From Micromonospora chaiyaphumensis (lineage in GTDB: Bacteria; Actinomycetota; Actinomycetes; Mycobacteriales; Micromonosporaceae), in contig NZ_FMCS01000001.1 of assembly GCF_900091435.1 (NCBI RefSeq), positions 124,001 through 188,000 of the forward strand: a stretch of 64,000 bases of DNA, in the 5' to 3' direction. Both the position numbers and the translations under genes were made by a program. How positions within the stretch are numbered: the first letter of the stretch is position 1; each line of letters begins with the position of its first letter. The notes under the pieces were generated by a model. That model was given only the letters and a program-made list of their open reading frames with translations. It did not search any database and had not been told where the DNA came from. Below are positions 1 to 64,000 of the stretch, one piece after another.

Positions 1-563
1 TCGTGGTCTACGGGCGGGTGAACCACCTCGTGGACCTGGACAAGGTGCAGGTGGTGGAACGGGACTTCCCGCTGCTGTCGGCCAAGGAGGTGAACACGGT
101 GGTGAAGCAGCGGCTGCGGCGCAAGCTGTCCGTGGTGGGCGCCTGCATCGGCACCGACGCGCACACCGTGGGCATCGACGCGATCCTCAACGTCAAGGGC
201 ATCGCGGGGGAGAAGGGCCTGGAGTACTACCGGGAGCTGAAGGTCACCAACCTGGGCGCGCAGGTCAGCGTGCCCGAGCTGGTCGAGGCGGCCCGGCAGG
301 AGAAGGCCGACGCCGTGCTCGTCTCCCAGGTCGTGACGCAGCGCGACGCGCACCTGCACAACACCCGGGAGATGTCCGCGGCGTTCCGGGAGGCCCTGCC
401 CGCGGGCAAGCGGCCCCTGCTGATCGTCGGCGGTCCCCGCTTCGACGAGACCATGACCGGGGAGCTGGGCGTCGACCGGATCTTCGGCCGCGGCACCACC
501 CCCGGCGAGGTCGCCAGCTACCTGGTCCACGCCCTCATCACGGACAAGAAGGCGAGAGCATGA
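1..563 (+). CDS. kamE: Lysine 5,6-aminomutase beta subunit, C-terminal part (truncated by window edge)
   Basis: This is the cobalamin-binding C-terminal half of the small subunit of lysine 5,6-aminomutase, which moves the terminal amino group of lysine (or beta-lysine) using adenosylcobalamin and PLP. The base-off B12 motif DxHxxG is visible at residues 52-57 of the fragment (TDAHTVG), followed by a Rossmann-like domain with a glycine-rich segment near residue 142 (IVGGPRF). The start lies upstream of the window. The stop overlaps the next gene by 4 bp (ATGA), so kamE and kal are translationally coupled. D-ornithine aminomutase OraE is related, but the kal neighbour favours the lysine enzyme. 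Confidence 0.88.
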   Translation, partial: VVYGRVNHLVDLDKVQVVERDFPLLSAKEVNTVVKQRLRRKLSVVGACIGTDAHTVGIDAILNVKGIAGEKGLEYYRELKVTNLGAQVSVPELVEAARQEKADAVLVSQVVTQRDAHLHNTREMSAAFREALPAGKRPLLIVGGPRFDETMTGELGVDRIFGRGTTPGEVASYLVHALITDKKARA

Positions 564-952
564 GCGATCCCCGGGTCGGCCTGACCGTCACCCACCGCCG
601 GTACGTGCCGTACTCCCACGCCCACTACGCGGGCAACCTCGTCGACGGGGCGTACGCGCTGGGGTTGTTCGGGGACGTCGCCACCGAGGTGTGCATCCGC
701 ACCGACGGCGACGAGGGGCTGTTCGCCTCCTACTCCGACGTGCAGTTCAAGGCGCCCATGAAGGCCGGTGACGTGCTCGAGGTGATCGCCACCGTCACCC
801 GGGTCGGCACCCGCAGCCGCACCATCGACTTCGCCGCCCGGGTGGTGTGCCGGGGCCGCCCCGACAAGTCGGAGTCGGCCGCCGAGGTCCTCGCCGAGCC
901 GATCGTGGCGGTCACCGCGACCGGCACGGTGGTCGTCCCCCCAGCGGCGTGA
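560..952 (+). CDS. kal: 3-aminobutyryl-CoA ammonia lyase-like hotdog protein
   Basis: A 130-residue single hotdog-fold protein matching the size and pattern of Kal, which eliminates ammonia from 3-aminobutyryl-CoA to give crotonyl-CoA in lysine fermentation. The conserved N-terminal stretch YVPYSHAHYAGNLVDGAY (residues 15-32) carries the hotdog-helix asparagine/aspartate. It starts at the ATG overlapping the kamE stop. The assignment rests on family resemblance plus context: Kal genes travel with the aminomutase. A general acyl-CoA thioesterase of the same fold is the alternative. Confidence 0.78.
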   Translation: MSDPRVGLTVTHRRYVPYSHAHYAGNLVDGAYALGLFGDVATEVCIRTDGDEGLFASYSDVQFKAPMKAGDVLEVIATVTRVGTRSRTIDFAARVVCRGRPDKSESAAEVLAEPIVAVTATGTVVVPPAA

Positions 953-1010
953 GCGCGAGGAGCGAGCCGGGGTTGCGAGTTCCGAAGTCGCGAAGGAAGG
1001 ACAGCTCCGG
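950..1010. repeat. Possible dispersed intergenic repeat between kal and the reactivase gene
   Basis: The short spacer starting at the kal stop reads GAGCGCGAGGAGCGAGCC and continues with GTTGCGAG, GTCGCGAA and GGAAGG blocks. From memory, very similar strings recur after stop codons in Micromonospora and Salinispora genomes. No second copy was seen in this window, so the repeat nature is recollection rather than observation. It also supplies the purine-rich stretch upstream of the GTG at 1011. Confidence 0.3.
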
Positions 1011-2345
1011 GTGAACCTCGCCGTCTGCGCCGACGTCGGGTCGACGTACACCAAGGCGGCGGTGGTCGACCTCGACGGCGGCCGGCTCGTCGCGGCGGCG
1101 GCCGCGCCGACGACCGTGGGCACGGACGTGCTGCACGGCCTGGACGCCGCGGTCGGCGCCGCCACCGCCGGGCTCACCGCCGGTGACCTGCCCTGGTACG
1201 TCTGCTCGTCGGCCGGCGGTGGCCTGCGCCTGGCCGTCGTCGGCTACGAGCCCCTCGTCACCGCGCAGGCCGGCCGGCGCGTCGGGTTGTCCGCCGGGGC
1301 GAACGTGGTGCACGTGGCCGCCGGGCGGCTCGGTCAGGCCGACCTGACCGCGCTGCGCGCCGCCCGCCCCGACGTGGTGCTGCTCGTCGGCGGCACCGAC
1401 GGCGGCGACGCCGACACCCTCACCCACAACGCCACCCGGCTGGCGCGGGCGCGCTGGCGGGTGCCGGTGGTGCTCGCCGGCAACGCCGACGCCCGCGACG
1501 ACCTGCACGCCCTGCTGGCCGCGGCGGCGGTGCCGGTCACGGCCGCCGACAACGTGCTGCCCCGCATCGGGGTGCTCGCGCCCGCGCCGGCGCGCGCCGC
1601 GATCCGGGAGGTGTTCCTGCGGCACGTCATCGGCGGCAAGAAGCTGTCCCGCGGCGGCCGGTTCGCCCGCCTGGTGCGGGCCGCCACCCCCGACGCGGTG
1701 CTCACCGGCGTGGAGGTCCTCGCCGACGCCCTCGGCGGCGATCTGGCCGTCGTCGACGTCGGCGGCGCCACCACCGACGTGTACTCGGTGCTCACCCCGG
1801 ACGAGCGGGACACCGGCCCCAGCCAGGAGGTCGCCGGCACCCTGTGGCGGGCCCGCACCGTCGAGGGGGACCTCGGCATGCGGTGGAGCGCCCCCGGTGT
1901 GGTCCGCGCCGCCGCCGAGGAACGCCTCCTCGCCCCCGGCGAGGCCGACGACCTGGCCGCGGCGGCGGCGGTGCGGGCCGCCGACCCCGGCTTCCTGCCC
2001 GCCGCCGACGCCGACCGGGCCGCCGACCGGCGCATCGCCGCGCTCGCCGCGACGGTGGCGCTGCGCCGGCACGCCCGCGGCGCCGCCACCGGGGAGCGCG
2101 CCGGCCGGGACCTGCGCGACGTCAAACTGATGGTCGGCTCCGGCGGGGTGCTGCGGCACGCCCACCCCGGCGACGCCGCCGGGGTGCTCGCCGCGGTCCT
2201 CGGCGACCATGCCGGCGGGTGGCCGCTGCCGCGGGCAGCCCGGGCCGTCGTCGACGTCGACTACGTGCTGGCCGCCGGTGGCCTGCTCGCCGCCGACCAC
2301 CCGGGTGCGGCGGCCGCGCTGCTGCGCCGGCACCTCGCCGGCTGA
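1011..2345 (+). CDS. MutL/GlmL-family ATPase, probable aminomutase reactivase
   Basis: A 444-residue protein of the glutamate-mutase-associated MutL (GlmL) family with an actin-like ATPase fold. The phosphate-1 motif is at residues 8-15 (DVGSTYTK) and a second phosphate motif lies near residue 247 (VVDVGGATTD). Such proteins accompany B12-dependent carbon-skeleton and amino mutases and are thought to exchange damaged cobalamin. It starts at GTG 1011, 58 bp after kal, in the same direction, so it is very likely the reactivase for the kamE product. A role in DNA mismatch repair can be excluded; only the name is shared. Confidence 0.8.
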   Translation: MNLAVCADVGSTYTKAAVVDLDGGRLVAAAAAPTTVGTDVLHGLDAAVGAATAGLTAGDLPWYVCSSAGGGLRLAVVGYEPLVTAQAGRRVGLSAGANVVHVAAGRLGQADLTALRAARPDVVLLVGGTDGGDADTLTHNATRLARARWRVPVVLAGNADARDDLHALLAAAAVPVTAADNVLPRIGVLAPAPARAAIREVFLRHVIGGKKLSRGGRFARLVRAATPDAVLTGVEVLADALGGDLAVVDVGGATTDVYSVLTPDERDTGPSQEVAGTLWRARTVEGDLGMRWSAPGVVRAAAEERLLAPGEADDLAAAAAVRAADPGFLPAADADRAADRRIAALAATVALRRHARGAATGERAGRDLRDVKLMVGSGGVLRHAHPGDAAGVLAAVLGDHAGGWPLPRAARAVVDVDYVLAAGGLLAADHPGAAAALLRRHLAG

Positions 2346-2372
2346 ACGCCCGGCACCGCGCCGTCGCGATAC

Positions 2373-2802
2373 CTATTCGGCGGGGAGCCGCTCGCCGCGG
2401 GCGTCGGCCTCCCGGGAGGCCGCCCAGCAGGCCAGCAGCCGCAGCTTGTCCCGCCGCGGCGGATCCCGGCTCCGCGGTGTAGATCACGAGGGAGAGGCCG
2501 GGTTCGGCGGTCATCGCGAGCGTCTCGAAGGCCAGGGTGAGGTCCCCGACGGCCGGGTGGTGGAAGCGTGTGGTGCCGGTACCGTGCCGCCGCACGTTGT
2601 GGGCGCCCCAGCGGGTGCGGAACGCGTCGCTGCGGGTGGACAACTCGCCCACCAGGTCGTGCAGGTCCTTGTCGTGGGGGTCCCGGCCCGCCTCCGTGCG
2701 CAGGATGTCGACGGCCTGGGCCAGGTGCAGCAGGTGGGCGCGTTCGGCGTCGTCGAGCTGCAGGGCGGCGGCGGCCGCGGCAGCCATGTACTGCCGGTAC
2801 AC
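2373..2802 (-). pseudogene. Degraded XRE-family regulator with MmyB-like ligand-binding domain
   Basis: The minus strand carries pieces of the widespread actinobacterial XRE/MmyB-like regulator. A short stretch (ALQLDDAERAHL) that normally follows the HTH is joined directly to the late part of the sensor domain (ILRTEAGRDP, GELSTRSDAFRTRWGAHNV, FHHPAVGDL, YTAEPGS). About 90 residues are missing in between. The HTH is gone: a TGA precedes the first open codon. Just after YTAEPGS the frame shifts, and the expected C-terminus (DKLRLLACWAASREADARGERLPAE then TAG at 2373-2375, split here by frame) is found one frame over. These are three independent lesions, so it is not functional. Confidence 0.82.
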
Positions 2803-2899
2803 CCCTCAGCAGGAACTCCCTGCCCGTGCGGAAACGGAGTTACCTGGACCCGCAGCGGGGAACTCGCAGGAAGATCACTCATCGGCAAGGGAGAACGAC

Positions 2900-3922
2900 A
2901 TGCGTGGCGTCGTCATGCACGCACCCGGCGACGTCCGGGTGGAGGACCGCCCGGATCCGCGGATCGAGCAACCCACCGACGCGATCATCCGCGTGTCGGC
3001 GGCCTGCGTGTGCGGCTCGGACCTGTGGCCGTACCGCGGGGTGCAGAAGGTGGAGGGCCCGACGCCGATGGGCCACGAGTACGTCGGCATCGTCGAGGAG
3101 GTCGGCGCCGACGTCACGAGTCTCACGCCCGGCCAGTTCGTGGTCGGCTCGTTCTGGGCGTCGGACAACACCTGCGAGATCTGCCGGGCCGGCTACCAAT
3201 CCGCCTGCGTGCACCGGGTCCCCATGGGCATGCTCGGTTCGCAGGCACAGCTCCTGCGGGTGCCCCTCGCCGACGGCACCCTGGTCGCCACGCCCGAGGT
3301 GCCGCCGGCCGACCTGATCCCCAGCTACCTGACCGCCTCCGACGTGCTCGGCACCGGCTGGTTCGCCGCGGTCGCCGCCCAGGCCGGCCCCGGCCGGACC
3401 GTCGCGGTCGTCGGCGACGGCGCCGTCGGCCTGCTCGCCGTCCTCGCCGCCCGGCAGCTGGGCGCCGAACGGATCATCGCGATGAGCCGGCACGAGTCCC
3501 GGCAGAGGCTCGCCCGCGAGTTCGGCGCCACCGACATCGTCACCGAACGCGGCGACGAGGGCGTGGCCCGGATCAAGGACCTGACCGGCGGGCTCGGCGC
3601 GCACTCGGTGGTGGAGGCGGTCGGCACGCAGGAGTCGATGATGCAGGCCATCCACGCGACCCGCGCCGGCGGGCACGTCGGGTTCGTCGGCGTCACCCAC
3701 GACGTGGCCGTGCCCGGCATGGAGCTGTTCTGGTCCCTGGCGCACCTGCACGGCGGCCCGGCACCCGTGCGGCGGTTCCTGCCGGAACTGATGCGCCTCA
3801 TCGGCGACGGCACGATCAACCCGGGGAAGGTCTTCGACCTCGACCTGCCCCTCGACCAGGCCGCCGAGGGCTACCGGGCCATGGACGAACGCCGCGCTGT
3901 CAAGACCCTGCTGCGACCCTGA
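2900..3922 (+). CDS. Zinc-dependent alcohol dehydrogenase family oxidoreductase
   Basis: A 340-residue medium-chain dehydrogenase/reductase. Catalytic zinc ligands are recognisable in CVCGSD (near residue 36-41) and GHEY (near 58-61). The NAD(P)-binding fold is near residue 170 (VVGDGAVGLLAV). The structural-zinc lobe is unusual: DNTCEICRAG...C keeps three of the four cysteines, with aspartate at the first position. It starts at ATG 2900 after GGGAGAAC. The cupin gene follows 10 bp later as an operon. The divergent MmyB-type regulator, the usual partner for such genes, is broken, so expression may no longer be controlled from here. Substrate unknown. Confidence 0.85.
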   Translation: MRGVVMHAPGDVRVEDRPDPRIEQPTDAIIRVSAACVCGSDLWPYRGVQKVEGPTPMGHEYVGIVEEVGADVTSLTPGQFVVGSFWASDNTCEICRAGYQSACVHRVPMGMLGSQAQLLRVPLADGTLVATPEVPPADLIPSYLTASDVLGTGWFAAVAAQAGPGRTVAVVGDGAVGLLAVLAARQLGAERIIAMSRHESRQRLAREFGATDIVTERGDEGVARIKDLTGGLGAHSVVEAVGTQESMMQAIHATRAGGHVGFVGVTHDVAVPGMELFWSLAHLHGGPAPVRRFLPELMRLIGDGTINPGKVFDLDLPLDQAAEGYRAMDERRAVKTLLRP

Positions 3923-3932
3923 AGGAGCGTCG

Positions 3933-4346
3933 ATGGAACTGCGGCCCGTCAACCCCACCGTCAGGACACCCGCCCGGAACTTCACCGGCGACGTCTACCT
4001 GACCCCCGTCTACAACGGCACGGAGCCGTCCCGGATGACCGTGGCGCTCGTGCGTTTCACCCCGGGCGCCCGCACCCACTGGCACTCCCACGCCGTCGGG
4101 CAGACCCTGCACGTCACCGAAGGGGTGGGGCTGGTCGGCACCCGCGACGGGACGGTGCTGCGCGTACGCGCCGGCGACACCGTCATCTGCCCGCCCGGTG
4201 AGGAGCACTGGCACGGCGCCACCGGGAACACGTTCATGAGCCACCTGGCCATGCTGGAGGCGCTGCCCGGCGGGCAGGACCCCACCACCTGGCTGGAACC
4301 CCTCCCCGACGAGCAGTACCAGGCGGCGCACCAGGGAAACCCCTGA
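3933..4346 (+). CDS. Small single-domain cupin protein
   Basis: A 137-residue one-domain cupin. Motif 1 is clear (THWHSHAVGQTLHVTEG, near residues 48-64) with two metal-binding histidines and downstream HVTE. Motif 2 is near residues 85-97 (CPPGEEHWHG), giving the last histidine. Proteins of this type are often annotated as cupin or mandelonitrile-lyase-like and sit beside MDR dehydrogenases. It starts at ATG 3933 with GAAGGAGCG just upstream and shares the operon with the dehydrogenase. Metal-dependent isomerase, lyase or dioxygenase activity is possible; no substrate can be assigned. Confidence 0.82.
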   Translation: MELRPVNPTVRTPARNFTGDVYLTPVYNGTEPSRMTVALVRFTPGARTHWHSHAVGQTLHVTEGVGLVGTRDGTVLRVRAGDTVICPPGEEHWHGATGNTFMSHLAMLEALPGGQDPTTWLEPLPDEQYQAAHQGNP

Positions 4347-4450
4347 ATGCCCCCGTGTCCGGCCCTCGACAACCCTCGGAGAACCGGCGTTCGCATCGAG
4401 ACGCGCCGACGCGACACGCCGTGTCGCAACACACGACAGGCCGAGGTGGG

Positions 4451-4481
4451 TTGACAGCGGCGGGGGTGCACGCCGTACCGT
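4451..4481 (+). promoter_or_regulatory. Candidate housekeeping promoter of the 4488-4781 transcript
   Basis: A perfect TTGACA (4451-4456) is followed after 19 bases by TACCGT (4476-4481). The spacing is slightly long for a vegetative actinobacterial promoter, but the -35 is consensus. It points into a 350-bp stretch with no convincing ORF that ends in an intrinsic terminator. Confidence 0.5.
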
Positions 4482-4487
4482 CTTTGA

Positions 4488-4781
4488 GTCCTACCACGGG
4501 AAGCGGCTGTTGTTCGCTTCGTCCCTTCGTCCGCTGGCCGAGCGACCGGAAGGTTGCGGCGGCCAGGTCCAGCGGGCGGGGGTCGGCGGGGCGGCGCGAA
4601 CCGGCCGCGATTACCGGTGTACGGGCAGGGTGAGAGGCACGGCCAGTAGACAACGGCCAGGCGGGGGCAGCCAGTCCACGTCGGGTCGGTCCGAAGGTCG
4701 GCGCCGATCGTCCTCGCCCCACCGGCCGGGAAGGGCCTGGGAGCATCGGGGCGCGGCGCGAGCCGCGCCCCGATTTTCGTG
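4488..4781 (+). ncRNA. Candidate structured non-coding RNA of unknown class
   Basis: Between a TTGACA promoter and a strong terminator lie roughly 290 bases with no credible coding frame. Visible pairings are GAAGCG/CGCTTC around 4500-4528, CTGGCC with GGCCAG, and CCGCTGG with CCAGCGG further on. A duplicated CGGCCAG occurs near 4640-4660. It does not show RNase P, tmRNA, SRP or cobalamin-riboswitch signatures that I know. It could be a small RNA (for example a 6S/Ms1-like regulator) or a long 5' leader of the toxin-antitoxin pair, although the terminator before that pair argues for a separate transcript. Confidence 0.4.
4745..4777 (+). terminator. Intrinsic terminator, 13-bp perfect stem plus T-run
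   Basis: ATCGGGGCGCGGC (4745-4757) pairs perfectly with GCCGCGCCCCGAT (4762-4774) around a GCGA tetraloop, followed by TTTT. This is a textbook Rho-independent terminator and one of few here with a real T-tract. It closes the candidate RNA 50 bp before the antitoxin start. Confidence 0.85.
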
Positions 4782-4829
4782 CCCGCCGAAGACCCGCCCG
4801 AGGCGGTGCCACCGGCTATGCTGCGCGGT

Positions 4830-5138
4830 ATGACCGGAGCGGTGCGGAAGTTGTCGATCTCGGTCCCGCCCGACGTCGCCGAACGCCTCGAACGGGAACC
4901 CAACGCCAGCGCCTTCCTCGTGCACGCCGCGCGGGCACTGATGCGCCGCGAAGCCCTCGACGCCGAGCTGGCCCACCAGGGCGTCACCGTCACCGAGGAA
5001 GGCGTCGCCCGGGCGCGGGCGGCACGCGCCGCCGTCGACGTGGCCTGGCCCGCCGAGCGCTACCAGGCGATCCGGGAGCGGGCACGGCAGGCCGCCACCG
5101 ACGGCGAGGACCTCGCCGCCCGGGGCACCGCCGCGTGA
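4830..5138 (+). CDS. Antitoxin-like protein of a PIN-type toxin-antitoxin pair
   Basis: A 102-residue protein with an N-terminal beta strand and helices typical of ribbon-helix-helix antitoxins (VRKLSISVPPDVAERLER), and a helical, alanine- and arginine-rich C-terminal part likely to wrap the toxin. ATG 4830 is chosen; the in-frame ATG at 4818 would add four residues. The stop overlaps the PIN toxin start, as in VapBC operons. Probable role: DNA-binding, toxin-neutralising partner and autorepressor. Confidence 0.7.
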   Translation: MTGAVRKLSISVPPDVAERLEREPNASAFLVHAARALMRREALDAELAHQGVTVTEEGVARARAARAAVDVAWPAERYQAIRERARQAATDGEDLAARGTAA

Positions 5139-5533
5139 GCGACCCCGACGGCCCACCCGTGCGGCTGGTCCTCGATCGGTCGGCGCTGCTGGCGTACCTG
5201 GCCGGGTCGGTGCACGTGGGGGAGACGCTGCACGAGGTGATCGCCGACGGGGTGCGCTTCGGGGTGGCGGCGGTCGCCGCCGCCGAGGCGTACGCGGGCG
5301 TCGACGACCCGAAGGACCGGGCGGCGCTGCGCCGGCTGCTCGCCCTCGACGCCTGCGCCGTCCTGCCCACCGACGGCGGGGCGTGGCAGGAACTGGCGTA
5401 CTGGCGGGGCTTCACCGGGCGGGTCGACCTGGCCGCGACCGTGCTGGCCTGCCTCGACCACGACGCGCCGATCCTCACCGGCGAGGCCCGTTACGGCACC
5501 GACGCCCTGCCGCTGATCCTGCTGCCCGACTGA
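5135..5533 (+). CDS. PIN-domain protein, VapC-like toxin
   Basis: A 132-residue PIN-domain protein, a metal-dependent RNase fold. An early acidic residue is seen in VLDRSALLAYL (aspartate near residue 14). There is a mid-domain glutamate in AAAEAYAG and late acidic residues in GRVDLAATVLACLDHDAPILTGEARYG. It starts at GTG 5135 inside the antitoxin stop (4-bp overlap). The domain is slightly divergent: the final region has TGE rather than the commoner TxD. VapC-like tRNA/rRNA cleavage is the family expectation; the target is unknown. Confidence 0.75.
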   Translation: MSDPDGPPVRLVLDRSALLAYLAGSVHVGETLHEVIADGVRFGVAAVAAAEAYAGVDDPKDRAALRRLLALDACAVLPTDGGAWQELAYWRGFTGRVDLAATVLACLDHDAPILTGEARYGTDALPLILLPD

Positions 5534-5602
5534 CCCGGCCCGGACGGGCCGGCGGGGCCGTCCGCCGGGTAGCCTTCGGCGCGTGATCGTGGTGAGGTGC
5601 CG

Positions 5603-7207
5603 GTGACGACGCTCGACCGGGAAGAGACCCGTGCCACCGGCGGGGCACGCCCCGGCGCCGGCGGACGGCCGCTGCCGCTGAAACTGGCCGTCCCGGCGGC
5701 CCTGCTGGCCGGTCTGGCGCTGCTTGTCGCCTTCCCCCCGTACGGGCTGTGGCCCCTCGCCCCGGCCGGTGTGGCGCTGCTCGCCGCCGCGGCGCACCGG
5801 CGGCGGCTGCGCGCCGGCGCCGGGCTGGGCTTCCTCGCCGGGGTGGCGCTGTTCGCGCCGCTGCTGGAGTGGACCAACCTGCACACCGGCTACCTGCCGT
5901 GGCTGCTGCTGTCGCTGCTGCAGGCCGGCTACCTCGCGCTGCTCGGCGCCGCCACCGCCTGGGTGTCCCCGCTGGTCGACCGGCACCGCGCGGCGTGGCC
6001 CCTGGTCACCGGGGTGCTGTGGGTCGGGCAGGAGGCGCTGCGCGACCGCACCCCGTTCGGTGGGTTCCCGTGGGGGCGGCTGGCGTTCAGCCAGGACACC
6101 TCCCCGCTGCTGCGCCTGGCCGCGCTGGGCGGCGCCCCGCTGGTCACCTTCGCCGTGGCCCTCGCCGGCGGGATCCTGCTCACCCTCGCCTGGCGCGACT
6201 GGCGCCAGCCCGCCGGGCTGTGGCGGCCCGTCGCCGGGCTGGCCGCCGCCCTGGCCGCGGTGCTCGCCGCCGGCCCCGCCGTCCCGGCCGGCGTACGCGG
6301 CGGCGGGGACGGCGTCACCGTCGCCATCGTCCAGGGCAACGTGCCCCGCCTCGGGCTGGACTTCAACGCCCAACGGCAGGCCGTGCTCAACAACCACGTC
6401 GACGCCACCCTGAAACTGGCCGAACAGGTCGCCGCGGGCACCCAACGCCACCCGGACCTGGTGGTGTGGCCGGAGAACTCCAGCGACATCGACCCGCTGC
6501 GCAACCCCGGCGCCGGCGAGCGGATCACCCAGGCCGCCGACGCGATCGGCGCGCCGATCCTCGTCGGCGCGGTGCTGCTCGGCCCCGGCGAGGGCCAGGT
6601 CCGCAACGCCGGCCTGCTGTGGCGCCCCGGCAGCGGCCCCGACCTGGACCAGCTCTACACCAAACGGCACCCCGTCCCGTTCGCCGAGTACGTGCCGCTG
6701 CGCGAGATCGCCCGCATGGTCAGCTCCGAGGTCGACCGGGTCCGCTCCGACTTCGTCCCCGGCGCCACCCCCGGCGTGCTGGAGACCGGCCCGGCCATCC
6801 TCGGCGACGTGATCTGCTTCGAGGTCGCCTACGACGGCATCGTCCGGGACACCGTCACCGGTGGCGCGCAGCTGCTGGTGGTGCAGACCAACAACGCCAC
6901 CTTCGACGTGGCCGAGGCCCGCCAGCAGCTGGCCATGGTCCGGCTGCGCGCCGTCGAGCACGGTCGCGCCGCTCTGATGGCCTCCACGGTCGGTGTGTCC
7001 GGGTTCGTTTCCCCGGACGGGCGGGTAGACGGGGCCACCGGGTTCAACACCGCCGCAGTGGTGGTGCGGCAGATGCGGCTCGGCGACGGGCGTACCCCGG
7101 CCACCACGGCCGGGGTGTGGCCGGAGGTGGCCCTCGCGGCGCTCGCCGTCGCGGCCCTGGCCGGCGCGGCGGTGCTGCGCCGCCGCCGGGAGGTCGACCC
7201 GGGGTAG
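5603..7207 (+). CDS. lnt: Apolipoprotein N-acyltransferase
   Basis: About 534 residues. N-terminal hydrophobic segments (five to six, residues 25-225) are followed by a nitrilase-type domain and a last transmembrane helix near the C-terminus. The catalytic triad is visible: Glu near 290 (WPENSS), Lys near 353 (YTKRHPVPF) and Cys near 404 (DVICFEVAYDG). The enzyme N-acylates the lipobox cysteine of lipoproteins in the membrane. GTG 5603 is preferred because GAGG lies 5 bases upstream; GTG 5597 is the alternative. The next gene, a polyprenol mannosyltransferase, follows 25 bp later. In mycobacteria the two activities are fused in Ppm1. Confidence 0.9.
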   Translation: MTTLDREETRATGGARPGAGGRPLPLKLAVPAALLAGLALLVAFPPYGLWPLAPAGVALLAAAAHRRRLRAGAGLGFLAGVALFAPLLEWTNLHTGYLPWLLLSLLQAGYLALLGAATAWVSPLVDRHRAAWPLVTGVLWVGQEALRDRTPFGGFPWGRLAFSQDTSPLLRLAALGGAPLVTFAVALAGGILLTLAWRDWRQPAGLWRPVAGLAAALAAVLAAGPAVPAGVRGGGDGVTVAIVQGNVPRLGLDFNAQRQAVLNNHVDATLKLAEQVAAGTQRHPDLVVWPENSSDIDPLRNPGAGERITQAADAIGAPILVGAVLLGPGEGQVRNAGLLWRPGSGPDLDQLYTKRHPVPFAEYVPLREIARMVSSEVDRVRSDFVPGATPGVLETGPAILGDVICFEVAYDGIVRDTVTGGAQLLVVQTNNATFDVAEARQQLAMVRLRAVEHGRAALMASTVGVSGFVSPDGRVDGATGFNTAAVVVRQMRLGDGRTPATTAGVWPEVALAALAVAALAGAAVLRRRREVDPG

Positions 7208-7232
7208 GACGACGAGCGGGAGGCGGTACACG

Positions 7233-8021
7233 GTGGGCGTGGTAGCCGACAGGCGGACGGTCGGCCATCCCGGGGTGGGACGGGTCCTCGTGGTCATCCC
7301 CACCTACAACGAGGCCGACAACGTGCACCGGATCGTCGCCCGGGTGCGGGAGGCCGCGCCGGGCGTGGACATCCTCGTCGCCGACGACAACAGCCCCGAC
7401 GGCACCGGCGCCATCGCCGACGGCCTGGCCGGCGCCGACCCGCACGTGCACGTGCTGCACCGTCCCGGCAAGGACGGGCTCGGCGCGGCCTACCTGGCCG
7501 GCTTCGCCTGGGCCCGGGAGCGCGGCTACGACGCCGTGGTGGAGATGGACGCCGACGGCTCACACGCCCCGGAGGACCTGCCGGCGCTGCTGGACGCCGC
7601 CCGCGACGCCGACATGGTGATCGGCTCCCGGTGGACCCGCGGCGCGCGGGTGCTGAACTGGCCGCTGCGGCGGTTGCTGCTGTCCCGCGCCGGCAACCTG
7701 TACGCGCGGCTGGCGCTGGGCGTGCCGGTCTCCGACGCCACCGGCGGGTACCGGGTGTACCGGGCGGCCGCCCTGGACGCCATCGACCTGGCCTCGGTGC
7801 GGTCCCAGGGGTACGCGTTCCAGGTGGAGCTGTCCCGGCTGGCGCACCGCGCCGGGGTGCGCATGGTCGAGGTGCCGATCACGTTCGCCGAGCGGGAGCA
7901 CGGCGACAGCAAGATGAGCCCGCTGATCGTGGCCGAGGCGCTGTGGCGGATCACCACCTGGGGGCTGCGGGACCGGCGGGCCGCGGCGCGCCGCCCCGAC
8001 GCGCTGGCCCGCTGGCCGTGA
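7233..8021 (+). CDS. Polyprenol monophosphomannose synthase (GT2)
   Basis: A 262-residue soluble family-2 glycosyltransferase of the dolichol/polyprenol-phosphate mannose synthase type. The nucleotide-binding start VVIPTYNEADNV (near residue 22) and the metal-binding DADG (near 106, VVEMDADGSHAPED) are present. No C-terminal membrane domain follows, as in the stand-alone enzyme. It makes polyprenol-P-mannose for lipoglycans and protein O-mannosylation. GTG 7233 has GGGAGGCGG upstream. Its position behind lnt mirrors the two domains of mycobacterial Ppm1, so the two are probably cotranscribed and may interact. Confidence 0.9.
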   Translation: MGVVADRRTVGHPGVGRVLVVIPTYNEADNVHRIVARVREAAPGVDILVADDNSPDGTGAIADGLAGADPHVHVLHRPGKDGLGAAYLAGFAWARERGYDAVVEMDADGSHAPEDLPALLDAARDADMVIGSRWTRGARVLNWPLRRLLLSRAGNLYARLALGVPVSDATGGYRVYRAAALDAIDLASVRSQGYAFQVELSRLAHRAGVRMVEVPITFAEREHGDSKMSPLIVAEALWRITTWGLRDRRAAARRPDALARWP

Positions 8022-8029
8022 GCGCGGGC

Positions 8030-8057
8030 GTGTCATGCTGGAGGGGCGTGATGACAC
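8030..8057. promoter_or_regulatory. Small inverted repeat upstream of fxsA
   Basis: GTGTCAT (8030-8036) and ATGACAC (8051-8057) are perfect complements separated by 14 bases in the 55-bp gap between the mannosyltransferase and fxsA. It could be an operator or a weak hairpin. Chance occurrence cannot be excluded. Confidence 0.25.
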
Positions 8058-8076
8058 CCCGGGCGGATGAGGTGAG

Positions 8077-8592
8077 ATGCGCCGAGGACTGAAGTACGTA
8101 CCACCGGCCCTGCTGCTGCTGACGCTGCTGGAGCTGACCGTTTTCATCCTGGTGGGCCGCGGCGTCGGGTTCGGGTTCGCGGTGCTGCTGGTGTTCGCGG
8201 CCTCGCTGCTGGGCCTGGTGCTGCTGCGCCGGGAGGGCATGCGGGCCTGGCGCGGCTTCCGGGCCGCCGCGGAGTCCGGGCAGCCGCCGGGCCGGCAGGT
8301 CACCGACGGCCTCGTGGGCCTGCTGGGTGCGCTGCTGCTGGCGCTGCCCGGCCTGGTCAGCGGCGTGGCGGGGCTGCTGTTGCTGGTGCCGCCGGTGCGG
8401 CGGCTCGCCGGCGCCGGGGTGCGCCGGGCCACCGAGCGCCGGGTGTCGTCGATGGTCGCCGGTGACCTGTTCGGGCCGCGCCGGGTGCGGGTGCGCCGCG
8501 GCGCGCCGCAACCCACCCCGGCCCCGCAGCAGCCGCCCGTGACCGAGCCGGGCCGGGCCATCGAGGGGGAGATCATCGAACCCGGCCGGTGA
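8077..8592 (+). CDS. fxsA: FxsA-family inner-membrane protein
   Basis: A 171-residue protein with two N-terminal transmembrane helices (about residues 7-50), a short loop with the family-typical LRREGMRAWR, a third hydrophobic region (about 80-105) containing PGLVSGVAGLLLLVPPVRR, and a polar, proline-rich tail. This matches FxsA (suppressor of F exclusion of phage T7), a conserved membrane protein without a defined biochemical function. It is in the same direction as lnt and the mannosyltransferase and ends at a strong terminator. Confidence 0.85.
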   Translation: MRRGLKYVPPALLLLTLLELTVFILVGRGVGFGFAVLLVFAASLLGLVLLRREGMRAWRGFRAAAESGQPPGRQVTDGLVGLLGALLLALPGLVSGVAGLLLLVPPVRRLAGAGVRRATERRVSSMVAGDLFGPRRVRVRRGAPQPTPAPQQPPVTEPGRAIEGEIIEPGR

Positions 8593-8611
8593 GAACCGGA
8601 CAGACATGACG

Positions 8612-8642
8612 AAGCGCCCCCGGGGTGATCCCGGGGGCGCTT
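8612..8642. terminator. Bidirectional terminator between fxsA and rbpA
   Basis: AAGCGCCCCCGGG (8612-8624) and CCCGGGGGCGCTT (8630-8642) form a perfect 13-bp stem with a 5-base loop. It lies 20 bp after fxsA and 18 bp after the rbpA stop, which face each other. The AA/TT ends provide short U-tracts in both directions. Confidence 0.85.
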
Positions 8643-8659
8643 GTCGTCGTTACGGATGC

Positions 8660-9001
8660 TCAGGCGCGACCGCGGCGGGTGCGGACCTCCTGGAGCCGCT
8701 CGGCGAGGATGTCCTCCAGCTCGGCGATCGAGCGCCGCTCCAGCAGCATGTCCCAGTGGGTGCGCGGCGGCTTGGCCTTCTTCTGCTCGGGCTCGCTGCC
8801 GTCGACCAGGCGGGCGACGCTGCCGTCGAACTTGCACTCCCAGGTCGTCGGGACCTCGGCGTCGACGGCGAACGGCACCTCGAACTGGTGCCCCTTCGCG
8901 CAGAGGTACTCGCGGGTCTGACGCGGCGCGAGCTCCGTGTTGCGGTCGGATTCGTAGCTGACTGCGCCCAGCCGGCTACCGCGCAGCATACGCTCGCCCA
9001 T
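8660..9001 (-). CDS. rbpA: RNA polymerase-binding protein RbpA
   Basis: A 113-residue protein with the complete RbpA pattern: N-terminal tail (GSRLGAVSYESDR), zinc-type core domain (REYLCAKGHQFEVPFAVDAEVPTTWEC...DG), basic linker (KKAKPPRTHWDML) and C-terminal sigma-interaction helix (LLERRSIAELEDILAERLQEVR). RbpA is restricted to Actinobacteria, binds RNA polymerase and group 1/2 sigma factors, and stabilises the open complex. The gene stands alone, convergent with fxsA. The 220-bp spacer to the next gene must hold its promoter. Confidence 0.96.
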   Translation of the reverse strand: MGERMLRGSRLGAVSYESDRNTELAPRQTREYLCAKGHQFEVPFAVDAEVPTTWECKFDGSVARLVDGSEPEQKKAKPPRTHWDMLLERRSIAELEDILAERLQEVRTRRGRA

Positions 9002-9217
9002 GATCGACTTCCCCTCGTTCGTGGTGCTGGTCTTCAGGTGTAACGGTCCGTCACCGCCGGCCCATTCCCGGCCACGCCGAAGGCCCGGCGCGGGGTCGGG
9101 ATCCTCAAGGGTAGCCGGTCATGACAGCTGCCCGGCGGGGTCGTCCCCGGCCGGGCCGAATCGGTGGAGTGTTTCGACTGTCAACGGGGATGTTAGCCGC
9201 CTCCACGCCCTGCGGAG
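9002..9217. other. Divergent intergenic region between rbpA and the POT transporter
   Basis: About 215 bp with no ORF. It must contain the rbpA promoter (minus strand) and that of the transporter (plus strand). A GTTACACCT stretch read on the minus strand near 9035 could serve as the rbpA -10 region, but no confident -35 is visible. Confidence 0.4.
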
Positions 9218-9223
9218 GTGACG

Positions 9224-10705
9224 ATGCCCGGTGACGCGCCGGCCGAGGTGCGACCCCCCGGCGGGAAGACCTTCTTCGGTCACCCGCGGGCCCTGTCCAC
9301 CCTGTTCCTCACCGAGATGTGGGAGCGGTTCAGCTTCTACGGCATGCGGGCCATCCTGGTGCTGTACCTGACCGCGTCGGTCGCCGACGAGGGCCTGGCC
9401 ATCGGCGAGTCCACCGCCAACGCCGTCTACGGCACCTACAACGCCATGGTCTACCTCATGGCGCTGCCCGGCGGGTGGGTGGCCGACCGGCTCATCGGCG
9501 CACGGCGCAGCGTCCTCTGGGGTGGCGTGGTCATCGCGGCCGGCCACTACGTGATGGCCGTCCCCGCCCGGTGGAGCGTGTTCGCCGGCATGACGCTCAT
9601 CGTGCTCGGCACCGGCCTGCTCAAACCCAACATCTCGACCATGGTGGGCGACCTCTACGACCGGGACTCGCCGCGCCGCGACGCGGGCTTCTCGATCTTC
9701 TACATGGGCATCAACCTGGGCGCGTTCATCGCCCCGCTGATCACCGGCTTCCTCGGCGAGAAGATCAACTGGCATCTGGGCTTCGGCGCCGCCGCCATCG
9801 GCATGACCTTCGGCGTGCTCCAGTACGTGCTGGGCCGGCGCAACCTGGGCGACGCCGGCGCCCGCCCGGCCGACCCGCTGCTCGGCGCGGACCGGCGGCG
9901 GGCGCTGACCCGCATCGCCGTGGTCACCGTGGTGGTGCTCGTGGTGCTGGCCGTGCTCGCCCTGATCGGCCTGTTCACCGTCGACACGGTGGTGAACCTG
10001 CTCACCGTCGTCACCGTGCTGGTCACCATCGCCTACTTCGCCCGGATCCTCACCGACCGGGAGATCAGCGGCACCGAGCGCAGCCGCATGAAGGCGTACG
10101 TGTGGCTGTTCGTCTTCGCCGCCGCGTTCTGGCTGATCTACGACCAGGCCGGGTCGGTGCTGAACATCTTCGCCGAGGACCAGACCGACCGGAACGTGGG
10201 CGGCTTCACCTTCCCGGCGTCCTGGCTCCAGTCGGTGAACCCGATCCTGATCATCATCGGGGCGCCGCTGGCCGCCGCGCTGTGGCTGAAGCTCGGCCAC
10301 CGGGTCTCCACGCCGACGAAGTTCGCCGTCGGCCTGGTGCTCAACGGTCTGTCGTTCGTGCTGATGGCCGCCGCCGCGCAGGCCGCCGTCGGCGGCGACC
10401 TGGTGTCCCCGTGGTGGCTGGTCGCCGTGTACGCGATCCAGGTCGCCGGTGAGCTGGCGCTGAGCCCCGTCGGCCTGTCGGCCACCACGAAGCTGGCCCC
10501 GGTCAAGTACGCCAGCCAGATGCTGGGCCTGTGGTTCCTCGCCACCGCCGTCGGCGACGCGATCGGCGGCCAGGTCGCCCGGCTCGCCGACCGCTGGTCC
10601 GAGCCGACCTACTTCCTGACCTTCGGCCTGGCCTCGGTGGTGCTCGGGCTCGCCGCGGTGATGTTCACCCGCCAGATCCGGCACCTCATGGCCGGCATCC
10701 ACTGA
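9224..10705 (+). CDS. POT/PTR-family proton-dependent oligopeptide transporter
   Basis: A 493-residue, 12-14 helix transporter of the POT family. The signature after the first helix is clear (FLTEMWERFSFYGMRAILVLYL, here given in two parts: FLTEMWERFSFYGMR and AILVLYL), and the second signature FSIFYMGINLGAFIAPLI lies near residue 165. Such proteins import di- and tripeptides with protons. ATG 9224 is chosen because GGAGG is 5 bases upstream; the GTG at 9218 overlaps that site. The gene is monocistronic and ends 7 bp from a convergent gene. Confidence 0.9.
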   Translation: MPGDAPAEVRPPGGKTFFGHPRALSTLFLTEMWERFSFYGMRAILVLYLTASVADEGLAIGESTANAVYGTYNAMVYLMALPGGWVADRLIGARRSVLWGGVVIAAGHYVMAVPARWSVFAGMTLIVLGTGLLKPNISTMVGDLYDRDSPRRDAGFSIFYMGINLGAFIAPLITGFLGEKINWHLGFGAAAIGMTFGVLQYVLGRRNLGDAGARPADPLLGADRRRALTRIAVVTVVVLVVLAVLALIGLFTVDTVVNLLTVVTVLVTIAYFARILTDREISGTERSRMKAYVWLFVFAAAFWLIYDQAGSVLNIFAEDQTDRNVGGFTFPASWLQSVNPILIIIGAPLAAALWLKLGHRVSTPTKFAVGLVLNGLSFVLMAAAAQAAVGGDLVSPWWLVAVYAIQVAGELALSPVGLSATTKLAPVKYASQMLGLWFLATAVGDAIGGQVARLADRWSEPTYFLTFGLASVVLGLAAVMFTRQIRHLMAGIH

Positions 10706-10712
10706 CCGGGAA

Positions 10713-11303
10713 TCACCCGGCCGGTGTGGGTGGCAGCGGCAGCGGCAGGCCGGGCAGCCCGTCGATGCTGGTGGCGACGTGGTCCTTGCCCTCGAAGTAC
10801 CTGCTCAGCGACGCGTCGTCCTCGCGGGCGAACCGCCGCCCGTGCAGGTCACGGTCGGCCTCGTAGGTCATCAGCGGCACGGCGTAGCCGCAGGTGTCGC
10901 GGATCAGCTCGGCGTGGACCACGACGATCGCCCGCAGGCCGTGCGGGCCCGGGTCGATGCCGGGGAAATGGCCCAGCAGCTGTGGCCAGCGCGGATCGTC
11001 GCGGAACACCGGCTCGCCGCGACCGTGCACCCGGACGATGTTCGGCGGGCCGTCGAACGCGCACCACATCAGCGTGATGCGGCCGTTCTCCCGCAGGTGC
11101 GCGACGGTCTCGGCGTTGCTGCCGGCGAAGTCCAGGTAGGCGACCGTCAGCTCGTCGAGCACCGCGAAGGAGCCGCGCAGGCCCTTGGGGGAGAGGTTGA
11201 TGGTGCCGTCGCCGGCGAGGGGGGCGGTGGCCGTGAAGAACATCGGCTGCGCCTCGATGAAGGTCCGCAGCCGCCCGTCGATGCGCTCGTACGTCTTACC
11301 CAT
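10713..11303 (-). CDS. Pyridoxamine 5'-phosphate oxidase-like FMN-binding protein
   Basis: A 196-residue split-barrel flavin-binding protein. The N-terminal part (FFTATAPLAGDGTINLSPKGLRGSF in pieces around residues 22-46) and the middle strand (RENGRITLMWCAFDGPPNIVRVHG) fit the pyridoxamine phosphate oxidase-like family, whose members often reduce small substrates with F420 or FMN or bind haem. True PdxH motifs are not evident, so it is probably not the vitamin B6 enzyme. No operon partners. Confidence 0.75.
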   Translation of the reverse strand: MGKTYERIDGRLRTFIEAQPMFFTATAPLAGDGTINLSPKGLRGSFAVLDELTVAYLDFAGSNAETVAHLRENGRITLMWCAFDGPPNIVRVHGRGEPVFRDDPRWPQLLGHFPGIDPGPHGLRAIVVVHAELIRDTCGYAVPLMTYEADRDLHGRRFAREDDASLSRYFEGKDHVATSIDGLPGLPLPLPPTPAG

Positions 11304-11376
11304 GCCCTGATCATGCTCGCCGGCGGCGATCTCCTGCCGCCCCGTCCCAGCCCGTGGCCGGCGGGCGGTCCGCGCG

Positions 11377-12528
11377 TCAGCCGGTGCGGGAGCCGAGCCG
11401 CGCCAGGGCGCTGGCCAGGTCGCTGACCTGGTCGGCGAGCTGGCCGGCGCGACGCTGGGCGGCGTCGCGGTCGGTCTCGGCGGCGGCCAGCCGTACCGTC
11501 AGCTCGGCCAGCCGGGCCTCGACGGCGGCGGCGGCCTGCCGCGCGGCCGTCAGGTCCGCGGCGAGGGCGTCCCGCTCCTCCCGGGCGGCTGCGGCCGCCG
11601 CGACGGCCTCCGCCCGGCCGGCCTCGACCCGCTCCCGCGCGGCCTGCGCCTGCGCGGCCTCCTCGCGAGCCTGCTCGGCGGCCTCCTGCCCGGCCCGCCG
11701 CGCCTGCTCGGCCTCGGCGCGGGCCCGGTCGGCCTCGTCACGGGCCGCCGTGGCGGCGGCACGGGCCGTCTCGGCGTCGGCGCGGGCCCGGTCGGCGTCG
11801 GCACGCAGGCCCTCGGCCCGATCGAGGGCCTCGCCCGCCGAGCGGGTGGCCCGCTCGGCGTCGACCCGGGCGGCGTCGCGTTCGGCGGTCAGGTCGGCGA
11901 CCCGCCGACGCTCACCGTCGCGTTCGGCCCGCACGGTCCGCAGCTCGTCGCGCGCGGCGTCGCGGTCCCGCTCGGCCTGCACCCGCAGCGCCTGCGCCGC
12001 CCCGGCCGCACCCCGCGCCTCGTCCCGGGCCGCCTCGGCGTGCCGGGCCCGGTCGGCCGCCGCGGTGGACGCCGCCTCGGCCCGGTCGGCCCGCTCCCGG
12101 GCGGTGTCGCGTTCGGCCCGCGCCGCCTGCGCGTCCTGGCGGGCCCGGGCGGCGGCCGCGGCGGCGTCCTCGGCGTCCCGGCGGGCCTCGTCGCGTTCGG
12201 CGTGTGCCGCCGCCACCTGGGTGGCCGTCTCGGCGCGCACCTCGGCGAGCTGCCGCTCCACCCCGGCCGGGGACAGCTCGGCGTGCAGCGCCTCGGTGAG
12301 GGTCTCCACGATCTGGTCGAGCCGGTCGACCGCCTCCCAGGTGCGGGCCACCTGCCCCGGTAGCCCGGGGGCGTTGCGGTGGCGCATCCGGGAGTTGCGC
12401 GAGGCCCGCTGGCAGGCGCCGTCGTTGTCCCGGCAGTACCGGAAGGGGCGGCCCGCGCCGGCGCGCTGCGGCACGTCCCGTCCACAGTGGGCGCAGGGGC
12501 GGGTCTCGGGGGCGGGCTGGGCGTCCAT
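11377..12528 (-). CDS. Zinc-knuckle plus long coiled-coil protein of unknown function
   Basis: A 383-residue protein. The first 40 residues hold a cysteine-rich motif (CAHCGRDVPQRAGAGRPFRYC in pieces, then a C in DGACQRAS) that looks like a small zinc-binding domain. From about residue 60 to the end it is one uninterrupted coiled coil of alanine, arginine, glutamate and aspartate heptads with few prolines. No signal peptide or membrane segment is present. Coding is supported by uniform GC3 and the absence of stops. The family is unknown to me; the architecture suggests a DNA- or protein-binding head on a rod, perhaps a structural or chromosome-organising protein. Confidence 0.7.
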   Translation of the reverse strand: MDAQPAPETRPCAHCGRDVPQRAGAGRPFRYCRDNDGACQRASRNSRMRHRNAPGLPGQVARTWEAVDRLDQIVETLTEALHAELSPAGVERQLAEVRAETATQVAAAHAERDEARRDAEDAAAAAARARQDAQAARAERDTARERADRAEAASTAAADRARHAEAARDEARGAAGAAQALRVQAERDRDAARDELRTVRAERDGERRRVADLTAERDAARVDAERATRSAGEALDRAEGLRADADRARADAETARAAATAARDEADRARAEAEQARRAGQEAAEQAREEAAQAQAARERVEAGRAEAVAAAAAAREERDALAADLTAARQAAAAVEARLAELTVRLAAAETDRDAAQRRAGQLADQVSDLASALARLGSRTG

Positions 12529-12554
12529 CGGCGGCGAAGTCTAGTTGCCGCGGG

Positions 12555-13133
12555 TCACGACGGCGTCGACGGGCCGGTGCGGACGACGGCCTGGTCGCCG
12601 TGCGGCCCGAACAGGTGCAGGATCTCGACGGTGTCCGTGCCGGCCGGGCCGAACCAGTGCGGCTCGCCGGTGTCGAACTCGGCGACCTCGCCGGGGGAGA
12701 GGGTGAACTCGCGGTCACCGAGGACGAGGCGGAGGCGGCCGGCGAGGACGTAGAGCCATTCGTAGCCTGCGTGGGTGACGAGGCTCGGCTCGCGCGGCGC
12801 GAGGACCTGCTTGAAGACCTGGACCCGCCCCGGATACTGGGTCAGCGGCACCACCACGCCGCCTCGGCGCCGCCGATGGGGTCGCAGGTGGACGCGGGGG
12901 TCGCCGGTGGCCGGCGCCGCCACCAACTGGTCCAGGGCGACGCGGTGGGCGCGGGCCAGGGGGATCAGCAGCTCCAGGGTGGGGCGCCGCTTGCCCGACT
13001 CGAGCCGGGACAGCTTGCTCACCGAGATGCCGGTCCGGGTCGCGAGGGCCTCCAGCGTGAGCCCGCGGTCGCGGCGCAGCGCCCGCAGCCGGGGCCTGAT
13101 GCCGTCGAGGAGTTCGGCCACGTCAGCTTCCAT
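12555..13133 (-). CDS. XRE-family transcriptional regulator with C-terminal cupin domain
   Basis: About 192 residues. An N-terminal helix-turn-helix (residues 14-68: LRALRRDRGLTLEALA, then GISVSKLSRLESGKRRPTLE) is followed by a cupin sensor (about 105-180: THAGYEWLYVLAGRL...GDREFTLSPGEVAEFDTGEPHWF). ATG 13133 is used; ATG 13142 would add three residues and abut the palindrome. The gene is divergent from a DHA2-family pump, with a 17-bp perfect palindrome directly in front of its start. It very probably represses itself and the pump, with an effector bound by the cupin domain. Confidence 0.88.
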   Translation of the reverse strand: MEADVAELLDGIRPRLRALRRDRGLTLEALATRTGISVSKLSRLESGKRRPTLELLIPLARAHRVALDQLVAAPATGDPRVHLRPHRRRRGGVVVPLTQYPGRVQVFKQVLAPREPSLVTHAGYEWLYVLAGRLRLVLGDREFTLSPGEVAEFDTGEPHWFGPAGTDTVEILHLFGPHGDQAVVRTGPSTPS

Positions 13134-13143
13134 GCCTGCCATC

Positions 13144-13160
13144 TTTGCGGTTTCCGCAAA
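13144..13160. promoter_or_regulatory. Palindromic operator between XRE regulator and DHA2 pump
   Basis: TTTGCGG-TTT-CCGCAAA is a perfect 7-bp inverted repeat with a 3-bp centre. It is unusually AT-containing for this DNA and located 11 bp from the regulator start at 13133 and 70 bp from the pump start. Its symmetry and place suggest the binding site of the adjacent XRE protein. Confidence 0.7.
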
Positions 13161-13230
13161 AGTGCTGGGGCCGGGGCTCCGCCCGGCCCGAGCATGGCGG
13201 GGCAGGTTCCCCGACCCTGGAGGTGAGCGG

Positions 13231-14649
13231 ATGGCCACGACATCCCTGACGGTGCGACCCGACCTGACCGTGCGCCGGCGGTGGGCGGTGCTGGCGATCT
13301 GCGCGCTCAGCATGCTGCTGGTCGGCCTGGACACCACGATCGTCAACGTCGGCCTGCCCGCCGTCGGCCACGGGTTGGGGGTGGGCACCCGGAGCCTGGA
13401 GTGGGTGGTGGACGCCTACACCGTGGCGGTGGCCAGCCTGCTGATCTCCTCCGGAGCGCTGGCCGACCGGCTGGGCCGGCGCCGGGTCTTCCGCTGCGGC
13501 CTGCTCGTCTTCGGCGCTGCGTCGCTGGCGTGCGCGGTCGCGCCGTCACTCGGCGCGCTCGTCGCGGCGCGGGCCGTCCAGGGGATCGGCGCGTCGATGC
13601 TCAGCCCGGTGGCCCTGGCCATCGTGGTGAACGCGATGCCCGACCCGCGGGAGCGGGCGCAGGCCATCGGGATCTGGGCGTCCGTGTTCGGGCTCAGCAT
13701 GGCGGCCGGACCGGTCGCCGGCGGCGCGCTCATCGGGGCGTTCGGCTGGCGGTCGGTGTTCTGGATCAACGTCCCGGTCGTGGTGGCCGCGCTCGTGCTG
13801 AGCGCGCTGTTCGTACCGGAGTCCCGGGCGGCGCGGGCCCGGCGACTCGACCTGCCCGGGCAGGTTCTGCTCACCGTCATGGTGTGCGTCAGCGTCGCCG
13901 TGCTCATCGAGGGTCCGCGCGTCGGCTGGGCGTCACCGCCGGCCTGGGCCGCGTACCTGGTCGCCGCCACGGCCGCGGCGGGTTTCGTGGCGGTCGAGCG
14001 GCGTCGCCCCGAGCCGCTGATGGAGCTGGGGCTGTTCCGGCGGCCGGCCTTCACCACGGCGGTGCTGGGCGCGGTGGCCGTGTTCGTCGCGCTCACCGTC
14101 AGCCTGCTGCTCACCACGCTGTACCTGCAGCACGGGCACGGCTGGACCCCGCTCGCGGCGGGGACCGCGACCCTGCCCCTGGCGCTGGGCGCGACGGTCT
14201 GCGCGCCGCTGTCGGGCCGGCTGGCAGGGCGGTACGGGGCGCGCCGGCCCCTCCTGCTCGCCGGGACGTTCCTCACCGTCGGCGGGCTCAGCCTGGTCGG
14301 CCTGCGGCCCGACCCGGATCCCCGGCAACTCGTGCCGGCCTACCTGCTCATCGGCATCGGCTTCGGCTTCGCCAACGCGCCCATCACCAACACGGCGGTG
14401 AGCGGCCTGCCCCCGGCCCGCGCCGGCGTCGCCGGGGCGATCACCTCCACCGCCCGGCAGCTCGGCTCGGCCATCGGCATCGCCGTCGCCGGCGGGCTCG
14501 TCGCCGGGGTCGCACCGGCGGGCCTGGCCCGCGCGTCCCGCCCGGGGTGGGTCCTGGTCGCGGCCTGCGGCCTGTTCCTGTTCGTCGTCGCGCGCGCCGC
14601 CCGTCACTCGCCGCCGGCGTCGGCGCGGGCCGTGGCGTCGAGGGTGTAG
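13231..14649 (+). CDS. DHA2-family (EmrB/QacA-type) MFS efflux pump
   Basis: A 472-residue, 14-helix drug:H+ antiporter type. Helix 1 carries LDTTIVNVGLPAV (near residue 33), the loop 2-3 motif is ADRLGRRRVF (near 78), and motif C lies near 150-165 (GLSMAAGPVAGGALI). ATG 13231 has an excellent ribosome-binding site (GGAGGTGAG). It is divergent from the XRE-cupin regulator and shares its operator region. Likely exports a toxic compound; substrate unknown. Its 3' end overlaps the convergent GPH transporter gene by 46 bp. Confidence 0.9.
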   Translation: MATTSLTVRPDLTVRRRWAVLAICALSMLLVGLDTTIVNVGLPAVGHGLGVGTRSLEWVVDAYTVAVASLLISSGALADRLGRRRVFRCGLLVFGAASLACAVAPSLGALVAARAVQGIGASMLSPVALAIVVNAMPDPRERAQAIGIWASVFGLSMAAGPVAGGALIGAFGWRSVFWINVPVVVAALVLSALFVPESRAARARRLDLPGQVLLTVMVCVSVAVLIEGPRVGWASPPAWAAYLVAATAAAGFVAVERRRPEPLMELGLFRRPAFTTAVLGAVAVFVALTVSLLLTTLYLQHGHGWTPLAAGTATLPLALGATVCAPLSGRLAGRYGARRPLLLAGTFLTVGGLSLVGLRPDPDPRQLVPAYLLIGIGFGFANAPITNTAVSGLPPARAGVAGAITSTARQLGSAIGIAVAGGLVAGVAPAGLARASRPGWVLVAACGLFLFVVARAARHSPPASARAVASRV

Positions 14650-15959
14650 CGGCGTTGCAGCAGCACGGCGACCACCATGACGGCGGCGGGCAGCAGGCCG
14701 AAGCCGTACCGGATCGCCGCGAGCGCACCGGCCGACTGGGTGACGGCCTGCCCGGCGGCGGAGGCCACGAAGCCCCCGGCGGCCAGGCAGAGGGCGTAGG
14801 CGTAGGGGCCGAGCGCCGCGCCGGTGGCCTCGGTGGCGGTCCACACCCCGGTGTACGTGCCGGCCCGATCGGTATCAGCGGCGCGGATCACGTCGGGCAG
14901 CATCGAGAAGGGCAGCAGCTGCATCCCGGCGAACGCCACCCCGAGCACCGCCACGGCGGCGACCAGCACCGGCAGCCCGGCCGGCCGGCCGACGGCCAGC
15001 ACCAGCGCGCCGGCGGCGAAGGCGAGCTGCGCGGCAAGCAGCGCCCGCTGCTTGCCGACCCGCCGGGCCACCGCCAGCCAGGCCGGGGTGACCAGCAGCG
15101 CCGGCGCGACGAACGCGGCGACCAGCACGGTGGTGAGCTTCGGACGGCCCAGCTCGTATTCGGCGTAGTAGGGCACCCCGGCCAGCACCAGGTGGGTGGT
15201 GGTCGACATGGCCAGGTAGGCGCCCACCAGCCAGCGGAACTGCCGGTCGCGCAGGCTCGCCGCCAGGGCCCGCCACCCGCCCGCCCCGTGCGACGGCGAG
15301 GACACCGCCGCGGTGCGGCGCAGCCGGTCGATCCCGGCGACGCCGACCGCCATGGCGGCGAGCATCCCCACCGCGAGCAGCGCCGCCATCCGCAGGTAGC
15401 CGCCGCGGGTGGCGGCGTCCCCGCCGGCCAGCAGCGGCGCGAGCAGCCCGGAGACCAGGATGCCGAGGGTGAGCACCACCATCCGGAACGCCATGAGCCG
15501 GGTCCGTTCGTGGTAGCCGATCCGCAAGTCCGCCGGGGTGGCGAGGTAGGGCACCTGGTAGGCGGCGAAGAGCAGGTTCCCGGCGACGAAGAACAGCGCG
15601 ACCCAGGCCGCGGCGGCGGGGCTGCTGAGCCCGCCGGGCACCGCGAACAGCGCGGCGAAGGCCAGCGGCAGGGCGCAGCCGGCGAGCAGCAGCCGCCGCC
15701 GGTGGCCACGGCGGGCCTGCTCGACGTCGCAGCGGTGCCCGATCCAGGGGTGCAGCAGCACGTCGGCGATCTTCGGCAGCAGCAGGGTCAGGCCCGCCAG
15801 CCACGGGGCGACCGCGAGGACGTCGGTGAGGAAGTAGAGCAGCAGCAGTCCGGGCACGGTGACCCAGACGCCCATGCCGAGCGAGCCGGCGGCGAAGCCG
15901 GCCAGCGGGCCGCGCGGCAGGGCGGCGGCGGTCCGGTGCCGCTCGTCGAGCCCGGTCAT
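14604..15959 (-). CDS. GPH-type MFS transporter (sugar:cation symporter family)
   Basis: A 451-residue, 12-helix transporter of the glycoside-pentoside-hexuronide (MelB-like) branch. Residues 50-85 carry LTLLLPKIADVLLHPWIGHRCD, matching the family's DxxxDPxxG-like region (here split as IADVLLHPWIGH), and YHERTRLMAFRM near residue 178 matches the loop 4-5 motif. It is divergent from the TetR gene with one ATCCA...TGGAT operator between them, so it is the presumed transport arm of that regulon. The substrate need not be a sugar. The last 46 bp overlap the end of the pump gene on the other strand. Confidence 0.85.
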   Translation of the reverse strand: MTGLDERHRTAAALPRGPLAGFAAGSLGMGVWVTVPGLLLLYFLTDVLAVAPWLAGLTLLLPKIADVLLHPWIGHRCDVEQARRGHRRRLLLAGCALPLAFAALFAVPGGLSSPAAAAWVALFFVAGNLLFAAYQVPYLATPADLRIGYHERTRLMAFRMVVLTLGILVSGLLAPLLAGGDAATRGGYLRMAALLAVGMLAAMAVGVAGIDRLRRTAAVSSPSHGAGGWRALAASLRDRQFRWLVGAYLAMSTTTHLVLAGVPYYAEYELGRPKLTTVLVAAFVAPALLVTPAWLAVARRVGKQRALLAAQLAFAAGALVLAVGRPAGLPVLVAAVAVLGVAFAGMQLLPFSMLPDVIRAADTDRAGTYTGVWTATEATGAALGPYAYALCLAAGGFVASAAGQAVTQSAGALAAIRYGFGLLPAAVMVVAVLLQRRYTLDATARADAGGE

Positions 15960-15991
15960 GGCCGCCTCCTCCCGGGGGCGCGCCGCCCCCA

Positions 15992-16009
15992 ATCCAACGG
16001 ATGCTGGAT
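15992..16009. promoter_or_regulatory. TetR operator 1 (ATCCAACGGATGCTGGAT)
   Basis: An 18-bp inverted-repeat site with ATCCA/TGGAT arms, flanked by A and T so the arms extend to AATCCA/TGGATT. It sits midway between the divergent GPH transporter and TetR genes. A second copy with the same arms and spacing is found before the FMO gene at 16705-16722 (14 of 18 positions identical), which makes it very likely a real regulator site. Confidence 0.82.
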
Positions 16010-16030
16010 TGTAGGGGCAACAATGGCGGG

Positions 16031-16681
16031 ATGACCATGCCCCGCCGCCGACCCGGCCGGCCCCGCCGCGACGACCAGCGGCCCACCCGCGACCTGGTGC
16101 TCGCCGCCGCCACCACGCTCTTCGCCGAGCGGGGCTTCGACGCGGTCGGCCTGCGCGACGTCGCCGCCGCGACGGGCGTCGACGTGGCCACCGTCGCCCA
16201 CCACACGGGTACGAAGGCGCAGCTCTACGACGCGTGCTTCGCCCGGGTCTTCGCCGCCGAACGGGAGGTCCTCGAGGCGGCCGGTGAGCGCGCCCGGGCG
16301 GCCCTCGCCACCGGGCCGGCCGACGCGCTGCGGGCGCTGCACGACCTGGTCGACGTGTTCGTCGACTTCCTCGAGGACCGGCCGGAGACCACGGCGCTGT
16401 GGCTGCGCCGCTGGCTGGAGCCGCACCGGCACGCCGACCTCGACCAGCGTTACGCCGCACCGCTCTACACCCTGGTGGAGGAGCTGCTCGCCGCCGCCGC
16501 GGCGGGCGGCGCGCTGGTCGAGCCGGCCCCGCACGTCACCGTGCGCAGCCTGGTCTGGGCGGTGCACGGGCACGTGGTGGCCCTCGCCGCGCAGCAGGGC
16601 TCCGGCGCCCGGGAGCGGCGCGAGTTCCGGGCGTTCGTGCACCGCTTCCTCGACGGCCTGTACCCGCCGGCCACCCCTTGA
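16031..16681 (+). CDS. TetR-family transcriptional regulator
   Basis: About 216 residues. The N-terminal DNA-binding domain (residues 15-62) contains TRDLVLAAATTLFAERGFDAVGLRDVAAATGVDVATVAHHTGTK in the expected order. The rest is the all-helical ligand domain. ATG 16031 is chosen over the upstream ATG at 16001, which lies inside the operator. It is divergent from the GPH transporter and followed 56 bp later by the FMO-SDR operon. Identical operators flank it on both sides, so it most likely represses all three units and itself. Confidence 0.9.
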   Translation: MTMPRRRPGRPRRDDQRPTRDLVLAAATTLFAERGFDAVGLRDVAAATGVDVATVAHHTGTKAQLYDACFARVFAAEREVLEAAGERARAALATGPADALRALHDLVDVFVDFLEDRPETTALWLRRWLEPHRHADLDQRYAAPLYTLVEELLAAAAAGGALVEPAPHVTVRSLVWAVHGHVVALAAQQGSGARERREFRAFVHRFLDGLYPPATP

Positions 16682-16704
16682 CGGGCCGCCGCCCGCCGGG
16701 GATT

Positions 16705-16722
16705 ATCCAGCGGTCGTTGGAT
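16705..16722. promoter_or_regulatory. TetR operator 2 (ATCCAGCGGTCGTTGGAT)
   Basis: An 18-bp inverted repeat with the same ATCCA/TGGAT arms and 8-bp centre as the site at 15992-16009. It ends 2 bases before the AAGGAGG ribosome-binding site (16724-16730) of the FMO gene. A repressor bound here would block transcription of the FMO-SDR operon. Confidence 0.82.
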
Positions 16723-16737
16723 TAAGGAGGCAGGGGC

Positions 16738-18051
16738 ATGGCGGCACCACCCCGGGTGGCGGTCATCGGCGCCGGCGCGGCCGGACTGGCCACCCTCAAG
16801 GCGCTGGCCGACGCCGGCGTGCCGGCCGTCGCGTTCGAGACCGCCGACACCGTCGGCGGCCTCTGGGTGTACGGGTCGCCCGGCTCGCCCGCGTACCGGA
16901 CGCTGCACCTGAACACCAGCAAGGGGCGCACCCAGTTCGCCGACCACCCGATGCCGGCGCACTGGCCCGACTACCCCGACCACACCCGCATCGCCGGCTA
17001 CCTCACCGACTACGCCGACCGGTTCGGGCTGCGCGACGCCGTGCGGCTGCGGCACACCGTCGAGCGGGTCACCCGGGCGGCCGACGGCGGCTGGACCGTG
17101 CACGCCACCGGACCCGACGGACCGGTCCACCTCGACGTCGAGGCGGTGGTGGTCGCCAACGGGCACAACCGGGTGCCGAAGCGGCCCGACCCGTACCCGG
17201 GCGACTGCGCCGCGGAGCAGCTGCACAGCCACGACTACCGGGGACCGGAGCAGCTCGCCGGCCGGCGGGTGCTGGTCGTCGGCGGCGGCAACTCCGCCAT
17301 GGACATCGCCGTGGACGCCTCGTACGCCGCCACGCGCACCCTGCTGTCGCTGCGCCGCGGCGTGTGGGTCGTGCCCAAGTACCTGCTCGGGCGACCCTCC
17401 GACACCCTCAACGGGGCGCTGGCCCGCCGGCTGCCGTGGCGGCTGCGCCAGCGGGTCAGCCAGACCATGCTCACCGCCACCGTCGGCCCGCCCGCCCGGT
17501 ACGGGCTGCCCGCCCCCGCCCACGGCTTCCTCCAGGACCACCCCACGCTGTCCGACGGGCTGCTGTCCCGGCTCACCCACGGCGACATCCAGGCCCGCCC
17601 CGGCATCGCCCGGTTCGCCGGCACCAAGGTCGAGTTCACCGACGGCCGCGCCGACGAGGTGGACCTCGTGGTCTGGTGCACCGGCTACCGGGTCGAGATC
17701 CCCTTCCTCGACGCCGACCTGCTCGGTGACGGCGCCGACCGGCTGCCCCTCTACCGGCACGTGTTCCACCTCGACGCCCCCGGGCTGGCCTTCGTGGGGC
17801 TCATGCAGTCCACCGGCGCGGCGTTCCCGCTGGTCGAGGCCCAGGCCCGGCTCGTCGCCGCGCGGCTCGCCGGCACCTGGGCACCGCCGGACCGGGCCCG
17901 GCAGGCAGCCGCCTGCCGCGCCGAGCTGCGCGCTGCCACCACCCGGTGGGGGCAGCGCCGGCCCCACATGCGGGTCGACTTCGACGCGTACCTGACCGAA
18001 CTGGAGCGGGAACTCGCCGCCGGGCGGCGCCGGACGGAGGTGCGGCCGTGA
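16738..18051 (+). CDS. Flavin-containing monooxygenase (FMO/BVMO type)
   Basis: A 437-residue class B flavoprotein monooxygenase. The FAD site is at the N-terminus (VIGAGAAGLATLKAL, residues 8-22), followed by the FMO-typical GGLWVYGSPGSPAYRTLHLN region. The NADPH site is near residue 180 (VLVVGGGNSAMDIAVD). A late conserved segment is VDLVVWCTGYRVEIPF near residue 305. It oxygenates N, S or ketone substrates with NADPH and O2. ATG 16738 has AAGGAGG upstream. The SDR gene overlaps its stop. With the GPH transporter and TetR it forms an inducible uptake/oxidation module for an unidentified compound. Confidence 0.9.
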   Translation: MAAPPRVAVIGAGAAGLATLKALADAGVPAVAFETADTVGGLWVYGSPGSPAYRTLHLNTSKGRTQFADHPMPAHWPDYPDHTRIAGYLTDYADRFGLRDAVRLRHTVERVTRAADGGWTVHATGPDGPVHLDVEAVVVANGHNRVPKRPDPYPGDCAAEQLHSHDYRGPEQLAGRRVLVVGGGNSAMDIAVDASYAATRTLLSLRRGVWVVPKYLLGRPSDTLNGALARRLPWRLRQRVSQTMLTATVGPPARYGLPAPAHGFLQDHPTLSDGLLSRLTHGDIQARPGIARFAGTKVEFTDGRADEVDLVVWCTGYRVEIPFLDADLLGDGADRLPLYRHVFHLDAPGLAFVGLMQSTGAAFPLVEAQARLVAARLAGTWAPPDRARQAAACRAELRAATTRWGQRRPHMRVDFDAYLTELERELAAGRRRTEVRP

Positions 18052-18872
18052 GCGGGCTGGCCGGACGGCGGGTGCTGGTCACCGGCGCCCGCGGCACCTT
18101 CGGGCGGCACCTGTGCGCCGCGCTCACCGGCGCGGGCGCCCACGTCGTCGGGCTCGACCTGCACCCCGACGAGCACGGCGAGGTGCCGGTGCTCGGCTGC
18201 GACCTGACCGACCCGGCCGCCGTGCCGGCCGCGGTGGCCACCGCCGTGGACCGGCTCGGCGGGCTGGACCTGCTGGTCAACAACGCCGGCGTCGGCGGAC
18301 CCGCCCCCGCCGAACTGCCGCCCGACGAGGTGGTCCGCCGGCAGCTGGAGGTGAACCTGCTCGCCGCGTGGCGTACCACGGCGGCGGCGCTGCCCGCCCT
18401 GGAGGCCGCCCGCGGCCGGGTGCTCTTCGTGGCCAGCCGGATGGCCGTGCTGCCGCTGCCCCTCGCGGCCGCGTACGGGGTGAGCAAGCGGGCCCTCGTG
18501 GCGTACGCGGACGCGCTGCGCCACGAGGTCGGCACCCACGTCGGGGTCAGCGTCGTCTACCCGAGCATGGTCGCCTCACCGATCCACGACAGCACCGCCG
18601 AGGCAGGGCTGTCGCTCAGCGGGGTGTCCCGGCTGGAGCCCGTCGAGGGGGTCGTCGCGGCGATCCTGCGCGCCGCCACCGCCCGCCGGGCGCCCCGGGA
18701 CGTGGCCACCACCGGGCGGGGGCGGCTGGAGCTGGCCCTCGCCCGCCACGCGCCGGCGCTGGCCGACCGGCTGGTACGCCGTACCGTCGCGGGGCGGTTG
18801 GCCGCCGGGGACCTGGACGGCGCGCCGCTGGCCGCCGGCATGGTGCGGCGGCATCGGGAGCCCGGCCGGTAG
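18048..18872 (+). CDS. Short-chain dehydrogenase/reductase
   Basis: A 274-residue SDR. The cofactor motif is TGARGTFG (near residues 11-18), NNAG is near 81-84, and the active-site Ser-Tyr-Lys are seen as the S in VASRMAV and YGVSK (near 144-148). The first motif is TGxxxxxG rather than the standard TGxxxGxG. It starts at GTG 18048, overlapping the FMO stop by 4 bp, so translation is coupled. Probably supplies or consumes the ketone/alcohol handled by the FMO. Confidence 0.88.
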   Translation: MSGLAGRRVLVTGARGTFGRHLCAALTGAGAHVVGLDLHPDEHGEVPVLGCDLTDPAAVPAAVATAVDRLGGLDLLVNNAGVGGPAPAELPPDEVVRRQLEVNLLAAWRTTAAALPALEAARGRVLFVASRMAVLPLPLAAAYGVSKRALVAYADALRHEVGTHVGVSVVYPSMVASPIHDSTAEAGLSLSGVSRLEPVEGVVAAILRAATARRAPRDVATTGRGRLELALARHAPALADRLVRRTVAGRLAAGDLDGAPLAAGMVRRHREPGR

Positions 18873-18881
18873 GGTGCCGCC

Positions 18882-19391
18882 ATGCCGCTGTCGCCCTACG
18901 TCGCCCGGATGCGCCGCCACATCGGACCCGAGCTGCTGATGCTGTACGGGGTCAGCGGCGTGGTCACCGACGACACGGGGCGGCTGCTGCTGGCCCGCCG
19001 GGGCGACAACGGCCGCTGGTCCGTCCCGGCCGGGATGGTCGACCCGGGTGAGCAGCCGGCCGACGCGCTGGTGCGCGAGGTCTACGAGGAGACCGGCGTC
19101 AAGGTGGAGATCGACCGGATCGGCGGGGTCGCCACCCACCCGGTGGTCTACCCCAACGGCGACGCCTGCGAATACCTCAACGTCTGGTTCCACTGCCGGG
19201 TGGTCGGTGGGGCGCCCACCGCCGACGGCGACGAGTCCCTCGCCGTCGGCTGGTTCGACCCGGACGACCTGCCCGAACTGGACGACTGGTCCCGGCTGCG
19301 GATCTCCACGGCACTGCGCGACGACCGGGCCGCCTGGTACGCCGCCCCGGGCGAGCGCCACCCGGCGCTGCACCAGCCGGACAACCTCTGA
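18882..19391 (+). CDS. NUDIX hydrolase
   Basis: A 169-residue protein with a complete NUDIX box near residues 50-72: GMVDPGEQPADALVREVYEE then TGV. The catalytic REVYEE glutamates are intact. It hydrolyses a nucleoside diphosphate linked to another group; the substrate is not deducible. It starts 9 bp after the SDR stop and is probably the last gene of the FMO-SDR operon, perhaps cleaning NAD(P)H or FAD derivatives, but this is context only. Confidence 0.9.
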   Translation: MPLSPYVARMRRHIGPELLMLYGVSGVVTDDTGRLLLARRGDNGRWSVPAGMVDPGEQPADALVREVYEETGVKVEIDRIGGVATHPVVYPNGDACEYLNVWFHCRVVGGAPTADGDESLAVGWFDPDDLPELDDWSRLRISTALRDDRAAWYAAPGERHPALHQPDNL

Positions 19392-19575
19392 CGCTCGACG
19401 CGGCGGCCGCTGTCCGCGGCGGGCGCACCTCCGGTCAGAAAGTGGGGGCGGCGATTACCACCAACCCGCCGACCGCGACCTCCCCGCCGTCCGTCCTGCC
19501 CGGACCCTGCCCACCGGGTACCACCCGGCGAGGGCGGGCTCGCGGCGCGGCGGCGTGACGGGCCACACTACCGGG

Positions 19576-20124
19576 ATGCCGATCGTGCTCCACGCCGCCG
19601 CCACCCCCTCCGCCCCCGGCCTGCTGCTGCGGCCGTGGCGCGACGACGACGCCGAGGCGCTGCTGGCCGCCTACCGGGACCCGGTGCTGCGCAGCTGGAC
19701 CCGGTACCCGGTGACCACCCGGGCGGAGGCCAGGGCGTTCCTGCGCCGCAGCCGGCAGGGCTGGGCGGCCGGCAACCGGTTCAGCTTCGCGGTACTGGAG
19801 GCCGCGCCCGACGGGGAACGGCTCGTGGCCAACGTGGTGCTCAAGGACGTCACGCCCGGGCGTCCGGCCGCCGAGGTGGGCTACTGGACGGCCGTGCCGG
19901 CCCGCGGGCGCGGCGTCGCGCCGCGGGCCGTGGAGGCGGTCACCGGCTGGGCGTTCGCCCGCTTCGGCGCGAGCGGCCTGACCCGCCTGGAGCTGCTGCA
20001 CCAGGTGGACAACCCGGCCTCCTGCCGGGTGGCGGAGAAGAGCGGGTACGCCTTCGCGGAGGTGCTGCCGGCCCGGCCGCCGTTCCCGCGCGACGGCCAC
20101 CGCCACGTCCGCCTGCTGCCCTGA
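19576..20124 (+). CDS. GNAT N-acetyltransferase (RimJ/RimL type)
   Basis: A 182-residue GNAT of the Acetyltransf_3 group. LLLRPWRDDDAEALLAAYRD starts the fold (residues 15-34), the acetyl-CoA loop is near 107-114 (VPARGRGVAPRAV), and the late NPASCRVAEKSGY motif is near 150-162. Such enzymes acetylate protein N-termini or small amines. ATG 19576 is chosen; the frame is open further upstream but without homology. Stand-alone gene. Confidence 0.85.
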   Translation: MPIVLHAAATPSAPGLLLRPWRDDDAEALLAAYRDPVLRSWTRYPVTTRAEARAFLRRSRQGWAAGNRFSFAVLEAAPDGERLVANVVLKDVTPGRPAAEVGYWTAVPARGRGVAPRAVEAVTGWAFARFGASGLTRLELLHQVDNPASCRVAEKSGYAFAEVLPARPPFPRDGHRHVRLLP

Positions 20125-20127
20125 GCC

Positions 20128-20309
20128 GGGACGCGCTCAGCGGCCCCGTTGCCGGCCAGCCGGGTGAGGGTGAGCACGGGCACCGCGACCCGCAGCCCGA
20201 ACAGCGCGGTGAAGACCGGCAGCAGCAGCACCGCGCCACCGAAGCCGGTCACCGCGGACAGCACGGCCAGCAGGAACGCCGCCGCCGAGGCCGCCAGCAG
20301 GCCGCTCAG
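20128..20309 (-). pseudogene. Remnant of a TauE/SafE-family membrane transporter
   Basis: Reading left on the minus strand from the end of the YkvA gene, the frame gives ASAAAFLLAVLSAVTGFGG followed by AVLLLPVFTALFGLRVAVPV and LTLTRLAGNG. This is the start of a TauE/SafE sulfite/anion exporter. The match ends at about 20130, where the GNAT gene ends, and about 200 further residues are missing. No ATG or GTG precedes the fragment except an internal GTG at 20264. It is a truncated relic. Confidence 0.65.
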
Positions 20310-20728
20310 CGCTCGCGCCCCTCGGTGCTCTCGCCGGTCGGCGCCGGGCCGAGCAGGCGCAGCAGCAGCCGGGGCTCACCCGGCCACGCGTCGAGCAGCA
20401 CCTGCCGCGGCACCTGCCGGCCGGCGTAGCGCAGCGCGAGCGCCACCACCACGATGTCGTCCAGCGGGCCGATGACCGGCAGGAACTCCGGGATCAGGTC
20501 GATCGGGCTGGCCAGCCAGAGCCCCGCGAACACGATCGCGACCTTGGCCCGCCGCGGCACCCGGGGGTCGCGGCGCAACCGGCGCACGGTGGTCAGGCAG
20601 TCCGGGATGAAGGCCGCCAGGTCGCGCAGGATGCCCGGCGGCAGCCGCCGCGCGAGCAGCACCAGCAGCGCCCAGCTGGCCAGCAGGCAGACCACCGCGA
20701 CCCCGAGGCCGATGAGCCAGTCACGCAC
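20306..20728 (-). CDS. YkvA-family (DUF1232) membrane-associated protein
   Basis: A 140-residue protein with one N-terminal transmembrane helix (residues 5-27) and a DUF1232 core near residues 70-105 (AKVAIVFAGLWLASPIDLIP, then EFLPVIGPLDDIVVVALALRY). DUF1232 proteins are small membrane proteins of unknown role, common in bacteria. Its stop overlaps the start of the TauE relic, suggesting the two once formed an operon. Confidence 0.85.
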   Translation of the reverse strand: MRDWLIGLGVAVVCLLASWALLVLLARRLPPGILRDLAAFIPDCLTTVRRLRRDPRVPRRAKVAIVFAGLWLASPIDLIPEFLPVIGPLDDIVVVALALRYAGRQVPRQVLLDAWPGEPRLLLRLLGPAPTGESTEGRER

Positions 20729-20815
20729 GCCGCTGGTACCTCCCGCCCGGTACGGGCCGCCCGCCGGCCCACGAGGAATGTACGCCCCGAGACATGAGGG
20801 TCAGTCGTAAACCGT

Positions 20816-20845
20816 TTGAGCCCTGCTTCCGCGGTCCCGTAGGTT
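20816..20845 (+). promoter_or_regulatory. Candidate promoter of the DUF1062 gene
   Basis: TTGAGC (20816-20821), 18 bases, then TAGGTT (20840-20845) is a reasonable vegetative promoter. It would start a transcript near 20852, giving a leader of nearly 200 bases before the ATG at 21047. That leader contains a short ORF and alternative pairing segments. Confidence 0.5.
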
Positions 20846-20885
20846 GCCCGCAACCCGTCGCACCGAGGACAGAGGACAAAACCGC

Positions 20886-20906
20886 GTGACCCCGCCTGCT
20901 CTCTAG
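20886..20906 (+). CDS. Possible leader peptide MTPPAL before the DUF1062 gene
   Basis: GTG ACC CCG CCT GCT CTC TAG encodes six residues, with GAGGAC about 10 bases upstream. Its stop codon lies inside CTAGACCTGACA (20903-20914). That string is complementary to two separate downstream segments just ahead of the main gene. A ribosome on this ORF would cover that strand. The diproline (CCG CCT) is a natural slow spot. Too short to prove by sequence alone. Confidence 0.45.
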   Translation: MTPPAL

Positions 20907-21040
20907 ACCTGACATCTTCTTCCGCTCACCGGTAGCCGACGCTCCCGTCGGTTCCGCCGGGCTGCCCCTGTGCGCCCGGTCGTACAGCGATTGAGGCCGC
21001 GCGTGATCGGCCTCGTGTCAGGTCGAGAGATCAGGTCTAG
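20900..21040 (+). promoter_or_regulatory. Attenuator-like leader with mutually exclusive pairings
   Basis: Segment 1 (20900-20915) can pair with segment 2 (21015-21030) over 16 positions with one A.G mismatch and one G-U. It can alternatively pair with segment 3 (TCAGGTCTAG, 21031-21040) through a perfect 10-bp match with 20903-20912. Segments 2 and 3 contain a direct repeat (TCAGGTCGAG, TCAGGTCTAG) and end 6 bases before the ATG at 21047. A small local hairpin, CCGACG-CTCC-CGTCGG (20936-20951), lies between. This looks like a ribosome-controlled switch on translation or transcription of the DUF1062 gene. Confidence 0.5.
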
Positions 21041-21046
21041 CGAGTC

Positions 21047-21607
21047 ATGTCTTCATCCCCTCATATCGTGCTGCCCTGGGTTGTCCGTCGGACCAGGCTG
21101 CCGCTGCTGTCGTTGCGGTGCGTGGACTGCCGGTCGGAGTCGGCGACCACCGGCGACGGCAGGTTCCGGGTCAACGCCAACGGCAAGCTGCTGGACGTGT
21201 GGTTGCTGGTCCGCTGCGTGTCCTGCGACCGGACGAGCAAGCTCACCGTGTACGAGCGGGCGGCGGTCAGGTCCATCGATCCAGGTGAGTTGCACGGCTA
21301 CCACGTCAACGATCCGGAGCTGGTGGCGTCCCGGCTGTTGGATCCGCTGCTCGCCCGGCGCAACCGCTTCACCCTGGACTGGACGGATGCCTGGCGGCTG
21401 GACACCCCGCCGGAACGGCTCGACGAGACGTGGCCGGTGCGGGTGGACGTCGTCTTCGAGGACCCGGTGCCGGTGCGCCCGGAACGGCTCATCGCGCAGG
21501 GGCTCGGCCTCAGCAGGACCGAGGTGCTGCGCCGCGTCAAGTGCGACATCTCGCTGCGCCGCTCGACCAGTGCCGATTTCACCTTCACCGTGACGGCCGG
21601 GGACTAG
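21047..21607 (+). CDS. DUF1062 protein with two CxxC zinc-ribbon halves
   Basis: A 186-residue protein of the DUF1062 family. Two CxxC pairs, LRCVDC (near residues 23-28) and VRCVSC (near 57-62), probably bind one zinc. The C-terminal part (LGLSRTEVLRRVKCDISLRR near 150-170) resembles a small helix-turn-helix or S4-like RNA-binding segment. The function is unknown. There is no clear Shine-Dalgarno before ATG 21047; instead the start lies right after the alternative-pairing leader. The elaborate leader suggests induction under a specific stress, possibly a translation inhibitor. Confidence 0.82.
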   Translation: MSSSPHIVLPWVVRRTRLPLLSLRCVDCRSESATTGDGRFRVNANGKLLDVWLLVRCVSCDRTSKLTVYERAAVRSIDPGELHGYHVNDPELVASRLLDPLLARRNRFTLDWTDAWRLDTPPERLDETWPVRVDVVFEDPVPVRPERLIAQGLGLSRTEVLRRVKCDISLRRSTSADFTFTVTAGD

Positions 21608-21783
21608 CCCGGTGGAGCCGGGCGGGCCACCGCGGCCCGCCCGGCTACACCCACGAAACCAGCCGATACCGGACACACGGAGCTTCGTGGTCGAGTTCCT
21701 CAGCCCCGGGAACAGGCGGGTCCCGGTCGGCGCTGAAACGGGTCGGTGACCGGCGGATACGGTGGGAACGGGAGGTGACGGCG

Positions 21784-22269
21784 GTGACGACAGGCTGGGA
21801 GGCCGCGGTCGAGGCGCAGATCCGCTCGGCCCAGGAGCGCGGCGAGTTCGACAACCTGCCGGGGGCCGGCAAGCCGATCCCGGGCCGCGACCTGCCCTAC
21901 GACGAGGGCTGGTGGATCCGCAGCTTCCTGGAGCGCGAACAGCTGCCCGGCGACCTTCTGCTGCCCACCCCGCTGCAACTGCGCCGCCGCATCGAGAAGC
22001 TCCCCGCCGAAGTCCGTGACCTGCCCACCGAAGAGTCGGTGCGGGCGTACGTGGCGGCCCTCAACGCCGAGGTGGTGGCCTGGCTGCGCACACCCACCGG
22101 ACCACGCGTGGTGGTGCGCCCGGTCAACGCCGACGACACGGTCCGCGACTGGCGCGCCGCCCGGGAGCGGGCCGCCGCCGAGCGGGTGACCGCCGCCGCG
22201 GAGCCGGCGCCCCCGGCGACGGCCACGCCGCCGCGCCGTCGCCCGTGGTGGCCCTGGCGACGGCGCTGA
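21784..22269 (+). CDS. DUF1992 (DnaJ-homolog C28-like) domain protein
   Basis: About 161 residues. The DUF1992 domain fills residues 5-75: WEAAVEAQIRSAQERGEFDN, LPGAGKPI and a DEGWWIR segment, the expected family signature also found in DNAJC28. The C-terminal third is a proline- and alanine-rich tail ending in RRRPWWPWRRR, perhaps membrane-attached. GTG 21784 has GGGAGGTGAC upstream; GTG 21775 is the alternative. The role is unknown. Confidence 0.85.
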   Translation: MTTGWEAAVEAQIRSAQERGEFDNLPGAGKPIPGRDLPYDEGWWIRSFLEREQLPGDLLLPTPLQLRRRIEKLPAEVRDLPTEESVRAYVAALNAEVVAWLRTPTGPRVVVRPVNADDTVRDWRAARERAAAERVTAAAEPAPPATATPPRRRPWWPWRRR

Positions 22270-22279
22270 GCCACCACCG

Positions 22280-22735
22280 TCAACCGCTCCGGGTGTGGAG
22301 GCTCCGCGCCAGGGTGGGGATCATCACCGCCGCAGGGACGAGGTGCAGCCCGAGGAGGGCGGTCGTGGTGGCGGTGTCTCCCCCCGCAAGGAGGGGCGGG
22401 ACCAGCGAGATCGCGGTCAGCGACACCGCCGTCCACACGAAGCGCTGGGCGGGGCGCGCGCTCCACCGCAGCAGAGCCGCGGCGATGACGACGCCCACGA
22501 CCGAGAAGAAGCCGGTCACCACGGCGAACCCGGGCAACGGGATCGTCTCGCCGCGATCGGGGATCTCGAAGTCGACGCCGGCGGCCCGGGCAAGCGCGGC
22601 GGCGAGGGTCGTGACCACCATCGCCGCGAGCGTGGCGACGACGCCGGTGCCGGCGAGCCCGCGGAGTCGGCGGCTCTGGCCGGTCCGGCCCACCGCCGGG
22701 CTCGCGACGACCCCGGTGTCATTCATGCTGTCCAT
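22280..22735 (-). CDS. DUF6069-type four-helix membrane protein
   Basis: A 151-residue integral membrane protein with four hydrophobic segments (about residues 28-50, 68-90, 100-120 and 125-145) and a conserved-looking loop after helix 1 (ARAAGVDFEIPDRGETIPLPGFAVV in parts). It matches the actinobacterial DUF6069 pattern. It starts 13 bp after the ECF sigma gene in the same operon, so it may be the sigma factor's target or a membrane modulator. Confidence 0.75.
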   Translation of the reverse strand: MDSMNDTGVVASPAVGRTGQSRRLRGLAGTGVVATLAAMVVTTLAAALARAAGVDFEIPDRGETIPLPGFAVVTGFFSVVGVVIAAALLRWSARPAQRFVWTAVSLTAISLVPPLLAGGDTATTTALLGLHLVPAAVMIPTLARSLHTRSG

Positions 22736-22748
22736 GTCGTTCCCTCCG

Positions 22749-23771
22749 TCATCGGGTGCCGGGCCGGTGGAACTGCTCCGTGCCGTCCGCCGGTAGGCGC
22801 TCCGGCAGCCCGAGCCGCGGGAACTGGTCGTCGTGGAAGATGGTGATCTCCGTGATCGCCCCGCCGGTGACGCGCAGGACGTCGATCGTCAGCGGCAGGT
22901 ACGCGTTCTCCCGCTCCCGCCAGTGGTAGAAGGCGACGGCGGGCTGCCGGTTCACCGAGGTGGGCACGGCGTGCAGGCCCGTCATTTGGTCGAAGCCGTC
23001 CTCGATCCAGCTGTTCACCACCGCGTCGCGCCCGACGTCGAGGCCCGGCGTGGGCGGCATCGAGCAGCGGACGTCGTCACGCAGCATCGCGGCGAGCCGG
23101 TCGATGTCCGTGGCCACGCTGGCGTCGGTGAAGCGGCGCACCAGGTCGCGCGTCCCGGCGTCCATCTCCTCGCCGGTCCAGTCCTGCCGCTCGGCCGGCA
23201 GGTGCTCCCGCATACCGGCGCGGGCCCGCTGCAGCGCGCTGTTCACGGAGTTGACGGAGTCCCCGAGGAGCTCCGCGACGTCCTTCGCCGGCCAGCCGAG
23301 CACGTCCCGCAGGATCAGCACGGCCCGTGGGCGCGGCGCGAGGTGCTGGACCGCGACCAGGTACGCCAGCTCGATCGTCTCCCGCGCGACGGCGACGGTC
23401 TCCGGCTCGTCCGCGCCGCCCGCGCGCAGCTCGTCGAGCAGCCGGTCCGGGTAGGGCTGCAGCCACCGCACCTCGCCGCCGGTCGCCGGTTCCGGCCGGC
23501 ACCTGGCGAGCAGGTCCAGGCAGGCGTTGGTGGCGATCCGGTACAGCCAGGCCCGGAACGTCGACCGCCCCTCGAAGGTCTCCCGCCGCCGCCAGGCACG
23601 GAGGAACGTCTCCTGCACCGTGTCCTCGGCGTCCTCGAAGGACCCGAGCATCCGGTAGCAGTGCACGTGCAGCTCCCGCCGGTGCCGCTGCGCCATTCCC
23701 GAGAACGTCGACTCGTCGACCTCGCCCAGACCGCTCACGCCCAGTTCCTTCAGCCGCGTGCCCGCACTCAT
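22749..23771 (-). CDS. ECF sigma factor with C-terminal SnoaL-like domain (SigG/SigX5 type)
   Basis: A 340-residue ECF sigma factor. Region 2 is near residues 25-90 (HVHCYRMLGSFEDAEDTVQE...FRAWLYRIATNACLDLLA). Region 4 is near 135-190 (LAPRPRAVLILRDVLGWPAKDVAELL...NSALQRARAGM). About 130 extra residues at the C-terminus have a SnoaL/NTF2-like fold (DIDRLAAMLRDDVRCSMPPTPG...). Such fused domains act in cis in place of an anti-sigma factor. ATG 23771 has GGAAGG upstream. It is cotranscribed with the DUF6069 membrane protein. Confidence 0.88.
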   Translation of the reverse strand: MSAGTRLKELGVSGLGEVDESTFSGMAQRHRRELHVHCYRMLGSFEDAEDTVQETFLRAWRRRETFEGRSTFRAWLYRIATNACLDLLARCRPEPATGGEVRWLQPYPDRLLDELRAGGADEPETVAVARETIELAYLVAVQHLAPRPRAVLILRDVLGWPAKDVAELLGDSVNSVNSALQRARAGMREHLPAERQDWTGEEMDAGTRDLVRRFTDASVATDIDRLAAMLRDDVRCSMPPTPGLDVGRDAVVNSWIEDGFDQMTGLHAVPTSVNRQPAVAFYHWRERENAYLPLTIDVLRVTGGAITEITIFHDDQFPRLGLPERLPADGTEQFHRPGTR

Positions 23772-23855
23772 CACGTCATCCTTCCGTCTCGTCGTGTCCT
23801 GTCGTAGGTGTGACGGGTGCGGGCGCGACAACTCATCACCGGGGCCCGGTCGGCC

Positions 23856-25394
<1,539 letters not shown>

Positions 25395-25448
25395 TCAATC
25401 GCCCGGCCGTGACGGGATGGGGAGCACCCACAGCGATACAGCGTTCAT
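25395..25448 (-). CDS. Leader peptide MNAVSLWVLPIPSRPGD upstream of rox
   Basis: A 17-codon ORF (ATG to TGA, codons in the genome's usual style) with one of the best Shine-Dalgarno sequences in the window (GAGGAGGTGAG, 4 bases before the ATG). It ends 54 bp before rox and is followed by a hairpin. The strong ribosome-binding site shows it is likely translated. It may couple or attenuate rox expression, or encode a small peptide of its own. Confidence 0.6.
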   Translation of the reverse strand: MNAVSLWVLPIPSRPGD

Positions 25449-25660
25449 GGGTCTCACCTCCTCGGGCGGCGTCACGGGCACCTGCAAGCTACAAGCCTGG
25501 GCATCACCCGTCCAGCTCTTTCCTCGCGCTGCCCATCCGACCTGATTTCCGGATTACCGGTAACACCAATCCGTTTATCGGGACGGACAAAGGGGGCAAA
25601 CCAGGGATGCACCATAATGACAGTTCGTGTGCGTAAGCAATTACGCTGTTGTAATCGGCG
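25449..25660. other. Intergenic region between rox leader and HNH gene
   Basis: About 210 bp with lower GC than its surroundings from 25540 on. It contains a 10-bp palindrome TTACCGGTAA (25554-25563). It must hold the rox promoter (minus strand); no clear -35/-10 pair is seen. I looked for the rifamycin-associated inverted repeat described upstream of rox genes and found only a GGCTTG half on the minus strand near 25495. Confidence 0.4.
25631..25646 (-). terminator. Possible weak terminator after the HNH gene
   Basis: GCGTAA-GCAA-TTACGC forms a perfect 6-bp hairpin 15 bp downstream of the HNH gene stop (minus strand). The stem is short and no T-run follows, so confidence is low. Confidence 0.3.
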
Positions 25661-26119
25661 CTACGAGTGGTAGCCGGCCCTCGCTTCGGCGACCTCAGCG
25701 GCGCGGCGCTCCCGCCACCGCCGCTGCGCCTCGCTGTTGCAGCGCCGACACACCTTCCGGAGCCGGCCGGTGGCGGGGTCCAGCTCCCGGTCGTGCCCGT
25801 TGCGGCACTGCGGCCGCTGCCTGCGCTGCCGGCAGTTCTCGGCGTGGCTGAGCTGGCGGAGGTGGGTCGGCTCGATGCAGTCCGGGGCATCGCACACGTG
25901 CTGCACGGCGAGGTCCGGCTGGTAGTCGCCGACGAACACGGCGTAGGCGGCGACATGGGCCCACGCCCGCCCGGCGACCTTCTGGTGGACTCCGCGCCGG
26001 CTGCCGTAGCCGCGCACGATCAGGCAGCCGGTCGGCAACCGTTCCGACCGCGCGAGCAGGTACGCCTTCAGGGATTCCTCATCGAAATGCCGGGAGAGGC
26101 CGGTCACCTGCGACAGCAC
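25661..26119 (-). CDS. HNH endonuclease-like protein
   Basis: About 152 residues. A central HNH-type nuclease core is present: VHQKVAGRAWAHVAAYAVFVG, then VQHVCDAPDCIEPTHLRQLSHAENCRQR in order (near residues 50-105). The cysteine pattern and the P-x-HL element fit phage-type HNH proteins. It is followed by a second cysteine set (CRNGHD...CRRCNSEAQRRWRERR) that may bind zinc and DNA. GTG 26119 is used; GTG 26107 is possible and neither has a strong Shine-Dalgarno. It is isolated, without phage neighbours, so it may be a domesticated homing-type or phage-derived nuclease. Confidence 0.75.
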   Translation of the reverse strand: MLSQVTGLSRHFDEESLKAYLLARSERLPTGCLIVRGYGSRRGVHQKVAGRAWAHVAAYAVFVGDYQPDLAVQHVCDAPDCIEPTHLRQLSHAENCRQRRQRPQCRNGHDRELDPATGRLRKVCRRCNSEAQRRWRERRAAEVAEARAGYHS

Positions 26120-26166
26120 CGCCCGAGCATAGGAAGGGGCACCGACGGGCCGGCGGCCACGGGGGT

Positions 26167-26646
26167 TCACTGGCCCAGGCGGCAGTGGGGGAGTGCGCGG
26201 GACGGGGCGCGCCGGACCCGGGCGTCGTTCTCCGCGAGCGCCACGTCGAGGAATGCTCCGACGCCGACCTGGGTGGCGTCGGCGAGCCGGGCGATGAGCA
26301 GCAGCCGCTGCCGCAGTGACTCCGGCTCGCCACCGTGCGCCGGTCGCCGGCCGCCGGGGTACGGCGACGCCCCGCGCGGCCGGGTCGCCGGGGAGGTCGG
26401 TCCGCCGTCGTCGAGGTGGGCCGCCAGCAGCGGCCAGACGTCCTGGCCCTCCGGGTCGAGTTCCTCGACGAGGAGCGCGGCGGTGTCGCCGAGGACGTGG
26501 TGCGCCCACGGGTGGGGCAGCCGCGCCAGCCGGTCGACCGCGGCGTCGACCCCGGCCAGGTCCGACCCGTCGGCCGCCCGCACCCCGGCCACCACGGCGT
26601 TCCACAGCTCCTGTTCCGCCGGGGTCGGCGGGTGCCACATCGCCAT
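26167..26646 (-). CDS. Hypothetical helical protein
   Basis: About 159 residues from ATG 26646 (MAMWHPPTPAEQELWNAVVAG). Mostly helical, acidic and leucine-rich (LDRLARLPHPWAHHVLG-like and ALLVEELDPEGQDVWPLLAAHLDD segments), with no signal peptide, membrane helix or known motif. The frame is open to 26793, which would add a small hydrophobic stretch, but codon use there is poorer (ATT, CTA, AGA). I do not recognise the family. Confidence 0.55.
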   Translation of the reverse strand: MAMWHPPTPAEQELWNAVVAGVRAADGSDLAGVDAAVDRLARLPHPWAHHVLGDTAALLVEELDPEGQDVWPLLAAHLDDGGPTSPATRPRGASPYPGGRRPAHGGEPESLRQRLLLIARLADATQVGVGAFLDVALAENDARVRRAPSRALPHCRLGQ

Positions 26647-27214
26647 CTTCGCTCCGCTTCTGACCTGCGAGGGGCCAGGCGTCGTGAGTTCGGGGCGGCC
26701 GGTGCGCCGCCCGGGTCGGGGGTGGCCGGCACGGGCCCGTAGGAGGGCGAGACCCGTGCCGGCCGCGGTGATCACCCCAATCACCGCCTTCACGCCGCCG
26801 CGGGCGGCCGGCCCGCGGTGACGTCGTCTCCGGTGGCGGGCGCACCCGGTCCGGGGTGCCCGCCAACGTCAGTCAAGTGTGCGACGGATTGAACAAGTTG
26901 TGGCGATTTGAATGTTCGTGTCGCACACGTTCACGTCCTCACCGTGGGTGGTTCGCGCTCCACCGTGGCGGGACGCGCCGGGGATGGGTTCGCCGTGTCC
27001 CGTCCGGTCGTACGCGAGCTCCGGTGAGACCGGTCGAACGACATGCGTGAAGCCACCGGCTGAGGCTATTGGGGAGCTTGTGGTTATTTGCCCAGATTCA
27101 GAGGTGAGGCGAGCGGCTTACCTTTCATCATTCGCATATCCGGAAAGGCAGGCATGGTCGCCCCAGACGGCGCAGAGATGCGTTGAGCGACGAAACAGGA
27201 TTAACGTCCACAAT
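26647..27214. other. Gene-poor region with lower GC
   Basis: About 570 bp without a convincing gene. The plus-strand frame open across 26912-27652 looks like a shadow. The stretch 27070-27210 is the most AT-rich of this region. It contains a tiny ORF with a possible ribosome-binding site (GGAAAGGCAGGC then ATG 27154, MVAPDGAEMR, stop 27186). A 9-bp inverted repeat is at 26877-26928. Function unknown; it could hold promoters of the flanking genes or a small RNA. Confidence 0.4.
26877..26928. repeat. Inverted repeat GTGTGCGAC / GTCGCACAC
   Basis: Perfect 9-bp arms at 26877-26885 and 26920-26928, separated by 34 bp of relatively AT-rich sequence in a non-coding stretch. Could be a regulatory site pair or hairpin foot. 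Confidence 0.4.
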
Positions 27215-27254
27215 GCTCCGCGAGCCACCCCCGCAGTGGGGTGGCTCGCGGAGC
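27215..27254 (-). terminator. Strong hairpin, terminator of the repeat-protein gene
   Basis: GCTCCGCGAGCCACCCC (27215-27231) and GGGGTGGCTCGCGGAGC (27238-27254) form a perfect 17-bp stem with a 6-base CGCAGT loop. It begins 7 bp downstream of the stop of the minus-strand gene at 27262. On that strand it is followed by ATTGTGGACGTTAATC, a weak T-containing tail. Probably a transcription terminator. Confidence 0.8.
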
Positions 27255-27261
27255 GGGTCGG

Positions 27262-27846
27262 TCAGGGCTGCGTCCGGTCGTCGATCTCGGTGCCGGACTC
27301 ACCGGGCCGGGCGCCGATCGCCTCCTCGGCGGCACGCCCGCCGGTGCTCTCGTCGCCCAGGCTGAGGCTGCTGCGCGGCAGCCCGGACAGCCCGGCCGGA
27401 TCCTGGATGTCGCCCTGCACACCCCGGTCGTCCTGGACGCGGTCGTCGATCTCGGTGCCGGACTCACCGGGCCGGGCGCCGATCGCCTCCTCGGCGGCAC
27501 GCCCGCCGGTGCTCTCGTCGCCCAGGCTCAGGCTGCTGCGCGGCAGCCCGGACAGCCCGGCCGGATCCTCGGTCGGCTGGTCCGGCCAGTCGGCGGTCTG
27601 CGCGCCCGCGCCGCCGGCGGACTCGCGCCGTCCGACGCCCTGCGCGTGGTAGGCGCCGGGCACGCCCGGGTCACCCGGATCGGCCAGGCTCGTGTCGACC
27701 GGCCGGGCGTCCGGATCGGCCAGCCCCGCGCGGCGCAACATGTCGACCAGCTCGTCGTGCGGCATGCGCTCGGTGTCCGTTATTCCGGCCCCGCGCGCGA
27801 TGGACCGCAGGGTGGTCAGGTCCTGATCTGCGAAGGTCTCGGCCAT
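27262..27846 (-). CDS. Unknown protein with SAP/Rho-N-like head and duplicated 43-residue C-terminal unit
   Basis: A 194-residue protein. Residues 1-45 (FADQDLTTLRSIARGAGITD...HDELVDMLRRAG) resemble a SAP or Rho N-terminal-like helical domain, which often binds nucleic acid. Residues 46-90 are a polar, proline- and glycine-rich linker. The rest is a 43-residue unit (starting DPAGLSGLPRSSLSLGDEST, ending GESGTEIDDR) present twice, separated by a 12-residue acidic linker. The DNA of the two units is almost identical. Likely a disordered, acidic tail. GGGAAGG precedes ATG 27846. Family not recognised. Confidence 0.7.
   Translation of the reverse strand: MAETFADQDLTTLRSIARGAGITDTERMPHDELVDMLRRAGLADPDARPVDTSLADPGDPGVPGAYHAQGVGRRESAGGAGAQTADWPDQPTEDPAGLSGLPRSSLSLGDESTGGRAAEEAIGARPGESGTEIDDRVQDDRGVQGDIQDPAGLSGLPRSSLSLGDESTGGRAAEEAIGARPGESGTEIDDRTQP
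27276..27569. repeat. Two near-identical 129-bp direct repeats inside the coding region
   Basis: Copies at 27276-27404 and 27441-27569 (offset 165 bp, a multiple of 3) differ at a single position that I can find (GCTGAGGCTG against GCTCAGGCTG), a synonymous or conservative change. Such identity indicates a recent in-frame tandem duplication, prone to expansion and loss. Confidence 0.9.
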
Positions 27847-27883
27847 GCCGGTGCCTTCCCGGCGCCCGAGAGAAGGAAACCTG

Positions 27884-29344
27884 TCAGGCCCGCGCGCCGC
27901 CCAGTCCCAGCAGCACGGCCAGGCCGAGCGCGCTGCGCGGGGCGTACGGCACCCGCCACAGTCCGCCGTGCGCCGCCGCGTACGCCTCGTCCCGCCACGG
28001 GTGGTCCTGGACCGGACCACCGCCGGTGCGCAGGTCGTGCACGAGCAGCGCGGCCATCAGCGTGTTGCTGGTGGCCGGCTCGAACACCTCGATGCCGAAC
28101 CGGTGCGCCCCGGCGTACGCGGCCGCGAGAGCGCGGTTGCGCAGCACCGAGCGGGTCCGGGTGGGCGGGGCCACGGTGAACGACACGGTGCTGCCGGCGT
28201 CCCGGGCCACCGCCGCCCGCCAGCGTTGCAGCCGCTTGGCCAGCGCGTAGTTCGGCCCCTGCTGCGGCACCAGGCTGTCGTTGATCCCCGGGTCGGCGCC
28301 CGGCGGGTAGTTGCGGTGCAGCAGCCGCCCGCCGGAGAGCAGCCGCAGTGACCGGCGCGCCAGGCCGCGGGCGGCGTACCCGCGTTCGGCGTGGGCGACG
28401 GCCTCGGCGGGCACCGCGTACACGTCGGTGGGGGTGGCCAGGAAGGCCAGCGCGGTGTCCGGCCGGCGCCGCCCCAGGTGGACAGTGAGCGCGTCGACCG
28501 CGGTGGCGACCCGGACGTTGGTCGCTCCGTCGGCGTACACGTAGTTGCCGAGCACGAGCCGGCCGTCCAGGCCGTCGAGCCAGCGGACCGCCTGCGGCAG
28601 TCGGTGCAGCAGGTCGGCGCCGGCGCCCGCGGCGAGAGCGGCCTCGTCGGTGCCGGGCGGCACCGGCAGGTGCAGCCGGCCGCCGTGCCGGTGGGCGACA
28701 CGCAGCAGGCGGCGCCAGATCTCCGGGCGGGGCAGGTCGACGGCGACCACGTCCCCGCCCCAGCGCAGCACGGACGGCAGCGGGCCCATCTCGGCGCCCG
28801 CACCGAGCACCACGAGCCGCAGGTCGCGCAGGTCCAACCAGTCCGGCTCGGCCTGCACGGCGCGGACGGCCTCCGCGCAGCTCGGCTCGATGACGCCCGC
28901 GTCGACCCAGGCGTCGAGGCGGCGGCGCAGGTCGTCGCCGCGCAGGCGCTGCCCGCGGTACGGGACGGACAGCTCGCGCTCCACCGGGCCGGCGCCGGTC
29001 ACCGTGGCCGTCTCCAGGGGCGGTTCCCCGTCGGGCAGCGCGCACGCCTCGTCCAGTGCCACCTCGGCGCCGTCGGCGGGCACGTAGCGCATCCGGGCGT
29101 GCAGGGCGGCGAGCCCGTCCCGGGCGACGGTGAGCGCGGCCTCCCGGGAGAGCAGGCCGGCCTCGACGAGCCGGCGGAAGTGGCCGACGTAGCCGTGCCG
29201 CCAGTCGGTCTCGTGTTCGGCCGCGCGGGCGCCGACCGGGTCCACCGCGCGCAGGGCGTCGGCGACCACCGCCCGCCCCAGCGCGGTCGTGCTGCGCCGG
29301 CCGTCGCCGGTCGCGGGGAACACCACCCCGGTCGGGCCGTCCAC
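27884..29344 (-). CDS. Uncharacterised 486-residue protein with central Rossmann-like motif
   Basis: The central part contains LRLVVLGAGAEMGPLPSVLRWGG-like sequence (near residues 180-200; GAGAEMGP glycine-rich loop), then VVAVDLPRPEIWRRLL with an acidic residue at the end of strand 2, typical of NAD(P) or SAM binding. The C-terminal half is rich in conserved-looking motifs (LVLGNYVYADGATNVRVA, LHRNYPPGADPGINDSLVPQ, FEPATSNTLMAALLVHDL). No signal peptide or membrane helix. The start is GTG 29344. It does not match any enzyme family I can name. It lies 37 bp upstream of the repeat-protein gene in the same direction, so the two may form an operon. Confidence 0.7.
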   Translation of the reverse strand: MDGPTGVVFPATGDGRRSTTALGRAVVADALRAVDPVGARAAEHETDWRHGYVGHFRRLVEAGLLSREAALTVARDGLAALHARMRYVPADGAEVALDEACALPDGEPPLETATVTGAGPVERELSVPYRGQRLRGDDLRRRLDAWVDAGVIEPSCAEAVRAVQAEPDWLDLRDLRLVVLGAGAEMGPLPSVLRWGGDVVAVDLPRPEIWRRLLRVAHRHGGRLHLPVPPGTDEAALAAGAGADLLHRLPQAVRWLDGLDGRLVLGNYVYADGATNVRVATAVDALTVHLGRRRPDTALAFLATPTDVYAVPAEAVAHAERGYAARGLARRSLRLLSGGRLLHRNYPPGADPGINDSLVPQQGPNYALAKRLQRWRAAVARDAGSTVSFTVAPPTRTRSVLRNRALAAAYAGAHRFGIEVFEPATSNTLMAALLVHDLRTGGGPVQDHPWRDEAYAAAHGGLWRVPYAPRSALGLAVLLGLGGARA

Positions 29345-29572
29345 GCCGCCACCTCCTGCTCGTTTCGGCCGCCGCCGGCCGTGGGCTCACTCTGCCGCAT
29401 CGGCCGCGCCGACGTCCGCCGAGGGCCGCCCGGCGGCCCGCTCAGGTCACGGCCCGCGCACGGATCGGTCACGACGGTCGCGCTTGGGTATCGGCTCGGC
29501 CACGACGGGATCCGCGGCGACGCCGGTCTGCGTCAATGACCATGACCCGTCCCCAGCCCCTCGGAGGAAGCC

Positions 29573-31051
29573 ATGGTCCACATCAGACGGTCGGCGTTGC
29601 TGCTGGTGGCGCTCGCCACCGCCCTGACGGTCAGCGCGTGCGGCTCCGACGGCGGCGGGCGGCGTAGCGACGCCGGCCCCGCGCCAGTCCGCCCGAACGG
29701 CGGCATCCCCTGGTCGGGCGACGAGACCCGGGCCTCGGACGACCCGCTGTCCACCTTCGCCGTCGACGTGGACACCGCCTCCTACGGGTACGCCCGCCGG
29801 CTCATCATGGACGGCCGGCTGCCGGAGCGCGGCACGGTCCGGCCGGAGGAGTTCGTCAACTCCTTCCGCCAGGACTATCCGCAGCCCGCCGGTGACGGCT
29901 TCGCCGTCCACGTCGACGGCGCCCGCCTGCCGCAGACCCACGAGGCCGGCGGCGACGAGCGGCTCGTGCGGATCGGCCTGCAAACCCGCGCCGAGGACGA
30001 GGAGCGCCGCCCCGACGCGGCGCTCACCTTCGTCATCGACGTCTCGGGGTCGATGGGTGAGCCCGGCCGGCTCGACCTGGTGCGCGATTCCCTGCACACG
30101 CTCGTGGATCAGCTGCGTCCCACCGACTCCATCGCCGTGGTCGAGTTCAGCAACCAGGCCCGGGTGGTCCGGGAGATGACGCCGGTCGCCGACGCCCGCA
30201 CGCTGCACTCGGCGATCGACTCGCTGCACACCCGGGACAGCACCAACCTGGAGGCCGGCCTGGTGCTCGGCTACCGGGTGGCCCGCGACGGCTTCCGCCC
30301 CGGCCGGACGAACCGGGTGATCGTGCTCTCCGACGGCCTCGCGAACACCGGCAGTACCGAGGCGGAACCGATCCTGCGCCGGGTGCGCGCCGAGGCGGAG
30401 AAGCAGATCGCCCTGCTCGGCGTGGGCGTCGGTAGCGACTACGGCGACGAGCTGATGGAGCAGCTGGCCGACCGGGGCGACGGCTTCGCCGTCTACGTCA
30501 GCGAGCGGGAGCAGGCCCGCGAGGTGTTCGTGCGGCAGCTGCCGGCGACGCTGAGCGTGCGGGCGCTGGACGCCAAGGTGCAGGTGAGCTTCGCGCCGCA
30601 GGCGGTGCGCTCCTACCGGCTGGTCGGTTACGACAACCGGGCGCTGGCCGACGGGGACTTCCGCGACGACCGGGTCGACGGCGGCGAGGTGGGTCCCGGG
30701 CACAGCGTCACGGCGCTGTACGCGGTCCGGCTCGCCGAGGGCGCCGCCCCGTCGGACCGGATCGCCCAGGTGCAGGTGCGCTGGACCGACCCGGCCGAGC
30801 GGACGCCGGCCGAGACGTACGGGTCGGTGACGGTCGCCGACGTGCAGGGAAGCTTCGCCACGGCGTCGCCGCGGTTGCGGGCCTGCTACGCGGCGGCCTG
30901 GTTCGCCGAGGCGCTGCGGGGTGCGGAGTCCGGCGGGCCGGTCGGGCTGGCCGACCTGGCGACCATCGCGGACGGGGCCGCCGCCGCCACCGAGGATCCC
31001 GAGGTGCGGGACCTGGCGCGGGTGATCCGCTCGGCCGACGAGCTGCGCTGA
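29573..31051 (+). CDS. VWA-domain lipoprotein (YfbK-like)
   Basis: A 492-residue lipoprotein. The signal peptide ends at a lipobox (LTVSAC, cysteine near residue 23). An N-terminal domain (TFAVDVDTASYGYARRLIMDG, PEEFVNSFRQDYP) is followed by a VWA domain (near 145-320) with a MIDAS motif DVSGSMG and a later STNLEAGL threonine. A C-terminal region (VQVSFAPQAVRSYRLVGYDNR; ATASPRLRACYAAAWFAEALRG) matches the DUF3520 end of YfbK proteins. Acts outside the membrane as a metal-dependent adhesion or assembly module. GGAGGAAG precedes the ATG. Confidence 0.88.
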   Translation: MVHIRRSALLLVALATALTVSACGSDGGGRRSDAGPAPVRPNGGIPWSGDETRASDDPLSTFAVDVDTASYGYARRLIMDGRLPERGTVRPEEFVNSFRQDYPQPAGDGFAVHVDGARLPQTHEAGGDERLVRIGLQTRAEDEERRPDAALTFVIDVSGSMGEPGRLDLVRDSLHTLVDQLRPTDSIAVVEFSNQARVVREMTPVADARTLHSAIDSLHTRDSTNLEAGLVLGYRVARDGFRPGRTNRVIVLSDGLANTGSTEAEPILRRVRAEAEKQIALLGVGVGSDYGDELMEQLADRGDGFAVYVSEREQAREVFVRQLPATLSVRALDAKVQVSFAPQAVRSYRLVGYDNRALADGDFRDDRVDGGEVGPGHSVTALYAVRLAEGAAPSDRIAQVQVRWTDPAERTPAETYGSVTVADVQGSFATASPRLRACYAAAWFAEALRGAESGGPVGLADLATIADGAAAATEDPEVRDLARVIRSADELR

Positions 31052-31057
31052 CCCGGC

Positions 31058-31093
31058 GCCGGCCGGCGCCCGGCAGGGGAGGTGCCGGCCGGC
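31058..31093. terminator. Possible bidirectional terminator
   Basis: GCCGGCCGGC occurs at 31058-31067 and again at 31084-31093. Being self-complementary, the two copies can form a 10-bp stem with a 16-base loop, between the convergent VWA gene and the TIGR04222 gene. No T-run; GC-only hairpins are common ends in this DNA. Confidence 0.4.
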
Positions 31094-31100
31094 CGTCGGG

Positions 31101-31919
31101 TCAACGGCGGGCGGGTTTCCGCTCGGGGGTAGGGCGGCCCCGCTCCGGGTCGACACCGACCTGGACGGCGAGGGCCGGGTCCACGGCGAGCAGCGGGCGC
31201 GGCCCGAACAGCGCCATCGCGGTGAGCAGCTGGTCGGTGCCGCGCTCGCGCCAGGCCGGCCGCCGCTGCGGATCCAGCTCGGCGTGCTCCCGGCGCTGGC
31301 GGCGCAGCAGGCGGCGGGCCGCCGCGCCGGTCTCCGGCACCTCGCACAGCCACCAGCCGCCGAGGGCGGTGGCCAGGCAGCACAGGAGCAGGCCCACCAC
31401 GGAGGCCGGCCCGCCCGCGTCCCGCCCCTCGACGGCGCTGTCCACCAGCCGGGTCACCCCGACCGCGGCGACCGCGAACAGCGGCAGGGTGCCCAGCGCG
31501 ACCCGCCGCCGCTGGGCCGGGGTGAGCAGCCAGCCGTCCCGGACGAGCCGGCCGACCAGCCGGCGCAGCGCCCGCCCGACGCCGGGGTCGGCGAGCACGG
31601 CGGCCCAGGTCTGCGGCCGGCGCAGCGCGGCGTGCAGGGCGCGGACCAGCGCGGCCGACCGGGGCGGCGGCGGGCCGTCCACCGACAGGGTGGCCAGCTC
31701 GCCGAGGCGTACGACGCCGGCGCGGTGCAGCGCGGCCACGGCCACCTGGAGGGCCAGCAGGGCCCGGTCGGTGAGGTAGGCCAGCTCGATCGTGTCCGGG
31801 GTGGCGCCCCGGGCCCGCCGGCCGGTCAGCTCCCGCGCCGCGAGGGCGACGGCGAGGGCCACGGCGACCGCCCCCAGGTAGTCGAGGAGGAAGAGCGGTC
31901 CGCTGACACCCCAGAGCAT
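31101..31919 (-). CDS. TIGR04222-domain membrane protein
   Basis: A 272-residue protein with an N-terminal transmembrane helix (residues 8-28), then IELAYLTDRALLALQVAVAALHRAGVV (near 44-70), the start of the TIGR04222 domain, and two adjacent hydrophobic helices near 140-160 and 172-192. The C-terminus is polar and basic. The role is unknown; TIGR04222 proteins in actinomycetes often have cysteine- or glycine-rich tails, missing here. Confidence 0.72.
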   Translation of the reverse strand: MLWGVSGPLFLLDYLGAVAVALAVALAARELTGRRARGATPDTIELAYLTDRALLALQVAVAALHRAGVVRLGELATLSVDGPPPPRSAALVRALHAALRRPQTWAAVLADPGVGRALRRLVGRLVRDGWLLTPAQRRRVALGTLPLFAVAAVGVTRLVDSAVEGRDAGGPASVVGLLLCCLATALGGWWLCEVPETGAAARRLLRRQRREHAELDPQRRPAWRERGTDQLLTAMALFGPRPLLAVDPALAVQVGVDPERGRPTPERKPARR

Positions 31920-31958
31920 GGCGACAAGTATGGCCCGGCCGCACCGGTGGCCCGGCGC

Positions 31959-33506
31959 TCAGGAGGCGTGCGTCACCTCGCTGTCCCAGATCTGCGACCA
32001 GGGGCGGCGCAGGCCGCGGCAGACGAAGATCGGCTCGCCGTTCTCGTCGTTGTCCACGTCGACCCGCTGGTCGACCCGGCCGGCCTCGGTGACCTCGGTG
32101 AACCAGGCGCGCAGGCGATCGGGGCGCTCCCAGCCGACGGCGATGACCAGGTCGGCGTCGTCGGCCGGGCGGCCGAACGAGGCCATGCTGTTGTGCCCGG
32201 AGTAGGCCCGGGGCAGGCCGCGGGCCGGGCCGTAGCGGGCCAGCGCGCCGGCCTCGCCGTAGTTGCCGGTGAGCACGACGGCGCGGGCCTGTTCCCCGGG
32301 CGGCAGGTTCCGGTGCACGGCGGCGACCGAGTCGGCGAAGGCCGGCCAGCCGATGGTCTCGCCCGCGTCGTAGTTGACGTCGACCACGAACCCCGGCAGC
32401 CGGTCGGCGGGCAGGGTGGGCAGCAGCAGGATCGCGCTGCTGGCGACCATGAGGGCGGCGGCGGTGGCGAGCAGCGCCTGCCGGGCCCGGGCGGCGCCGC
32501 GCCGCGCCCAGTCGGCGGTGACCACGGCGCCGGCCGCGGTGAGCACGAGCAGCAGCGGGGCGTCGTAGTAGCCCTTGCCGCCGGCGAGCAGGACGATCGC
32601 GAACACCACGAGCCACGCCCAGCCGATCGCCCGGTACGCCGCCCAGGCGGGCCGGCGCAGCAACGCGACCAGGCCGGCGATCCAGACCGGGGTGGCGAAC
32701 GGGCTGATGATGATCAGTTGGAGCACCACGGCGTCGAGGCGGCCGCTGTAGGAGCTGTCGCCGTCGGCGATCGACGAGGCCACCGAGAGCTGGGGGAAGC
32801 CGTGCGCGGCCTGCCAGGCGACGTAGGGCACGGAGAGCAGGACGGCGATGCCGGCGCCGGCCAGCACCCACCGGTCGCGCAGCAGCCGGCGCGGGCCCGC
32901 GATCAGCACCCCGGCCAGCAGGCCGACGCCGAGCAGCGCGGGCAGCAGCTTGTTGAGCATGCCCACGCCGAGCACCAGCCCGAGGGCGAGCGCCCACCGG
33001 GTGTCGCCGGTGCGCAGCATCCGCACCGCGAACCAGGCCGCGGCGAGCCAGACGAGCAGGTCGACCGTGGTGGTGCTGAGCAGGTGACCGGGGGCGAGCA
33101 CCACCCCCGCCGCGGCGGCCAGCACGGCGGCGGCCAGCTGGGTGCCCCGGCCGGCGCCGAACTCCCGGGCGAGCGCCGCGACCAGCACCACCGCCGCGCC
33201 GGCGATCAGCGCCGACGGGGTGCGCAGCAGCACCAGATTGCCGGGCGCGACGGTGTCGGCCAGCCGGGCGAGGGCGGGCACGAGCGAGCCCTGGTCGACG
33301 TAGCCCCAGTCGAGGTGCCGGCCGCAGAGCAGGAAGTAGAGCTCGTCGCGGTGGTAGCCGTAGCGGCCGGCGAGCAGCAGCAGCACGGCGGTGACGGCCC
33401 CGCCGACCAGCCAGGGTGCGGCGGTACGCGGCCCGGGCGGCGGGGTCGTCGGCGCGGCGGACGCCCCGGTGCCGGGGCGGTCGAGGTCGGTGACGGGTTC
33501 GGCCAC
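31959..33506 (-). CDS. GT39-type integral membrane glycosyltransferase (ArnT-like)
   Basis: About 515 residues with 11-13 predicted transmembrane helices. The first periplasmic loop contains YGYHRDELYFLLCGRHLDWG and YVDQGSLVPALARL (near residues 48-80), including the DE acidic pair typical of ArnT/PMT enzymes that use polyprenyl-phosphate sugars. A soluble C-terminal part (about 390-515) follows. GTG 33506 is chosen; upstream sequence in frame lacks family similarity. The acceptor is unknown; the polyprenol mannose synthase at 7233 could supply donor. Confidence 0.85.
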   Translation of the reverse strand: MAEPVTDLDRPGTGASAAPTTPPPGPRTAAPWLVGGAVTAVLLLLAGRYGYHRDELYFLLCGRHLDWGYVDQGSLVPALARLADTVAPGNLVLLRTPSALIAGAAVVLVAALAREFGAGRGTQLAAAVLAAAAGVVLAPGHLLSTTTVDLLVWLAAAWFAVRMLRTGDTRWALALGLVLGVGMLNKLLPALLGVGLLAGVLIAGPRRLLRDRWVLAGAGIAVLLSVPYVAWQAAHGFPQLSVASSIADGDSSYSGRLDAVVLQLIIISPFATPVWIAGLVALLRRPAWAAYRAIGWAWLVVFAIVLLAGGKGYYDAPLLLVLTAAGAVVTADWARRGAARARQALLATAAALMVASSAILLLPTLPADRLPGFVVDVNYDAGETIGWPAFADSVAAVHRNLPPGEQARAVVLTGNYGEAGALARYGPARGLPRAYSGHNSMASFGRPADDADLVIAVGWERPDRLRAWFTEVTEAGRVDQRVDVDNDENGEPIFVCRGLRRPWSQIWDSEVTHAS

Positions 33507-33604
33507 GTGTCCATGATGGTCCCGCCGGGCCACCTCACGCTGCCCCGCGACACCCGGACCGAAATCGGTACCGGCCGCCGGTCGCCACGACTAGCGTGCC
33601 CGGG

Positions 33605-34090
33605 ATGCGCATCCGGGACTACGCCGAGACCGACTGGGCCCAGGTCTGGCCGATCGTCGAGGACGTCATCGTCGCCCAGGAGACCTTCCCCTACGACCCG
33701 ACGTGGCCGGAGGAGGTGGCCCACGAGGTGTGGGTGGAACGGCCGCCGGGCCGCACCGTTGTCGCCGAGGAGGACGGGACGGTGCTCGGCACCGCGAAGA
33801 TGGGGCCGAACCGGTCGGGGCCGGGCGCGCACGTGGCCACGGCCAGTTTCCTGGTGGCCGCCGGCGCCCGGGGCCGCGGCGTCGGCCGGGCCCTGTGCGA
33901 GCACGCCCTGGACTGGGCCCGGCGGCAGGGCTTCGCCGCCATGCAGTTCAACGCCGTGGTGGAGGCCAACACGGCGGCCGTCGAGCTGTACCGGCGGCTC
34001 GGCTTCACGGTCGTCGGCACCGTGCCGGAGTCGTTCGCGCATCCCACGCTCGGGCGGGTGGGGCTGCACGTCATGCACCGCTTCCTGTGA
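33605..34090 (+). CDS. GNAT N-acetyltransferase
   Basis: A 161-residue GNAT. MRIRDYAETDWAQVWPIVED opens the fold, the acetyl-CoA loop is GARGRGVGRALCEHAL near residues 91-106, and the last helix ANTAAVELYRRLGF is near 127-140. The QETFPYDPTWPEE stretch near residue 27 is typical of a common actinobacterial subfamily. ATG 33605 is preferred over GTG 33596. Substrate unknown. Confidence 0.86.
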   Translation: MRIRDYAETDWAQVWPIVEDVIVAQETFPYDPTWPEEVAHEVWVERPPGRTVVAEEDGTVLGTAKMGPNRSGPGAHVATASFLVAAGARGRGVGRALCEHALDWARRQGFAAMQFNAVVEANTAAVELYRRLGFTVVGTVPESFAHPTLGRVGLHVMHRFL

Positions 34091-34117
34091 ACGGCGCGGA
34101 CGGGCGAGGATGGACCG

Positions 34118-34513
34118 ATGAGCACTGAGCCGATCGAGCTGGCCGCCGCCCTGGCGCGCTTCGACCAGCTGTGGAGTCCACGCATCGTCACCACCGTCAA
34201 CGACTACGACGTCCGGATCGCCAAGGTGGCCGGCGAGCACGTCTGGCACGCCCACGACCACACCGACGAGTTCTTCCTGGTGCTCGACGGCGAGCTGCGC
34301 ATCGCCCTGCGCGACGGCGCGGACGGCGCGGAACGCGAGGTGGTGCTGCCGCGCGGCGCCGTGTTCGTGGTGCCGCGCGGGGTGGAGCACCGGCCCTCCG
34401 CGCCGGACGGCGCGTCGATCCTCATGTTCGAGCCGTCCGGCACGTCCAGTGTGGGGGAGCGGCACGACGAGGTGCCCGGGCACGTGGACGCCACCACCGG
34501 CCACCGGCTCTAG
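34118..34513 (+). CDS. Small cupin protein
   Basis: A 131-residue cupin. Motif 1 is near residues 42-58 (HVWHAHDHTDEFFLVLDGEL) with two histidines and a glutamate, and motif 2 near 85-95 (VVPRGVEHRPSAP) with the last histidine. It starts 27 bp after the GNAT gene, possibly in one transcript. Many such single cupins accept a metal and have unknown activity. Confidence 0.82.
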   Translation: MSTEPIELAAALARFDQLWSPRIVTTVNDYDVRIAKVAGEHVWHAHDHTDEFFLVLDGELRIALRDGADGAEREVVLPRGAVFVVPRGVEHRPSAPDGASILMFEPSGTSSVGERHDEVPGHVDATTGHRL

Positions 34514-34524
34514 GCCGGCCCGCC

Positions 34525-35761
34525 TCAGCGTCCGGCCGGTGCGGGCTCCGCGACGGCCGGCGGGGCCGGGGCCGGCCAGCCCAGCCGGCGTACGCCGGGG
34601 ACGGCCGCCGTCCCGACGCAGGCCACCAGGACCAGCGCCCCGGCCACCGCGAGGGGGGCCGGGGCGCCCCACGCTCCGGCCGCGAGCGGGGCGAGGGCGT
34701 ACCCGAGCGGCATGGCGCCCAGCGACATCAGCCAGTCGTACGAGGTGACCCGGGCGAGCACCTCGGGCGGGAACTGGCCCTGCACCACGGTCTCCCACAC
34801 GGGGTTGAGGAAGCCGAGGGCGATCAGCGCGAGGCAGTAGGCGGAGACGGTCACCGGGGCGGGCGCGGCGGCGGCGAGCAGCAGCAGGGGCGCCGCGTAC
34901 GCGGCGAGGGCCAGGTTGCCCAGCAGCACCGGCCGGCGGGGGCGGGCCCGGGCGGCGAGCAGCGACCCGGCGAGCAGGCCGATCGCGCCGGCCTGCTGGA
35001 GCAGCACCCAGACGCCCTCGCCGCCGAGGCGGTCCACGGCGACCACCGGGCCGAGGGTGAGCAGCACCGCCGGCGGCGCCGTTCCAGACGCCGTGGGCGA
35101 GCAGGCTGCTCCAGTACCAGTCGCGGGCGCGGACCTCGCGCCAGCCGAACACCAGGTCGGCGCGCAGCGACCGGTGCGGGACGGGCACGTGCCGCACCCG
35201 GATGACGGCCAGCAGCGCGGCGCTGACCGCGAACGAGGCGGCGTCGAGCACGAACGCCCAGCCCGGTCCGGCGGTCCAGACCAGCAGCCCGGCCAGGGCC
35301 GGCCCGGCCAGGCGGCTGGCGTTGCCGGTGGCGCCCATGAGCGCGTTGGCCCGCTGCCGGCCGTCGGCGTCGACGGTGCCGGCGACCAGTGGGGACGAGG
35401 TCGGCATGGCGAACGCCGACGCCGCGCCGCCGACGGCGCTGGCCACCGCGAGGTGGGTCAGGGTGGGTGCGCCGCCGAGCAGTTCGACGCCGACGACCAG
35501 TTGGGCGACGCAGCGCACCAGGTCGGTGCCGAGGGCCACGCGCCGGGCGTCGAAGCGGTCGGCGACGACGCCGCCAAGGGGGAGCAGCAGCAGCCGGGGC
35601 ACCATCGCGCAGCCGAGCACCACGGCGAGGGCGGTGGTGGAGCCGGTGGCCCGCAGCACGGCCAGCGCCAGTGCGGTGGGCACCACGGCGTCGCCGAGCG
35701 CGGAGACGGTGCGGCCGAGGAACAGCAGGCGGAAGGCGCGGAGCCGGAGGGGATGCGTCAC
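34525..35761 (-). pseudogene. MFS transporter broken by a single-base insertion
   Basis: The N-terminal frame from GTG 35761 (VTHPLRLRAFRLLFLGRTVS...; helices 1-6) runs to GVWNGAAGG near 35075. The C-terminal half continues one frame over (VLLTLGPVVAVDRLGGEGVW...; helices 7-12) to the stop at 34525. The minus strand reads GCCGCCGGCGGTGCTGCTC; removing one G restores GAA-VLLTLGP as expected for the family. Together the two parts make a complete ~412-residue drug-type MFS protein. Either a recent pseudogene or a sequencing error. It is divergent from the MarR gene, its probable regulator. Confidence 0.78.
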
Positions 35762-35767
35762 TCCGGG

Positions 35768-35808
35768 AGGATACTTCGACGCCGAATATTTCGACAACGA
35801 ATATTTCG
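35768..35808. promoter_or_regulatory. Triple 15-bp-spaced repeats, probable MarR operator
   Basis: CGAATATTTCG occurs at 35783-35793 and 35798-35808. A degenerate copy (AGGATACTTCG, 8 of 11) is at 35768-35778, giving a strict 15-bp period. The units are AT-rich and nearly palindromic (GAATATTTC), which stands out in this DNA. They lie between the divergent MFS start (35761) and the MarR start (35830), the expected place for the operator. Confidence 0.75.
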
Positions 35809-35829
35809 GCGTCGGCGTACCGTTGGCGG

Positions 35830-36333
35830 ATGACCGACCGCGACCCCGTCGACGAGCACGTCGAACGCTGGCTGCCCGTGGTTCCCGACCTCGACCCCGA
35901 CATCGAGGGTGCGGTCGTCCGGATGTCGCTGCTCAGCCGGCACCTGCGCGAGGTGAAGGACCGGGCGCTGGCCGCACTCGACCTTCAGGAGAAGGAGTAC
36001 GGCACCCTGCACGCCCTCGCCGGCCGGGGCGGCCGGGCCGCGCCCTCGGAGATCGCCGGTGACCTGCGGATGGCACCCGCCTCGATCACGGCCCGGATGG
36101 ACGCGCTGGTCCGCCGGGGCTTCGTGCGGCGGATCCCGTCCGAGGTGGACCGCCGCCGGATCGACGTGGAGCTCACCGACGCCGGCCGGGCCGCGTGGCA
36201 GCGTGCCATGGGGGTGGTCGGCGACGAGGAGCACCGGGTCCTCGGCGTGCTGACCGCGGCGGAGCGGCGGGTCCTGTCCGACCTGCTCCGCCGGGTCGCC
36301 CTGGCGGCCGGGTCACCGCCGGGCCGGATCTGA
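35830..36333 (+). CDS. MarR-family transcriptional regulator
   Basis: A 167-residue MarR protein. The winged helix covers about residues 55-115: LQEKEYGTLHALAGRGG, then SEIAGDLRMAPASITARMDALVRRGFVRR and the wing SEVDRRRIDVELTDAG. Helices at both ends form the dimer interface. It is divergent from the (frameshifted) MFS transporter with direct/palindromic repeats between, the classic MarR-pump layout. ATG 35830 lacks a strong Shine-Dalgarno and may be near-leaderless. Confidence 0.9.
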   Translation: MTDRDPVDEHVERWLPVVPDLDPDIEGAVVRMSLLSRHLREVKDRALAALDLQEKEYGTLHALAGRGGRAAPSEIAGDLRMAPASITARMDALVRRGFVRRIPSEVDRRRIDVELTDAGRAAWQRAMGVVGDEEHRVLGVLTAAERRVLSDLLRRVALAAGSPPGRI

Positions 36334-36402
36334 GCGCCCGCACTGTCGGTGGGCGGGACTAGGTTGGTGACCGACCAGCCAACGGCCGTCCAGGGAGGCG
36401 CC

Positions 36403-36969
36403 ATGAGCACGCTCGTCGACCGACCGCACACCGCCCTGCTCGTCATCGACGTGCAGAACGGCGTCGTCCAGCACGCCCACGACCGGGACCGGGTGGTCGG
36501 CAACATCGCCACCCTCGTCGACCGGGCCCGCGCGGCCGGCGTCGAGGTCGTCTGGGTGCAGCACCGCAGCGAGGAGCTGCCCACCGGCAGCGAGCAGTGG
36601 CAGTACGTGCCCGAGCTGGTGCGCCGCGACGGCGAGGCGCTGGTGCACAAGGCCTGGGGCGACTCGTTCGAGGAGACCGACCTGGAGTCCGTCCTCGCCA
36701 CCCGGGGCGTCAGCCGGCTCGTCGTGACCGGCGCGCAGACCGACGCGTGCATCCGCTCGACGCTGCACGGCGCGATCACCCGTGGCTACGACGCGACGCT
36801 GGTCGCCGACGCGCACACCACCGAGGACCTCTCGGCCTACGGCGCCCCGGCGCCCGAGCAGGTCATCGCGCACACCAACCTCTACTGGCGGTTCCACTCC
36901 GCGCCCGGCCGCACCGCCGGCACGGTCGACACCGCCGACGTCGACTTCGCCGCGCCGGTCCCCGCCTGA
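36403..36969 (+). CDS. Isochorismatase-like cysteine hydrolase
   Basis: A 188-residue protein of the isochorismatase/nicotinamidase superfamily. The catalytic aspartate is in LLVIDVQNG (near residue 17), the lysine in LVHKAWGDSFEET (near 83) and the cysteine in GAQTDACIRST (near 116). The usual cis-peptide region (VVTGAQTD) is intact. ATG 36403 has GGGAGGCGCC upstream. A hydrolase for an amide or ester; the exact substrate is unknown. Confidence 0.88.
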   Translation: MSTLVDRPHTALLVIDVQNGVVQHAHDRDRVVGNIATLVDRARAAGVEVVWVQHRSEELPTGSEQWQYVPELVRRDGEALVHKAWGDSFEETDLESVLATRGVSRLVVTGAQTDACIRSTLHGAITRGYDATLVADAHTTEDLSAYGAPAPEQVIAHTNLYWRFHSAPGRTAGTVDTADVDFAAPVPA

Positions 36970-37069
36970 GCCGAGCCGCCGGCGCCGGCCCTCCCGGCCA
37001 CGGATCGCCGCTGGTCATTCGGCGGAAATTCCGTGGCCGCCCGGGCGCGGGCGCTGGCAGGCTGCCGTC

Positions 37070-37591
37070 ATGAGTGCACAGACCCTCGCGGGGGCGCTCG
37101 CCGACGAGCGCCGCCGCGCCGTGTTCGCCGCGATCGTGCTCGGCGCCGGGGACATCCCCGCCGTCGTGTCCCGCACCGGGCTGTCCGCCCGCGACGCCGC
37201 CACCGCGGTCCGCCGGCTCACCGACGTCGGCGTGCTGACCGAAGACGGGGCCGGGCTGCGGGTCGACGGCGAACGGCTGCGGGACTACGCGCGCGCCGGC
37301 GGCCCGCCCGCGCCGGCCCCGGCGGCGGACCCCCGGGAGACGATCCTGCGCACCTTCCTCCGGGACGGCACGCTGACCCGGCTGCCCGCCCAGCGCGGCC
37401 GCCGCCGGGTGCTGCTGGAGCACATCACCGAGCGCTCCTTCGAACCGGGCGTGCGCTATCCGGAACGGGCCGTCGACGACGCGCTGCGGCGCTGGTGCGA
37501 GGGCGGCGAGGCCGACCACGTGACGCTGCGCCGCTACCTGGTCGACGACCTGCTGCTCACCCGGGACCACGGCGTCTACTGGCGACCCTGA
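37070..37591 (+). CDS. DUF2087 protein with N-terminal winged helix-like domain
   Basis: A 173-residue protein. Residues 1-72 look like a small winged helix (LADERRRAVFAAIVLGAGDI, then VSRTGLSARDAATAVRRLTDVGVL). Residues 95-170 are the DUF2087 domain (ILRTFLRDGTLTRLPAQRGRRRVLLEHI...YPERAVDDALRRWCE...RRYLVDDLLLTRDHGVYWR). Likely a DNA-binding regulator; the effector is unknown. Confidence 0.82.
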   Translation: MSAQTLAGALADERRRAVFAAIVLGAGDIPAVVSRTGLSARDAATAVRRLTDVGVLTEDGAGLRVDGERLRDYARAGGPPAPAPAADPRETILRTFLRDGTLTRLPAQRGRRRVLLEHITERSFEPGVRYPERAVDDALRRWCEGGEADHVTLRRYLVDDLLLTRDHGVYWRP

Positions 37592-37684
37592 CCCCCGGAA
37601 AAGCCGTTGACCGGCCGGTGAGGATCGAGCGGGAGCACCTGGACCACCCACCGCACCGCCCCCGACACGGCCGACGCGCGGATC

Positions 37685-38140
37685 GTGCTGCGCGAGTACC
37701 TGGCCGAGATGGTCCGCCGCTGGCACGGCCGGCCCGAGCGGCCGGGTGAGGTGAGCGCCGCCCTCGCCGAGTCGCCGAGCGACGACCTGGCCCCACCCAC
37801 CGGGCTGCTCCTGCTGGCCCGCCGTAACGGGCACCTGGCCGGTTGCGCGGGGCTGCGCTGGCGGCCCGGCTGGGCGGAGCTGACCCGGGTCTACGTCCGC
37901 CCGGCGCACCGCGGCGCCGGCGGCGGGGCGGCGCTGCTCGCCGCCGTCGAGACGTACGCGCGGGGCGCGGGAGTGGACCGGATCCGGCTGGACACGCGCA
38001 GCGACCTCGTGGAGGCACGCGCCCTGTACGCGCGGCACGGCTACCGGGAGATCCCCGCCTTCAACGCCGACCGGTACGCCCAGCACTGGTTCGAGAAGCT
38101 GCTGCCGGCCCGGGTTGACGACGCGCTCCCAGCGCGCTAA
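37685..38140 (+). CDS. GNAT N-acetyltransferase with uncertain start
   Basis: A 151-residue GNAT: acetyl-CoA loop HRGAGGGAALLAAVE near residues 75-89 and SDLVEARALYARHGYREIPAFN near 106-127. GTG 37685 is the only start codon in frame. However, the 20 codons before it (ending TTHRTAPDTADARI) read like a genuine N-terminus and stop only at a TGA near 37620, with no ATG or GTG. The original start codon may have been lost, or translation begins at the internal GTG without a clear Shine-Dalgarno. Confidence 0.75.
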   Translation: MLREYLAEMVRRWHGRPERPGEVSAALAESPSDDLAPPTGLLLLARRNGHLAGCAGLRWRPGWAELTRVYVRPAHRGAGGGAALLAAVETYARGAGVDRIRLDTRSDLVEARALYARHGYREIPAFNADRYAQHWFEKLLPARVDDALPAR

Positions 38141-38143
38141 AAC
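38115..38143 (+). promoter_or_regulatory. Candidate promoter of hsp20
   Basis: TTGACG (38115-38120), a 17-bp spacer, then TAAAAC (38138-38143) forms a good vegetative promoter overlapping the 3' end of the GNAT gene. The start point would be near 38150, immediately before the HAIR element. Confidence 0.6.
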
Positions 38144-38156
38144 AAGAAATCGAGAA

Positions 38157-38177
38157 CTTGAGTCACCCCGACTCAAC
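38157..38177. promoter_or_regulatory. HAIR-type element (HspR operator) before hsp20
   Basis: CTTGAGT-N7-ACTCAAC matches the HspR-associated inverted repeat CTTGAGT-N7-ACTCAAG at all but the last base. It lies about 40 bp upstream of the hsp20 ATG and just downstream of the proposed promoter, where a bound HspR would block transcription. HspR itself is not in the window. Confidence 0.88.
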
Positions 38178-38215
38178 TTGACACCTTCGGCCAGGAGAAC
38201 CGAGGAGGCACGGCC

Positions 38216-38641
38216 ATGTTGATGCGTACCGACCCGTTCCGTGAGATCGACCGGCTCGCCGAGCAGTTCTTCGGCACCACGGCCCGCCCGGCGGTCATGC
38301 ACCTCGACGCCTACCGCGACGGCGACTTCTTCTACGCCGCCTTCGACCTGCCCGGCGTCGATCCGGACAGCATCGACTGCACGGTGGAGCGCAACGTGCT
38401 GACCGTCCGCGCCGAGCGGCGGCGACCCGACGGCGACGCCGTCGAACTGGTGGCGGCCGAGCGGCCGATGGGCACCTTCACCCGGCAGCTCTTCCTGGGC
38501 GACACGCTCGACACCGACAAGCTGGAGGCCGGCTACGAGAACGGGGTGCTGACCCTGCGCATCCCGATCTCCGAGCGGGCCAAGCCGCGCCGGATCGCCG
38601 TCTCCGCGGCGAGCAACGGCCGCCGGGAGATCAGCGCCTGA
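38216..38641 (+). CDS. Hsp20/alpha-crystallin small heat shock protein
   Basis: A 141-residue small heat shock protein. The alpha-crystallin domain spans about residues 30-125: FFYAAFDLPGVDPDSIDCTVERNVLTV, GTFTRQLFLGD and the signature YENGVLTLRIPISE near the end. It holds unfolding proteins in a refoldable state. ATG 38216 follows GAGGAGGC; ATG 38222 is an alternative. Expression is probably heat-induced by release of HspR from the adjacent HAIR site. Confidence 0.92.
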   Translation: MLMRTDPFREIDRLAEQFFGTTARPAVMHLDAYRDGDFFYAAFDLPGVDPDSIDCTVERNVLTVRAERRRPDGDAVELVAAERPMGTFTRQLFLGDTLDTDKLEAGYENGVLTLRIPISERAKPRRIAVSAASNGRREISA

Positions 38642-38675
38642 CCCGGCGCAGCACAGGAAAGATCAGCGCCTGACC
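38629..38675. repeat. Short direct repeat at the end of hsp20
   Basis: GATCAGCGCCTGACC occurs at 38629-38643 (end of hsp20 with its stop) and again at 38661-38675, a 32-bp period. It looks like a small local duplication of the gene's end. No function suggested. Confidence 0.6.
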
Positions 38676-38700
38676 AGCGCCACCGGGTGAGCCCGAGGCG

Positions 38701-39735
38701 TCAGGGACCTGGGTGAGCGGGGGTGGCCGGGGAACCGGCCGCCCCCGCCGGCGTATCCGGGGCGGCGGGGTAGAGCCGCGCCAGGGCGTGCGCCGTGGCG
38801 GCGAGGCGCTCGCGCAGCTCGGCCGGCTCCAGCACCTCCACCTCCGCGCCGAGCTTGAGCAGCTCGGTGTGGGCGTGTTTCACCGACTCGATCGGCACGG
38901 TGGTCTCCAGCCAGCCGTCCGGGCCGGGCTCGCCGGCCGCCGCCCGGGCGCCCCGGCTCATCTCCGGCGGGAAGACGTACGGCATGAACTCCAGCGCCGC
39001 CACGGTCAGCCGGATCCGGGCCCGGTCGCGGTAGACGTCCCGCTCGTAGCGCTCGGTCCACTCCCGCCAGTAGTCGGCCAGGTCGAAGTCGGCGGGCCGC
39101 TCGTGGCGCTCGTCGGTGACCCCCACGTCGAGGACGGCACCGACCCGGTAGGTGCGCACCTGGTCGTCGCAGCGGGCCACCAGATACCACCGGCCCGCCT
39201 TGAGCACCACGCCCAGCGGGGCGACCACCCGGGTCACCTCGCGCGGCGCCCGCCAGCGCCGGTAGCGCATCTCCACGAGCCGGTCCTCCCACACCGCCCG
39301 GGCCAGCGCGGCCAGGTGCGGGGTGGGTTCGGGATGCCGGAACCAGCCGGGCGCGTCCAGGTGGAACCGCTGCCGGGCCCGGCCACCCCGGTCGGCCAGC
39401 TCGCCGGGGAGCGCGGCGAGCAGCTTCAGCTCGGCGGCCGCCACCACCGGCCCGAGGCCCAGGTCGGCGGCGGGGCCGGGCATCCCGGCGAGGAACAGCG
39501 CCTCGGCCTCCGGCGCGGTCAGCCCGGTCAGCCGGGTCCGGTAGCCCTCCAGCAGCTGGTAGCCGCCGGCCGGGCCGCGGTCGGCGTACACGGGGACGCC
39601 GGCGGCGCCGAGCGAGTCGACGTCCCGGTAGACGGTCCGGACCGAGACCTCCAAGGCGTCGGCGAGCTCCTGGGCGGTCATCCGGCCCCGGGTCTGCAGG
39701 AGCAGCAGCAGGGAGACCAGGCGGCTGGCACGCAC
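38701..39735 (-). CDS. WYL-domain transcriptional regulator (HTH_11/DeoR-type head)
   Basis: About 344 residues. An N-terminal winged helix (RLVSLLLLLQTRGRMTAQEL, ADALEVSVRTVYRDVDSLGAAGVPVYADRGPAGGYQL in order; residues 3-60) is followed by a WYL domain (near 140-220: WEDRLVEMRYRRW, GVVLKAGRWYLVARCDDQVRTYRV) and a C-terminal WCX extension. It binds DNA and senses a nucleotide or nucleic-acid ligand. GTG 39735 is used; no Shine-Dalgarno is seen, suggesting a leaderless transcript. The target is unknown; the nearest divergent gene is only an ABC-F relic. Confidence 0.85.
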   Translation of the reverse strand: MRASRLVSLLLLLQTRGRMTAQELADALEVSVRTVYRDVDSLGAAGVPVYADRGPAGGYQLLEGYRTRLTGLTAPEAEALFLAGMPGPAADLGLGPVVAAAELKLLAALPGELADRGGRARQRFHLDAPGWFRHPEPTPHLAALARAVWEDRLVEMRYRRWRAPREVTRVVAPLGVVLKAGRWYLVARCDDQVRTYRVGAVLDVGVTDERHERPADFDLADYWREWTERYERDVYRDRARIRLTVAALEFMPYVFPPEMSRGARAAAGEPGPDGWLETTVPIESVKHAHTELLKLGAEVEVLEPAELRERLAATAHALARLYPAAPDTPAGAAGSPATPAHPGP

Positions 39736-39781
39736 GCCGTGACGGTATCCCGCGCCGGAAATCCGCTGGCGGCCCGGCCCG

Positions 39782-39916
39782 GTGGTCGAGGCGGCGTTGC
39801 GCGAGTTCCGCGGCACGGTGGTGATGGTCAGCCACGACACCTGGTTCGCCGAGGCGGTCGGGGGCGGCCGACGGTGGCGGCTGGACGCCGGCCGGCTGGT
39901 GGAGGAGACGGCGTGA
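39782..39916 (+). pseudogene. C-terminal relic of an ABC-F ATPase
   Basis: The frame reads VVEAALREFRGTVVMVSHDT, then WFAEAVGGGRRWRLDAGRLV and EETA before TGA 39914-39916. This is the end of the second ATPase domain of an ABC-F protein (strand before the H-loop, VSHD, and C-terminal strands). Walker A, signature and Walker B of both domains are absent, so only about 44 of roughly 550 residues remain. It lies between the divergent WYL regulator and a tyrosine recombinase. ABC-F proteins commonly give ribosome protection. Confidence 0.7.
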
Positions 39917-39971
39917 GATCGTCGGGCGCGCCTCGTCGCGAATAGCCCGGCCGGCTGAGAGCCTTTCTCAC

Positions 39972-40964
39972 ATGCTGCGTCCCGAGGTGCTGCCCCGCGG
40001 GTCGACCCCGGCCGCCCTGAGCGGCGGGCCGACCGACTTCACCGAGGCGTGGCTGCGCAACCGGCGGTTGTCCGAGCACACCCGCGACGCGTACCGGCGG
40101 GACGTCTCCGGCTGGCTGAGCTGGTGCGCCGGCCGGGAGCTGGACCCGCTGCGGGCCAGCTTCCTCGACGTCAACGCCTACGGGCGGGAGCTGGAGGCCA
40201 CACCGTCGGGGCGCGGCGGCCGGCCGCTGACCCCGGCCACCGTGGCCCGCCGCCTGTCCGCACTGTCGAGCTGGTACGACTTCCTGGTCAAGCTGCGCGC
40301 GGTGGAGGCCAACCCGGTGGCCGCCGCGGACCGTCCCCGGGTCGACCGGGACCACTCCGCCACGGTCGGGCTCACCCCGGACGAGGTGGACGCGCTGCTC
40401 GCCGCCGCCGACGCGGACACCGGTGCGACCGCCGCCCGCAACCGGGCCGCCATCGCCCTGCTGGCCGACCTGGGGCTGCGGGTCGGCGAGCTGGTCTCGC
40501 TGGATCTCGCCGACCTGGGCGCCGAGCGCGGGCACCGCAGCGTGCGGTTCGTCGGCAAGGGCGGCAAGGTGCGCCGGCGGGCGCTCACGCCCGGCACCGC
40601 GTACGCGATCGACGCCTACCTGGCGGCGCGCGCCGCCGCCGAGGGGGTGAGCGTGCCGGAGTTGACCGGGCCGCTGCTGGTCACCGCGACCGGCGGGCGG
40701 CTGGACCGGCACGCGGTGTTCCGGCTGGTGCGGCGGCTGGCCCAGGCCGCCGGGATCCCCGCCTGGGCGAAGCTGTCCCCGCACTCGCTGCGGCACGCGT
40801 TCGCCACGACGGCCCGCGCCGAGGGGGTGCCGCTGGAGGACGTGCAGGACGCCATGGGACACGCCGACCCCCGGACCACCCGCCGCTACGACCGGGACCG
40901 CCACAACCTGGACCGCGACCCGGCGTACGCAATCTGGGCGGCGCGCGCCCGTCGGCGCGGATAG
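39972..40964 (+). CDS. Tyrosine recombinase (XerC/D or integrase family)
   Basis: A 330-residue tyrosine recombinase. The N-terminal SAM-like core-binding domain is near residues 20-110 (FTEAWLRNRRLSEHTRDAYRRDV). Catalytic residues are visible: Arg in GLRVGEL (near 173), Lys in GKGGKVRR (near 197), HSLRH (near 275), His in MGHADP (near 299) and the Tyr in RTTRRYDRD (near 307). It lacks an excisionase or phage neighbours; an attachment site is not recognised. Either a solitary Xer-like enzyme or the last gene of a decayed mobile element next to the ABC-F relic. Confidence 0.9.
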   Translation: MLRPEVLPRGSTPAALSGGPTDFTEAWLRNRRLSEHTRDAYRRDVSGWLSWCAGRELDPLRASFLDVNAYGRELEATPSGRGGRPLTPATVARRLSALSSWYDFLVKLRAVEANPVAAADRPRVDRDHSATVGLTPDEVDALLAAADADTGATAARNRAAIALLADLGLRVGELVSLDLADLGAERGHRSVRFVGKGGKVRRRALTPGTAYAIDAYLAARAAAEGVSVPELTGPLLVTATGGRLDRHAVFRLVRRLAQAAGIPAWAKLSPHSLRHAFATTARAEGVPLEDVQDAMGHADPRTTRRYDRDRHNLDRDPAYAIWAARARRRG

Positions 40965-40972
40965 TCCCTTGA

Positions 40973-40992
40973 CGGAGTGAGTACTCACTCCG
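40973..40992. promoter_or_regulatory. 20-bp perfect palindrome, TetR operator, within a promoter
   Basis: CGGAGTGAGTACTCACTCCG is a perfect 20-bp palindrome. It fills the spacer between a TTGACG -35 (40969-40974) and a CATGCT -10-like hexamer (40993-40998) of the following TetR gene. A dimeric repressor bound here would block its own promoter. GAGTGAGTACTCACTC-type sites are common for TetR repressors. Confidence 0.85.
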
Positions 40993-41005
40993 CATGCTGG
41001 TCGGC

Positions 41006-41647
41006 ATGACCGATTCGCAGCAACCCCGCCGTCGCGCGCCCGGCATGAGCCCCGACGAGCGCCGGGCGATGATCGTGCAGGCTGCGCTGCCCCTGCTCAC
41101 CACGCACGGGGCGGCGGTCACCACCGCCCAGGTGGCCCGCGCCGCCGGCATCGGCGAGGCGACCGTCTTCCGCGCCTTCCCCGACAAGGACGCCCTGCTC
41201 GACGCCGCAGTCGCCGAGGCGTTGCGCCCCGACACCGTGCTCGCCGAGCTGGCCGCGATCCCGCTGGACCAGCCGCTGGCCGACCGACTCACCGAGGCCG
41301 CCGGAGCGCTGCTGGCCCACCTGGACCGGCTGGGCGCGGTGCTCGCCGTCGCCCACACCGCCGGCCGCCCCGGCCGGAGCCGGCGAACCCCGAGCGGGGA
41401 CCACCCGCCGCCCGACGGCGCCGGGCGCCGCGAGTCCGCGGACGCCACCCGGACCGCGGTCGCCGCGCTGTTCGCCCCGGAAGCGGACCGGCTGCGGCTG
41501 CCGGCCGACCGGCTGGCCGCCCTGTTCCTCGCCGTCCTGCTGCCCGGCCGACCACCGCTCGCGGACGACCGGCCGACCCCGGCGGAGCTGGTCGACCTGT
41601 TCCTGCACGGCGCGCTCGCGCCGCCCACCCCCGAGGAGAGCGCATGA
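41006..41647 (+). CDS. TetR-family regulator (autoregulated)
   Basis: About 213 residues. The HTH is near residues 20-65 (IVQAALPLLTTHGAAVTTAQVARAAGIGEATVFRAFPDKDALL). The ligand-binding part is interrupted by a polar, proline-rich insert near 115-145 (GRPGRSRRTPSGDHPPPDG). ATG 41006 is preferred because the promoter would start transcription there (leaderless); ATG 40994 is the alternative. The VOC gene overlaps its stop (ATGA), so both are cotranscribed and under the 20-bp palindrome. Confidence 0.88.
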   Translation: MTDSQQPRRRAPGMSPDERRAMIVQAALPLLTTHGAAVTTAQVARAAGIGEATVFRAFPDKDALLDAAVAEALRPDTVLAELAAIPLDQPLADRLTEAAGALLAHLDRLGAVLAVAHTAGRPGRSRRTPSGDHPPPDGAGRRESADATRTAVAALFAPEADRLRLPADRLAALFLAVLLPGRPPLADDRPTPAELVDLFLHGALAPPTPEESA

Positions 41648-42018
41648 CCGTCACCCTCAACCACACCATCGTCCCTGCCCGCGACCACCATGCCGCCGCC
41701 CGATTCTTCGCCGAGGTGATGGGCCTGCCGGTGCTGGCGCCCGCGGGCCGGCACGGCCATTTCGCCCCGGTGCGGATCAACGACCAGCTAACCCTGGACT
41801 TCATGAGCGTGCCCGCGCCGGAGGGGCATCACCTGGCCTTCGACGTCGACCCGGCCACCTTCGAGGCGATCCTGGCGCGGCTGCGGACCGCCGGCGTGCC
41901 GTACGGCAGCGAGCCGGGGGCGCCGGACAACGGCCGGACCGACCACCCCCTGTGCGCCCGGGGACTGTTCTTCCGCGACGACGCCGGGAACCTGTTCGAG
42001 GTGATGTCGCCGGCCTGA
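41644..42018 (+). CDS. VOC-family (glyoxalase-like) protein
   Basis: A 124-residue vicinal-oxygen-chelate fold protein. It starts NHTIVPARDHHAAARFFAEV and ends with the typical FFRDDAGNLFEVM metal-ligand strand. The metal set (His near residue 6, Glu near 119) is present. ATG 41644 overlaps the TetR stop by 4 bp, so the pair forms a self-regulated operon, perhaps for antibiotic or aldehyde detoxification. Confidence 0.86.
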   Translation: MTVTLNHTIVPARDHHAAARFFAEVMGLPVLAPAGRHGHFAPVRINDQLTLDFMSVPAPEGHHLAFDVDPATFEAILARLRTAGVPYGSEPGAPDNGRTDHPLCARGLFFRDDAGNLFEVMSPA

Positions 42019-42047
42019 CCGTCGTACCCCGGCCGTAGGGTGCCGGG

Positions 42048-42893
42048 ATGCGGCACGGGCTGGAGATCTCCTGCGGCGGCGCCTCGGTGACGGTGTCCGA
42101 TCTGGTCGCGCTCGGCGAACTGGCCGAGCGGGCCGGCTGGGACGGGGTGTTTCTGGAGGACTACCTCATCCACCACGCGGGGCAGGACCCGCCCACCTGG
42201 GATCCCTGGCTGGTGCTGGCGACGGTCGCCGCCCGCACCGACCGGATCCGGCTGGGCACCACGGTGACCGCGCTGCCCCGGCGTCGCCCGGCCAAGCTGG
42301 CCCGGGAGGTGCTCACCCTCGACCACCTCTCCGGCGGCCGGGCCGGGGTCGCGGTCGGTGTCGGTGACCCGGCCGACCGGGGGCTCGCCGCGTTCGGTGA
42401 GCCGACCGACCTGAGGACCCGCGCGGCGATGCTCGACGAGGGCCTCGACCTGCTGGTGGGGCTGCTCGGCGGGGAGCGGGTCACGCACCACGGCACCCAC
42501 TACCGGGCCGACGGGGTGGCCCTGCGACCCGCGCCGGTGCAGTCGCCCCGGGTGCCGGTCTGGGTCGGCGGCAGCACCCAGGCCGGGGCGGTGCTGCGGC
42601 GGGCCGCCCGCGCGGACGGCATCGTGCCCTACAAGCTGACCGACACCGCGGGCTGGTCCGACTTCACCCCGGACGAGATTCGCGAGCTGGTCGCCGCGTT
42701 GCCGGCGGCCCGCGCCGACGGGCAGCCGTTCGACGTGGTGATCGGCGGCCGGCGGCGGCGACCCGATGAGCGGGCCGAGCGGGCCTACCTCGCGGAGGTG
42801 GCGGCGGCCGGCGCGACCTGGTGGCTGGAGTACGTTCCGGCCGGTGACCCGGCCGAGATGCGGTCGGCGGTCGCCCGGGGCCCGCTGCGGTGA
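42048..42893 (+). CDS. LLM-class flavin-dependent oxidoreductase
   Basis: A 281-residue bacterial-luciferase-like monooxygenase. AERAGWDGVFLEDYLIHHAG is near residue 27, RIRLGTTVTALPRRRPAKLAREVLTLDHLSGGR near 69-100, and GVAVGVGDPAD follows, all typical of the F420/FMN-dependent LLM fold. Its start lies 29 bp after the VOC gene in the same direction; it may belong to that operon. Cofactor F420 is likely in an actinomycete, but FMN cannot be excluded. Confidence 0.88.
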   Translation: MRHGLEISCGGASVTVSDLVALGELAERAGWDGVFLEDYLIHHAGQDPPTWDPWLVLATVAARTDRIRLGTTVTALPRRRPAKLAREVLTLDHLSGGRAGVAVGVGDPADRGLAAFGEPTDLRTRAAMLDEGLDLLVGLLGGERVTHHGTHYRADGVALRPAPVQSPRVPVWVGGSTQAGAVLRRAARADGIVPYKLTDTAGWSDFTPDEIRELVAALPAARADGQPFDVVIGGRRRRPDERAERAYLAEVAAAGATWWLEYVPAGDPAEMRSAVARGPLR

Positions 42894-42897
42894 CCGG

Positions 42898-43299
42898 TCA
42901 GCGCCCGCGCGGCGGCCGCTGGCGGGCGTCGTAGTCCTCGCGGGCCTGCTCGACCCGGTCGAGGTTGCCGGCCGACCACTGTGCCAGGTGGGCGAAGATC
43001 GGGGCCAGGCTGTGTCCCAGCTCGGTGATCTCGTATTCGACGCGGGGCGGGACCTCGGCGTGGTAGGTGCGCAGCACCAGGCCGTCGCGTTCGAGCTGCC
43101 GCAGCCGCTGGGTGAGCACCTTCGGGGTGATGGTGACCAGCCGCCGTTCCAGCTCGACGAAGCGCTGCCGGCCGTACTCGTGCAGGGCCCAGAGGATCGG
43201 CGTGGTCCAGCGGCTGAACACGAGGTCGACCACCGGGGCGATCGGGCACGCCTGTTCCGGGTCGCCGCCCGTCCGGGGCTGCCAGGTGGTGCTGCTCAC
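42898..43299 (-). CDS. HxlR-family transcriptional regulator
   Basis: A 133-residue HxlR protein. CPIAPVVDLVFSRWTTPILW starts the domain (the family's conserved Cys near residue 18), FVELERRLVTITPKVLTQRLRQLERDGLVLR is the winged helix, and VEYEITELG the wing. The start is GTG 43299 with GGAGGGG upstream. It is divergent from an NmrA-type gene with a TAGGTACCTA palindrome between, a frequent HxlR arrangement in which redox-active or electrophilic compounds induce the neighbour. Confidence 0.9.
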   Translation of the reverse strand: MSSTTWQPRTGGDPEQACPIAPVVDLVFSRWTTPILWALHEYGRQRFVELERRLVTITPKVLTQRLRQLERDGLVLRTYHAEVPPRVEYEITELGHSLAPIFAHLAQWSAGNLDRVEQAREDYDARQRPPRGR

Positions 43300-43328
43300 A
43301 TTCCCCTCCGGATGCCGTCACTTTCCTC

Positions 43329-43338
43329 TAGGTACCTA
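43329..43338. promoter_or_regulatory. TAGGTACCTA palindrome, probable HxlR operator
   Basis: A 10-bp perfect palindrome in the 91-bp divergent region, overlapping a TACTAT hexamer (43337-43342) that may be the -10 of the NmrA-type gene. HxlR proteins often bind GTAC-centred sites. Confidence 0.65.
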
Positions 43339-43390
43339 CTATACGCAGGCGATTAGCGTGCTCCACATCGCACATCGAGAGGGGCACATC

Positions 43391-44218
43391 ATGATCGTGG
43401 TTACCGGAGCGACGGGGAACGTCGGACGGCCGTTGGTGCGGGCGCTGGCCGCAGCGGGTGAGGCGGTGACGGCCGTGTCCCGGCGTGTCTCGGCGGCGGA
43501 GCTGCCGTCCGGCGTCCGGGCGGTCCGCGCCGACCTGGCCGAGCCGACCGGGCTCAAGGCGGCGTTCGACGGCGCCGAGGCGCTGTTCCTGCTGTTCACC
43601 GGCGAGCAGTTGACCGGCGGCGCGGACCCGGGTGCCATCCTGGACACCGCGCGGCAGTCCGGCGTACGCCGGGTGGTCCTGCTGTCCTCGCAGGGCGTGG
43701 CGACGAAGCGCCATCCGCCGGGTCAGGAGACGGCGGTCCGCGCGTCCGGGCTGGAGTGGACGGTGCTGCGCCCGGGCGGTTTCCACTCCAACGCCCTCGC
43801 CTGGGCCCCGGGGGTACGCGCCGGGCGGGTGGTGCACGCGCCGTTCGGCGACGTGGCGCTGCCGAGCGTCGACCCGGCCGACATCGCCGAGGTGGCGGCG
43901 CTCGCGCTGCGCGACGGGCGCCACGCCGGCGGCACGTACGAGCTGACCGGGCCGGCGGCGGTCTCGCCGCGGGAGCGGGCGGCGGCACTCGCGGCGGCGC
44001 TCGGCGAGCCGGTCCGGTTCGTCGAGCAGACCCCGCGGCAGGCGCGGGAGCAGCTGCTGGCGTTCATGCCCGAGCCGGTGGTGGCGGCGACCCTGAGCAT
44101 CCTGGGCACGCCGTCGCCGGCCGAGCAGCGGGTCAGCCCGGACGTCGCCCGCCTGCTCGGCCGGGCGCCGCGCAGCTTCGCCGACTGGGCGGCGCGGCAC
44201 GTCGCCGACTTCCGCTGA
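43391..44218 (+). CDS. NmrA/SDR-like NAD(P)-binding protein
   Basis: A 275-residue atypical SDR of the NmrA/QOR2 type. The cofactor motif is VVTGATGNVGRPLV (residues 3-16), and VVLLSSQGV (near 95) and LEWTVLRPGGFHSNALAW (near 120-137) are family landmarks. These bind NADP(H) and act as quinone/ketone reductases or redox sensors. ATG 43391. Probably controlled by the divergent HxlR regulator. Confidence 0.87.
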   Translation: MIVVTGATGNVGRPLVRALAAAGEAVTAVSRRVSAAELPSGVRAVRADLAEPTGLKAAFDGAEALFLLFTGEQLTGGADPGAILDTARQSGVRRVVLLSSQGVATKRHPPGQETAVRASGLEWTVLRPGGFHSNALAWAPGVRAGRVVHAPFGDVALPSVDPADIAEVAALALRDGRHAGGTYELTGPAAVSPRERAAALAAALGEPVRFVEQTPRQAREQLLAFMPEPVVAATLSILGTPSPAEQRVSPDVARLLGRAPRSFADWAARHVADFR

Positions 44219-44225
44219 CCGATCC

Positions 44226-44259
44226 CGCCGGCCCGGCGGGCAACCCCGGCGGGCCGGCG
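44226..44259. terminator. GC-rich bidirectional hairpin between convergent genes
   Basis: CGCCGGCCCG (44226-44235) pairs with CGGGCCGGCG (44250-44259), and the inner CGGG/CCCG can extend it. It lies between the NmrA-type gene (stop 44218) and the convergent VOC gene (stop 44267). No T-run. Confidence 0.65.
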
Positions 44260-44266
44260 AGGGTCG

Positions 44267-44638
44267 TCAGCCCTGCGGGCGGGGGCAGAGGCAGAACGGC
44301 TGGCCGATCGGGTCGAGCAGCACGGTCCACCGCTCGCCACCCGGCTGGAACTCCGGCCGGGTGGCGCCGGCCGACACGAGGTCCTTCTCGGCGAGCGCCA
44401 CGTCGTCGACGTAGAGGTCGAGGTGGTAGCGCTTGCCGCCGGTCCCGTCCGGCCAGGCCGGTGGCGCGTAGCCGGGCACCAGGCCGAAACCGATGGAGGT
44501 GCCGTCCTTGCTGATCATGGCGTATTCGGCCTGGCTGTGGGTGACCTCCCAGCCGAGGGCGCGGGAGTAGAACGCGGCGTGGGCGGCCGGGTCGGAGCTG
44601 TCGAGGTTGACCATGGCGAGGTCGGCGTTCACTGTCAT
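44267..44638 (-). CDS. VOC-family protein
   Basis: A 123-residue VOC protein with two beta-alpha-beta modules: MVNLDSSDPAAHAAFYSRALGWEV and YHLDLYVDDVALAEKDLVSAG, ending WTVLLDPIGQPFCLCPRPQG, the standard Glo_EDI_BRP-like_6 finish. ATG 44638. Role unknown; often bleomycin-resistance-like or detoxification proteins. Confidence 0.86.
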   Translation of the reverse strand: MTVNADLAMVNLDSSDPAAHAAFYSRALGWEVTHSQAEYAMISKDGTSIGFGLVPGYAPPAWPDGTGGKRYHLDLYVDDVALAEKDLVSAGATRPEFQPGGERWTVLLDPIGQPFCLCPRPQG

Positions 44639-44758
44639 GCCGGCAGTCTGCCGCCGGTACCTGCCACCTGCTGTCAGGATCATCCGGCGAATCGCCACGC
44701 GTCCCGGCGGGCCACAAGTCCCTGCGCGCCGGCCCGCCGTTCTCTACCGTCGGTGGTG

Positions 44759-45220
44759 ATGGTCAGGGAGCGGGCGGGAAGCCGGCCGGCCCGGCGCCGC
44801 CGCCGGCCGGTACGCGCCGGTGCGCTGGTCGCCGTCCTCGGGCTGGGCACCTGCCTCGTCGGGGTGGCCGGCCTCGGCGCCTGGAACCTGCAGGTGGTGC
44901 TCCAGGCCAACGGCCCGGTCCGGGACACCGCCGACGCCTTCTTCCGCGAGGTCGCCGCGGGAGAGACCGACCAGGCGTACGACAAGCTGTGCCGGGAGGC
45001 GCGCGGGAAGTGGAGCCAGGTCGGCTTCGGCAGTTGGGTCCGCACGCCGCCGCAGGTCAGCGGCTACGAGATCGTCGACGTGGCGGTGCAGACCCGGGGC
45101 GGCCGGCCGCGCGGCACGGTGAAAGTGCGGCTGACCCGCGACGGCGGCGGCAGCGAGGAGCGGGAACTGCCGATCGTGCAGGAGGACGGGAAGTGGCGGG
45201 TCTGCGGCGATCCGTTCTGA
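44759..45220 (+). CDS. Secreted or membrane-anchored DUF4878-like protein
   Basis: A 153-residue protein. A basic N-terminus (RERAGSRPARRRRRPVR) is followed by one hydrophobic helix (near 20-45), then an NTF2-like extracellular domain (VRDTADAFFREVAAGETDQAYDKLC...GSWVRTPPQVSGYEIVDVAVQ...EDGKWRVCGDPF). Two cysteines may form a disulfide. Similar to DUF4878/lumazine-binding-like proteins. ATG 44759 is used. Function unknown. Confidence 0.72.
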   Translation: MVRERAGSRPARRRRRPVRAGALVAVLGLGTCLVGVAGLGAWNLQVVLQANGPVRDTADAFFREVAAGETDQAYDKLCREARGKWSQVGFGSWVRTPPQVSGYEIVDVAVQTRGGRPRGTVKVRLTRDGGGSEERELPIVQEDGKWRVCGDPF

Positions 45221-45226
45221 CCGCGC

Positions 45227-45982
45227 TCACCGCAGGGTCGGCTCGGCCCACACCGCGGCGTCGTCGCAGGCCGTGAGGCCCACGCTCCGGACCCTCAGCA
45301 CGAGTCGGAGCCCACCGGTGACCGGCACGTCCACCCCGGCGGTGTCGGCGAGCCCCAACTCCCGGCGGAACACCGTCTCGCCGTCGACCTGGACCGTGAA
45401 CTCGGTGCGGTAGTCGTCCGGCGCGGTGTCGGCCACGCCGACGGTGGCGCGGAAGCGGGTGAAGCGCTTGCCGAGGTTGAACGACGCCGCCTCGTCGTTG
45501 GTGGCACGGCAGGTCGAGGCGACGAGGCTCTGCTCGTACCGCTGTCCGGAGACGGTCGCGTCGCGCTGCCGCCAACCCTCGCCGCCCTCGACGGGTGGAA
45601 GGTCGAACAACCAGGTCTCGCCGTTGGCGCGCGACGGAGGCGCGTCCGTGGTGGAGGTGTCCGGTGCCGTCGGGCGGTCCTGCGCCGCGGCGCGGGGGGA
45701 GTCCGGTGCGGGTTTCAGGGCGTACCCGAAGATCGCCGCTCCGGCGACCGCCACGGCCAGGCCCACCAGCGCGGTCCGGTCGACCGGCTGCCCCAGGCGG
45801 CGTACCAGGAGGTAGCCGGCGGCCAGGACGGCGCCCGCGCTGGCCGCCAGGACGATGGGCCGGCCGCCGCCGGCCAGCAGCGCGGCCACCGCCGCCACGT
45901 CGGCGACCACGCCGACGCCCTGCGGGAGCAGACGGGCGCGTCGGCCCTCGTCCGGTGCCGTGGTGATGACGTCGGTCCGCAC
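45227..45982 (-). CDS. Membrane protein with C-terminal NPCBM-like domain
   Basis: A 251-residue protein. Two to three transmembrane helices (about residues 22-90) and a linker precede an extracytoplasmic beta domain (about 120-250: ETWLFDLPPVEGGEGWRQRDATVSG, FNLGKRFTRFRATVGV, TVQVDGETVFRRELGLADTAGVDVPVTGGLRLVLRV), which matches the NPCBM/NEW2 carbohydrate-associated fold. Start GTG 45982. Probably binds a wall or capsular glycan. Confidence 0.76.
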   Translation of the reverse strand: MRTDVITTAPDEGRRARLLPQGVGVVADVAAVAALLAGGGRPIVLAASAGAVLAAGYLLVRRLGQPVDRTALVGLAVAVAGAAIFGYALKPAPDSPRAAAQDRPTAPDTSTTDAPPSRANGETWLFDLPPVEGGEGWRQRDATVSGQRYEQSLVASTCRATNDEAASFNLGKRFTRFRATVGVADTAPDDYRTEFTVQVDGETVFRRELGLADTAGVDVPVTGGLRLVLRVRSVGLTACDDAAVWAEPTLR

Positions 45983-46009
45983 GGGCCGTTTGTACCAGGC
46001 GCGCGCCCG

Positions 46010-46729
46010 TCAGGCGCGCGGGCCGAGGTCCCCGGAGCGGTAGTGGCGCCGGCACAGCACCTGGTAGCGCACGTCGGCGGTGTCCACGGTGTCACCGATG
46101 ACGACCTGCTCGCCCTCGCGCACGACCCGCCCCTCGACGACCCGGGCGTTCAGCCGCCCCTCGCGGCCGCACCAGCAGAGCACCTCGACCTGGATGCGGG
46201 CCACCTCGTCGGCGAGCTCGAACAGCCGCTGCGCGGCGGGGAACAGGCAGGAGCGGAAGTCGGTGGCCAGGCCGAAGGCGTAGACGTCGACGTCGAAGTT
46301 GTCGACCAAGTCGGCCATCTGCTCGATGTGGTCCAGGTTGTAGAAGGACGCCTCGTCGCAGATCAGGTAGTCGACGCGGACTCCCTCGGCCCAGGCGTCG
46401 CGGACCAGGTCGCGCAGGTCCAGCTCGTCGGTCACCTCGACGGCCGAGTGGGCCAGCCCGATGCGGGTGGTGACCTGCGGGCCGAGCGAGCGGTCGATGC
46501 GGGTGGTGACCAGGCCGCGGCGGCCCTGCCGGGCGTGGTTGTAGTTCATCTGCAGGGCCATCGTGGACTTGCCGCAGTCCATCGGGCCCCAGAAGAACTT
46601 CAGCGCGGCGGCGTGCAGTGGCCGGCCGTCCACGGCGCGCGCGGCGGCGCAGCCGCCGGAACGGTCGTCGCCGGGACCCGGGAGGGGGCGGGCCAGGCAG
46701 ATCGGGGCGGCAGCGGCGTCGTCGGTCAC
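46010..46729 (-). CDS. tdk: Thymidine kinase
   Basis: About 239 residues from GTG 46729. P-loop GPMDCGKST (near residue 47-55), CDEASF (near 125), the lasso region and zinc cysteines (CWCG near 184, CRRHY near 230) identify a TK1-type thymidine kinase of pyrimidine salvage. The first 40 residues are unlike the family. The conserved part begins HAAALKFFWGP, so an internal start such as GTG 46633 may be the real one. It lies next to, and in line with, an MFS gene 62 bp upstream. Confidence 0.9.
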   Translation of the reverse strand: MTDDAAAAPICLARPLPGPGDDRSGGCAAARAVDGRPLHAAALKFFWGPMDCGKSTMALQMNYNHARQGRRGLVTTRIDRSLGPQVTTRIGLAHSAVEVTDELDLRDLVRDAWAEGVRVDYLICDEASFYNLDHIEQMADLVDNFDVDVYAFGLATDFRSCLFPAAQRLFELADEVARIQVEVLCWCGREGRLNARVVEGRVVREGEQVVIGDTVDTADVRYQVLCRRHYRSGDLGPRA

Positions 46730-46791
46730 GTCGGGGCAGCCTAGCCCATCGACGCGGAAGGATCTTGCGCGCGCGGGACCGCGGGCAGGCC

Positions 46792-48189
46792 TCACAGCAC
46801 CCGGGGCGGGGTGTTCCCGGCGGCGATGATGGCCCGGCGGATCGGCACGGCGGCCAGCAGCGCGAAGCCGAGCACGAAGAAGATCAGCAGGGAGACCAGG
46901 CCCACCCGGTACGACGAGGTCAGCTGGAACACCAGGCCGAAGGCGAGCGGTCCGAGCCAGCTGGTGCCCTTGTCGCTGATCTCGTAGAAGCCGTAGTACT
47001 CGCCTTCCTTGCCGGTGGGGATGAGCTGGCTGAACAGCGACCGGCTCAGCGCCTGGCTGCCGCCGAGCACGAGGCCGATGCACCCGCCGAGCACCATGAA
47101 CGGCAGGGGCGCCTCGGCGGGCAGCCGGAACGCGGCGATGATCACACCGGTCCAGAGCACCAGGGACAGCAGCACGGTCTTCCAGGCGCCGATGCGCCGC
47201 GCGAGGGCGCCGAGGGCGAGCGCGCCGCCGAAGGCCAGGAACTGCACCAGCAGGATCGTCACGATCAGGGTGCTCTGCTCCAGCTTCAGTTCCTCGGTGC
47301 CGTACTGGCTGGCCAGGGTGATGACGGTCTGGATGCCGTCGTTGTAGACCAGGAAGGCGAGCAGGAAGAACAGCGTCAGCGGGTACGCCTTGATGTTGCG
47401 CAGGGTGTGGCCGAGCTGCCGGAACCCGTCGGTGAGCACGTTGCCGTCGCGGGCCCGGGCCGCCGCCGCGGCGGCGGGGTGTTCGCGCAGCCAGCGCAGC
47501 GGCAGCAGGGTGAACGCCGCCCACCAGACGCCGGCCGAGACGATCGACCAGCGGGCCAGGTCGAGGGTGCGCTGCGGGTTGCCCTCCTCGCTGAGCACGG
47601 TGACGGCGACGAGGTTCAGCGCGAGCAGCAGCCCGCCACCGAGGTAGCCGATGGCCCAGCCGCGGCTGGAGATGGCATCCCGGTCGTCGGGGCCGCCGAG
47701 CTGCGGCAGGAACGAGTTGTAGACGACCACGGCGGCGCCGAAGGAGATGTTGGCGATGAGGAACAGCGCCCCGCCGAGCAGGTAGCGGTCGCCCGTGACG
47801 AAGGCGAACCCGATGGTCGCGCCGGCGCCGGTGAACGCGGCGAGGGCCAGCAGCCGCTTCTTGTGCGCGGACCGGTCGGCGATCGCGCCGACCACCGGCA
47901 GCACGAACACGGTGAGGAACACCGACAGCGAGATCAGGTACGGGTAGTAGGAGCCGGCGGCGACCCGGATGCCCAGTGGGTGCACGTAGCCGTTGCAGCT
48001 GTCCGCGCCCAGTTCGCAGCCGGCGGCCAGCTCGGTGACGGTGGTGAGGAACGGCCCGAGGAAGACCGTGATCACGGTGGTCTGGAAGGCGGAGTTCGCC
48101 CAGTCGTAGAAGTACCAGCCGGTGCGTTCCCGGCGGGTGCTGCCCGGCTGGGCGGGCTCGTCGACGGTGGGGGCGACCGTTGCGGCCAT
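46792..48189 (-). CDS. UMF1-family MFS transporter
   Basis: A 465-residue protein with 11-12 transmembrane helices. The opening GWYFYDWANSAFQTTVITVFLGPFL (residues 24-48) and later GGCIGLVLGGSQALSRSLFSQLIP...EGEYYGFYEISDKGTSWLGP (near 325-375) match the UMF1/Atg22-like family (yeast Atg22 exports vacuolar amino acids). The substrate in bacteria is unknown. Gene order with GDPD and tdk is all on the minus strand with short gaps. Confidence 0.88.
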   Translation of the reverse strand: MAATVAPTVDEPAQPGSTRRERTGWYFYDWANSAFQTTVITVFLGPFLTTVTELAAGCELGADSCNGYVHPLGIRVAAGSYYPYLISLSVFLTVFVLPVVGAIADRSAHKKRLLALAAFTGAGATIGFAFVTGDRYLLGGALFLIANISFGAAVVVYNSFLPQLGGPDDRDAISSRGWAIGYLGGGLLLALNLVAVTVLSEEGNPQRTLDLARWSIVSAGVWWAAFTLLPLRWLREHPAAAAAARARDGNVLTDGFRQLGHTLRNIKAYPLTLFFLLAFLVYNDGIQTVITLASQYGTEELKLEQSTLIVTILLVQFLAFGGALALGALARRIGAWKTVLLSLVLWTGVIIAAFRLPAEAPLPFMVLGGCIGLVLGGSQALSRSLFSQLIPTGKEGEYYGFYEISDKGTSWLGPLAFGLVFQLTSSYRVGLVSLLIFFVLGFALLAAVPIRRAIIAAGNTPPRVL

Positions 48190-48205
48190 CGGGGTCCTCG
48201 GAGGT

Positions 48206-48973
48206 TCAGGCGGCCCAGTGGCCGCGGCTGCGGTAGACGTCGCGCAGCACGCCGACGTGATCGGTCATGATGCCATCCACACCAAGATCAAGTAAGTCGT
48301 GCATCTCGGCGGGTTCGTCGATCGTCCAGACGTGCACCTGCAAGCCGATTCGGTGGCAGTAGTCGAGGAAGCGCCGGTCGACCACGGGCAGGCGCCCGTA
48401 CCGGACGGGGACCTGGGCCGCGACCACGGACGGGGGCAGCCGCAGCGACCGCCCGTGCAGGGAGGCCATCCGCAGCCGGGCCACCCCGCGCATGCCGAGG
48501 CTGGTGGCGACCTTCGGGCCGGCCAGGGCGCGCAGCCGGGCCAGCCGGGCGTCACTGAACGAGGCGAGCAGCACCCGGTCGCCGGCCCCGGTGCGGGCCA
48601 CCGTGTCGACGGTCGGCACGACACCGCCGTCGGCCTTGACGTCGACGTTGAACCGGACCTCGGGCCAGGCGCCGAGGACCTCGTCGAGGCGGGGCACCAC
48701 GGCGGCGCCGCCCACGCGCACCGAGGCCAGGTCGGCCCAGCGCAGGTCGGCGATGCGGCCCGGCTCACCGGTGACCCGGCGCAGGGTGGGGTCGTGGAAG
48801 ATCACCGGCACGCCGTCGGCGGTGGCGTGCACGTCGGTCTCCACGTAGCGGTAGCCGATGGCGATGGCGCGGGCGAACGCGGCGGCGGTGTTCTCGTCGC
48901 CCTCGGCCGCGCCGCCACGGTGGGCGAAAGCGAGGGGCGCGGGGGCGTCGAGGTAGCCGTGACGGGGCTGCAC
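48206..48973 (-). CDS. Glycerophosphodiester phosphodiesterase
   Basis: A 255-residue GDPD enzyme. FAHRGGAAEGDENTAAAFARA (near residues 16-36) has the catalytic histidine and the HRG...EN motif. YVETDVHATADGVPVIFHDPTLRRVTG (near 42-68) has the metal-binding ETD and the HD pair. VHVWTIDEPAEMHDLLDLGVDGIMTD is the standard finish. It releases glycerol-3-phosphate from phospholipid headgroup esters. Start GTG 48973, 16 bp upstream of the MFS start, so likely one operon. Confidence 0.92.
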   Translation of the reverse strand: MQPRHGYLDAPAPLAFAHRGGAAEGDENTAAAFARAIAIGYRYVETDVHATADGVPVIFHDPTLRRVTGEPGRIADLRWADLASVRVGGAAVVPRLDEVLGAWPEVRFNVDVKADGGVVPTVDTVARTGAGDRVLLASFSDARLARLRALAGPKVATSLGMRGVARLRMASLHGRSLRLPPSVVAAQVPVRYGRLPVVDRRFLDYCHRIGLQVHVWTIDEPAEMHDLLDLGVDGIMTDHVGVLRDVYRSRGHWAA

Positions 48974-49034
48974 GCCGGAAGTATGCCGGGCGTGGGTGGC
49001 GTCCCGGTGACCGGCTGGCGTCGCCGCAACGAAC

Positions 49035-49070
49035 TTCCCTATCCTTCCCTGGCGGCGCTAAGGTAGGGAA
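49035..49070. promoter_or_regulatory. Inverted TTCCCTA repeats before a MerR-like gene
   Basis: TTCCCTATC starts at 49035 and its near-complement GGTAGGGAA is at 49062-49070, 2 bp before the ATG at 49073. A third TTCCCT is at 49045-49050. This symmetrical set sits exactly at the promoter/ribosome-binding region and is probably the operator of the excisionase-type regulator it precedes. Confidence 0.55.
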
Positions 49071-49072
49071 CG

Positions 49073-49525
49073 ATGGGTAATGGCATGTACTCGGTGGAGC
49101 AGGTGGCGGACCTGCTCGGGCTGCACGTGCGCACCGTGCGCGGCTACATCCGCACGGGCCGGCTGCGCGCCGTGCGGATCGGCAAGCAGTACCGGGTGGC
49201 CCGCGCCGACCTGGACGCGCTGACCGGCCGGCCCGCCCCGGCCGCCGGCCCGCCGGCGCTGGAGGTGTCGAGCATCGTGCAGGTCGACGGCGTCGACCGG
49301 GCCGCCGCCGACCGCCTGGCCACGCTGGTGCTGGCCGGTGTCAACACCCACCACGACCCGGCACGCCCGCTGCGCGTGCAGACCGTCCACGACGAGGAAC
49401 GCCACCGCATGAAGATCGTGATTCTGGGTGACGCCGCCGCCACCGCCGACCTGCTGCACCTGGTCGACGCCGTGCTGGCCGGCGACAACGGCCTGCGCAC
49501 CGGGACGGAGACCGGCGATGCCTGA
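49073..49525 (+). CDS. Excisionase/MerR-type HTH protein
   Basis: A 150-residue protein. Residues 5-55 form a helix-turn-helix of the excisionase family (MYSVEQVADLLGLHVRTVRGYIRTGRLRAVRIGKQYRVARADLDALTG). The C-terminal domain (about 65-145; LEVSSIVQVDGVDRAAADRLATLVLAGVN...RMKIVILGDAAATADLLHLVDAVL) is a small ferredoxin-like fold perhaps for sensing. Its stop overlaps the DUF4180 gene by 8 bp. Likely controls this two-gene operon. Confidence 0.85.
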   Translation: MGNGMYSVEQVADLLGLHVRTVRGYIRTGRLRAVRIGKQYRVARADLDALTGRPAPAAGPPALEVSSIVQVDGVDRAAADRLATLVLAGVNTHHDPARPLRVQTVHDEERHRMKIVILGDAAATADLLHLVDAVLAGDNGLRTGTETGDA

Positions 49526-49880
49526 CGTGCTTCAGGAGCGGGCCGGCGTGCCGGTGCTGGTCTGCGACCCGGCCGGCCCGCCGGTGGCCACCACCGAGGC
49601 GGCCCTCGACCTGATCGGCGCGGCCTTCGGCGGCGCCGAGGTGGTCGCCGTGCCCGCCGAGCGGCTCGACCCGAGCTTCTTCGCCCTGGGCAGCCGCTTC
49701 GCCGGGGAGATCATGCAGAAGTTCGTGAACTACCGGTTGCGGCTGGTCGTCGTCGGTGACATCTCCGCGCACCTGGCGGCCAGCGGCGCGCTGCGGGCCC
49801 TGGTGGCCGAGTCCAACCGCCACGACCACGTCTGGTTCGTGCCCGACCTGGCGGCGCTGGACGCCCGGCTGGGCGGCTGA
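49518..49880 (+). CDS. DUF4180 protein
   Basis: A 120-residue DUF4180 protein: ALDLIGAAFGGAEVVAVPAERLDPSFFALGSRFAGEIMQKFVNY is the family core, followed by RLVVVGDISAHLAAS. DUF4180 proteins are small, single-domain and uncharacterised, regularly found beside excisionase-type or MerR-type regulators. The 8-bp overlap with the regulator gene implies coupled translation and a functional pair. Confidence 0.86.
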   Translation: MPDVLQERAGVPVLVCDPAGPPVATTEAALDLIGAAFGGAEVVAVPAERLDPSFFALGSRFAGEIMQKFVNYRLRLVVVGDISAHLAASGALRALVAESNRHDHVWFVPDLAALDARLGG

Positions 49881-49883
49881 GCC

Positions 49884-50726
49884 TCAGCGCACCCAGCCGG
49901 CGGTCAGCGCGGTCACCCCGAGCCCGTCGGGGTCGGCCAGCTTCACGCCGACGAACTGCCGAGCCGCGGGGGAGGTCTGCACCCGGGGCGCGGGCTCCGG
50001 GTCGATGAGTGTCGCCACCACCGCCGCGGCGGCGTCCGCCGGTGACTGGGCGGTGGCGAACGCGGCGGCGCTGCGGTCCAGGTACGCGCGCAGCGCCGGC
50101 CCGTACACCCCGGCGGCGGCCACCGCGGCCTCCGTGTCCAGGCCCACGTTGGCGACGAACTCGCTGGCCACCGCGCCCGGCTCGATCACGGTGACGCTGA
50201 CCCCGAGGGTGGCGGCGACCGGGGCGAGGCTCTCCATGAACCCCTCGACGGCGAACTTCGCCGCGCAGTACGCCTCGTTGAACGGCTGCCCGACGACCCC
50301 GCCCACGCTGGTCACGGTGATCAGCCGGCCCCGGGTGGCGCGCAGGTGCGGCAGGGCGGCCCGGGTGACGTGCAGGACGCCGAAGAAGTTGACCTCCATG
50401 ACGGCCCGGACGGCGTCGACGGTCTCCCGTTCCAGGGTGCCGACGTGACCGGCGCCGGCGTTGTTGACCACCGCGTCGAGCCGGCCGTGGCGGGCCACCA
50501 CGTCGGCCACGCAGGCGGCCGCCGCGGCCTGGTCGACGACGTCGAGCCGGCGTACCTCCAGCAGGTCGCCGACCCCGGCGGCGTCGGCGGCGGCGCGCAG
50601 CCGATCGGCGCGGGCGGGGTCGCGCAGGGTGGCGACGGTGCGCCAGCCGGCGCGGGCCGCGCCCACGGCGGTCTCCAGGCCGATGCCGGTGGACGTGCCG
50701 GTGATCAGGACCGTTGGTGCGCTCAT
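49884..50726 (-). CDS. Short-chain dehydrogenase/reductase
   Basis: A 280-residue classical SDR. TGTSTGIG (near residues 9-16), NNAG (near 87-90), the catalytic serine in VTSVGG (near 141) and YCAAK (near 154-158) are intact, as is the PGAVASEF region (near 184). The substrate is unknown. ATG 50726. Convergent with the DUF4180 gene, with only 3 bp between stops. Confidence 0.9.
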   Translation of the reverse strand: MSAPTVLITGTSTGIGLETAVGAARAGWRTVATLRDPARADRLRAAADAAGVGDLLEVRRLDVVDQAAAAACVADVVARHGRLDAVVNNAGAGHVGTLERETVDAVRAVMEVNFFGVLHVTRAALPHLRATRGRLITVTSVGGVVGQPFNEAYCAAKFAVEGFMESLAPVAATLGVSVTVIEPGAVASEFVANVGLDTEAAVAAAGVYGPALRAYLDRSAAAFATAQSPADAAAAVVATLIDPEPAPRVQTSPAARQFVGVKLADPDGLGVTALTAGWVR

Positions 50727-50814
50727 CCCCGCCTCCGCCGTCGGCTGCCGCGTTCCGCTCGCAGGGTCGCACCGGGCGGCGGGTCGGCGCAGCGGAACGC
50801 CGACGTGAGGCGCG

Positions 50815-51465
50815 TCAGCCCGGCTGGCGGCTCGGGCCGACCCCGGCGTCGCGGGTCTGCGGAGGCGGGTACGGCTGCTCGGCCAGCAGCCGCGCCAGGT
50901 GCGCGCTGTTGAGCGCCAGCGCCATGGTGGTACGGCCGGTGGTGTCCGGTTTGGGGCGGGCGTCGATGTAGTCGGTCTTGTGCAGCGCCTCACCGACCCA
51001 GTAGGTGGCTGCGGCGGCGGGGCAGGTGAAGCCGACCTCGTTGAGCGCCTGCTGCACCTGGCCGATGGTGTGGTGCGCGCCGTCCTCGTTGCCGACCACG
51101 GCGACGCCGGCCACCTTGCCGTACGTGCGGAGCCGGCCCTCGGCGTCGGTCTCGGACAGCTCGGCGTCGAGCCGTTCCAGGACCATCTTGCAGACCGCCG
51201 ACGGCTGGCCGAGCCAGATCGGAGTGGCGATCACCAGGATCTGCGCGGCGAGGAGCTTCGCGCGGATGGCGGGCCACCCGTCGCCGTGGCCCTCGTCGGT
51301 GGAGACCCCGAAGCGCACCGAGTGGTCGACGACCCGGATCATCTCCCCGGCGACGCCCTGGTCGGCCAGCGCGTCGAGCACCTCCTGACCGAGCACTTCC
51401 GAGCTGGACGGGGCGGGGGACGGCTTCAGCGTGCAGTTGAGCACCAGAGCCCGAATGGACGTCAC
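50815..51465 (-). CDS. NAD(P)H-dependent FMN reductase/flavodoxin-like protein
   Basis: A 216-residue flavodoxin-fold protein: LVLNCTLKPSPAPSSSEVL (FMN phosphate loop, residues 7-25), ILVIATPIWLGQPSAVCKMVLERLDAE (near 75-100) and GVAVVGNEDGAHHTIGQVQQAL (near 117-137). Matches the NADPH-dependent FMN reductase group. GTG 51465. Could supply reduced flavin or detoxify quinones. Confidence 0.86.
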   Translation of the reverse strand: MTSIRALVLNCTLKPSPAPSSSEVLGQEVLDALADQGVAGEMIRVVDHSVRFGVSTDEGHGDGWPAIRAKLLAAQILVIATPIWLGQPSAVCKMVLERLDAELSETDAEGRLRTYGKVAGVAVVGNEDGAHHTIGQVQQALNEVGFTCPAAAATYWVGEALHKTDYIDARPKPDTTGRTTMALALNSAHLARLLAEQPYPPPQTRDAGVGPSRQPG

Positions 51466-51538
51466 GATCGCTTCCTCTCGGCCGGCCGGGGGTGACGGTT
51501 TCGCATACCCCGGGTCGGTGGTGGCGAAGCGCGTCCGG

Positions 51539-52315
51539 TCAGCGCGCCGGCCGGCGGCGGTGCGTCCGGGTCGTCTCGGTGGGCCGGCCGGGGTCGACGT
51601 GGCGGGGCCGGTCCGGCTCGTCGGGGCGCAGCGGCACGAGCTCGTCGGTGATCGCGTCGATGATCCGGTCGGTGGCCCGCCGGGCCGCGCCCGGGGTGCC
51701 GGGGTGCAGGTCGCGCAGCAGCACCGGGGCGCCGAACCGCACCCGGATGACGGGCCGCCGGCGCACCGCCCGGGCCAGGCCGCGCAGCATGCCCCTGGGC
51801 GCCCGGTAGGGCACCACCTCGTGGGAGCCCCACTGGGCGACCGGGACGACGGCGGCGTCGGCGGCGAAGGCGAGCCGGGCGGCGCCGGTCTTGCCCCGCT
51901 CGGGCCACATGCCGGGGTCCAGGCCGATGCGCCCCTCCGGGTAGACCAGCACCACCGAGCCGCCGGCCACCGCGCCGGCGGCGATCTCCAGCGAGTGGTG
52001 CACCCGGCTGGTGCCGCGGTCGACGCGGATGTGCCCGGCGCGGCGCATCAGGGCGCCGATCACCGGGGCGCGGAACAGCCCGCCGGTGGCCATGATCCGC
52101 GGGTGGATGCCGCGGACCTGGCAGGCCGCCGTGAGCACCACGGGGTCGAAGGGGCTGATGTGGTTGGCGGCCAGCACCAGCGGCCCGCGGCGCAGGTGCT
52201 CGGGCACGTCGCCGCTGACGTCGAGGCGGCCGACCAGGCCGACGAGGCCGCGGGCGGCCAGCTGCGCGGCGCGCCAGAGCAGGGGCGCCCGCCAGTGGGT
52301 GATCGGGGTGTCCAT
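51539..52315 (-). CDS. 1-acyl-sn-glycerol-3-phosphate acyltransferase-like (PlsC)
   Basis: A 258-residue acyltransferase. The HX4D catalytic motif is in AANHISPFDPVVL (near residues 50-62), the glycerol-phosphate site in VYPEGRIGLDPGM (near 126-138), and a further block is VVPVAQWGSHEVVPY. It acylates lysophosphatidic acid at the membrane; other acceptors are possible because actinomycetes carry several paralogues. ATG 52315. Confidence 0.88.
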   Translation of the reverse strand: MDTPITHWRAPLLWRAAQLAARGLVGLVGRLDVSGDVPEHLRRGPLVLAANHISPFDPVVLTAACQVRGIHPRIMATGGLFRAPVIGALMRRAGHIRVDRGTSRVHHSLEIAAGAVAGGSVVLVYPEGRIGLDPGMWPERGKTGAARLAFAADAAVVPVAQWGSHEVVPYRAPRGMLRGLARAVRRRPVIRVRFGAPVLLRDLHPGTPGAARRATDRIIDAITDELVPLRPDEPDRPRHVDPGRPTETTRTHRRRPAR

Positions 52316-52418
52316 CAGTGCTGGATGGTGCCACGCGCCAGGGTGAGCGGGGGAACCGATCCCGGGGTGCGCGGGCGGCGGCCGGTGCCCAGCCGCGCTG
52401 GGCACCGGCCGGAGGCCG

Positions 52419-52832
52419 CTATTCCGCGTAGGGCTGGTTCTCGCCCTGGGCGCTGTAGCCGAGGCTCCAGATGTAGCCGTCCGGGTCCGCGAACGAACCG
52501 CCGTACCCGCCCCACGGCAGAGGGCCGGCGGGCTTGAGGATCGTGGCGCCGGCCTTCTCGGCCTCCGCCATGACCTCGTCGATCCGCGCCTCGCTGCGGA
52601 CCACGTAGGTGAGGACCAGCCCGCTGAAGCCGCTGCCGTCCGGGCTCGTGCCGACCTGCTCGGCCAGGCCGTCGCGGCCGTAGAAGCCGACGGGCGAGCC
52701 GCCGTCCGGTGCGAAGAACACCGAGACGCCGTAGTCCTGCGCGACCTTCCAGCCGAGACCCTCCGTGTAGAACCGCTTGGACCGCTCCATGTCGCGTACG
52801 CCCAGGAGGATCGAGCTGACGTGGGATTTCAT
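52419..52832 (-). CDS. VOC-family glyoxalase-like protein
   Basis: A 137-residue VOC protein: SILLGVRDMERSKRFYTEGLGWKV at the start and GYGGSFADPDGYIWSLGYSAQG at the end are the typical halves. The last metal ligand position (normally Glu) is not obvious in IWSLGY, so activity may differ. It is divergent from cydA, with the BlaI-like operator between, but whether it is controlled by it is unclear. Confidence 0.82.
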   Translation of the reverse strand: MKSHVSSILLGVRDMERSKRFYTEGLGWKVAQDYGVSVFFAPDGGSPVGFYGRDGLAEQVGTSPDGSGFSGLVLTYVVRSEARIDEVMAEAEKAGATILKPAGPLPWGGYGGSFADPDGYIWSLGYSAQGENQPYAE

Positions 52833-52986
52833 GCGTTGTCTCCTTCTCCGTGCCTGCCGATCATGTGCACATCGGTCACGCTACGGAGCGGCCGCGTACC
52901 CGCGCTTCTCGAATCCTGACCGGTTCGGAGGTGATCAGGGTCATTGGTCCCGGGCCGGTTCGGGCCCAGTGGCCCTGCCGATTCTT

Positions 52987-53023
52987 CTACGACGCCGAGT
53001 AGTATTTACTACGTCTCGTAGTA
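52987..53023. promoter_or_regulatory. BlaI/MecI-like operator over the cydA promoter
   Basis: TACTACG-TCT-CGTAGTA (53007-53023) is a perfect 7-bp inverted repeat of the TACTAC...GTAGTA type known for BlaI/MecI repressors. A second, degenerate site (TTCTACGACGCCGAGTAGTA, 52985-53004) adjoins it. TAGTAT (53019-53024), a likely -10 hexamer, overlaps the right arm, so repressor binding would block cydA transcription. No blaI gene is present nearby. Confidence 0.72.
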
Positions 53024-53043
53024 TGCACAGCTGGGGGTTTCAG

Positions 53044-54459
53044 GTGGACGCGTTGGACGTCGCCCGCTGGCAGTTCGGTGTCACCACCGTCTACCACTTT
53101 CTCTTCGTGCCCTTGACCATCGGCCTGTCCGTGCTGGTGGCCATCCTGCAGACCCTGTGGCACCGCACCGGCAAGGAGCGGTACCTCAAGCTCACCAAGT
53201 TCTACGGCAAGCTCTTCCTCATCAACTTCGCCATGGGCGTGGTCACGGGCATCGTGCAGGAGTTCCAGTTCGGCATGAACTGGAGCGACTACTCGCGCTT
53301 CGTCGGCGACATCTTCGGGGCGCCCCTGGCCATCGAGGCCCTGGTCGCGTTCTTCCTGGAGTCCACCTTCATCGGCCTGTGGATCTTCGGTTGGGACCGG
53401 CTGCCCAAGCGGCTGCACCTGGCCGCCATCTGGGCCGCGGCCATCGGCACCAACCTGTCCGCCTACTTCATCCTCGCCGCGAACTCGTTCATGCAGAACC
53501 CGGTCGGCTACCGGGTCAACCCCGACACCGGCCGGGCGGAACTGACCGACTTCGTCGCCGTGCTCACCAACAAGGTCGCCCTGATCACCTTCCCGCACAC
53601 CCTGGCCGGCGCGTTCCTGGTCGCCGGGTCGCTCATCGTGGCCGTCGGGCTGTGGCACGTCATCCGCAACCGGGGCAGCGCCGACACCGACGCCTACCGC
53701 TTCGCCACGAAGTTCGGCTCCTGGGTCGTGCTGGTCTCCGCCGCCCTCGTGCTGTTCACCGGCGACATCCAGGGCAAGATCATGACTCAGGTGCAGCCCA
53801 TGAAGATGGCCGCCGCCGAGGGCCTCTACACCACCGAGAGCCCCGCCTCGTTCTCCGTGCTCACCGTCGGCAGCCTCGACGGCAGCCGGGAGATCTTCGC
53901 CCTCAAGATCCCGCACCTGCTGTCCTACCTCGGCACCGGCGACCCGAACGGCACCGTGCACGGCATCAACGACCTCCAGGCCCAGTACGCCAGCCAGTAC
54001 GGCGCCGGCAGCTACACCCCGATCATCCCGGTCACCTACTGGAGCTTCCGCTTTATGATCGGCCTCGGGATGGCCGCCGCCGCGATCGCCCTGCTCGTGC
54101 TCTGGACCCACCGCAAGGGCCGCACCCCGACCAGCCGGTGGCTGCTGCGCGCCGGCCTGGTCATGCCCGCGCTGCCGCTGCTGGCCAACTCCTTCGGCTG
54201 GATCTTCACCGAGATGGGCCGCCAACCGTGGATCGTCTTCGGCGAGATGCTCACCCGCAACGGCGTGTCCCGCAGCGTCTCGCTGACCGAGGTGCTCACC
54301 TCGTTCACCGCCTTCACCCTGATCTACGCCACCCTCGCGGTGATCGAGTTCAAGCTGCTGGTCCGCTACGCCAAGGCCGGCGTGCCCGACGTCAGCCCGC
54401 AGCCCGCCGCGGACGACGACACCGACGACGCCGAGCGCCCGCTGGCGTTCGCCTACTGA
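53044..54459 (+). CDS. cydA: Cytochrome bd oxidase subunit I
   Basis: About 471 residues, nine or so transmembrane helices. Haem ligand histidines are seen in TTVYHFLFVPLTIG (near residue 19) and ITFPHTLAGAF (near 180). The haem b595/d glutamates are in PLAIEALVAFFLESTFIGLW (near 90-110), the quinol-binding region has QPMKMAAAEGLYTTE (near 255), and the GRQPW block is TEMGRQPWIVFGEM (near 385). It has the short Q-loop of most bacterial CydA. GTG 53044 with GGGGG upstream fits MDALDVARWQFG as the usual start; the ATG at 53023 lies inside the -10/operator. Confidence 0.95.
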   Translation: MDALDVARWQFGVTTVYHFLFVPLTIGLSVLVAILQTLWHRTGKERYLKLTKFYGKLFLINFAMGVVTGIVQEFQFGMNWSDYSRFVGDIFGAPLAIEALVAFFLESTFIGLWIFGWDRLPKRLHLAAIWAAAIGTNLSAYFILAANSFMQNPVGYRVNPDTGRAELTDFVAVLTNKVALITFPHTLAGAFLVAGSLIVAVGLWHVIRNRGSADTDAYRFATKFGSWVVLVSAALVLFTGDIQGKIMTQVQPMKMAAAEGLYTTESPASFSVLTVGSLDGSREIFALKIPHLLSYLGTGDPNGTVHGINDLQAQYASQYGAGSYTPIIPVTYWSFRFMIGLGMAAAAIALLVLWTHRKGRTPTSRWLLRAGLVMPALPLLANSFGWIFTEMGRQPWIVFGEMLTRNGVSRSVSLTEVLTSFTAFTLIYATLAVIEFKLLVRYAKAGVPDVSPQPAADDDTDDAERPLAFAY

Positions 54460-54472
54460 CCCGGAGCCCACC

Positions 54473-55471
54473 GTGGAACTGACGACCGTCTGGTTTCTCC
54501 TCGTCGCCGTGCTCTTCACCGGCTACTTCGTCCTCGAAGGCTTCGACTTCGGCGTCGGCATGCTGCTGCCCGTGCTGGGCCGCGACGACCGGGAACGCCG
54601 CGTCCTGATCAACACCATCGGCCCGGTCTGGGACGGCAACGAGGTCTGGCTGATCACCGCGGGCGGCGCCATGTTCGCCGCCTTCCCCGAGTGGTACGCC
54701 ACCCTCTTCTCCGGCTTCTACCTGCCGCTGCTGCTGATCCTGCTCGCCCTGATCGCCCGCGGGGTGGCCTTCGAGTACCGGCACAAGCGCCCCGAGGCGT
54801 CCTGGAAGCGCCGCTGGGACACCGCCATCGTCGTCGGCTCGCTGCTGCCGGCGATCCTGTGGGGCGTCGCCTTCGCCAACATCCTGCGCGGCGTGCCGCT
54901 GACCGCCGACCACGAGTACGCCGGCGGCCTGCTCGACCTGCTCCACCCGTACGCCCTGCTCGGCGGGGTGACCACCCTGGGCCTGTTCCTCACCCACGGC
55001 GCCGTGTTCCTGGCCCTGAAGACCACCGGCGACATCCGGGAGCGGGCCGGCGCGCTGGCCGTGAAGGTCGGCGCGGGCACCGTCGTGGTGGCGGTGGCCT
55101 TCCTGGCCTGGACGCTGACCATCCGCTCCAGCGCGGCCGCCGTCGTGCTCGCCGTCGGCGCCGCCCTCGCCCTGCTCGGCGGTCTCGCCGCCGCCCGGGT
55201 ACGCCGGGAGGGCTGGGCGTTCACCGGCACCGCCGTGGCCATCGCCCTGGCCGTGGCGACCCTGTTCGCCGCGCTGTTCCCGAACGTGCTGCCCTCCACC
55301 CTGGACGCGGCCGGCACGCTCACCGCGACCAACGCCGCCTCCACCCCCTACACCCTGAAGATCATGACCTGGGTGGCCGTCGTGTTCACCCCGATCGTGC
55401 TGGCCTACCAGGGCTGGACCTACTGGGTGTTCCGCCGGCGGATCGGGGTACAGAACATCCCGCAACACTGA
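54473..55471 (+). CDS. cydB: Cytochrome bd oxidase subunit II
   Basis: A 332-residue, eight-helix partner of CydA. VWFLLVAVLFTGYFVLEGFD-FGVGMLLP opens the protein and NTIGPVWDGNEVWLITAGGAMFAAFPEWYA is the second conserved block. GTG 54473 is 13 bp after cydA. CydA and CydB form the high-affinity quinol oxidase used at low oxygen or under stress. The cydD/cydC assembly genes that often follow are not here; a terminator closes the operon right after cydB. Confidence 0.95.
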   Translation: MELTTVWFLLVAVLFTGYFVLEGFDFGVGMLLPVLGRDDRERRVLINTIGPVWDGNEVWLITAGGAMFAAFPEWYATLFSGFYLPLLLILLALIARGVAFEYRHKRPEASWKRRWDTAIVVGSLLPAILWGVAFANILRGVPLTADHEYAGGLLDLLHPYALLGGVTTLGLFLTHGAVFLALKTTGDIRERAGALAVKVGAGTVVVAVAFLAWTLTIRSSAAAVVLAVGAALALLGGLAAARVRREGWAFTGTAVAIALAVATLFAALFPNVLPSTLDAAGTLTATNAASTPYTLKIMTWVAVVFTPIVLAYQGWTYWVFRRRIGVQNIPQH

Positions 55472-55492
55472 CGAGCCTGCGGGCGCGGGTGA

Positions 55493-55529
55493 CGCGGGGC
55501 CGGTGCGAGGGGGTCGCACCGGCCCCGCG
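55493..55529. terminator. Strong bidirectional terminator after cydB
   Basis: CGCGGGGCCGGTGCGA (55493-55508) and TCGCACCGGCCCCGCG (55514-55529) form a perfect 16-bp stem with a GGGGG loop, between cydB and the convergent GNAT gene. GC-rich, no T-run, but very stable. Confidence 0.82.
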
Positions 55530-55536
55530 GGGCGTC

Positions 55537-56427
55537 TCAGACCAGGTCGATGCGCTCCCACTCGACCGGATAGCCGGCCCGGGCGAACGTGGCCGCCATC
55601 GGGGCGTTGCCCTGGTCGGTGGCCGCCACGACCGCGTCGGCGCCCGCCTCGACGAGCAGGTGGGTGCCCTCGACGAGCAGGTCGAAGGCGTAGCCGTGGC
55701 CGCGCTGGCCGGGCAGCACGCCGACGAACCCCACGACGTGGCCGGCCGGGTTGCGGGCCGGCACGACCAGGCCGACCGGCTCCCCGCCCGGGGTGTACGC
55801 CATCCGCCACCAGTCGCGCGGGCTGGGCATCCAGCGCAGCAGGTCCAGGTCCTCCTGGGCCGCCGCGAGCGGGCCGTGCGCGGCCGCCGCCGCCTGGAAG
55901 TGGGCGTCCAGGCTGCCCTCGCCGATGCGGCACAGCGCGTCCAGGATCACCGCGTCGTCCGGCTCGGCCCGGAACTCCAGCCGGCCCGGCCGGGCCGGCA
56001 GGCCGCAGTCGGGCGTCCACCGGTAGCGGTACCGCTCGACCAGCACCCGCATGCCGGCCGCCGTCGCGGCGTCGATGCGGGCCTGCGCCTGCTCCCGCAC
56101 CGCGGGATCGTCCCGCCAGCGGTGCGGAAGCAGGATCGAGTACTCGGCGCGCAGCGGCGCCGTGCGCAGCAACTCCACGGCCGCCCGCGCGTCGGTGAAG
56201 TCGAACCAGTCCAGCGCCAGCGGCGCCGGGTCGTCGGGCCCGGCCCACCAGGCGGCGCGGGCGACCACCACGCCGTCGCGCAGCGCCACCCAGGTCCATT
56301 CGGGGCGGAAGCCGCCCGCGGCGTACGTCTCGCCGAGCACGGCGCGCCCGACCAGCCCCGGGTCGGGCAGGGAGTCGAAGAGGTGCTCCTCGCCCGCGAC
56401 GAGCGGGCGGATGACCAGGTCGGTCAT
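55537..56427 (-). CDS. Two-domain GNAT acetyltransferase
   Basis: A 296-residue protein with two GNAT-like halves. The N-terminal half starts LVIRPLVAGEEHLFDSLPDPG and is degenerate. The C-terminal half has VGLVVPARNPAGHVVGFVGVLPGQRGHGYAFDLLVEG (acetyl-CoA loop GQRGHGYA near 233) and ATDQGNAPMAATFARAGY near 270. The target is unknown; tandem GNATs include aminoglycoside- and antibiotic-modifying enzymes. GGAAGG precedes ATG 56427. A leader ORF with a strong ribosome-binding site lies upstream. Confidence 0.85.
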   Translation of the reverse strand: MTDLVIRPLVAGEEHLFDSLPDPGLVGRAVLGETYAAGGFRPEWTWVALRDGVVVARAAWWAGPDDPAPLALDWFDFTDARAAVELLRTAPLRAEYSILLPHRWRDDPAVREQAQARIDAATAAGMRVLVERYRYRWTPDCGLPARPGRLEFRAEPDDAVILDALCRIGEGSLDAHFQAAAAAHGPLAAAQEDLDLLRWMPSPRDWWRMAYTPGGEPVGLVVPARNPAGHVVGFVGVLPGQRGHGYAFDLLVEGTHLLVEAGADAVVAATDQGNAPMAATFARAGYPVEWERIDLV

Positions 56428-56461
56428 GAAGGTCCTTCCAGGAAGCGGCACGCTCCCCGGT

Positions 56462-56518
56462 TCAGGAACCCGACGTCCTCGCGGCCGGGTGGGAGCGCGT
56501 GACATTCGTGCGTGCCAT
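56462..56518 (-). CDS. Leader peptide MARTNVTRSHPAARTSGS upstream of the GNAT gene
   Basis: An 18-codon ORF with a very strong Shine-Dalgarno (GGAGGGAGGTGAG, 4 bases before ATG 56518). It ends 34 bp before the GNAT start. Its TGA lies within GGTTC-CT-GAACC, a small hairpin. Similar in position and ribosome-binding site to the ORF before rox. It is probably translated; whether it controls the GNAT gene is inference. Confidence 0.55.
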   Translation of the reverse strand: MARTNVTRSHPAARTSGS

Positions 56519-56621
56519 GGCGCTCACCTCCCTCCGGTCTTATTCGAGGACGCCGCGGAACCGTAGCAGAGCGCCCGCGCCCCGGCCGAGGGGTTTTCCG
56601 GCCGGGGCGCGGGCGGCGGGC

Positions 56622-57302
56622 TCAGCGGGCCTCGTGCAGCTCCGCCAGCCGGGCCTCGATCTCGGCCAGCTCGGCGCGCAGCTTCTCCGCCTGCTGCTCC
56701 GCCTCGGCCCGCTCGGCGGCCAGGATCTGCTCCACCGCCTCCTGCACGCCGGGCACGTCGACCAGCGCGACCATCCGCAGCGCCTCGGCCGGCTTCACCA
56801 CGTACGGCTTGGCGAGGGCCTTCGCGCCCTGCTGCGCCGCCACCGTCCACTCGCCCTCGGCGTAGGCCAGGGTCACCGTCAACCCGGCCGGCCCCTTCGG
56901 CTTGACCGCCTTCACGGCCCGCCGCGCCGGCTTCGGCTCCGCCTGCTGCTCCACCCTCGGCTCCTCCCGCCGCGGCGCCGGCACCGGCGGCGCGTCCAAT
57001 ACGAACTCCGGTTCCGCGGGCGCCGCCGCGACCGGGGGCTCCGGCTTCGGCTCCGCCGGCCGCCGCCCGGCCCCCTTCGGCGCGATCGCCACGTCGGTGG
57101 GGGAGAAGGGCAGCTCGTCGCGGCCGAACCGCACCACCACGAACTCCTCGGACACGTCCGGGTCGGTCAGCTCCACCACCTGCCCCAGCTGGCCCGATAT
57201 CTGCCCGGCCGCCGCCGTGAACACCACCTTGGGCTTGCGGCCGGCCGCCAGCGCCTCCCGGATGCCCTGTACCTCGTCAGTGGACAAACCCTGGCCCGCC
57301 AT
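56622..57302 (-). CDS. Hypothetical protein with proline-rich linker and C-terminal coiled coil
   Basis: A 226-residue protein. Residues 1-75 form a compact beta-rich domain (LAAGRKPKVVFTAAAGQISGQLGQVVELTDPDVSEEFVVVRFGRDELPFSPTDVAI, in pieces). Residues 78-130 are a proline, glutamate and alanine linker. Residues 135-190 form another folded part (LTVTLAYAEGEWTVAAQQGAKALAKPYVVKPAEALRMVALVDVPG), followed by a 40-residue coiled coil. No signal or membrane helix. Common in actinomycetes as a hypothetical protein; function unknown to me. Confidence 0.7.
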   Translation of the reverse strand: MAGQGLSTDEVQGIREALAAGRKPKVVFTAAAGQISGQLGQVVELTDPDVSEEFVVVRFGRDELPFSPTDVAIAPKGAGRRPAEPKPEPPVAAAPAEPEFVLDAPPVPAPRREEPRVEQQAEPKPARRAVKAVKPKGPAGLTVTLAYAEGEWTVAAQQGAKALAKPYVVKPAEALRMVALVDVPGVQEAVEQILAAERAEAEQQAEKLRAELAEIEARLAELHEAR

Positions 57303-57369
57303 CACAGCCCTCTTCCGTACCCGTGTCTGATGCCTGCCTTGATACCAGCCGGCACCGACACCCGGAAGA

Positions 57370-58212
57370 TCAACCCCCGGCCGTCCAGACGGCCGACACC
57401 TCCTCGGCCACCGCGGCGGCCTGCGCGAACCCGGCCCGCGCCGACGCGGCCCGCCGCGCCGGGTCCAGCACGTTGCGCCCGATCGCCGCCCGCGCCGCCC
57501 GGTCCGGCGACACCACCGCCACCGCCGCACCCGCCGAGCGCAACTGCGCCACCTGCGCCGACAGCCGCGGCATCGGCCCGAACCCGGCCCGCGTCGGCGC
57601 CAGCACCACCACGGCCCGCGCGCCGGCCGCCAGGTCCGCGTTGACCGCCGAGCGCACCCCACCGTCGACGTACCGCCGGCCGCCGATGGTCACCGGCGGC
57701 CACACCCCCGGCACCGCGCAGCTGGCGCCCACCGCGTCCACGAGCGCCACCTCCGTCGTGGCGTCGAAGACCACGAACTCGCCCGAGGCCGCGTCCACGG
57801 CGGTCACCAGCAGCCGCCGCGCCGGCCACTGCCGCAGCGGCAACCGCGCCGCGATCACCGCCCGCCGCGATTCCTCCGACGGGGTACGCGCCGCCAGGGC
57901 CATCGCACCGACCCGGGCGCGCGCCCGCACCTCGTCGCGACCCCGGGCGCCCGCCCACGCCCACCGGGCCAGCACCCCGACCCCCAGCCGGGCCGCCACC
58001 TCGCCGCGGGCGGGACGCAGCTGCGCCGCGTACAGCTCCTCGACGGGCGTGCCGGAGCACACCTGCGCGCCGACCACCGAACCGGCCGAGGTGCCCACCA
58101 CCAGCTCCGCGCCGGTGACGTCCAGCCCGCGCGCCGCCAGCCCGGCCAGCAGCCCCAACTCCCAGGCCACGCCGGTCACCCCACCGCCACCCAGCACCAA
58201 CGCCCGCGTCAT
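57370..58212 (-). CDS. Patatin-like phospholipase
   Basis: A 280-residue patatin. LVLGGGGVTGVAWELGLLAGL (oxyanion glycine-rich loop, residues 5-25), GTSAGSVVGA (nucleophile serine near residue 42) and VDGGVRSAVNADLA (catalytic Asp near 187) complete the Ser-Asp dyad. It hydrolyses lipid acyl esters. ATG 58212, in line with the gene at 57302 after a 67-bp gap. Confidence 0.9.
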   Translation of the reverse strand: MTRALVLGGGGVTGVAWELGLLAGLAARGLDVTGAELVVGTSAGSVVGAQVCSGTPVEELYAAQLRPARGEVAARLGVGVLARWAWAGARGRDEVRARARVGAMALAARTPSEESRRAVIAARLPLRQWPARRLLVTAVDAASGEFVVFDATTEVALVDAVGASCAVPGVWPPVTIGGRRYVDGGVRSAVNADLAAGARAVVVLAPTRAGFGPMPRLSAQVAQLRSAGAAVAVVSPDRAARAAIGRNVLDPARRAASARAGFAQAAAVAEEVSAVWTAGG

Positions 58213-58289
58213 GTGTGACCGTCCTCTCCACCGGCTGCCGCGCCGATCACGGTAACGTCACCGGCACCGCCAGGGCAGGGGAGAGAACA

Positions 58290-59018
58290 TTGACCTCCGT
58301 CACCATCGTCACGGGTGGGGCGCGCGGCATCGGCGCGGCCACCGCCCGCCGTCTCGCCGCCGCCGGTCACGACGTGGTCGTCGGCTACCGCAGCGACCAC
58401 GCCGCCGCCGACGCGGTCCTCGCCGACGTGCGCGCCGCCGGCCGCCGCGGTGTCGCCGTCGCCGCCGACACGACCGACCCCGAGCAGGTCCAGCGCCTCT
58501 TCGACGCCGCCGCGACGCTGGGCCCGCTCACCGGCCTGGTCAACAACGCCGGCATCACCAGCCCGATCGGGCCGTTCGCCGACCTGCGCGTCGAGGACCT
58601 GCGCCAGGTCGTCGACGTCAACCTCGTCGGGTACGTCCTCTGCGCCCAGCAGGCCGCCCGCCGGATGGCCCGGGGCGGCGCCATCGTCAACGTCTCCTCC
58701 GCCGCCGCCACCCTCGGCAGCCCCGGCGAGTACATCCACTACGCCGCGGTCAAGGCCGCCACCGACACCCTCACCGTCGGCCTGGCCAAGGAGCTCGCCC
58801 CCCGGGGCATCCGGGTCAACGCCGTCGCCCCCGGCATCATCCGCACCGACATCCACGCCCTCTCCGGCGCGCCCGACCGCCCCGACACCGCGGCCGGCCG
58901 CATCCCGCTGGGCCGGGCCGGCGAGCCCGACGAGGTCGCCGGCGCCATCGCGTTCCTCCTCGGCCCCGACGCCACCTACACCACCGGCGCCGTCCTGCGC
59001 ATCGCCGGCGGCCTCTGA
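58290..59018 (+). CDS. Short-chain dehydrogenase/reductase (FabG-like)
   Basis: About 242 residues from TTG 58290. TGGARGIG (near 8-15), NNAG (near 87-90), the serine in IVNVSSAAA (near 137) and YAAVK (near 150-154) define a classical SDR; VAPGIIRTDIH is also present. GGGGAGAG lies 5-12 bases upstream, and this TTG is the only start aligning with the fold. Probably an oxidoreductase of the 3-oxoacyl-ACP reductase type, but not tied to fatty-acid genes here. Confidence 0.88.
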   Translation: MTSVTIVTGGARGIGAATARRLAAAGHDVVVGYRSDHAAADAVLADVRAAGRRGVAVAADTTDPEQVQRLFDAAATLGPLTGLVNNAGITSPIGPFADLRVEDLRQVVDVNLVGYVLCAQQAARRMARGGAIVNVSSAAATLGSPGEYIHYAAVKAATDTLTVGLAKELAPRGIRVNAVAPGIIRTDIHALSGAPDRPDTAAGRIPLGRAGEPDEVAGAIAFLLGPDATYTTGAVLRIAGGL

Positions 59019-59026
59019 CACCGCAG

Positions 59027-59054
59027 CGGCCCGGGGGAGTTCCGTCCCGGGCCG
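59027..59054. terminator. Terminator between convergent SDR and MFS small-subunit genes
   Basis: CGGCCCGGG (59027-59035) pairs perfectly with CCCGGGCCG (59046-59054) over a 10-base loop, 8 bp after the SDR stop and 15 bp before the convergent 41-residue gene. No T-run. Confidence 0.72.
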
Positions 59055-59068
59055 CCGGCGTCCTTCCG

Positions 59069-59194
59069 TCAGTGGGTGAACAGCTTCGCCGCCGTGATCA
59101 CCGTCTGCACCACCCCGTATCCCAGCAGCGCCGACACCACCACCCACGACACCACCAGGCGGACCCGCTGCCCGCCACCGGCCTGCTCGTTCAC
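59069..59194 (-). CDS. 41-residue single-helix MFS partner protein
   Basis: GTG 59194 overlaps the stop of the OFA-type transporter by 4 bp. It encodes 41 residues with a short polar start (NEQAGGGQR) and one transmembrane helix (LVVSWVVVSALLGYGVVQTVI near residues 13-33). Small proteins of this type are known next to oxalate/formate-type MFS genes and are called MFS small subunit. The coupling supports a stable complex with the transporter. Confidence 0.75.
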   Translation of the reverse strand: MNEQAGGGQRVRLVVSWVVVSALLGYGVVQTVITAAKLFTH

Positions 59195-60612
59195 GACCCG
59201 CTCCTCTCCGCGGTCACCGGCTGCGCCGCATCCTCGACACCGTCCCGGCCCGAAGCCGGCTCGTGGAACCGCTCCGGCACGGGCCGGATCAGCAGGTTCG
59301 CCACGAAACCGACCGCCAGCACCCCGACCATCGTGAACAGCGCCGGCCGGTACGCCGCCGCCGTCAACGTGCCCGGCTTGCCCTGCGCGTCCAGGAACGC
59401 GTTGACGATCAGCGGACCGGCCACCCCGGCCGCCGACCACGCCGTCAGCAGCCGGCCGTGGATCGCGCCCACCTCGAACGTGCCGAACAGGTCCCGCAGG
59501 TACGCCGGCACCGTGGCGAACCCGCCGCCGTAGAACGACAGGATCACGCACGCCAACAGCACGAACAGCGCCGTCGCCGCCTGCCCGACCAGGGCCAGCA
59601 GCACGTACAGCACCATGCCGACCCCGAGGTACACCAGGTAGATCGGCTTGCGGCCGATCAGGTCCGACGTCGAGGACCACACGAACCGGCCGGCCATGTT
59701 GAACAGCGACAGCAGGCCCACGAACCCGCCGGCCGCCGCCACCGACACCGCCGACGTGCCGTTGTCCCGGAAGAAGTCCTGGATCATGGGGCTGGCCTGC
59801 TCGAGGATGCCGATCCCGGCGGTCACGTTGCAGAACAGCACCACCCACAGCAGCCAGAACGACCGGGTCTTCACGGCGTTCGCCGCCGACACGTTCGCCG
59901 TGGTCACCAGCGGTTTCGCCGCCACCTTCGCCGGGTCGAACCCGGCCGGACGCCAGTCCGCGGCCGGCACCCGCACGTTGAACACCCCGAACATCATGAT
60001 CACGAAATAGCCGACGCCGAGGGTCAGGAACAGCCACACCAGGGCGCTGCCCGACGCCGTCGAGCCGGCGTTCGCCGGGTCGTAGCCCGGGTCGTAGAAC
60101 GACAGCAACTGCCGCGACAGGGGAGAGGCCACCATCGCCCCGCCGCCGAACCCCATGATCGCCAGCCCGGTCGCCAGGCCCGGCCGGTCCGGGAACCACT
60201 TGATCAACGTGGAGACGGGGGAGATGTACCCGATCCCCAGCCCGATCCCGCCCAGCACCCCGTAGCCCAGGTACAGCAGCCACAGCTGCTTCGTCGCGAT
60301 GCCCAGCGCGCCGACCAGGAACCCGGCCGCCCAGAAGCACGCCGAGACGAACATGGCCTTGCGCGGGCCGTTCGCCTCCACCCACGTGCCCGCCACCGCG
60401 GCCGACAACCCCAGCATGACGATCGCGATGCTGAAGATCACCCCGATCGCCGTCTGCCCGGTGTCGAAGTGCGCGATCAGCGAGTTCTTGTACACGCTCG
60501 TGGCGTAGACCTGCCCGATGCAGAGGTGGATCGCCAACGCCGCGGGCGGTATCAGCCAGCGGCTGTAGCCCGGCGGCGCGACGGTGTGCCGACGATCGAG
60601 TGCGGAAAGCAT
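59191..60612 (-). CDS. OFA-family (oxalate/formate antiporter-like) MFS transporter
   Basis: A 473-residue, 12-helix MFS of the oxalate/formate antiporter type. RWLIPPAALAIHLCIGQVYATSVYKNSL is the conserved helix 1 region, and GIGLGIGYISPVSTLIKWFPDRPGLATG (near 128-155) the helix 4-5 signature. Carboxylate (formate, oxalate, pyruvate or lactate) exchange is the family expectation; the substrate is unknown. It is followed by the coupled 41-residue partner. Confidence 0.88.
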   Translation of the reverse strand: MLSALDRRHTVAPPGYSRWLIPPAALAIHLCIGQVYATSVYKNSLIAHFDTGQTAIGVIFSIAIVMLGLSAAVAGTWVEANGPRKAMFVSACFWAAGFLVGALGIATKQLWLLYLGYGVLGGIGLGIGYISPVSTLIKWFPDRPGLATGLAIMGFGGGAMVASPLSRQLLSFYDPGYDPANAGSTASGSALVWLFLTLGVGYFVIMMFGVFNVRVPAADWRPAGFDPAKVAAKPLVTTANVSAANAVKTRSFWLLWVVLFCNVTAGIGILEQASPMIQDFFRDNGTSAVSVAAAGGFVGLLSLFNMAGRFVWSSTSDLIGRKPIYLVYLGVGMVLYVLLALVGQAATALFVLLACVILSFYGGGFATVPAYLRDLFGTFEVGAIHGRLLTAWSAAGVAGPLIVNAFLDAQGKPGTLTAAAYRPALFTMVGVLAVGFVANLLIRPVPERFHEPASGRDGVEDAAQPVTAERSGS

Positions 60613-60794
60613 GATTGCTTCCTCTCCGGAAGGATGGCGAGAGATTCACCCGTTTCATGCCCCTGCGGGGCCGTGCGGCGAAACCCGTCACGCGCCGGAC
60701 GGTCGAAACCCTGAGCCGAACGGTCACCGCAGCTCGCGCCCCCGCACCCGCCGTCGCTCGGCGGTCACCGCCCGTCGTGGTGGATCATGAACGC

Positions 60795-61367
60795 ATGCCG
60801 CTGCTCACCACCCCGGCCCTGGCCCCGGGCACCCTCGCCGGCCGGCCCCAACCCGACCTCGACGCCGGCGACCTGCTCCTGCGCCCCTGGCGCCCCGACG
60901 ACCGGCCCGCCGTCCTCGCCGCGTACGCCGACCCCGCGATCCGCCGCTGGCACTGCCGCGCCATGACCGGCGACGAGGCCCGCGACTGGCTCGACTCCTG
61001 GCCCGGCCGGTGGCGGCAGGAGACCGGCGCGGGCTGGGCGATCACCGACGGCACCGCCGTCCTCGGCCAGATCAGCCTCCGCGCGGTCGACCTGCCCGAG
61101 GCCCAGGCCGAGGTGTCGTACTGGGTGCTGCCCGACGCCCGCGGCCGGCGCGTCGCCACCCGCGCCCTGAGCGCCCTGACGGCGTTCGCCTTCGACCGGG
61201 TCGGCCTGCACCGCGTCTGGCTGCGGCACTCCACCGCCAACCCGGCCTCCTGCCGGGTGGCCGAACGGGCCGGCCTCGCCGCCGAGGGCACGAACCGCGG
61301 CGCCGCCCGGCACCTCGACGGCTGGCACGACATGCACGTGCACGCCCGGCTGCGCACCGACACCTGA
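60795..61367 (+). CDS. GNAT N-acetyltransferase (RimJ/RimL type)
   Basis: A 190-residue GNAT: LLLRPWRPDDRPAVLAAYADP opens the fold (near 28-48), VLPDARGRRVATRALSALTAF is the acetyl-CoA loop (near 113-133), and ANPASCRVAERAGLAAEG closes it. It resembles the GNAT at 19576 in layout, so they are probably paralogues. ATG 60795. Confidence 0.86.
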   Translation: MPLLTTPALAPGTLAGRPQPDLDAGDLLLRPWRPDDRPAVLAAYADPAIRRWHCRAMTGDEARDWLDSWPGRWRQETGAGWAITDGTAVLGQISLRAVDLPEAQAEVSYWVLPDARGRRVATRALSALTAFAFDRVGLHRVWLRHSTANPASCRVAERAGLAAEGTNRGAARHLDGWHDMHVHARLRTDT

Positions 61368-61401
61368 CCGGCGCCGCCACGGCGGATGCGACGATGAGCC
61401 G

Positions 61402-62253
61402 GTGAAGATCCTGTCCATCCAGTCGTCGGTCGCCTACGGTCACGTCGGCAACTCCGCCGCCGTCTTCCCGCTGCAACGGCTCCGGCACGAGGTCTGGCCG
61501 GTGCTGACCGTGCACTTCTCCAACCACACCGGCTACGGCGCCTGGCGCGGGCCGCTGCTGCCGCCCGCCGACGTCGCCGAGGTGATCGCCGGCATCGAGG
61601 ACCGCGGCGTCCTCGGCACCGCCGACGCGGTCCTGTCCGGCTACCAGGGCGACCCGGCGATGGGCGCGGTGATCCTCGACGCGGTCGCCCGGGTCAAGGC
61701 CGCCAACCCGGACGCCCTGTACTGCTGCGACCCGGTGATGGGCGACGTCGGCCGCGGCATGTTCGTCCGCCCGGGCATCCCCGAGTACCTGCGCGACACC
61801 GTCGTGCCCCGCGCCGACATCGTCACCCCCAACCAGTTCGAGCTGGAGTTCCTCGCCGGCCGCAGCACCGACACCCTGGACGACCTGCTCGCCGCCGTCG
61901 ACGTCGTCCGCGACAGCGGCCCCCGGCACGTGCTGGTCACCAGCGTGCTGCACGGCGACCTGCCCGCCGGGTCGCTGGAGGTCGTGGCCGTCTCCGACGC
62001 CGGCGCCTGGGCGGTCACCACACCGCTGCTGCCGATCACCCCCAACGGCGGCGGCGACGTCACCGCCGCGCTCTACCTGGCCCACCTCGCCACGTCCGGG
62101 TCGCCGGAGGCGGCGCTGGAGCGCACCACCAACTCCGTCTACGCCGTCCTGGAGGCCACCCTCGCCGCCGGCACCCGGGAGTTGCAGCTGGTCGCCGCCC
62201 AGGACGCCATCGCCGACCCGCCCACCCGGTTCGGCGCCCGCCGGCTGCGCTGA
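61402..62253 (+). CDS. pdxY: Pyridoxal kinase
   Basis: A 283-residue kinase of the PdxY/PdxK branch of the ribokinase-like superfamily. ILSIQSSVAYGHVGNSAAVFPLQ is the hallmark N-terminus (residues 3-25). FSNHTGYGAWRG is near 39-50, YCCDPVMGD near 111-119 (metal/ATP site), and the catalytic TPNGGGDVTAAL near 213-224 with its aspartate. It phosphorylates pyridoxal to PLP in salvage. GTG 61402, 34 bp after the GNAT gene. Confidence 0.93.
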   Translation: MKILSIQSSVAYGHVGNSAAVFPLQRLRHEVWPVLTVHFSNHTGYGAWRGPLLPPADVAEVIAGIEDRGVLGTADAVLSGYQGDPAMGAVILDAVARVKAANPDALYCCDPVMGDVGRGMFVRPGIPEYLRDTVVPRADIVTPNQFELEFLAGRSTDTLDDLLAAVDVVRDSGPRHVLVTSVLHGDLPAGSLEVVAVSDAGAWAVTTPLLPITPNGGGDVTAALYLAHLATSGSPEAALERTTNSVYAVLEATLAAGTRELQLVAAQDAIADPPTRFGARRLR

Positions 62254-62393
62254 GCCCACGGGCGGACTTCGCCGGACCGCCGTACCCCGGGCGGCGGCTC
62301 GCCTAGGCTCGGGAATGACGCAGCCCGTCGCCGGCCCCGGCCGGCCGGCACGGGCGCCCGGCCCCGCCCTGCTGCGGATGCGGAGGACGCCGG
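62254..62393. other. Short spacer before the TerC gene
   Basis: About 140 bp of GC-rich non-coding DNA. I looked for a manganese (yybP-ykoY) riboswitch, which often precedes TerC genes, and saw no convincing match. GCGGAGGACG before ATG 62394 is the ribosome-binding site. Confidence 0.4.
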
Positions 62394-63338
62394 ATGGACC
62401 AGACCACCTTCGCGGCGCCGGTCTGGGCCTGGGTGGCGGTCGGCGCGGTCATCGCCGTCATGCTGGCCGTCGACGTGTTCTCCCACCGCGACCACCACGT
62501 CATCGAACTGCGCGAGGCGCTGCGGTGGAGCGCGGTGTGGATCACCGCCGGGGTCACCTTCGGGCTGGTGATCTGGCTCTGGCGGGGCAGCGGGCCGGCC
62601 GTGGCCTACTACTCCGGCTACCTGCTGGAGAAGGCGCTGTCGGTCGACAACGTGTTCGTCTTCGCGCTGCTGTTCGACTACTTCCGGGTGCCGTCCGTCT
62701 ACCAGCACAAGGTGCTGTTCTGGGGGGTGCTCGGCGCGCTCGGCTTCCGGCTGGTGTTCATCTTCGCCGGCGCCGAACTGCTGGACCGGCTGGCCTGGGC
62801 CGGTCTCGTGCTCGGCGCGTTCCTGATCTGGACCGGCTGGCGCCTCGCCGTGCGCGGCGAGCCGGACGTCGACCCCGACCGCAACGTCGCCGTCCGCCTG
62901 TTCCGCCGGCTGGTGCCGGCGGAGTCCCGCTACCACGACGGCCGCTTCACCGTCCGGGTCGACGGCCGCCGCAAGGGCACCGTGCTGCTGGTCGCGCTGG
63001 TGGCGATCGAGGCCACCGACGTCGTCTTCGCGATCGACTCGGTCGCGGCGATCCTGGCCATCACCACCAACACCTTCCTGGTTTGGACGGCCAACGCGTT
63101 CGCGGTGCTCGGCCTGCGCAGCCTGTACTTCTGCTTGGCCGGCCTGCTGCGGCACTTCGGCTACCTGCGCTACGGCCTGGCGGTGCTGCTCGCCTTCGCC
63201 GGGGTGAAGCTGATCCTCGCCGAGACCCCGGTGGGGAAGCTGCCCGTCTGGCTCACCCTCGCCGTGGTGGTGCTGACGCTCGCCACCGCGATCGGCTGGA
63301 GCGCGGTGGCCGCCCGCCGCAGCGCCCGGGCACCCTGA
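62394..63338 (+). CDS. TerC/Alx-family membrane protein
   Basis: A 314-residue, eight- to nine-helix protein. YLLEKALSVDNVFVFALLFDYF (near residues 78-99) and LVALVAIEATDVVFAIDSVAAI (near 198-219) are the two acidic, membrane-embedded motifs of the TerC family. These proteins export manganese or load metals onto secreted enzymes. A tellurite role is only historical. A stand-alone gene. Confidence 0.92.
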   Translation: MDQTTFAAPVWAWVAVGAVIAVMLAVDVFSHRDHHVIELREALRWSAVWITAGVTFGLVIWLWRGSGPAVAYYSGYLLEKALSVDNVFVFALLFDYFRVPSVYQHKVLFWGVLGALGFRLVFIFAGAELLDRLAWAGLVLGAFLIWTGWRLAVRGEPDVDPDRNVAVRLFRRLVPAESRYHDGRFTVRVDGRRKGTVLLVALVAIEATDVVFAIDSVAAILAITTNTFLVWTANAFAVLGLRSLYFCLAGLLRHFGYLRYGLAVLLAFAGVKLILAETPVGKLPVWLTLAVVVLTLATAIGWSAVAARRSARAP

Positions 63339-63391
63339 CACGCCCCGCACCGCGGTGGGCAACCCCGACGGCACATGGCACGATCGGGCAG

Positions 63392-63844
63392 GTGAGCAGC
63401 AGTTCCGACCGGGCGCAGCAGCTGCGCGACCTCGCCCGGCTGCGCCGGGTCCGCGACCGGATCGACCGGGAGTACGCCCAGCCACTGGACGTCGAGGCGC
63501 TCGCCCGCGGCGCCCACATGTCCGCCGGGCACCTCAGCCGCCAGTTCCGGCTGGCCTACGGCGAGTCCCCGTACGCCTACCTCATGACCCGGCGCATCGA
63601 ACGGGCCATGGCGCTGCTGCGCCGCGGCGACCTCAGCGTCACCGACGTCTGTTTCGCGGTCGGCTGCTCCTCGCTGGGCACCTTCAGCACCCGCTTCACC
63701 GAGCTGGTCGGCATCCCGCCCAGCACCTACCGGGCCCGGGCCGCGGCCGGCGGGGCCGCCGAGCTGCCGCCCTGCGTGGCGAAGCAGGTCACCAGACCGA
63801 TCAGGAATCGAGAAGCGCCCGCCGTCGCGCCCCACCTAGCCTGA
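63392..63844 (+). CDS. AraC-family HTH regulator without sensor domain
   Basis: A 150-residue protein that is almost only the AraC DNA-binding domain: first HTH LDVEALARGAHMSAGHLSRQFRLAYGESPYAYL (residues 29-61), second LSVTDVCFAVGCSSLGTFSTRFTELVGIPPSTYR (near 80-113), then a short basic tail. GTG 63392 with GGGCAGG upstream. The VOC gene follows 5 bp later, so the two are cotranscribed, a common AraC-glyoxalase arrangement. Confidence 0.9.
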   Translation: MSSSSDRAQQLRDLARLRRVRDRIDREYAQPLDVEALARGAHMSAGHLSRQFRLAYGESPYAYLMTRRIERAMALLRRGDLSVTDVCFAVGCSSLGTFSTRFTELVGIPPSTYRARAAAGGAAELPPCVAKQVTRPIRNREAPAVAPHLA

Positions 63845-63849
63845 CTGCC

Positions 63850-64000
63850 ATGGACATCACCATCGACACCACCTTCCTCCCGCACGACGACCCGGAGGCC
63901 TCCCTGGCCTTCTACCGCGACATCCTGGGGTTCGAGGTCCGCAGCGACGTCGGACAGGGCCGGATGCGCTGGATCACCGTCGGCCCCGCCGGGCAGCCCG
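63850..64000 (+). CDS. VOC-family protein, N-terminal part (truncated by window edge)
   Basis: The first 50 residues are visible from ATG 63850: MDITIDTTFLPHDDPEASLA, then FYRDILGFEVRSDVGQGRMRWITVGPAG, the start of a glyoxalase/bleomycin-resistance fold. It continues beyond the window. It starts 5 bp after the AraC-type gene. Confidence 0.85.
   Translation, partial: MDITIDTTFLPHDDPEASLAFYRDILGFEVRSDVGQGRMRWITVGPAGQP

Follow-up and report, generated by a model that had tools for sequence, protein, structure and literature searches.

Within a stretch of 64,000 nucleotides of the genome of Micromonospora chaiyaphumensis (contig NZ_FMCS01000001.1, positions 124,001 to 188,000; hereafter the window), a gene of the DUF1062 family follows a leader with a six-codon open reading frame and several segments that can pair with one another. 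This arrangement raises the question of whether a ribosome on the small frame decides if the gene is translated, and to what signal such a switch would respond. The initial annotation had described the mini-ORF, two pairings of the strand that holds its stop codon, and the adjacent tandem copies with which it pairs just before the ATG at 21047. Recomputed on the window sequence, the description is accurate: 20900-20915 pairs with 21015-21030 through 14 Watson-Crick pairs, one G-U and one mismatch, and 20903-20912 pairs with 21031-21040 in a perfect 10 bp helix, while a repeat search gives a longer version of the first, 20 nt at 90% (20895-20914 with 21016-21035). The fold of the leader beats 200 of 200 dinucleotide shuffles (z -4.4), and in an Rfam scan of the leader no known RNA family was found, the top score of 10.9 bits (E 3.4) being at the level of chance. 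The name of the peptide, MTPPAL, presupposes that GTG is decoded as fMet; a literature search for it returned nothing. The parts of the leader are collected in Table 1.

Table 1. Promoter, leader elements and gene at the DUF1062 locus, in window coordinates.
Feature	Position	Strand	Evidence and remarks
WblC/WhiB7-box-like GTAAAC	20807-20812	+	One mismatch to GAAAWY; most orthologues have GAAAAC
Predicted sigma-A promoter	-35 TTGAGC 20816-20821; -10 TAGGTT 20840-20845	+	18-nt spacer; fits TKGMNN-N16..19-TANNNT
SD-like AGAGGA of the mini-ORF	20871-20876	+	Sequence; 9 nt 5' of the mini-ORF; (G)AGGAC kept in alignments
Mini-ORF M(V)TPPAL-stop, GTG ACC CCG CCT GCT CTC TAG	20886-20906	+	Six codons, GTG start, TAG stop
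P1 5' arm CTCTCTAGACCTGACAT	20899-20915	+	Overlaps mini-ORF codon 6 and stop; pairing, fold, covariation
Hairpin 2 GCCGAC...GTCGGT	20935-20952	+	Kept in long and short leaders
Hairpin 3 CCGGGC...GCCCGG	20957-20979	+	Consensus fold; missing in the short leader class
Hairpin 4 GAGGCCG...CGGCCTC	20993-21014	+	99% paired in consensus fold; no U-tract, hence not a typical terminator
P1 3' arm, copy 1 GTGTCAGGTCGAGAGA	21015-21030	+	Pairing, alignments, covariation
Second tandem copy of the 3' arm TCAGGTCTAGCGAG	21031-21044	+	Abuts copy 1, beside the DUF1062 start codon
DUF1062 protein, 186 aa	21047-21607	+	ATG start; PF06353, E 6e-36, 124.5 bits against a cut-off of 23

Leader DNA was matched in 49 of 201 genomes of the family, nearly always directly 5' of DUF1062 genes or of decayed copies of them. 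A scan of named genomes, comprising 80 DUF1062 loci from Micromonospora, Plantactinospora, Asanoa, Nonomuraea, Actinomadura, Microbispora, Streptosporangium, Nocardiopsis, a few Streptomyces and others, found the mini-ORF leader kept at 78. Of the other two, L179 is without the start codon but retains ATG CCT GCT CTG TAG at the same place, and in L220 the gene start is rearranged. The genes around DUF1062 are not fixed: in a comparison of 79 loci the commonest neighbouring family was present at no more than 16, so that promoter, leader and gene form the unit. The distribution of the gene is also patchy which, together with the lack of fixed neighbours, indicates that it moves.

The small frame evolves like a coding sequence. 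Among 127 distinct leaders found 5' of DUF1062 genes (Micromonosporaceae, Streptosporangiales and relatives, and a few Streptomyces), codons 2-5, which specify Thr-Pro-Pro-Ala, show 47 synonymous versus 1 non-synonymous differences from the consensus, these being differences among related sequences and not independent events. As these codons lie outside the helix, pairing cannot account for a synonymous-only pattern, and from the alignments the mini-ORF is under constraint at the level of the peptide. The start is GTG, ATG or TTG, and the stop TAG in 83 leaders, TGA in 43 and TAA in one; where TAG is lost, the frame mostly continues two codons to a TGA within the same arm. With six codons, MTPPAL would be a very short candidate stalling peptide.

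The helix is conserved as a structure. In 72 long leaders, P1 and the three hairpins have standard pairs in 94% of the cells, and changes on both sides of a pair occur in 32 cells, against 9.7 in shuffled alignments (none of 500 reaches 32) and no more than 16 with the partner slid along. Seven sequences have U-A in place of a C-G pair of P1, and in hairpin 2 one A-U pair is changed to G-C in 13 of the 72; a large share of P1 is invariant, and the covariation signal rests on few positions. Variation within the short leader class alone is too low for a covariation test. The absence of the ORF or of compensatory changes from orthologous leaders would have spoken against the regulatory reading of the locus, and both turn out to be present. 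Long single-stranded segments of the leader are likewise conserved.

How the helix would work is simpler than the initial annotation had supposed, namely a choice between the two adjacent copies. Only 19 of 107 long leaders carry the second copy, the named ones being from Micromonospora relatives and the others from genomes of the window's own family, so that a competition between copies as the general switch had to be discarded; one 3' arm suffices, and on the alignments the second copy is a lineage-specific duplication and not the conserved switch. Since most orthologous leaders have a single copy, the simple model is that of a single helix that either covers the start region or leaves it open. 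In the single-copy leaders the 3' arm includes the AGAGAG purine tract and stops a few nucleotides 5' of the start codon, the Shine-Dalgarno sequence of DUF1062 being weak (AGAGAG or AGCGAG); where a species has two copies, copy 2 stays partly unpaired when copy 1 is in the helix. By its position P1 can be predicted to sequester the DUF1062 start region while overlapping the uORF. When a ribosome was represented by a mask during folding, the accessibility of the start region rose from 0.31 to 0.41-0.52 in the long leaders of the window's type (type A), and from 0.29 to about 0.39 in a second type, B, described below. The rise is modest, which makes the energetic case weak by itself, though it is in the right direction.

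Upstream of the leader lies a promoter that suggests when it is transcribed. WblC-activated promoters of Streptomyces coelicolor share the consensus GAAAWY, 3 bp, TKGMNN, 16-19 bp, TANNNT (PMC7157823), from which the entire promoter of the window, GTAAAC-CGT-TTGAGC-N18-TAGGTT (20807-20845), is one mismatch away; transcription would be expected to start at about 20852, 5' of the mini-ORF. The consensus is matched in its strict form by 68 of 107 long leaders, 2 of 20 short and 17 of 27 type B leaders, and in a loose form by 99, 15 and 26 of them respectively, compared with 1 (strict) and 4 (loose) of 1264 background chunks. The distance from the -10 element to the mini-ORF is mostly 39-41 nt. 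The genome of the window also has a WhiB7 homologue, a Whib-family ORF with an RGRP AT-hook (G000:C8:164692-164841, minus strand). Given the promoter consensus and this homologue, the best reading of DUF1062 is as a putative gene of the WhiB7/WblC regulon. On the other side of the promoter there is a divergent ORF (20306-20728, minus strand), by eye similar to a DUF1232-type small membrane protein, the 5' end of which is about 80 nt from the DUF1062 promoter.

A Streptomyces-type subfamily of DUF1062, present also in Micromonosporaceae, has a leader of unrelated sequence (type B, 27 leaders) built to the same design, with a WblC-type promoter, a four-codon uORF M-Y-x-x-stop and a helix burying the start region. 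The uORF reads TTG TAC (ACC) NNN TGA, with TTG TAC NNN NNN TGA as its conserved core without Pro codons; many of the frames could open two codons earlier (GTG or ATG CCG), and only the TTG is kept in all. The strand TGTACACC...GTGAGA pairs with TCTCAC...GGTGTAC directly 5' of the start codon of the gene. Codons 3 and 4 vary non-synonymously, so the peptide seems to matter less here. The 5' arm of type B begins at the start codon of the uORF, and a ribosome at that codon would therefore already cover it, whereas in type A the arm begins at codon 6, which would require a stall within Pro-Pro-Ala-Leu; the position of the arm would fit a peptide that is conserved in A and not in B. In type B leaders such as L095:1275-1401, a GC-rich hairpin followed by UCCUUUUU lies between the arms; the terminator scan was silent, and this could be a transcription attenuator. 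Two Micromonosporaceae loci of a more distant DUF1062 subfamily (L126, L138) retain the CCGTTGTACACCAGCTGAGAC element, with the uORF MYTS, at a long distance from the gene, and their 3' arm is less distinct. A third subfamily (L111, L135-L137; protein start MNxxRKALWAV or GIDRKALWVV) has no recognisable leader of either type and is possibly regulated in another way.

The short class of leaders is found in many Micromonospora-like genomes, mostly before a DUF1062 frame broken by deletions. It belongs to units of about 900 nt with sharp ends and differing internal deletions, in about 20 related genomes, one of which (G194) has two. We discarded the idea that a conserved leader had outlived a decayed gene, because the whole unit is conserved at about 80-94% and the leader barely above the rest. 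One copy, before a decayed DUF1062 frame, is in the genome of the window itself (G000:C14:6371-6496, minus strand; L062/L082, region 6284-6496).

The conserved uORF, the covarying helix, the WblC-type promoter and the second, unrelated leader of the same design can all be read from the compared sequences, and we consider it likely that the leader works as a translational attenuator, controlled by the uORF, on a transcript of the WhiB7/WblC regulon. Translation stress would lead the WblC-type promoter to make the mRNA, on which the uORF would be translated. Ribosomes moving freely would read its six codons fast, P1 would shut over the DUF1062 ribosome-binding region and little protein would be made. 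A ribosome stalled, presumably in a drug-dependent manner, in Thr-Pro-Pro-Ala-Leu-stop would cover the 5' arm of P1, and the start region would be freed (the ON state) and DUF1062 translated; the protein would then most likely act on stalled or drug-bound ribosomes. The logic of a ribosome-sensing attenuator and the link to ribosome-targeting agents, both proposed for this locus at the outset, gain support from the conservation of the uORF, the covariation of the helix and the WblC/WhiB7-type promoter. The suggestion of a new inducible system needs to be divided: the conserved regulatory leader is real, and both the example and its target are new, but the logic was already known.

It is that of the erm and cat translation attenuators, in which a leader peptide precedes a helix that sequesters the downstream start and stalling opens the helix; those attenuators differ in encoding known resistance enzymes and in having other leader peptides. 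In Escherichia coli toiL-topAI, a structure hiding the downstream ribosome-binding site is opened by ribosomes stalled on a short uORF by several antibiotic classes (PMC12121999). The DUF1062 leader shares with it the short uORF and the structure over the ribosome-binding site, but sequence, host and target (there a toxin-antitoxin) are different, toiL-topAI also uses Rho termination, and its drug response was shown, while we infer that of the DUF1062 leader. Very short uORFs also precede the Streptomyces are5sc and tiaA genes, where lincosamides and pleuromutilins cause ribosomes to stall at the start codon; the are5sc uORF is MLV with a TTG start and the gene belongs to the WblC regulon (PMC12421871). 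The likeness lies in a tiny uORF before actinobacterial resistance genes, and the difference in their predicted terminator/antiterminator and ABCF targets, as opposed to a start-region helix and, in type A, no terminator. The uORF in the whiB7/wblC leader provides ribosome-mediated control of the regulator (PMC10727445), that is, uORF control in the same stress pathway; it acts by transcription attenuation and its target is the regulator itself.

These relatives make it necessary to consider that the DUF1062 leader might instead end transcription, by an intrinsic or Rho-dependent route, whenever no ribosome is stalled on the uORF, as in whiB7 or are5sc. Related WblC-regulon leaders do use transcription attenuation (PMC12421871, PMC10727445), and both the GC-rich hairpin followed by UCCUUUUU in type B and the UCUUUU that follows hairpin 2 in the short type A leaders are compatible with it. 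However, a simple scan for a GC hairpin with a U-tract gave no site in 20700-21700 of the window, which includes the leader, and scanning the sense strand of one type B leader gave nothing terminator-like either, and the conserved, covarying helix sits over the start region, where translational control requires it, so that we regard this route as improbable. What the uORF senses is a related matter. It could be the translation state of the cell itself, with the Pro-Pro step reporting on proline supply or EF-P, and not a drug, as the Pro-Pro is invariant in type A and such motifs stall ribosomes in the RAPP arrest peptides (PMC10951233); yet the type B core controls the same family without Pro codons, and the WblC-type promoter indicates translation-inhibitor stress in both types of leader. 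We think this unlikely, if the least so of the alternatives.

Two other explanations dispense with the sensing ribosome. Like ribosomal protein S4, DUF1062 might bind the leader of its own gene, the uORF merely helping to set the structure, and the S4-like C-terminus of the protein (see below) and the long conserved single-stranded segments would agree with such autoregulation. It would leave unexplained the synonymous-only constraint on TPPA and the same plan of uORF and helix in two unrelated leaders, and is in our opinion very unlikely. Least likely of all is that there is no regulation and that the conservation just reflects a gene which spread recently together with the DNA 5' of it: the gene is indeed patchy, without fixed neighbours and hence mobile, but the limitation of uORF changes to synonymous ones, the compensation within P1 and a constant promoter spacing do not follow from recent spread.

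If the leader is an attenuator of translation, the nature of its product becomes of interest. The N-terminus of DUF1062 has zinc-ribbon-like CxxC pairs (C25/C28, C57/C60), and the C-terminus (about residues 125-186), with the motif RLIAxGLGLSRxEV, resembles S4 domains. The AlphaFold models have a pLDDT of 89 for the whole protein and 92 for the C-terminus, for which Foldseek places RluD first (probability 1.00, TM 0.65, E 0.028), with RsuA and a YlmH-50S chain lower; the part of RluD that is matched would be its S4 domain. Pfam S4 (PF01479) matched none of 27 DUF1062 members and none of 4 distant homologues, and when profiles were compared with those of S4 domains from the same genome the probability was 67% (39% and 26% with the distant set). 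On these models the C-terminus looks S4-like, or like a degenerate S4 fold, and we refrain from calling DUF1062 an S4 protein. The full-length fold had no match in the PDB with E below 0.001, PADLOC gave no convincing defence-system match, and no methyltransferase or acetyltransferase family of Pfam matched.

YlmH, which has an S4 domain, takes part in ribosome-associated quality control (PMC11317155), and it is for this reason that rescue comes to mind. Among the S4-domain ribosome factors (YlmH, the S4 domain of RluD, Hsp15/RqcP), to which the C-terminal fold bears most resemblance, DUF1062 would be set apart by the missing Pfam S4 match in the members tested and by the added zinc-ribbon-like N-terminus, its ribosomal role being hypothetical. 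We believe that it is probably a factor dealing with stalled ribosomes. A more specific proposal, that it is a new factor, induced by antibiotics, which uses its zinc ribbon and S4-like domain to rescue or protect drug-stalled ribosomes in the way of YlmH or RqcP, and that MTPPAL and MYxx are independently evolved sensor ORFs for different types of stall, is offered tentatively, as something that may well prove wrong. A family without assigned function, mentioned once each by two papers among those searched, now has a concrete hypothesis: that it belongs to the response of actinobacteria to inhibitors of the ribosome, possibly as a new factor for intrinsic resistance or rescue in genera that produce antibiotics. 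Distant DUF1062 homologues are also present in enterobacteria and rhizobia (L231 and L236, a Klebsiella plasmid and Salmonella records, are examples), and the family is thus wider than the regulon.

Follow-up and report, generated by a model that had tools for sequence, protein, structure and literature searches.

The window, a 64,000-nucleotide stretch of the Micromonospora chaiyaphumensis genome, carries a cytochrome bd oxidase locus, cydA1-cydB1, whose two products meet both the CydA and the CydB Pfam families (Table 1). Directly upstream of cydA1 is the palindrome TACTACGTCTCGTAGTA (O1), which ends 20 bp before the start codon and is accompanied by a second, imperfect copy (O2). The original prediction had described a BlaI/MecI-type palindrome overlapping a TAGTAT hexamer directly before cydA, with an imperfect site adjoining it, and had placed the CydA start at GTG 53044 rather than ATG 53023; each of these points holds. 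The GTG is invariant in 16/16 same-genus upstream regions, and the codons after it are nearly so, whereas the equivalent of the ATG is in frame in seven, out of frame in one and missing in eight. The distance from the start of O1 to the GTG is 36, 37 or 38 bp within the genus. Because the GTG is invariant, the ATG is not kept and the operator-GTG distance varies by one base, we assign the start of cydA1 to GTG 53044.

Table 1. Features of the cydA1 promoter region (window coordinates) and of the blaI operon (coordinates of locus L002)
Feature	Position	Strand	Remarks
Second conserved promoter block GTGATCAGGGTCATTGGTCCC	52931..52951		DosR-like or CRP-like; regulator unassigned
O2, second predicted BlaI operator	52988..53004		TACGACGCCGAGTAGTA, imperfect, 19 bp upstream of O1
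TAGTAT, candidate -10 hexamer	53000..53005	+	across O2 and the O1-O2 gap; inferred by reading the letters, no transcript data
O1, main predicted BlaI operator	53007..53023		TACTACG-TCT-CGTAGTA; kept in same-genus relatives; no binding data
TAGTAT, second candidate -10 hexamer	53019..53024	+	over the 3' half of O1; inferred by reading
G-rich Shine-Dalgarno-like run	53033..53037	+	6 nt before GTG 53044; inferred by reading
cydA1, cytochrome bd subunit I, 471 aa	53044..54459	+	Pfam Cyt_bd_oxida_I, E 3e-166; start GTG by alignment
cydB1, cytochrome bd subunit II, 332 aa	54473..55471	+	Pfam Cyt_bd_oxida_II, E 7e-117; NCBIfam cydB over cut-off
blaI	L002 8065-8493		contig C3, not the contig of the window; heads cyd operon
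M56/M48-like membrane metalloprotease, 301 aa	L002 8504-9409		directly after blaI
cydA2	L002 9510-10757		after the protease gene; followed by cydB2, cydD, cydC

The GTGATCAGGGTCATTGGTCCC block is exact in 13 of the 16 cydA1 upstream regions of the genus and unique in the genome at up to three mismatches. It resembles both the DosR box (GGGnC-N4-GnCCC) and a CRP-type site (GTGA-N6-TCA), and DosR-like GGGACnTTCGGCCC strings also lie upstream of cydA in other genera, in some cases without a BlaI site. Inspection of the cydA1 promoter of the window, by eye only, gave no close match to a Rex site, for which the motif is TGTGAAC-N3-TTCACA. A Rex-like string, TGTGAAAGTATTCACA, is found 61 bp before a Micromonosporaceae cydA that lacks a BlaI operator (L158, genome G042).

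Dinucleotide shuffles of the window give an expectation of 0.00 occurrences of the full 17-mer at up to three mismatches. Across the genome, the looser pattern TACTAC-N5-GTAGTA occurs no less often than chance would predict (one exact match, against one for the reversed control pattern), and TACTACG-N3-CGTAGTA at up to two mismatches occurs at 10 places against 28 for the control. Since these counts equal or fall below those of the controls, a genome-wide operator count was rejected as proof, and the significance of the site lies in its position and conservation, as a tandem before cydA in relatives. Good sites at promoters are confined in this genome to the cyd promoters and blaI. Five of the seven other places with at most two mismatches fall inside long GC3-rich open reading frames (L005, L007, L009, L011 and L012) and two are unassigned (L006 and L010); L008 in the same listing is O2 itself.

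The original prediction had advised a search for genes of the BlaI family, whose repressors are known chiefly from penicillin resistance. One is present, and only one: the genome encodes a single PF03965 (Penicillinase_R) protein, and a protein query again gave one match. Its winged-helix repressor domain (residues 4-117) scores 79.3 bits against a curated cut-off of 22.6 (E 1.7e-21), and the nearest solved BlaI structure is 2g9w (E 3e-25), which we take to be that of M. tuberculosis BlaI (Rv1846c). The gene order on contig C3 is blaI-M56 protease-cydA2-cydB2-cydD-cydC. A one-mismatch copy of the operator, TACTACGGGGGGTAGGA, ends 7 bp before the blaI GTG and occupies the same place in 15/15 same-genus relatives, as expected of an autoregulatory operator at the blaI promoter. 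Six nucleotides before this GTG is a TAGGAT, from which we infer that the promoter may be leaderless. With the runner-up CydD-like protein of the genome at only 36% identity, the cydDC genes on C3 may be its sole set.

The protease carries HERAH at residues 179-183, and His179, Glu180, His183 and the downstream Glu220 are invariant in 20/20 homologs, which satisfies the definition of a membrane gluzincin (HExxH plus a downstream Glu). Four hydrophobic regions remain after overlapping ones are merged. The protein does not reach the Pfam cut-off for M56 (25.8 bits against 31) and scores as M48 (41 bits against 20.3). Its predicted model has a mean pLDDT of 88.5, and the top Foldseek matches are BlaR1 structures (8exp, 8exs and 8exq) at probability 1.00, with weak statistics (E about 0.01, TM 0.2-0.4). 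A Pfam scan found no C-terminal penicillin-binding sensor domain; the protein stops after its last membrane helix, which indicates that the β-lactam sensor is missing. The label “β-lactam-type” thus denotes ancestry and not necessarily signal. Upstream of the HExxH motif there is also an invariant cysteine, Cys150 (AYCLPG motif of the L002 protease, alignment A2; 20/20 homologs), a possible redox or metal contact.

Both arrangements are kept throughout the genus. Tandem operators precede cydA1 in all 15 same-genus relatives, with no mismatch at the 12 half-site positions of O1, one mismatch in O2 and the 19-bp spacing preserved in every case. The order blaI-M56-cydA2, with the blaI operator, likewise occurs in 15/15; cydB2-cydD-cydC follows in 14, and the remaining locus (L099) meets a contig end after cydA2. 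With the genome of the window, which was counted apart from these relatives, all 16 genomes retain the two arrangements. Extra BlaI-type sites between M56 and cydA2 in six loci (L103, L107, L108, L217, L219 and L220) hint that the operon has a further, internal regulated promoter in some species.

In the Micromonosporaceae as a whole, BlaI-like proteins are found in 134 of 150 genomes and CydA-like proteins in 145. The family cydA sample comprised 20 + 80 loci, minus ten that had been chosen for adjacency (the divergent and tail loci L173-L182). Every examined genome with a BlaI of at least 150 bits (51/51) has a cydA copy that carries a site at up to one mismatch. By locus the figure is 52/57, and the five without a site (L120, L136, L137, L140 and L144) are additional cydA copies in genomes with BlaI. 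Where BlaI scores below 110 bits, 18 of 23 genomes have no site and five have the symmetric variant TTCTAC-N5-GTAGAA; one of four genomes at 110-130 bits carries a site. Control windows from the same loci, with windows holding a counted match skipped, gave 0/3628 matches to TACTAC-N5-GTAGTA at up to two mismatches and 2/3628 for the variant at up to one. The association of site with BlaI in the family has a Fisher p of 5e-13, a value that ignores relatedness, and much of the conservation of the sites is shared ancestry. Five genomes with BlaI of at least 150 bits are left out of this family tally (G068, G104, G113, G074 and G120); in the first three a site, or one with a single mismatch, is present near blaI, M56 or cyd, and the last two were not examined. 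In two of the 18 genomes without a site, G149 and G111, a diverged BlaI elsewhere adjoins an exact site; in G149 this BlaI is beside another cydA copy bearing operators. In some genomes blaI and cydA diverge, with the operators in the gap.

In the absence of binding data, the case for BlaI as the protein that reads these sites rests most strongly on the joint change of operator and BlaI type. Five variant genomes (G007, G012, G026, G040 and G062) have TTCTAC-N5-GTAGAA both at cydA and before their own diverged blaI, which is on another contig or far from cydA. In G014 the variant lies between divergent blaI and cydA, and in G075 (L208) two adjoining BlaI genes with different recognition-helix types are each preceded by their own operator type. 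This L208 pair is next to a distant cydAB-like pair. At residue 42, the 87 alignment rows of TACTAC type have Tyr (76) or His (11), and the 14 of TTCTAC type have Ala (11) or His, Ile or Tyr (one each); 30 further rows have no site or a two-mismatch site. A one-residue specificity code, with Tyr42 for TACTAC-type and Ala for TTCTAC-type operators, was considered and kept only as a lead, since a tree of 74 of the 131 rows, with near copies removed, places the TTCTAC type in essentially one clade plus one Streptomyces. The evidence from joint change thus comes mostly from one BlaI clade.

The association extends beyond the family. Of 80 named loci retrieved with a BlaI alignment, 50 have cyd genes beside blaI-M56: 30 are Micromonosporaceae (blaI-M56-cyd), 14 have the blaI-M56 pair and cydA in divergent orientation (records of Aeromicrobium, Kribbella, Microlunatus and the like) and six, from Janibacter or Knoellia, have cyd and then blaI-M56. 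Salinispora, Plantactinospora and Phytohabitans are also among the genera with this linkage. Two more loci meet contig ends; of the other 28, most belong to Nocardiopsidaceae and Pseudonocardiaceae, with no cyd genes alongside. In Janibacter and Knoellia, blaI-M56 is beside cydABDC, yet no CTAC-N5-GTAG site was present in the loci read. In Nocardiopsidaceae and Pseudonocardiaceae, blaI-M56 is away from cyd and a site can precede other genes; a Pfam scan of the genes neighboring Prauserella and Nocardiopsis blaI-M56 found no cyd genes. In Prauserella and Saccharomonospora, the gene for a small hydrophobic protein right after blaI-M56 is preceded by an exact BlaI-type site (near 8250-8300 in L266, L267 and L256), suggesting a non-cyd BlaI target.

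A class-wide sample outside the family comprised the 27 best non-family matches, 21 of the next 22 rows, and 11 f8 and 8 f33 loci, which were hand-chosen and are not unbiased. A site of either type with at most one mismatch is present in 36/67 cydA upstream regions. All 22 that have blaI in the fetched stretch carry the site, and the 31 that lack a site also lack a blaI within reach. In f8, 14/14 genomes with CydA have the site at the cydA promoter and no blaI in the retrieved sequence. The best match of one f8 CydA fragment is 7d5i, presumably the M. smegmatis enzyme, and from this match we infer that f8 probably includes mycobacteria. In f33, probably Streptomyces, a perfect Rex-type site is present in 8/8 cydA promoters, none of which has a BlaI site at up to one mismatch.

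We propose that the palindromes would be operators of the genome's single BlaI-family repressor, and assign a probability of roughly 0.86 to BlaI acting at these sites to control cyd, a figure that excludes the nature of the signal. What the computation shows is where the sites lie, how well they are conserved, that BlaI is encoded once and beside cyd genes, and that operator and repressor type change together; BlaI binding, repression and the cleavage of BlaI are inferred from this. BlaI-type control of cytochrome bd, as originally predicted, is supported to this extent by the lone BlaI and by the site before cydA in relatives, so that neither of the two conditions named for its refutation applies, without binding data. 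In the proposed mechanism, BlaI dimers occupying O1 and O2 side by side would lie across the promoter and block cydA1B1 transcription, and BlaI on the TACTACGGGGGGTAGGA site would block its own operon, blaI-M56-cydA2-cydB2-cydD-cydC. With operators at both places, one repressor would govern both bd oxidases and the CydDC assembly transporter. The BlaR1/M56-type protease probably cleaves BlaI on a membrane or respiratory signal, releasing cytochrome bd; cleavage would free both cyd operons and blaI, and so form a self-resetting switch.

As to the signal, it is conceivable, though short of an even chance, that BlaI-M56 pairs without a β-lactam domain are a class-wide sensor in Actinomycetes that detects bcc:aa3 failure at the membrane and releases cytochrome bd. 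In M. tuberculosis, either Q203 or a lack of copper raises the expression of cydABDC along with that of the ATP synthase genes (PMC12140626, section 6), and a sigC mutant starved of copper shows higher cyd and atp expression (PMC7924339, section 2.4). ATP synthase is a reported BlaI target, and this pattern fits a respiratory signal. If the pairs do act as such a sensor, BlaI/BlaR would be the missing switch behind mycobacterial cydABDC induction by Q203 or copper starvation, while Streptomyces use Rex.

A copper switch, in which the copper-free bd oxidase is turned on when copper is short, is an unlikely but possible account. It draws on the same rise of cydABDC and ATP synthase transcripts under copper starvation (PMC12140626, PMC7924339), on the invariant Cys150 near the active-site motif of the protease, and on cyanobacterial PetR-PetP, a BlaI/BlaR1-like pair that controls the choice between copper and heme electron carriers (PMC7896320). 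However, copper activates the PetRP protease (PMC7896320, PMC12292863), and with a plain repressor the same polarity would switch bd on under copper abundance, contrary to need; moreover, Q203, a QcrB inhibitor and not a copper chelator, gives a similar transcript pattern (PMC12140626). We consider it improbable that BlaI binds as part of a β-lactam or cell-wall stress response. The family name points that way, and β-lactam exposure raises blaI-blaR and cydAB transcripts in M. tuberculosis (PMC5473688), but the 301-residue partner ends with a membrane helix and lacks a PBP domain, and the good promoter sites of the genome are only at cyd and blaI. Respiratory or copper failure fits the mycobacterial data better than a link to the cell wall.

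That some other regulator binds the palindrome, and that blaI merely travels with cyd, is hard to sustain. In its favor, the present analysis has no binding data for BlaI, and the f8 promoters have the site with no blaI in the fetched stretch; however, the site precedes blaI itself at unlinked places, changes symmetrically with BlaI type in the five genomes with unlinked cydA, and is at cydA in all 51 examined relatives with a BlaI orthologue against none of the 23 without (five have the variant). A chance palindrome in an AT-rich promoter, which the lack of genome-wide enrichment of the loose pattern might have allowed, is already refuted by conservation, with 52/57 loci at up to one mismatch against no control window at up to two.

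In the open-licence PMC literature we found no account of a cyd-linked BlaI-M56 module in Actinomycetes, and the relevant papers there on BlaI with cytochrome bd were only mycobacterial ones and a cyanobacterial commentary. For M. tuberculosis BlaI, the Sala abstract reportedly lists blaC-sigC, blaIR, rv1456c, rv3921c and the ATP synthase operon, with cyd absent. In that species BlaI is already known to control bioenergetic genes: regulation of ATP synthase is reported (PMC5874750, PMC12565901), and one paper (PMC5473688) asserts, with reference to Sala 2009, binding of BlaI at the cytochrome bd promoter. Cytochrome bd, a backup respiratory oxidase, matters for mycobacterial survival of drugs against the main oxidase, and it is not settled what induces it. 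The BlaI-M56 pair is a concrete, testable candidate across Actinomycetes, given its linkage to cyd, the conserved operators and the way in which operator and repressor type change together. It also suggests a wide use of the BlaI/BlaR architecture in respiration rather than in antibiotic resistance.

The S. aureus BlaI-BlaR1 and MecI-MecR1 systems likewise pair a repressor with a membrane metalloprotease, and BlaR1 is the top, if statistically weak, PDB match of the protease model. In contrast, the Micromonospora protease has 301 residues against 539-556 in BlaR1 chains and no penicillin-binding sensor, and the targets are oxidase genes. Synechocystis PetR-PetP (PMC7896320) also combines a BlaI-like factor with a BlaR1-like protease in an electron-carrier swap, and is a precedent for such pairs in electron-carrier control. 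It differs in targets and phylum, PetR both represses and activates, and copper sensing has not been shown for the Micromonospora pair. Streptomyces Rex controls the same genes, cydABCD, but belongs to an unrelated regulator family, and the f33 promoters carry no BlaI site within one mismatch. A further comparison is with M. tuberculosis, whose BlaI is the nearest solved relative and has the same recognition-helix string, AYTTVM, and whose BlaR (Rv1845c) also lacks an extracellular sensor (PMC5473688). The proposed control of cyd by BlaI is an unusually broad and directly testable case of BlaI control of bioenergetics. In Micromonospora, unlike M. tuberculosis, blaI lies within the cyd operon and good sites occur only at the cyd promoters and blaI.
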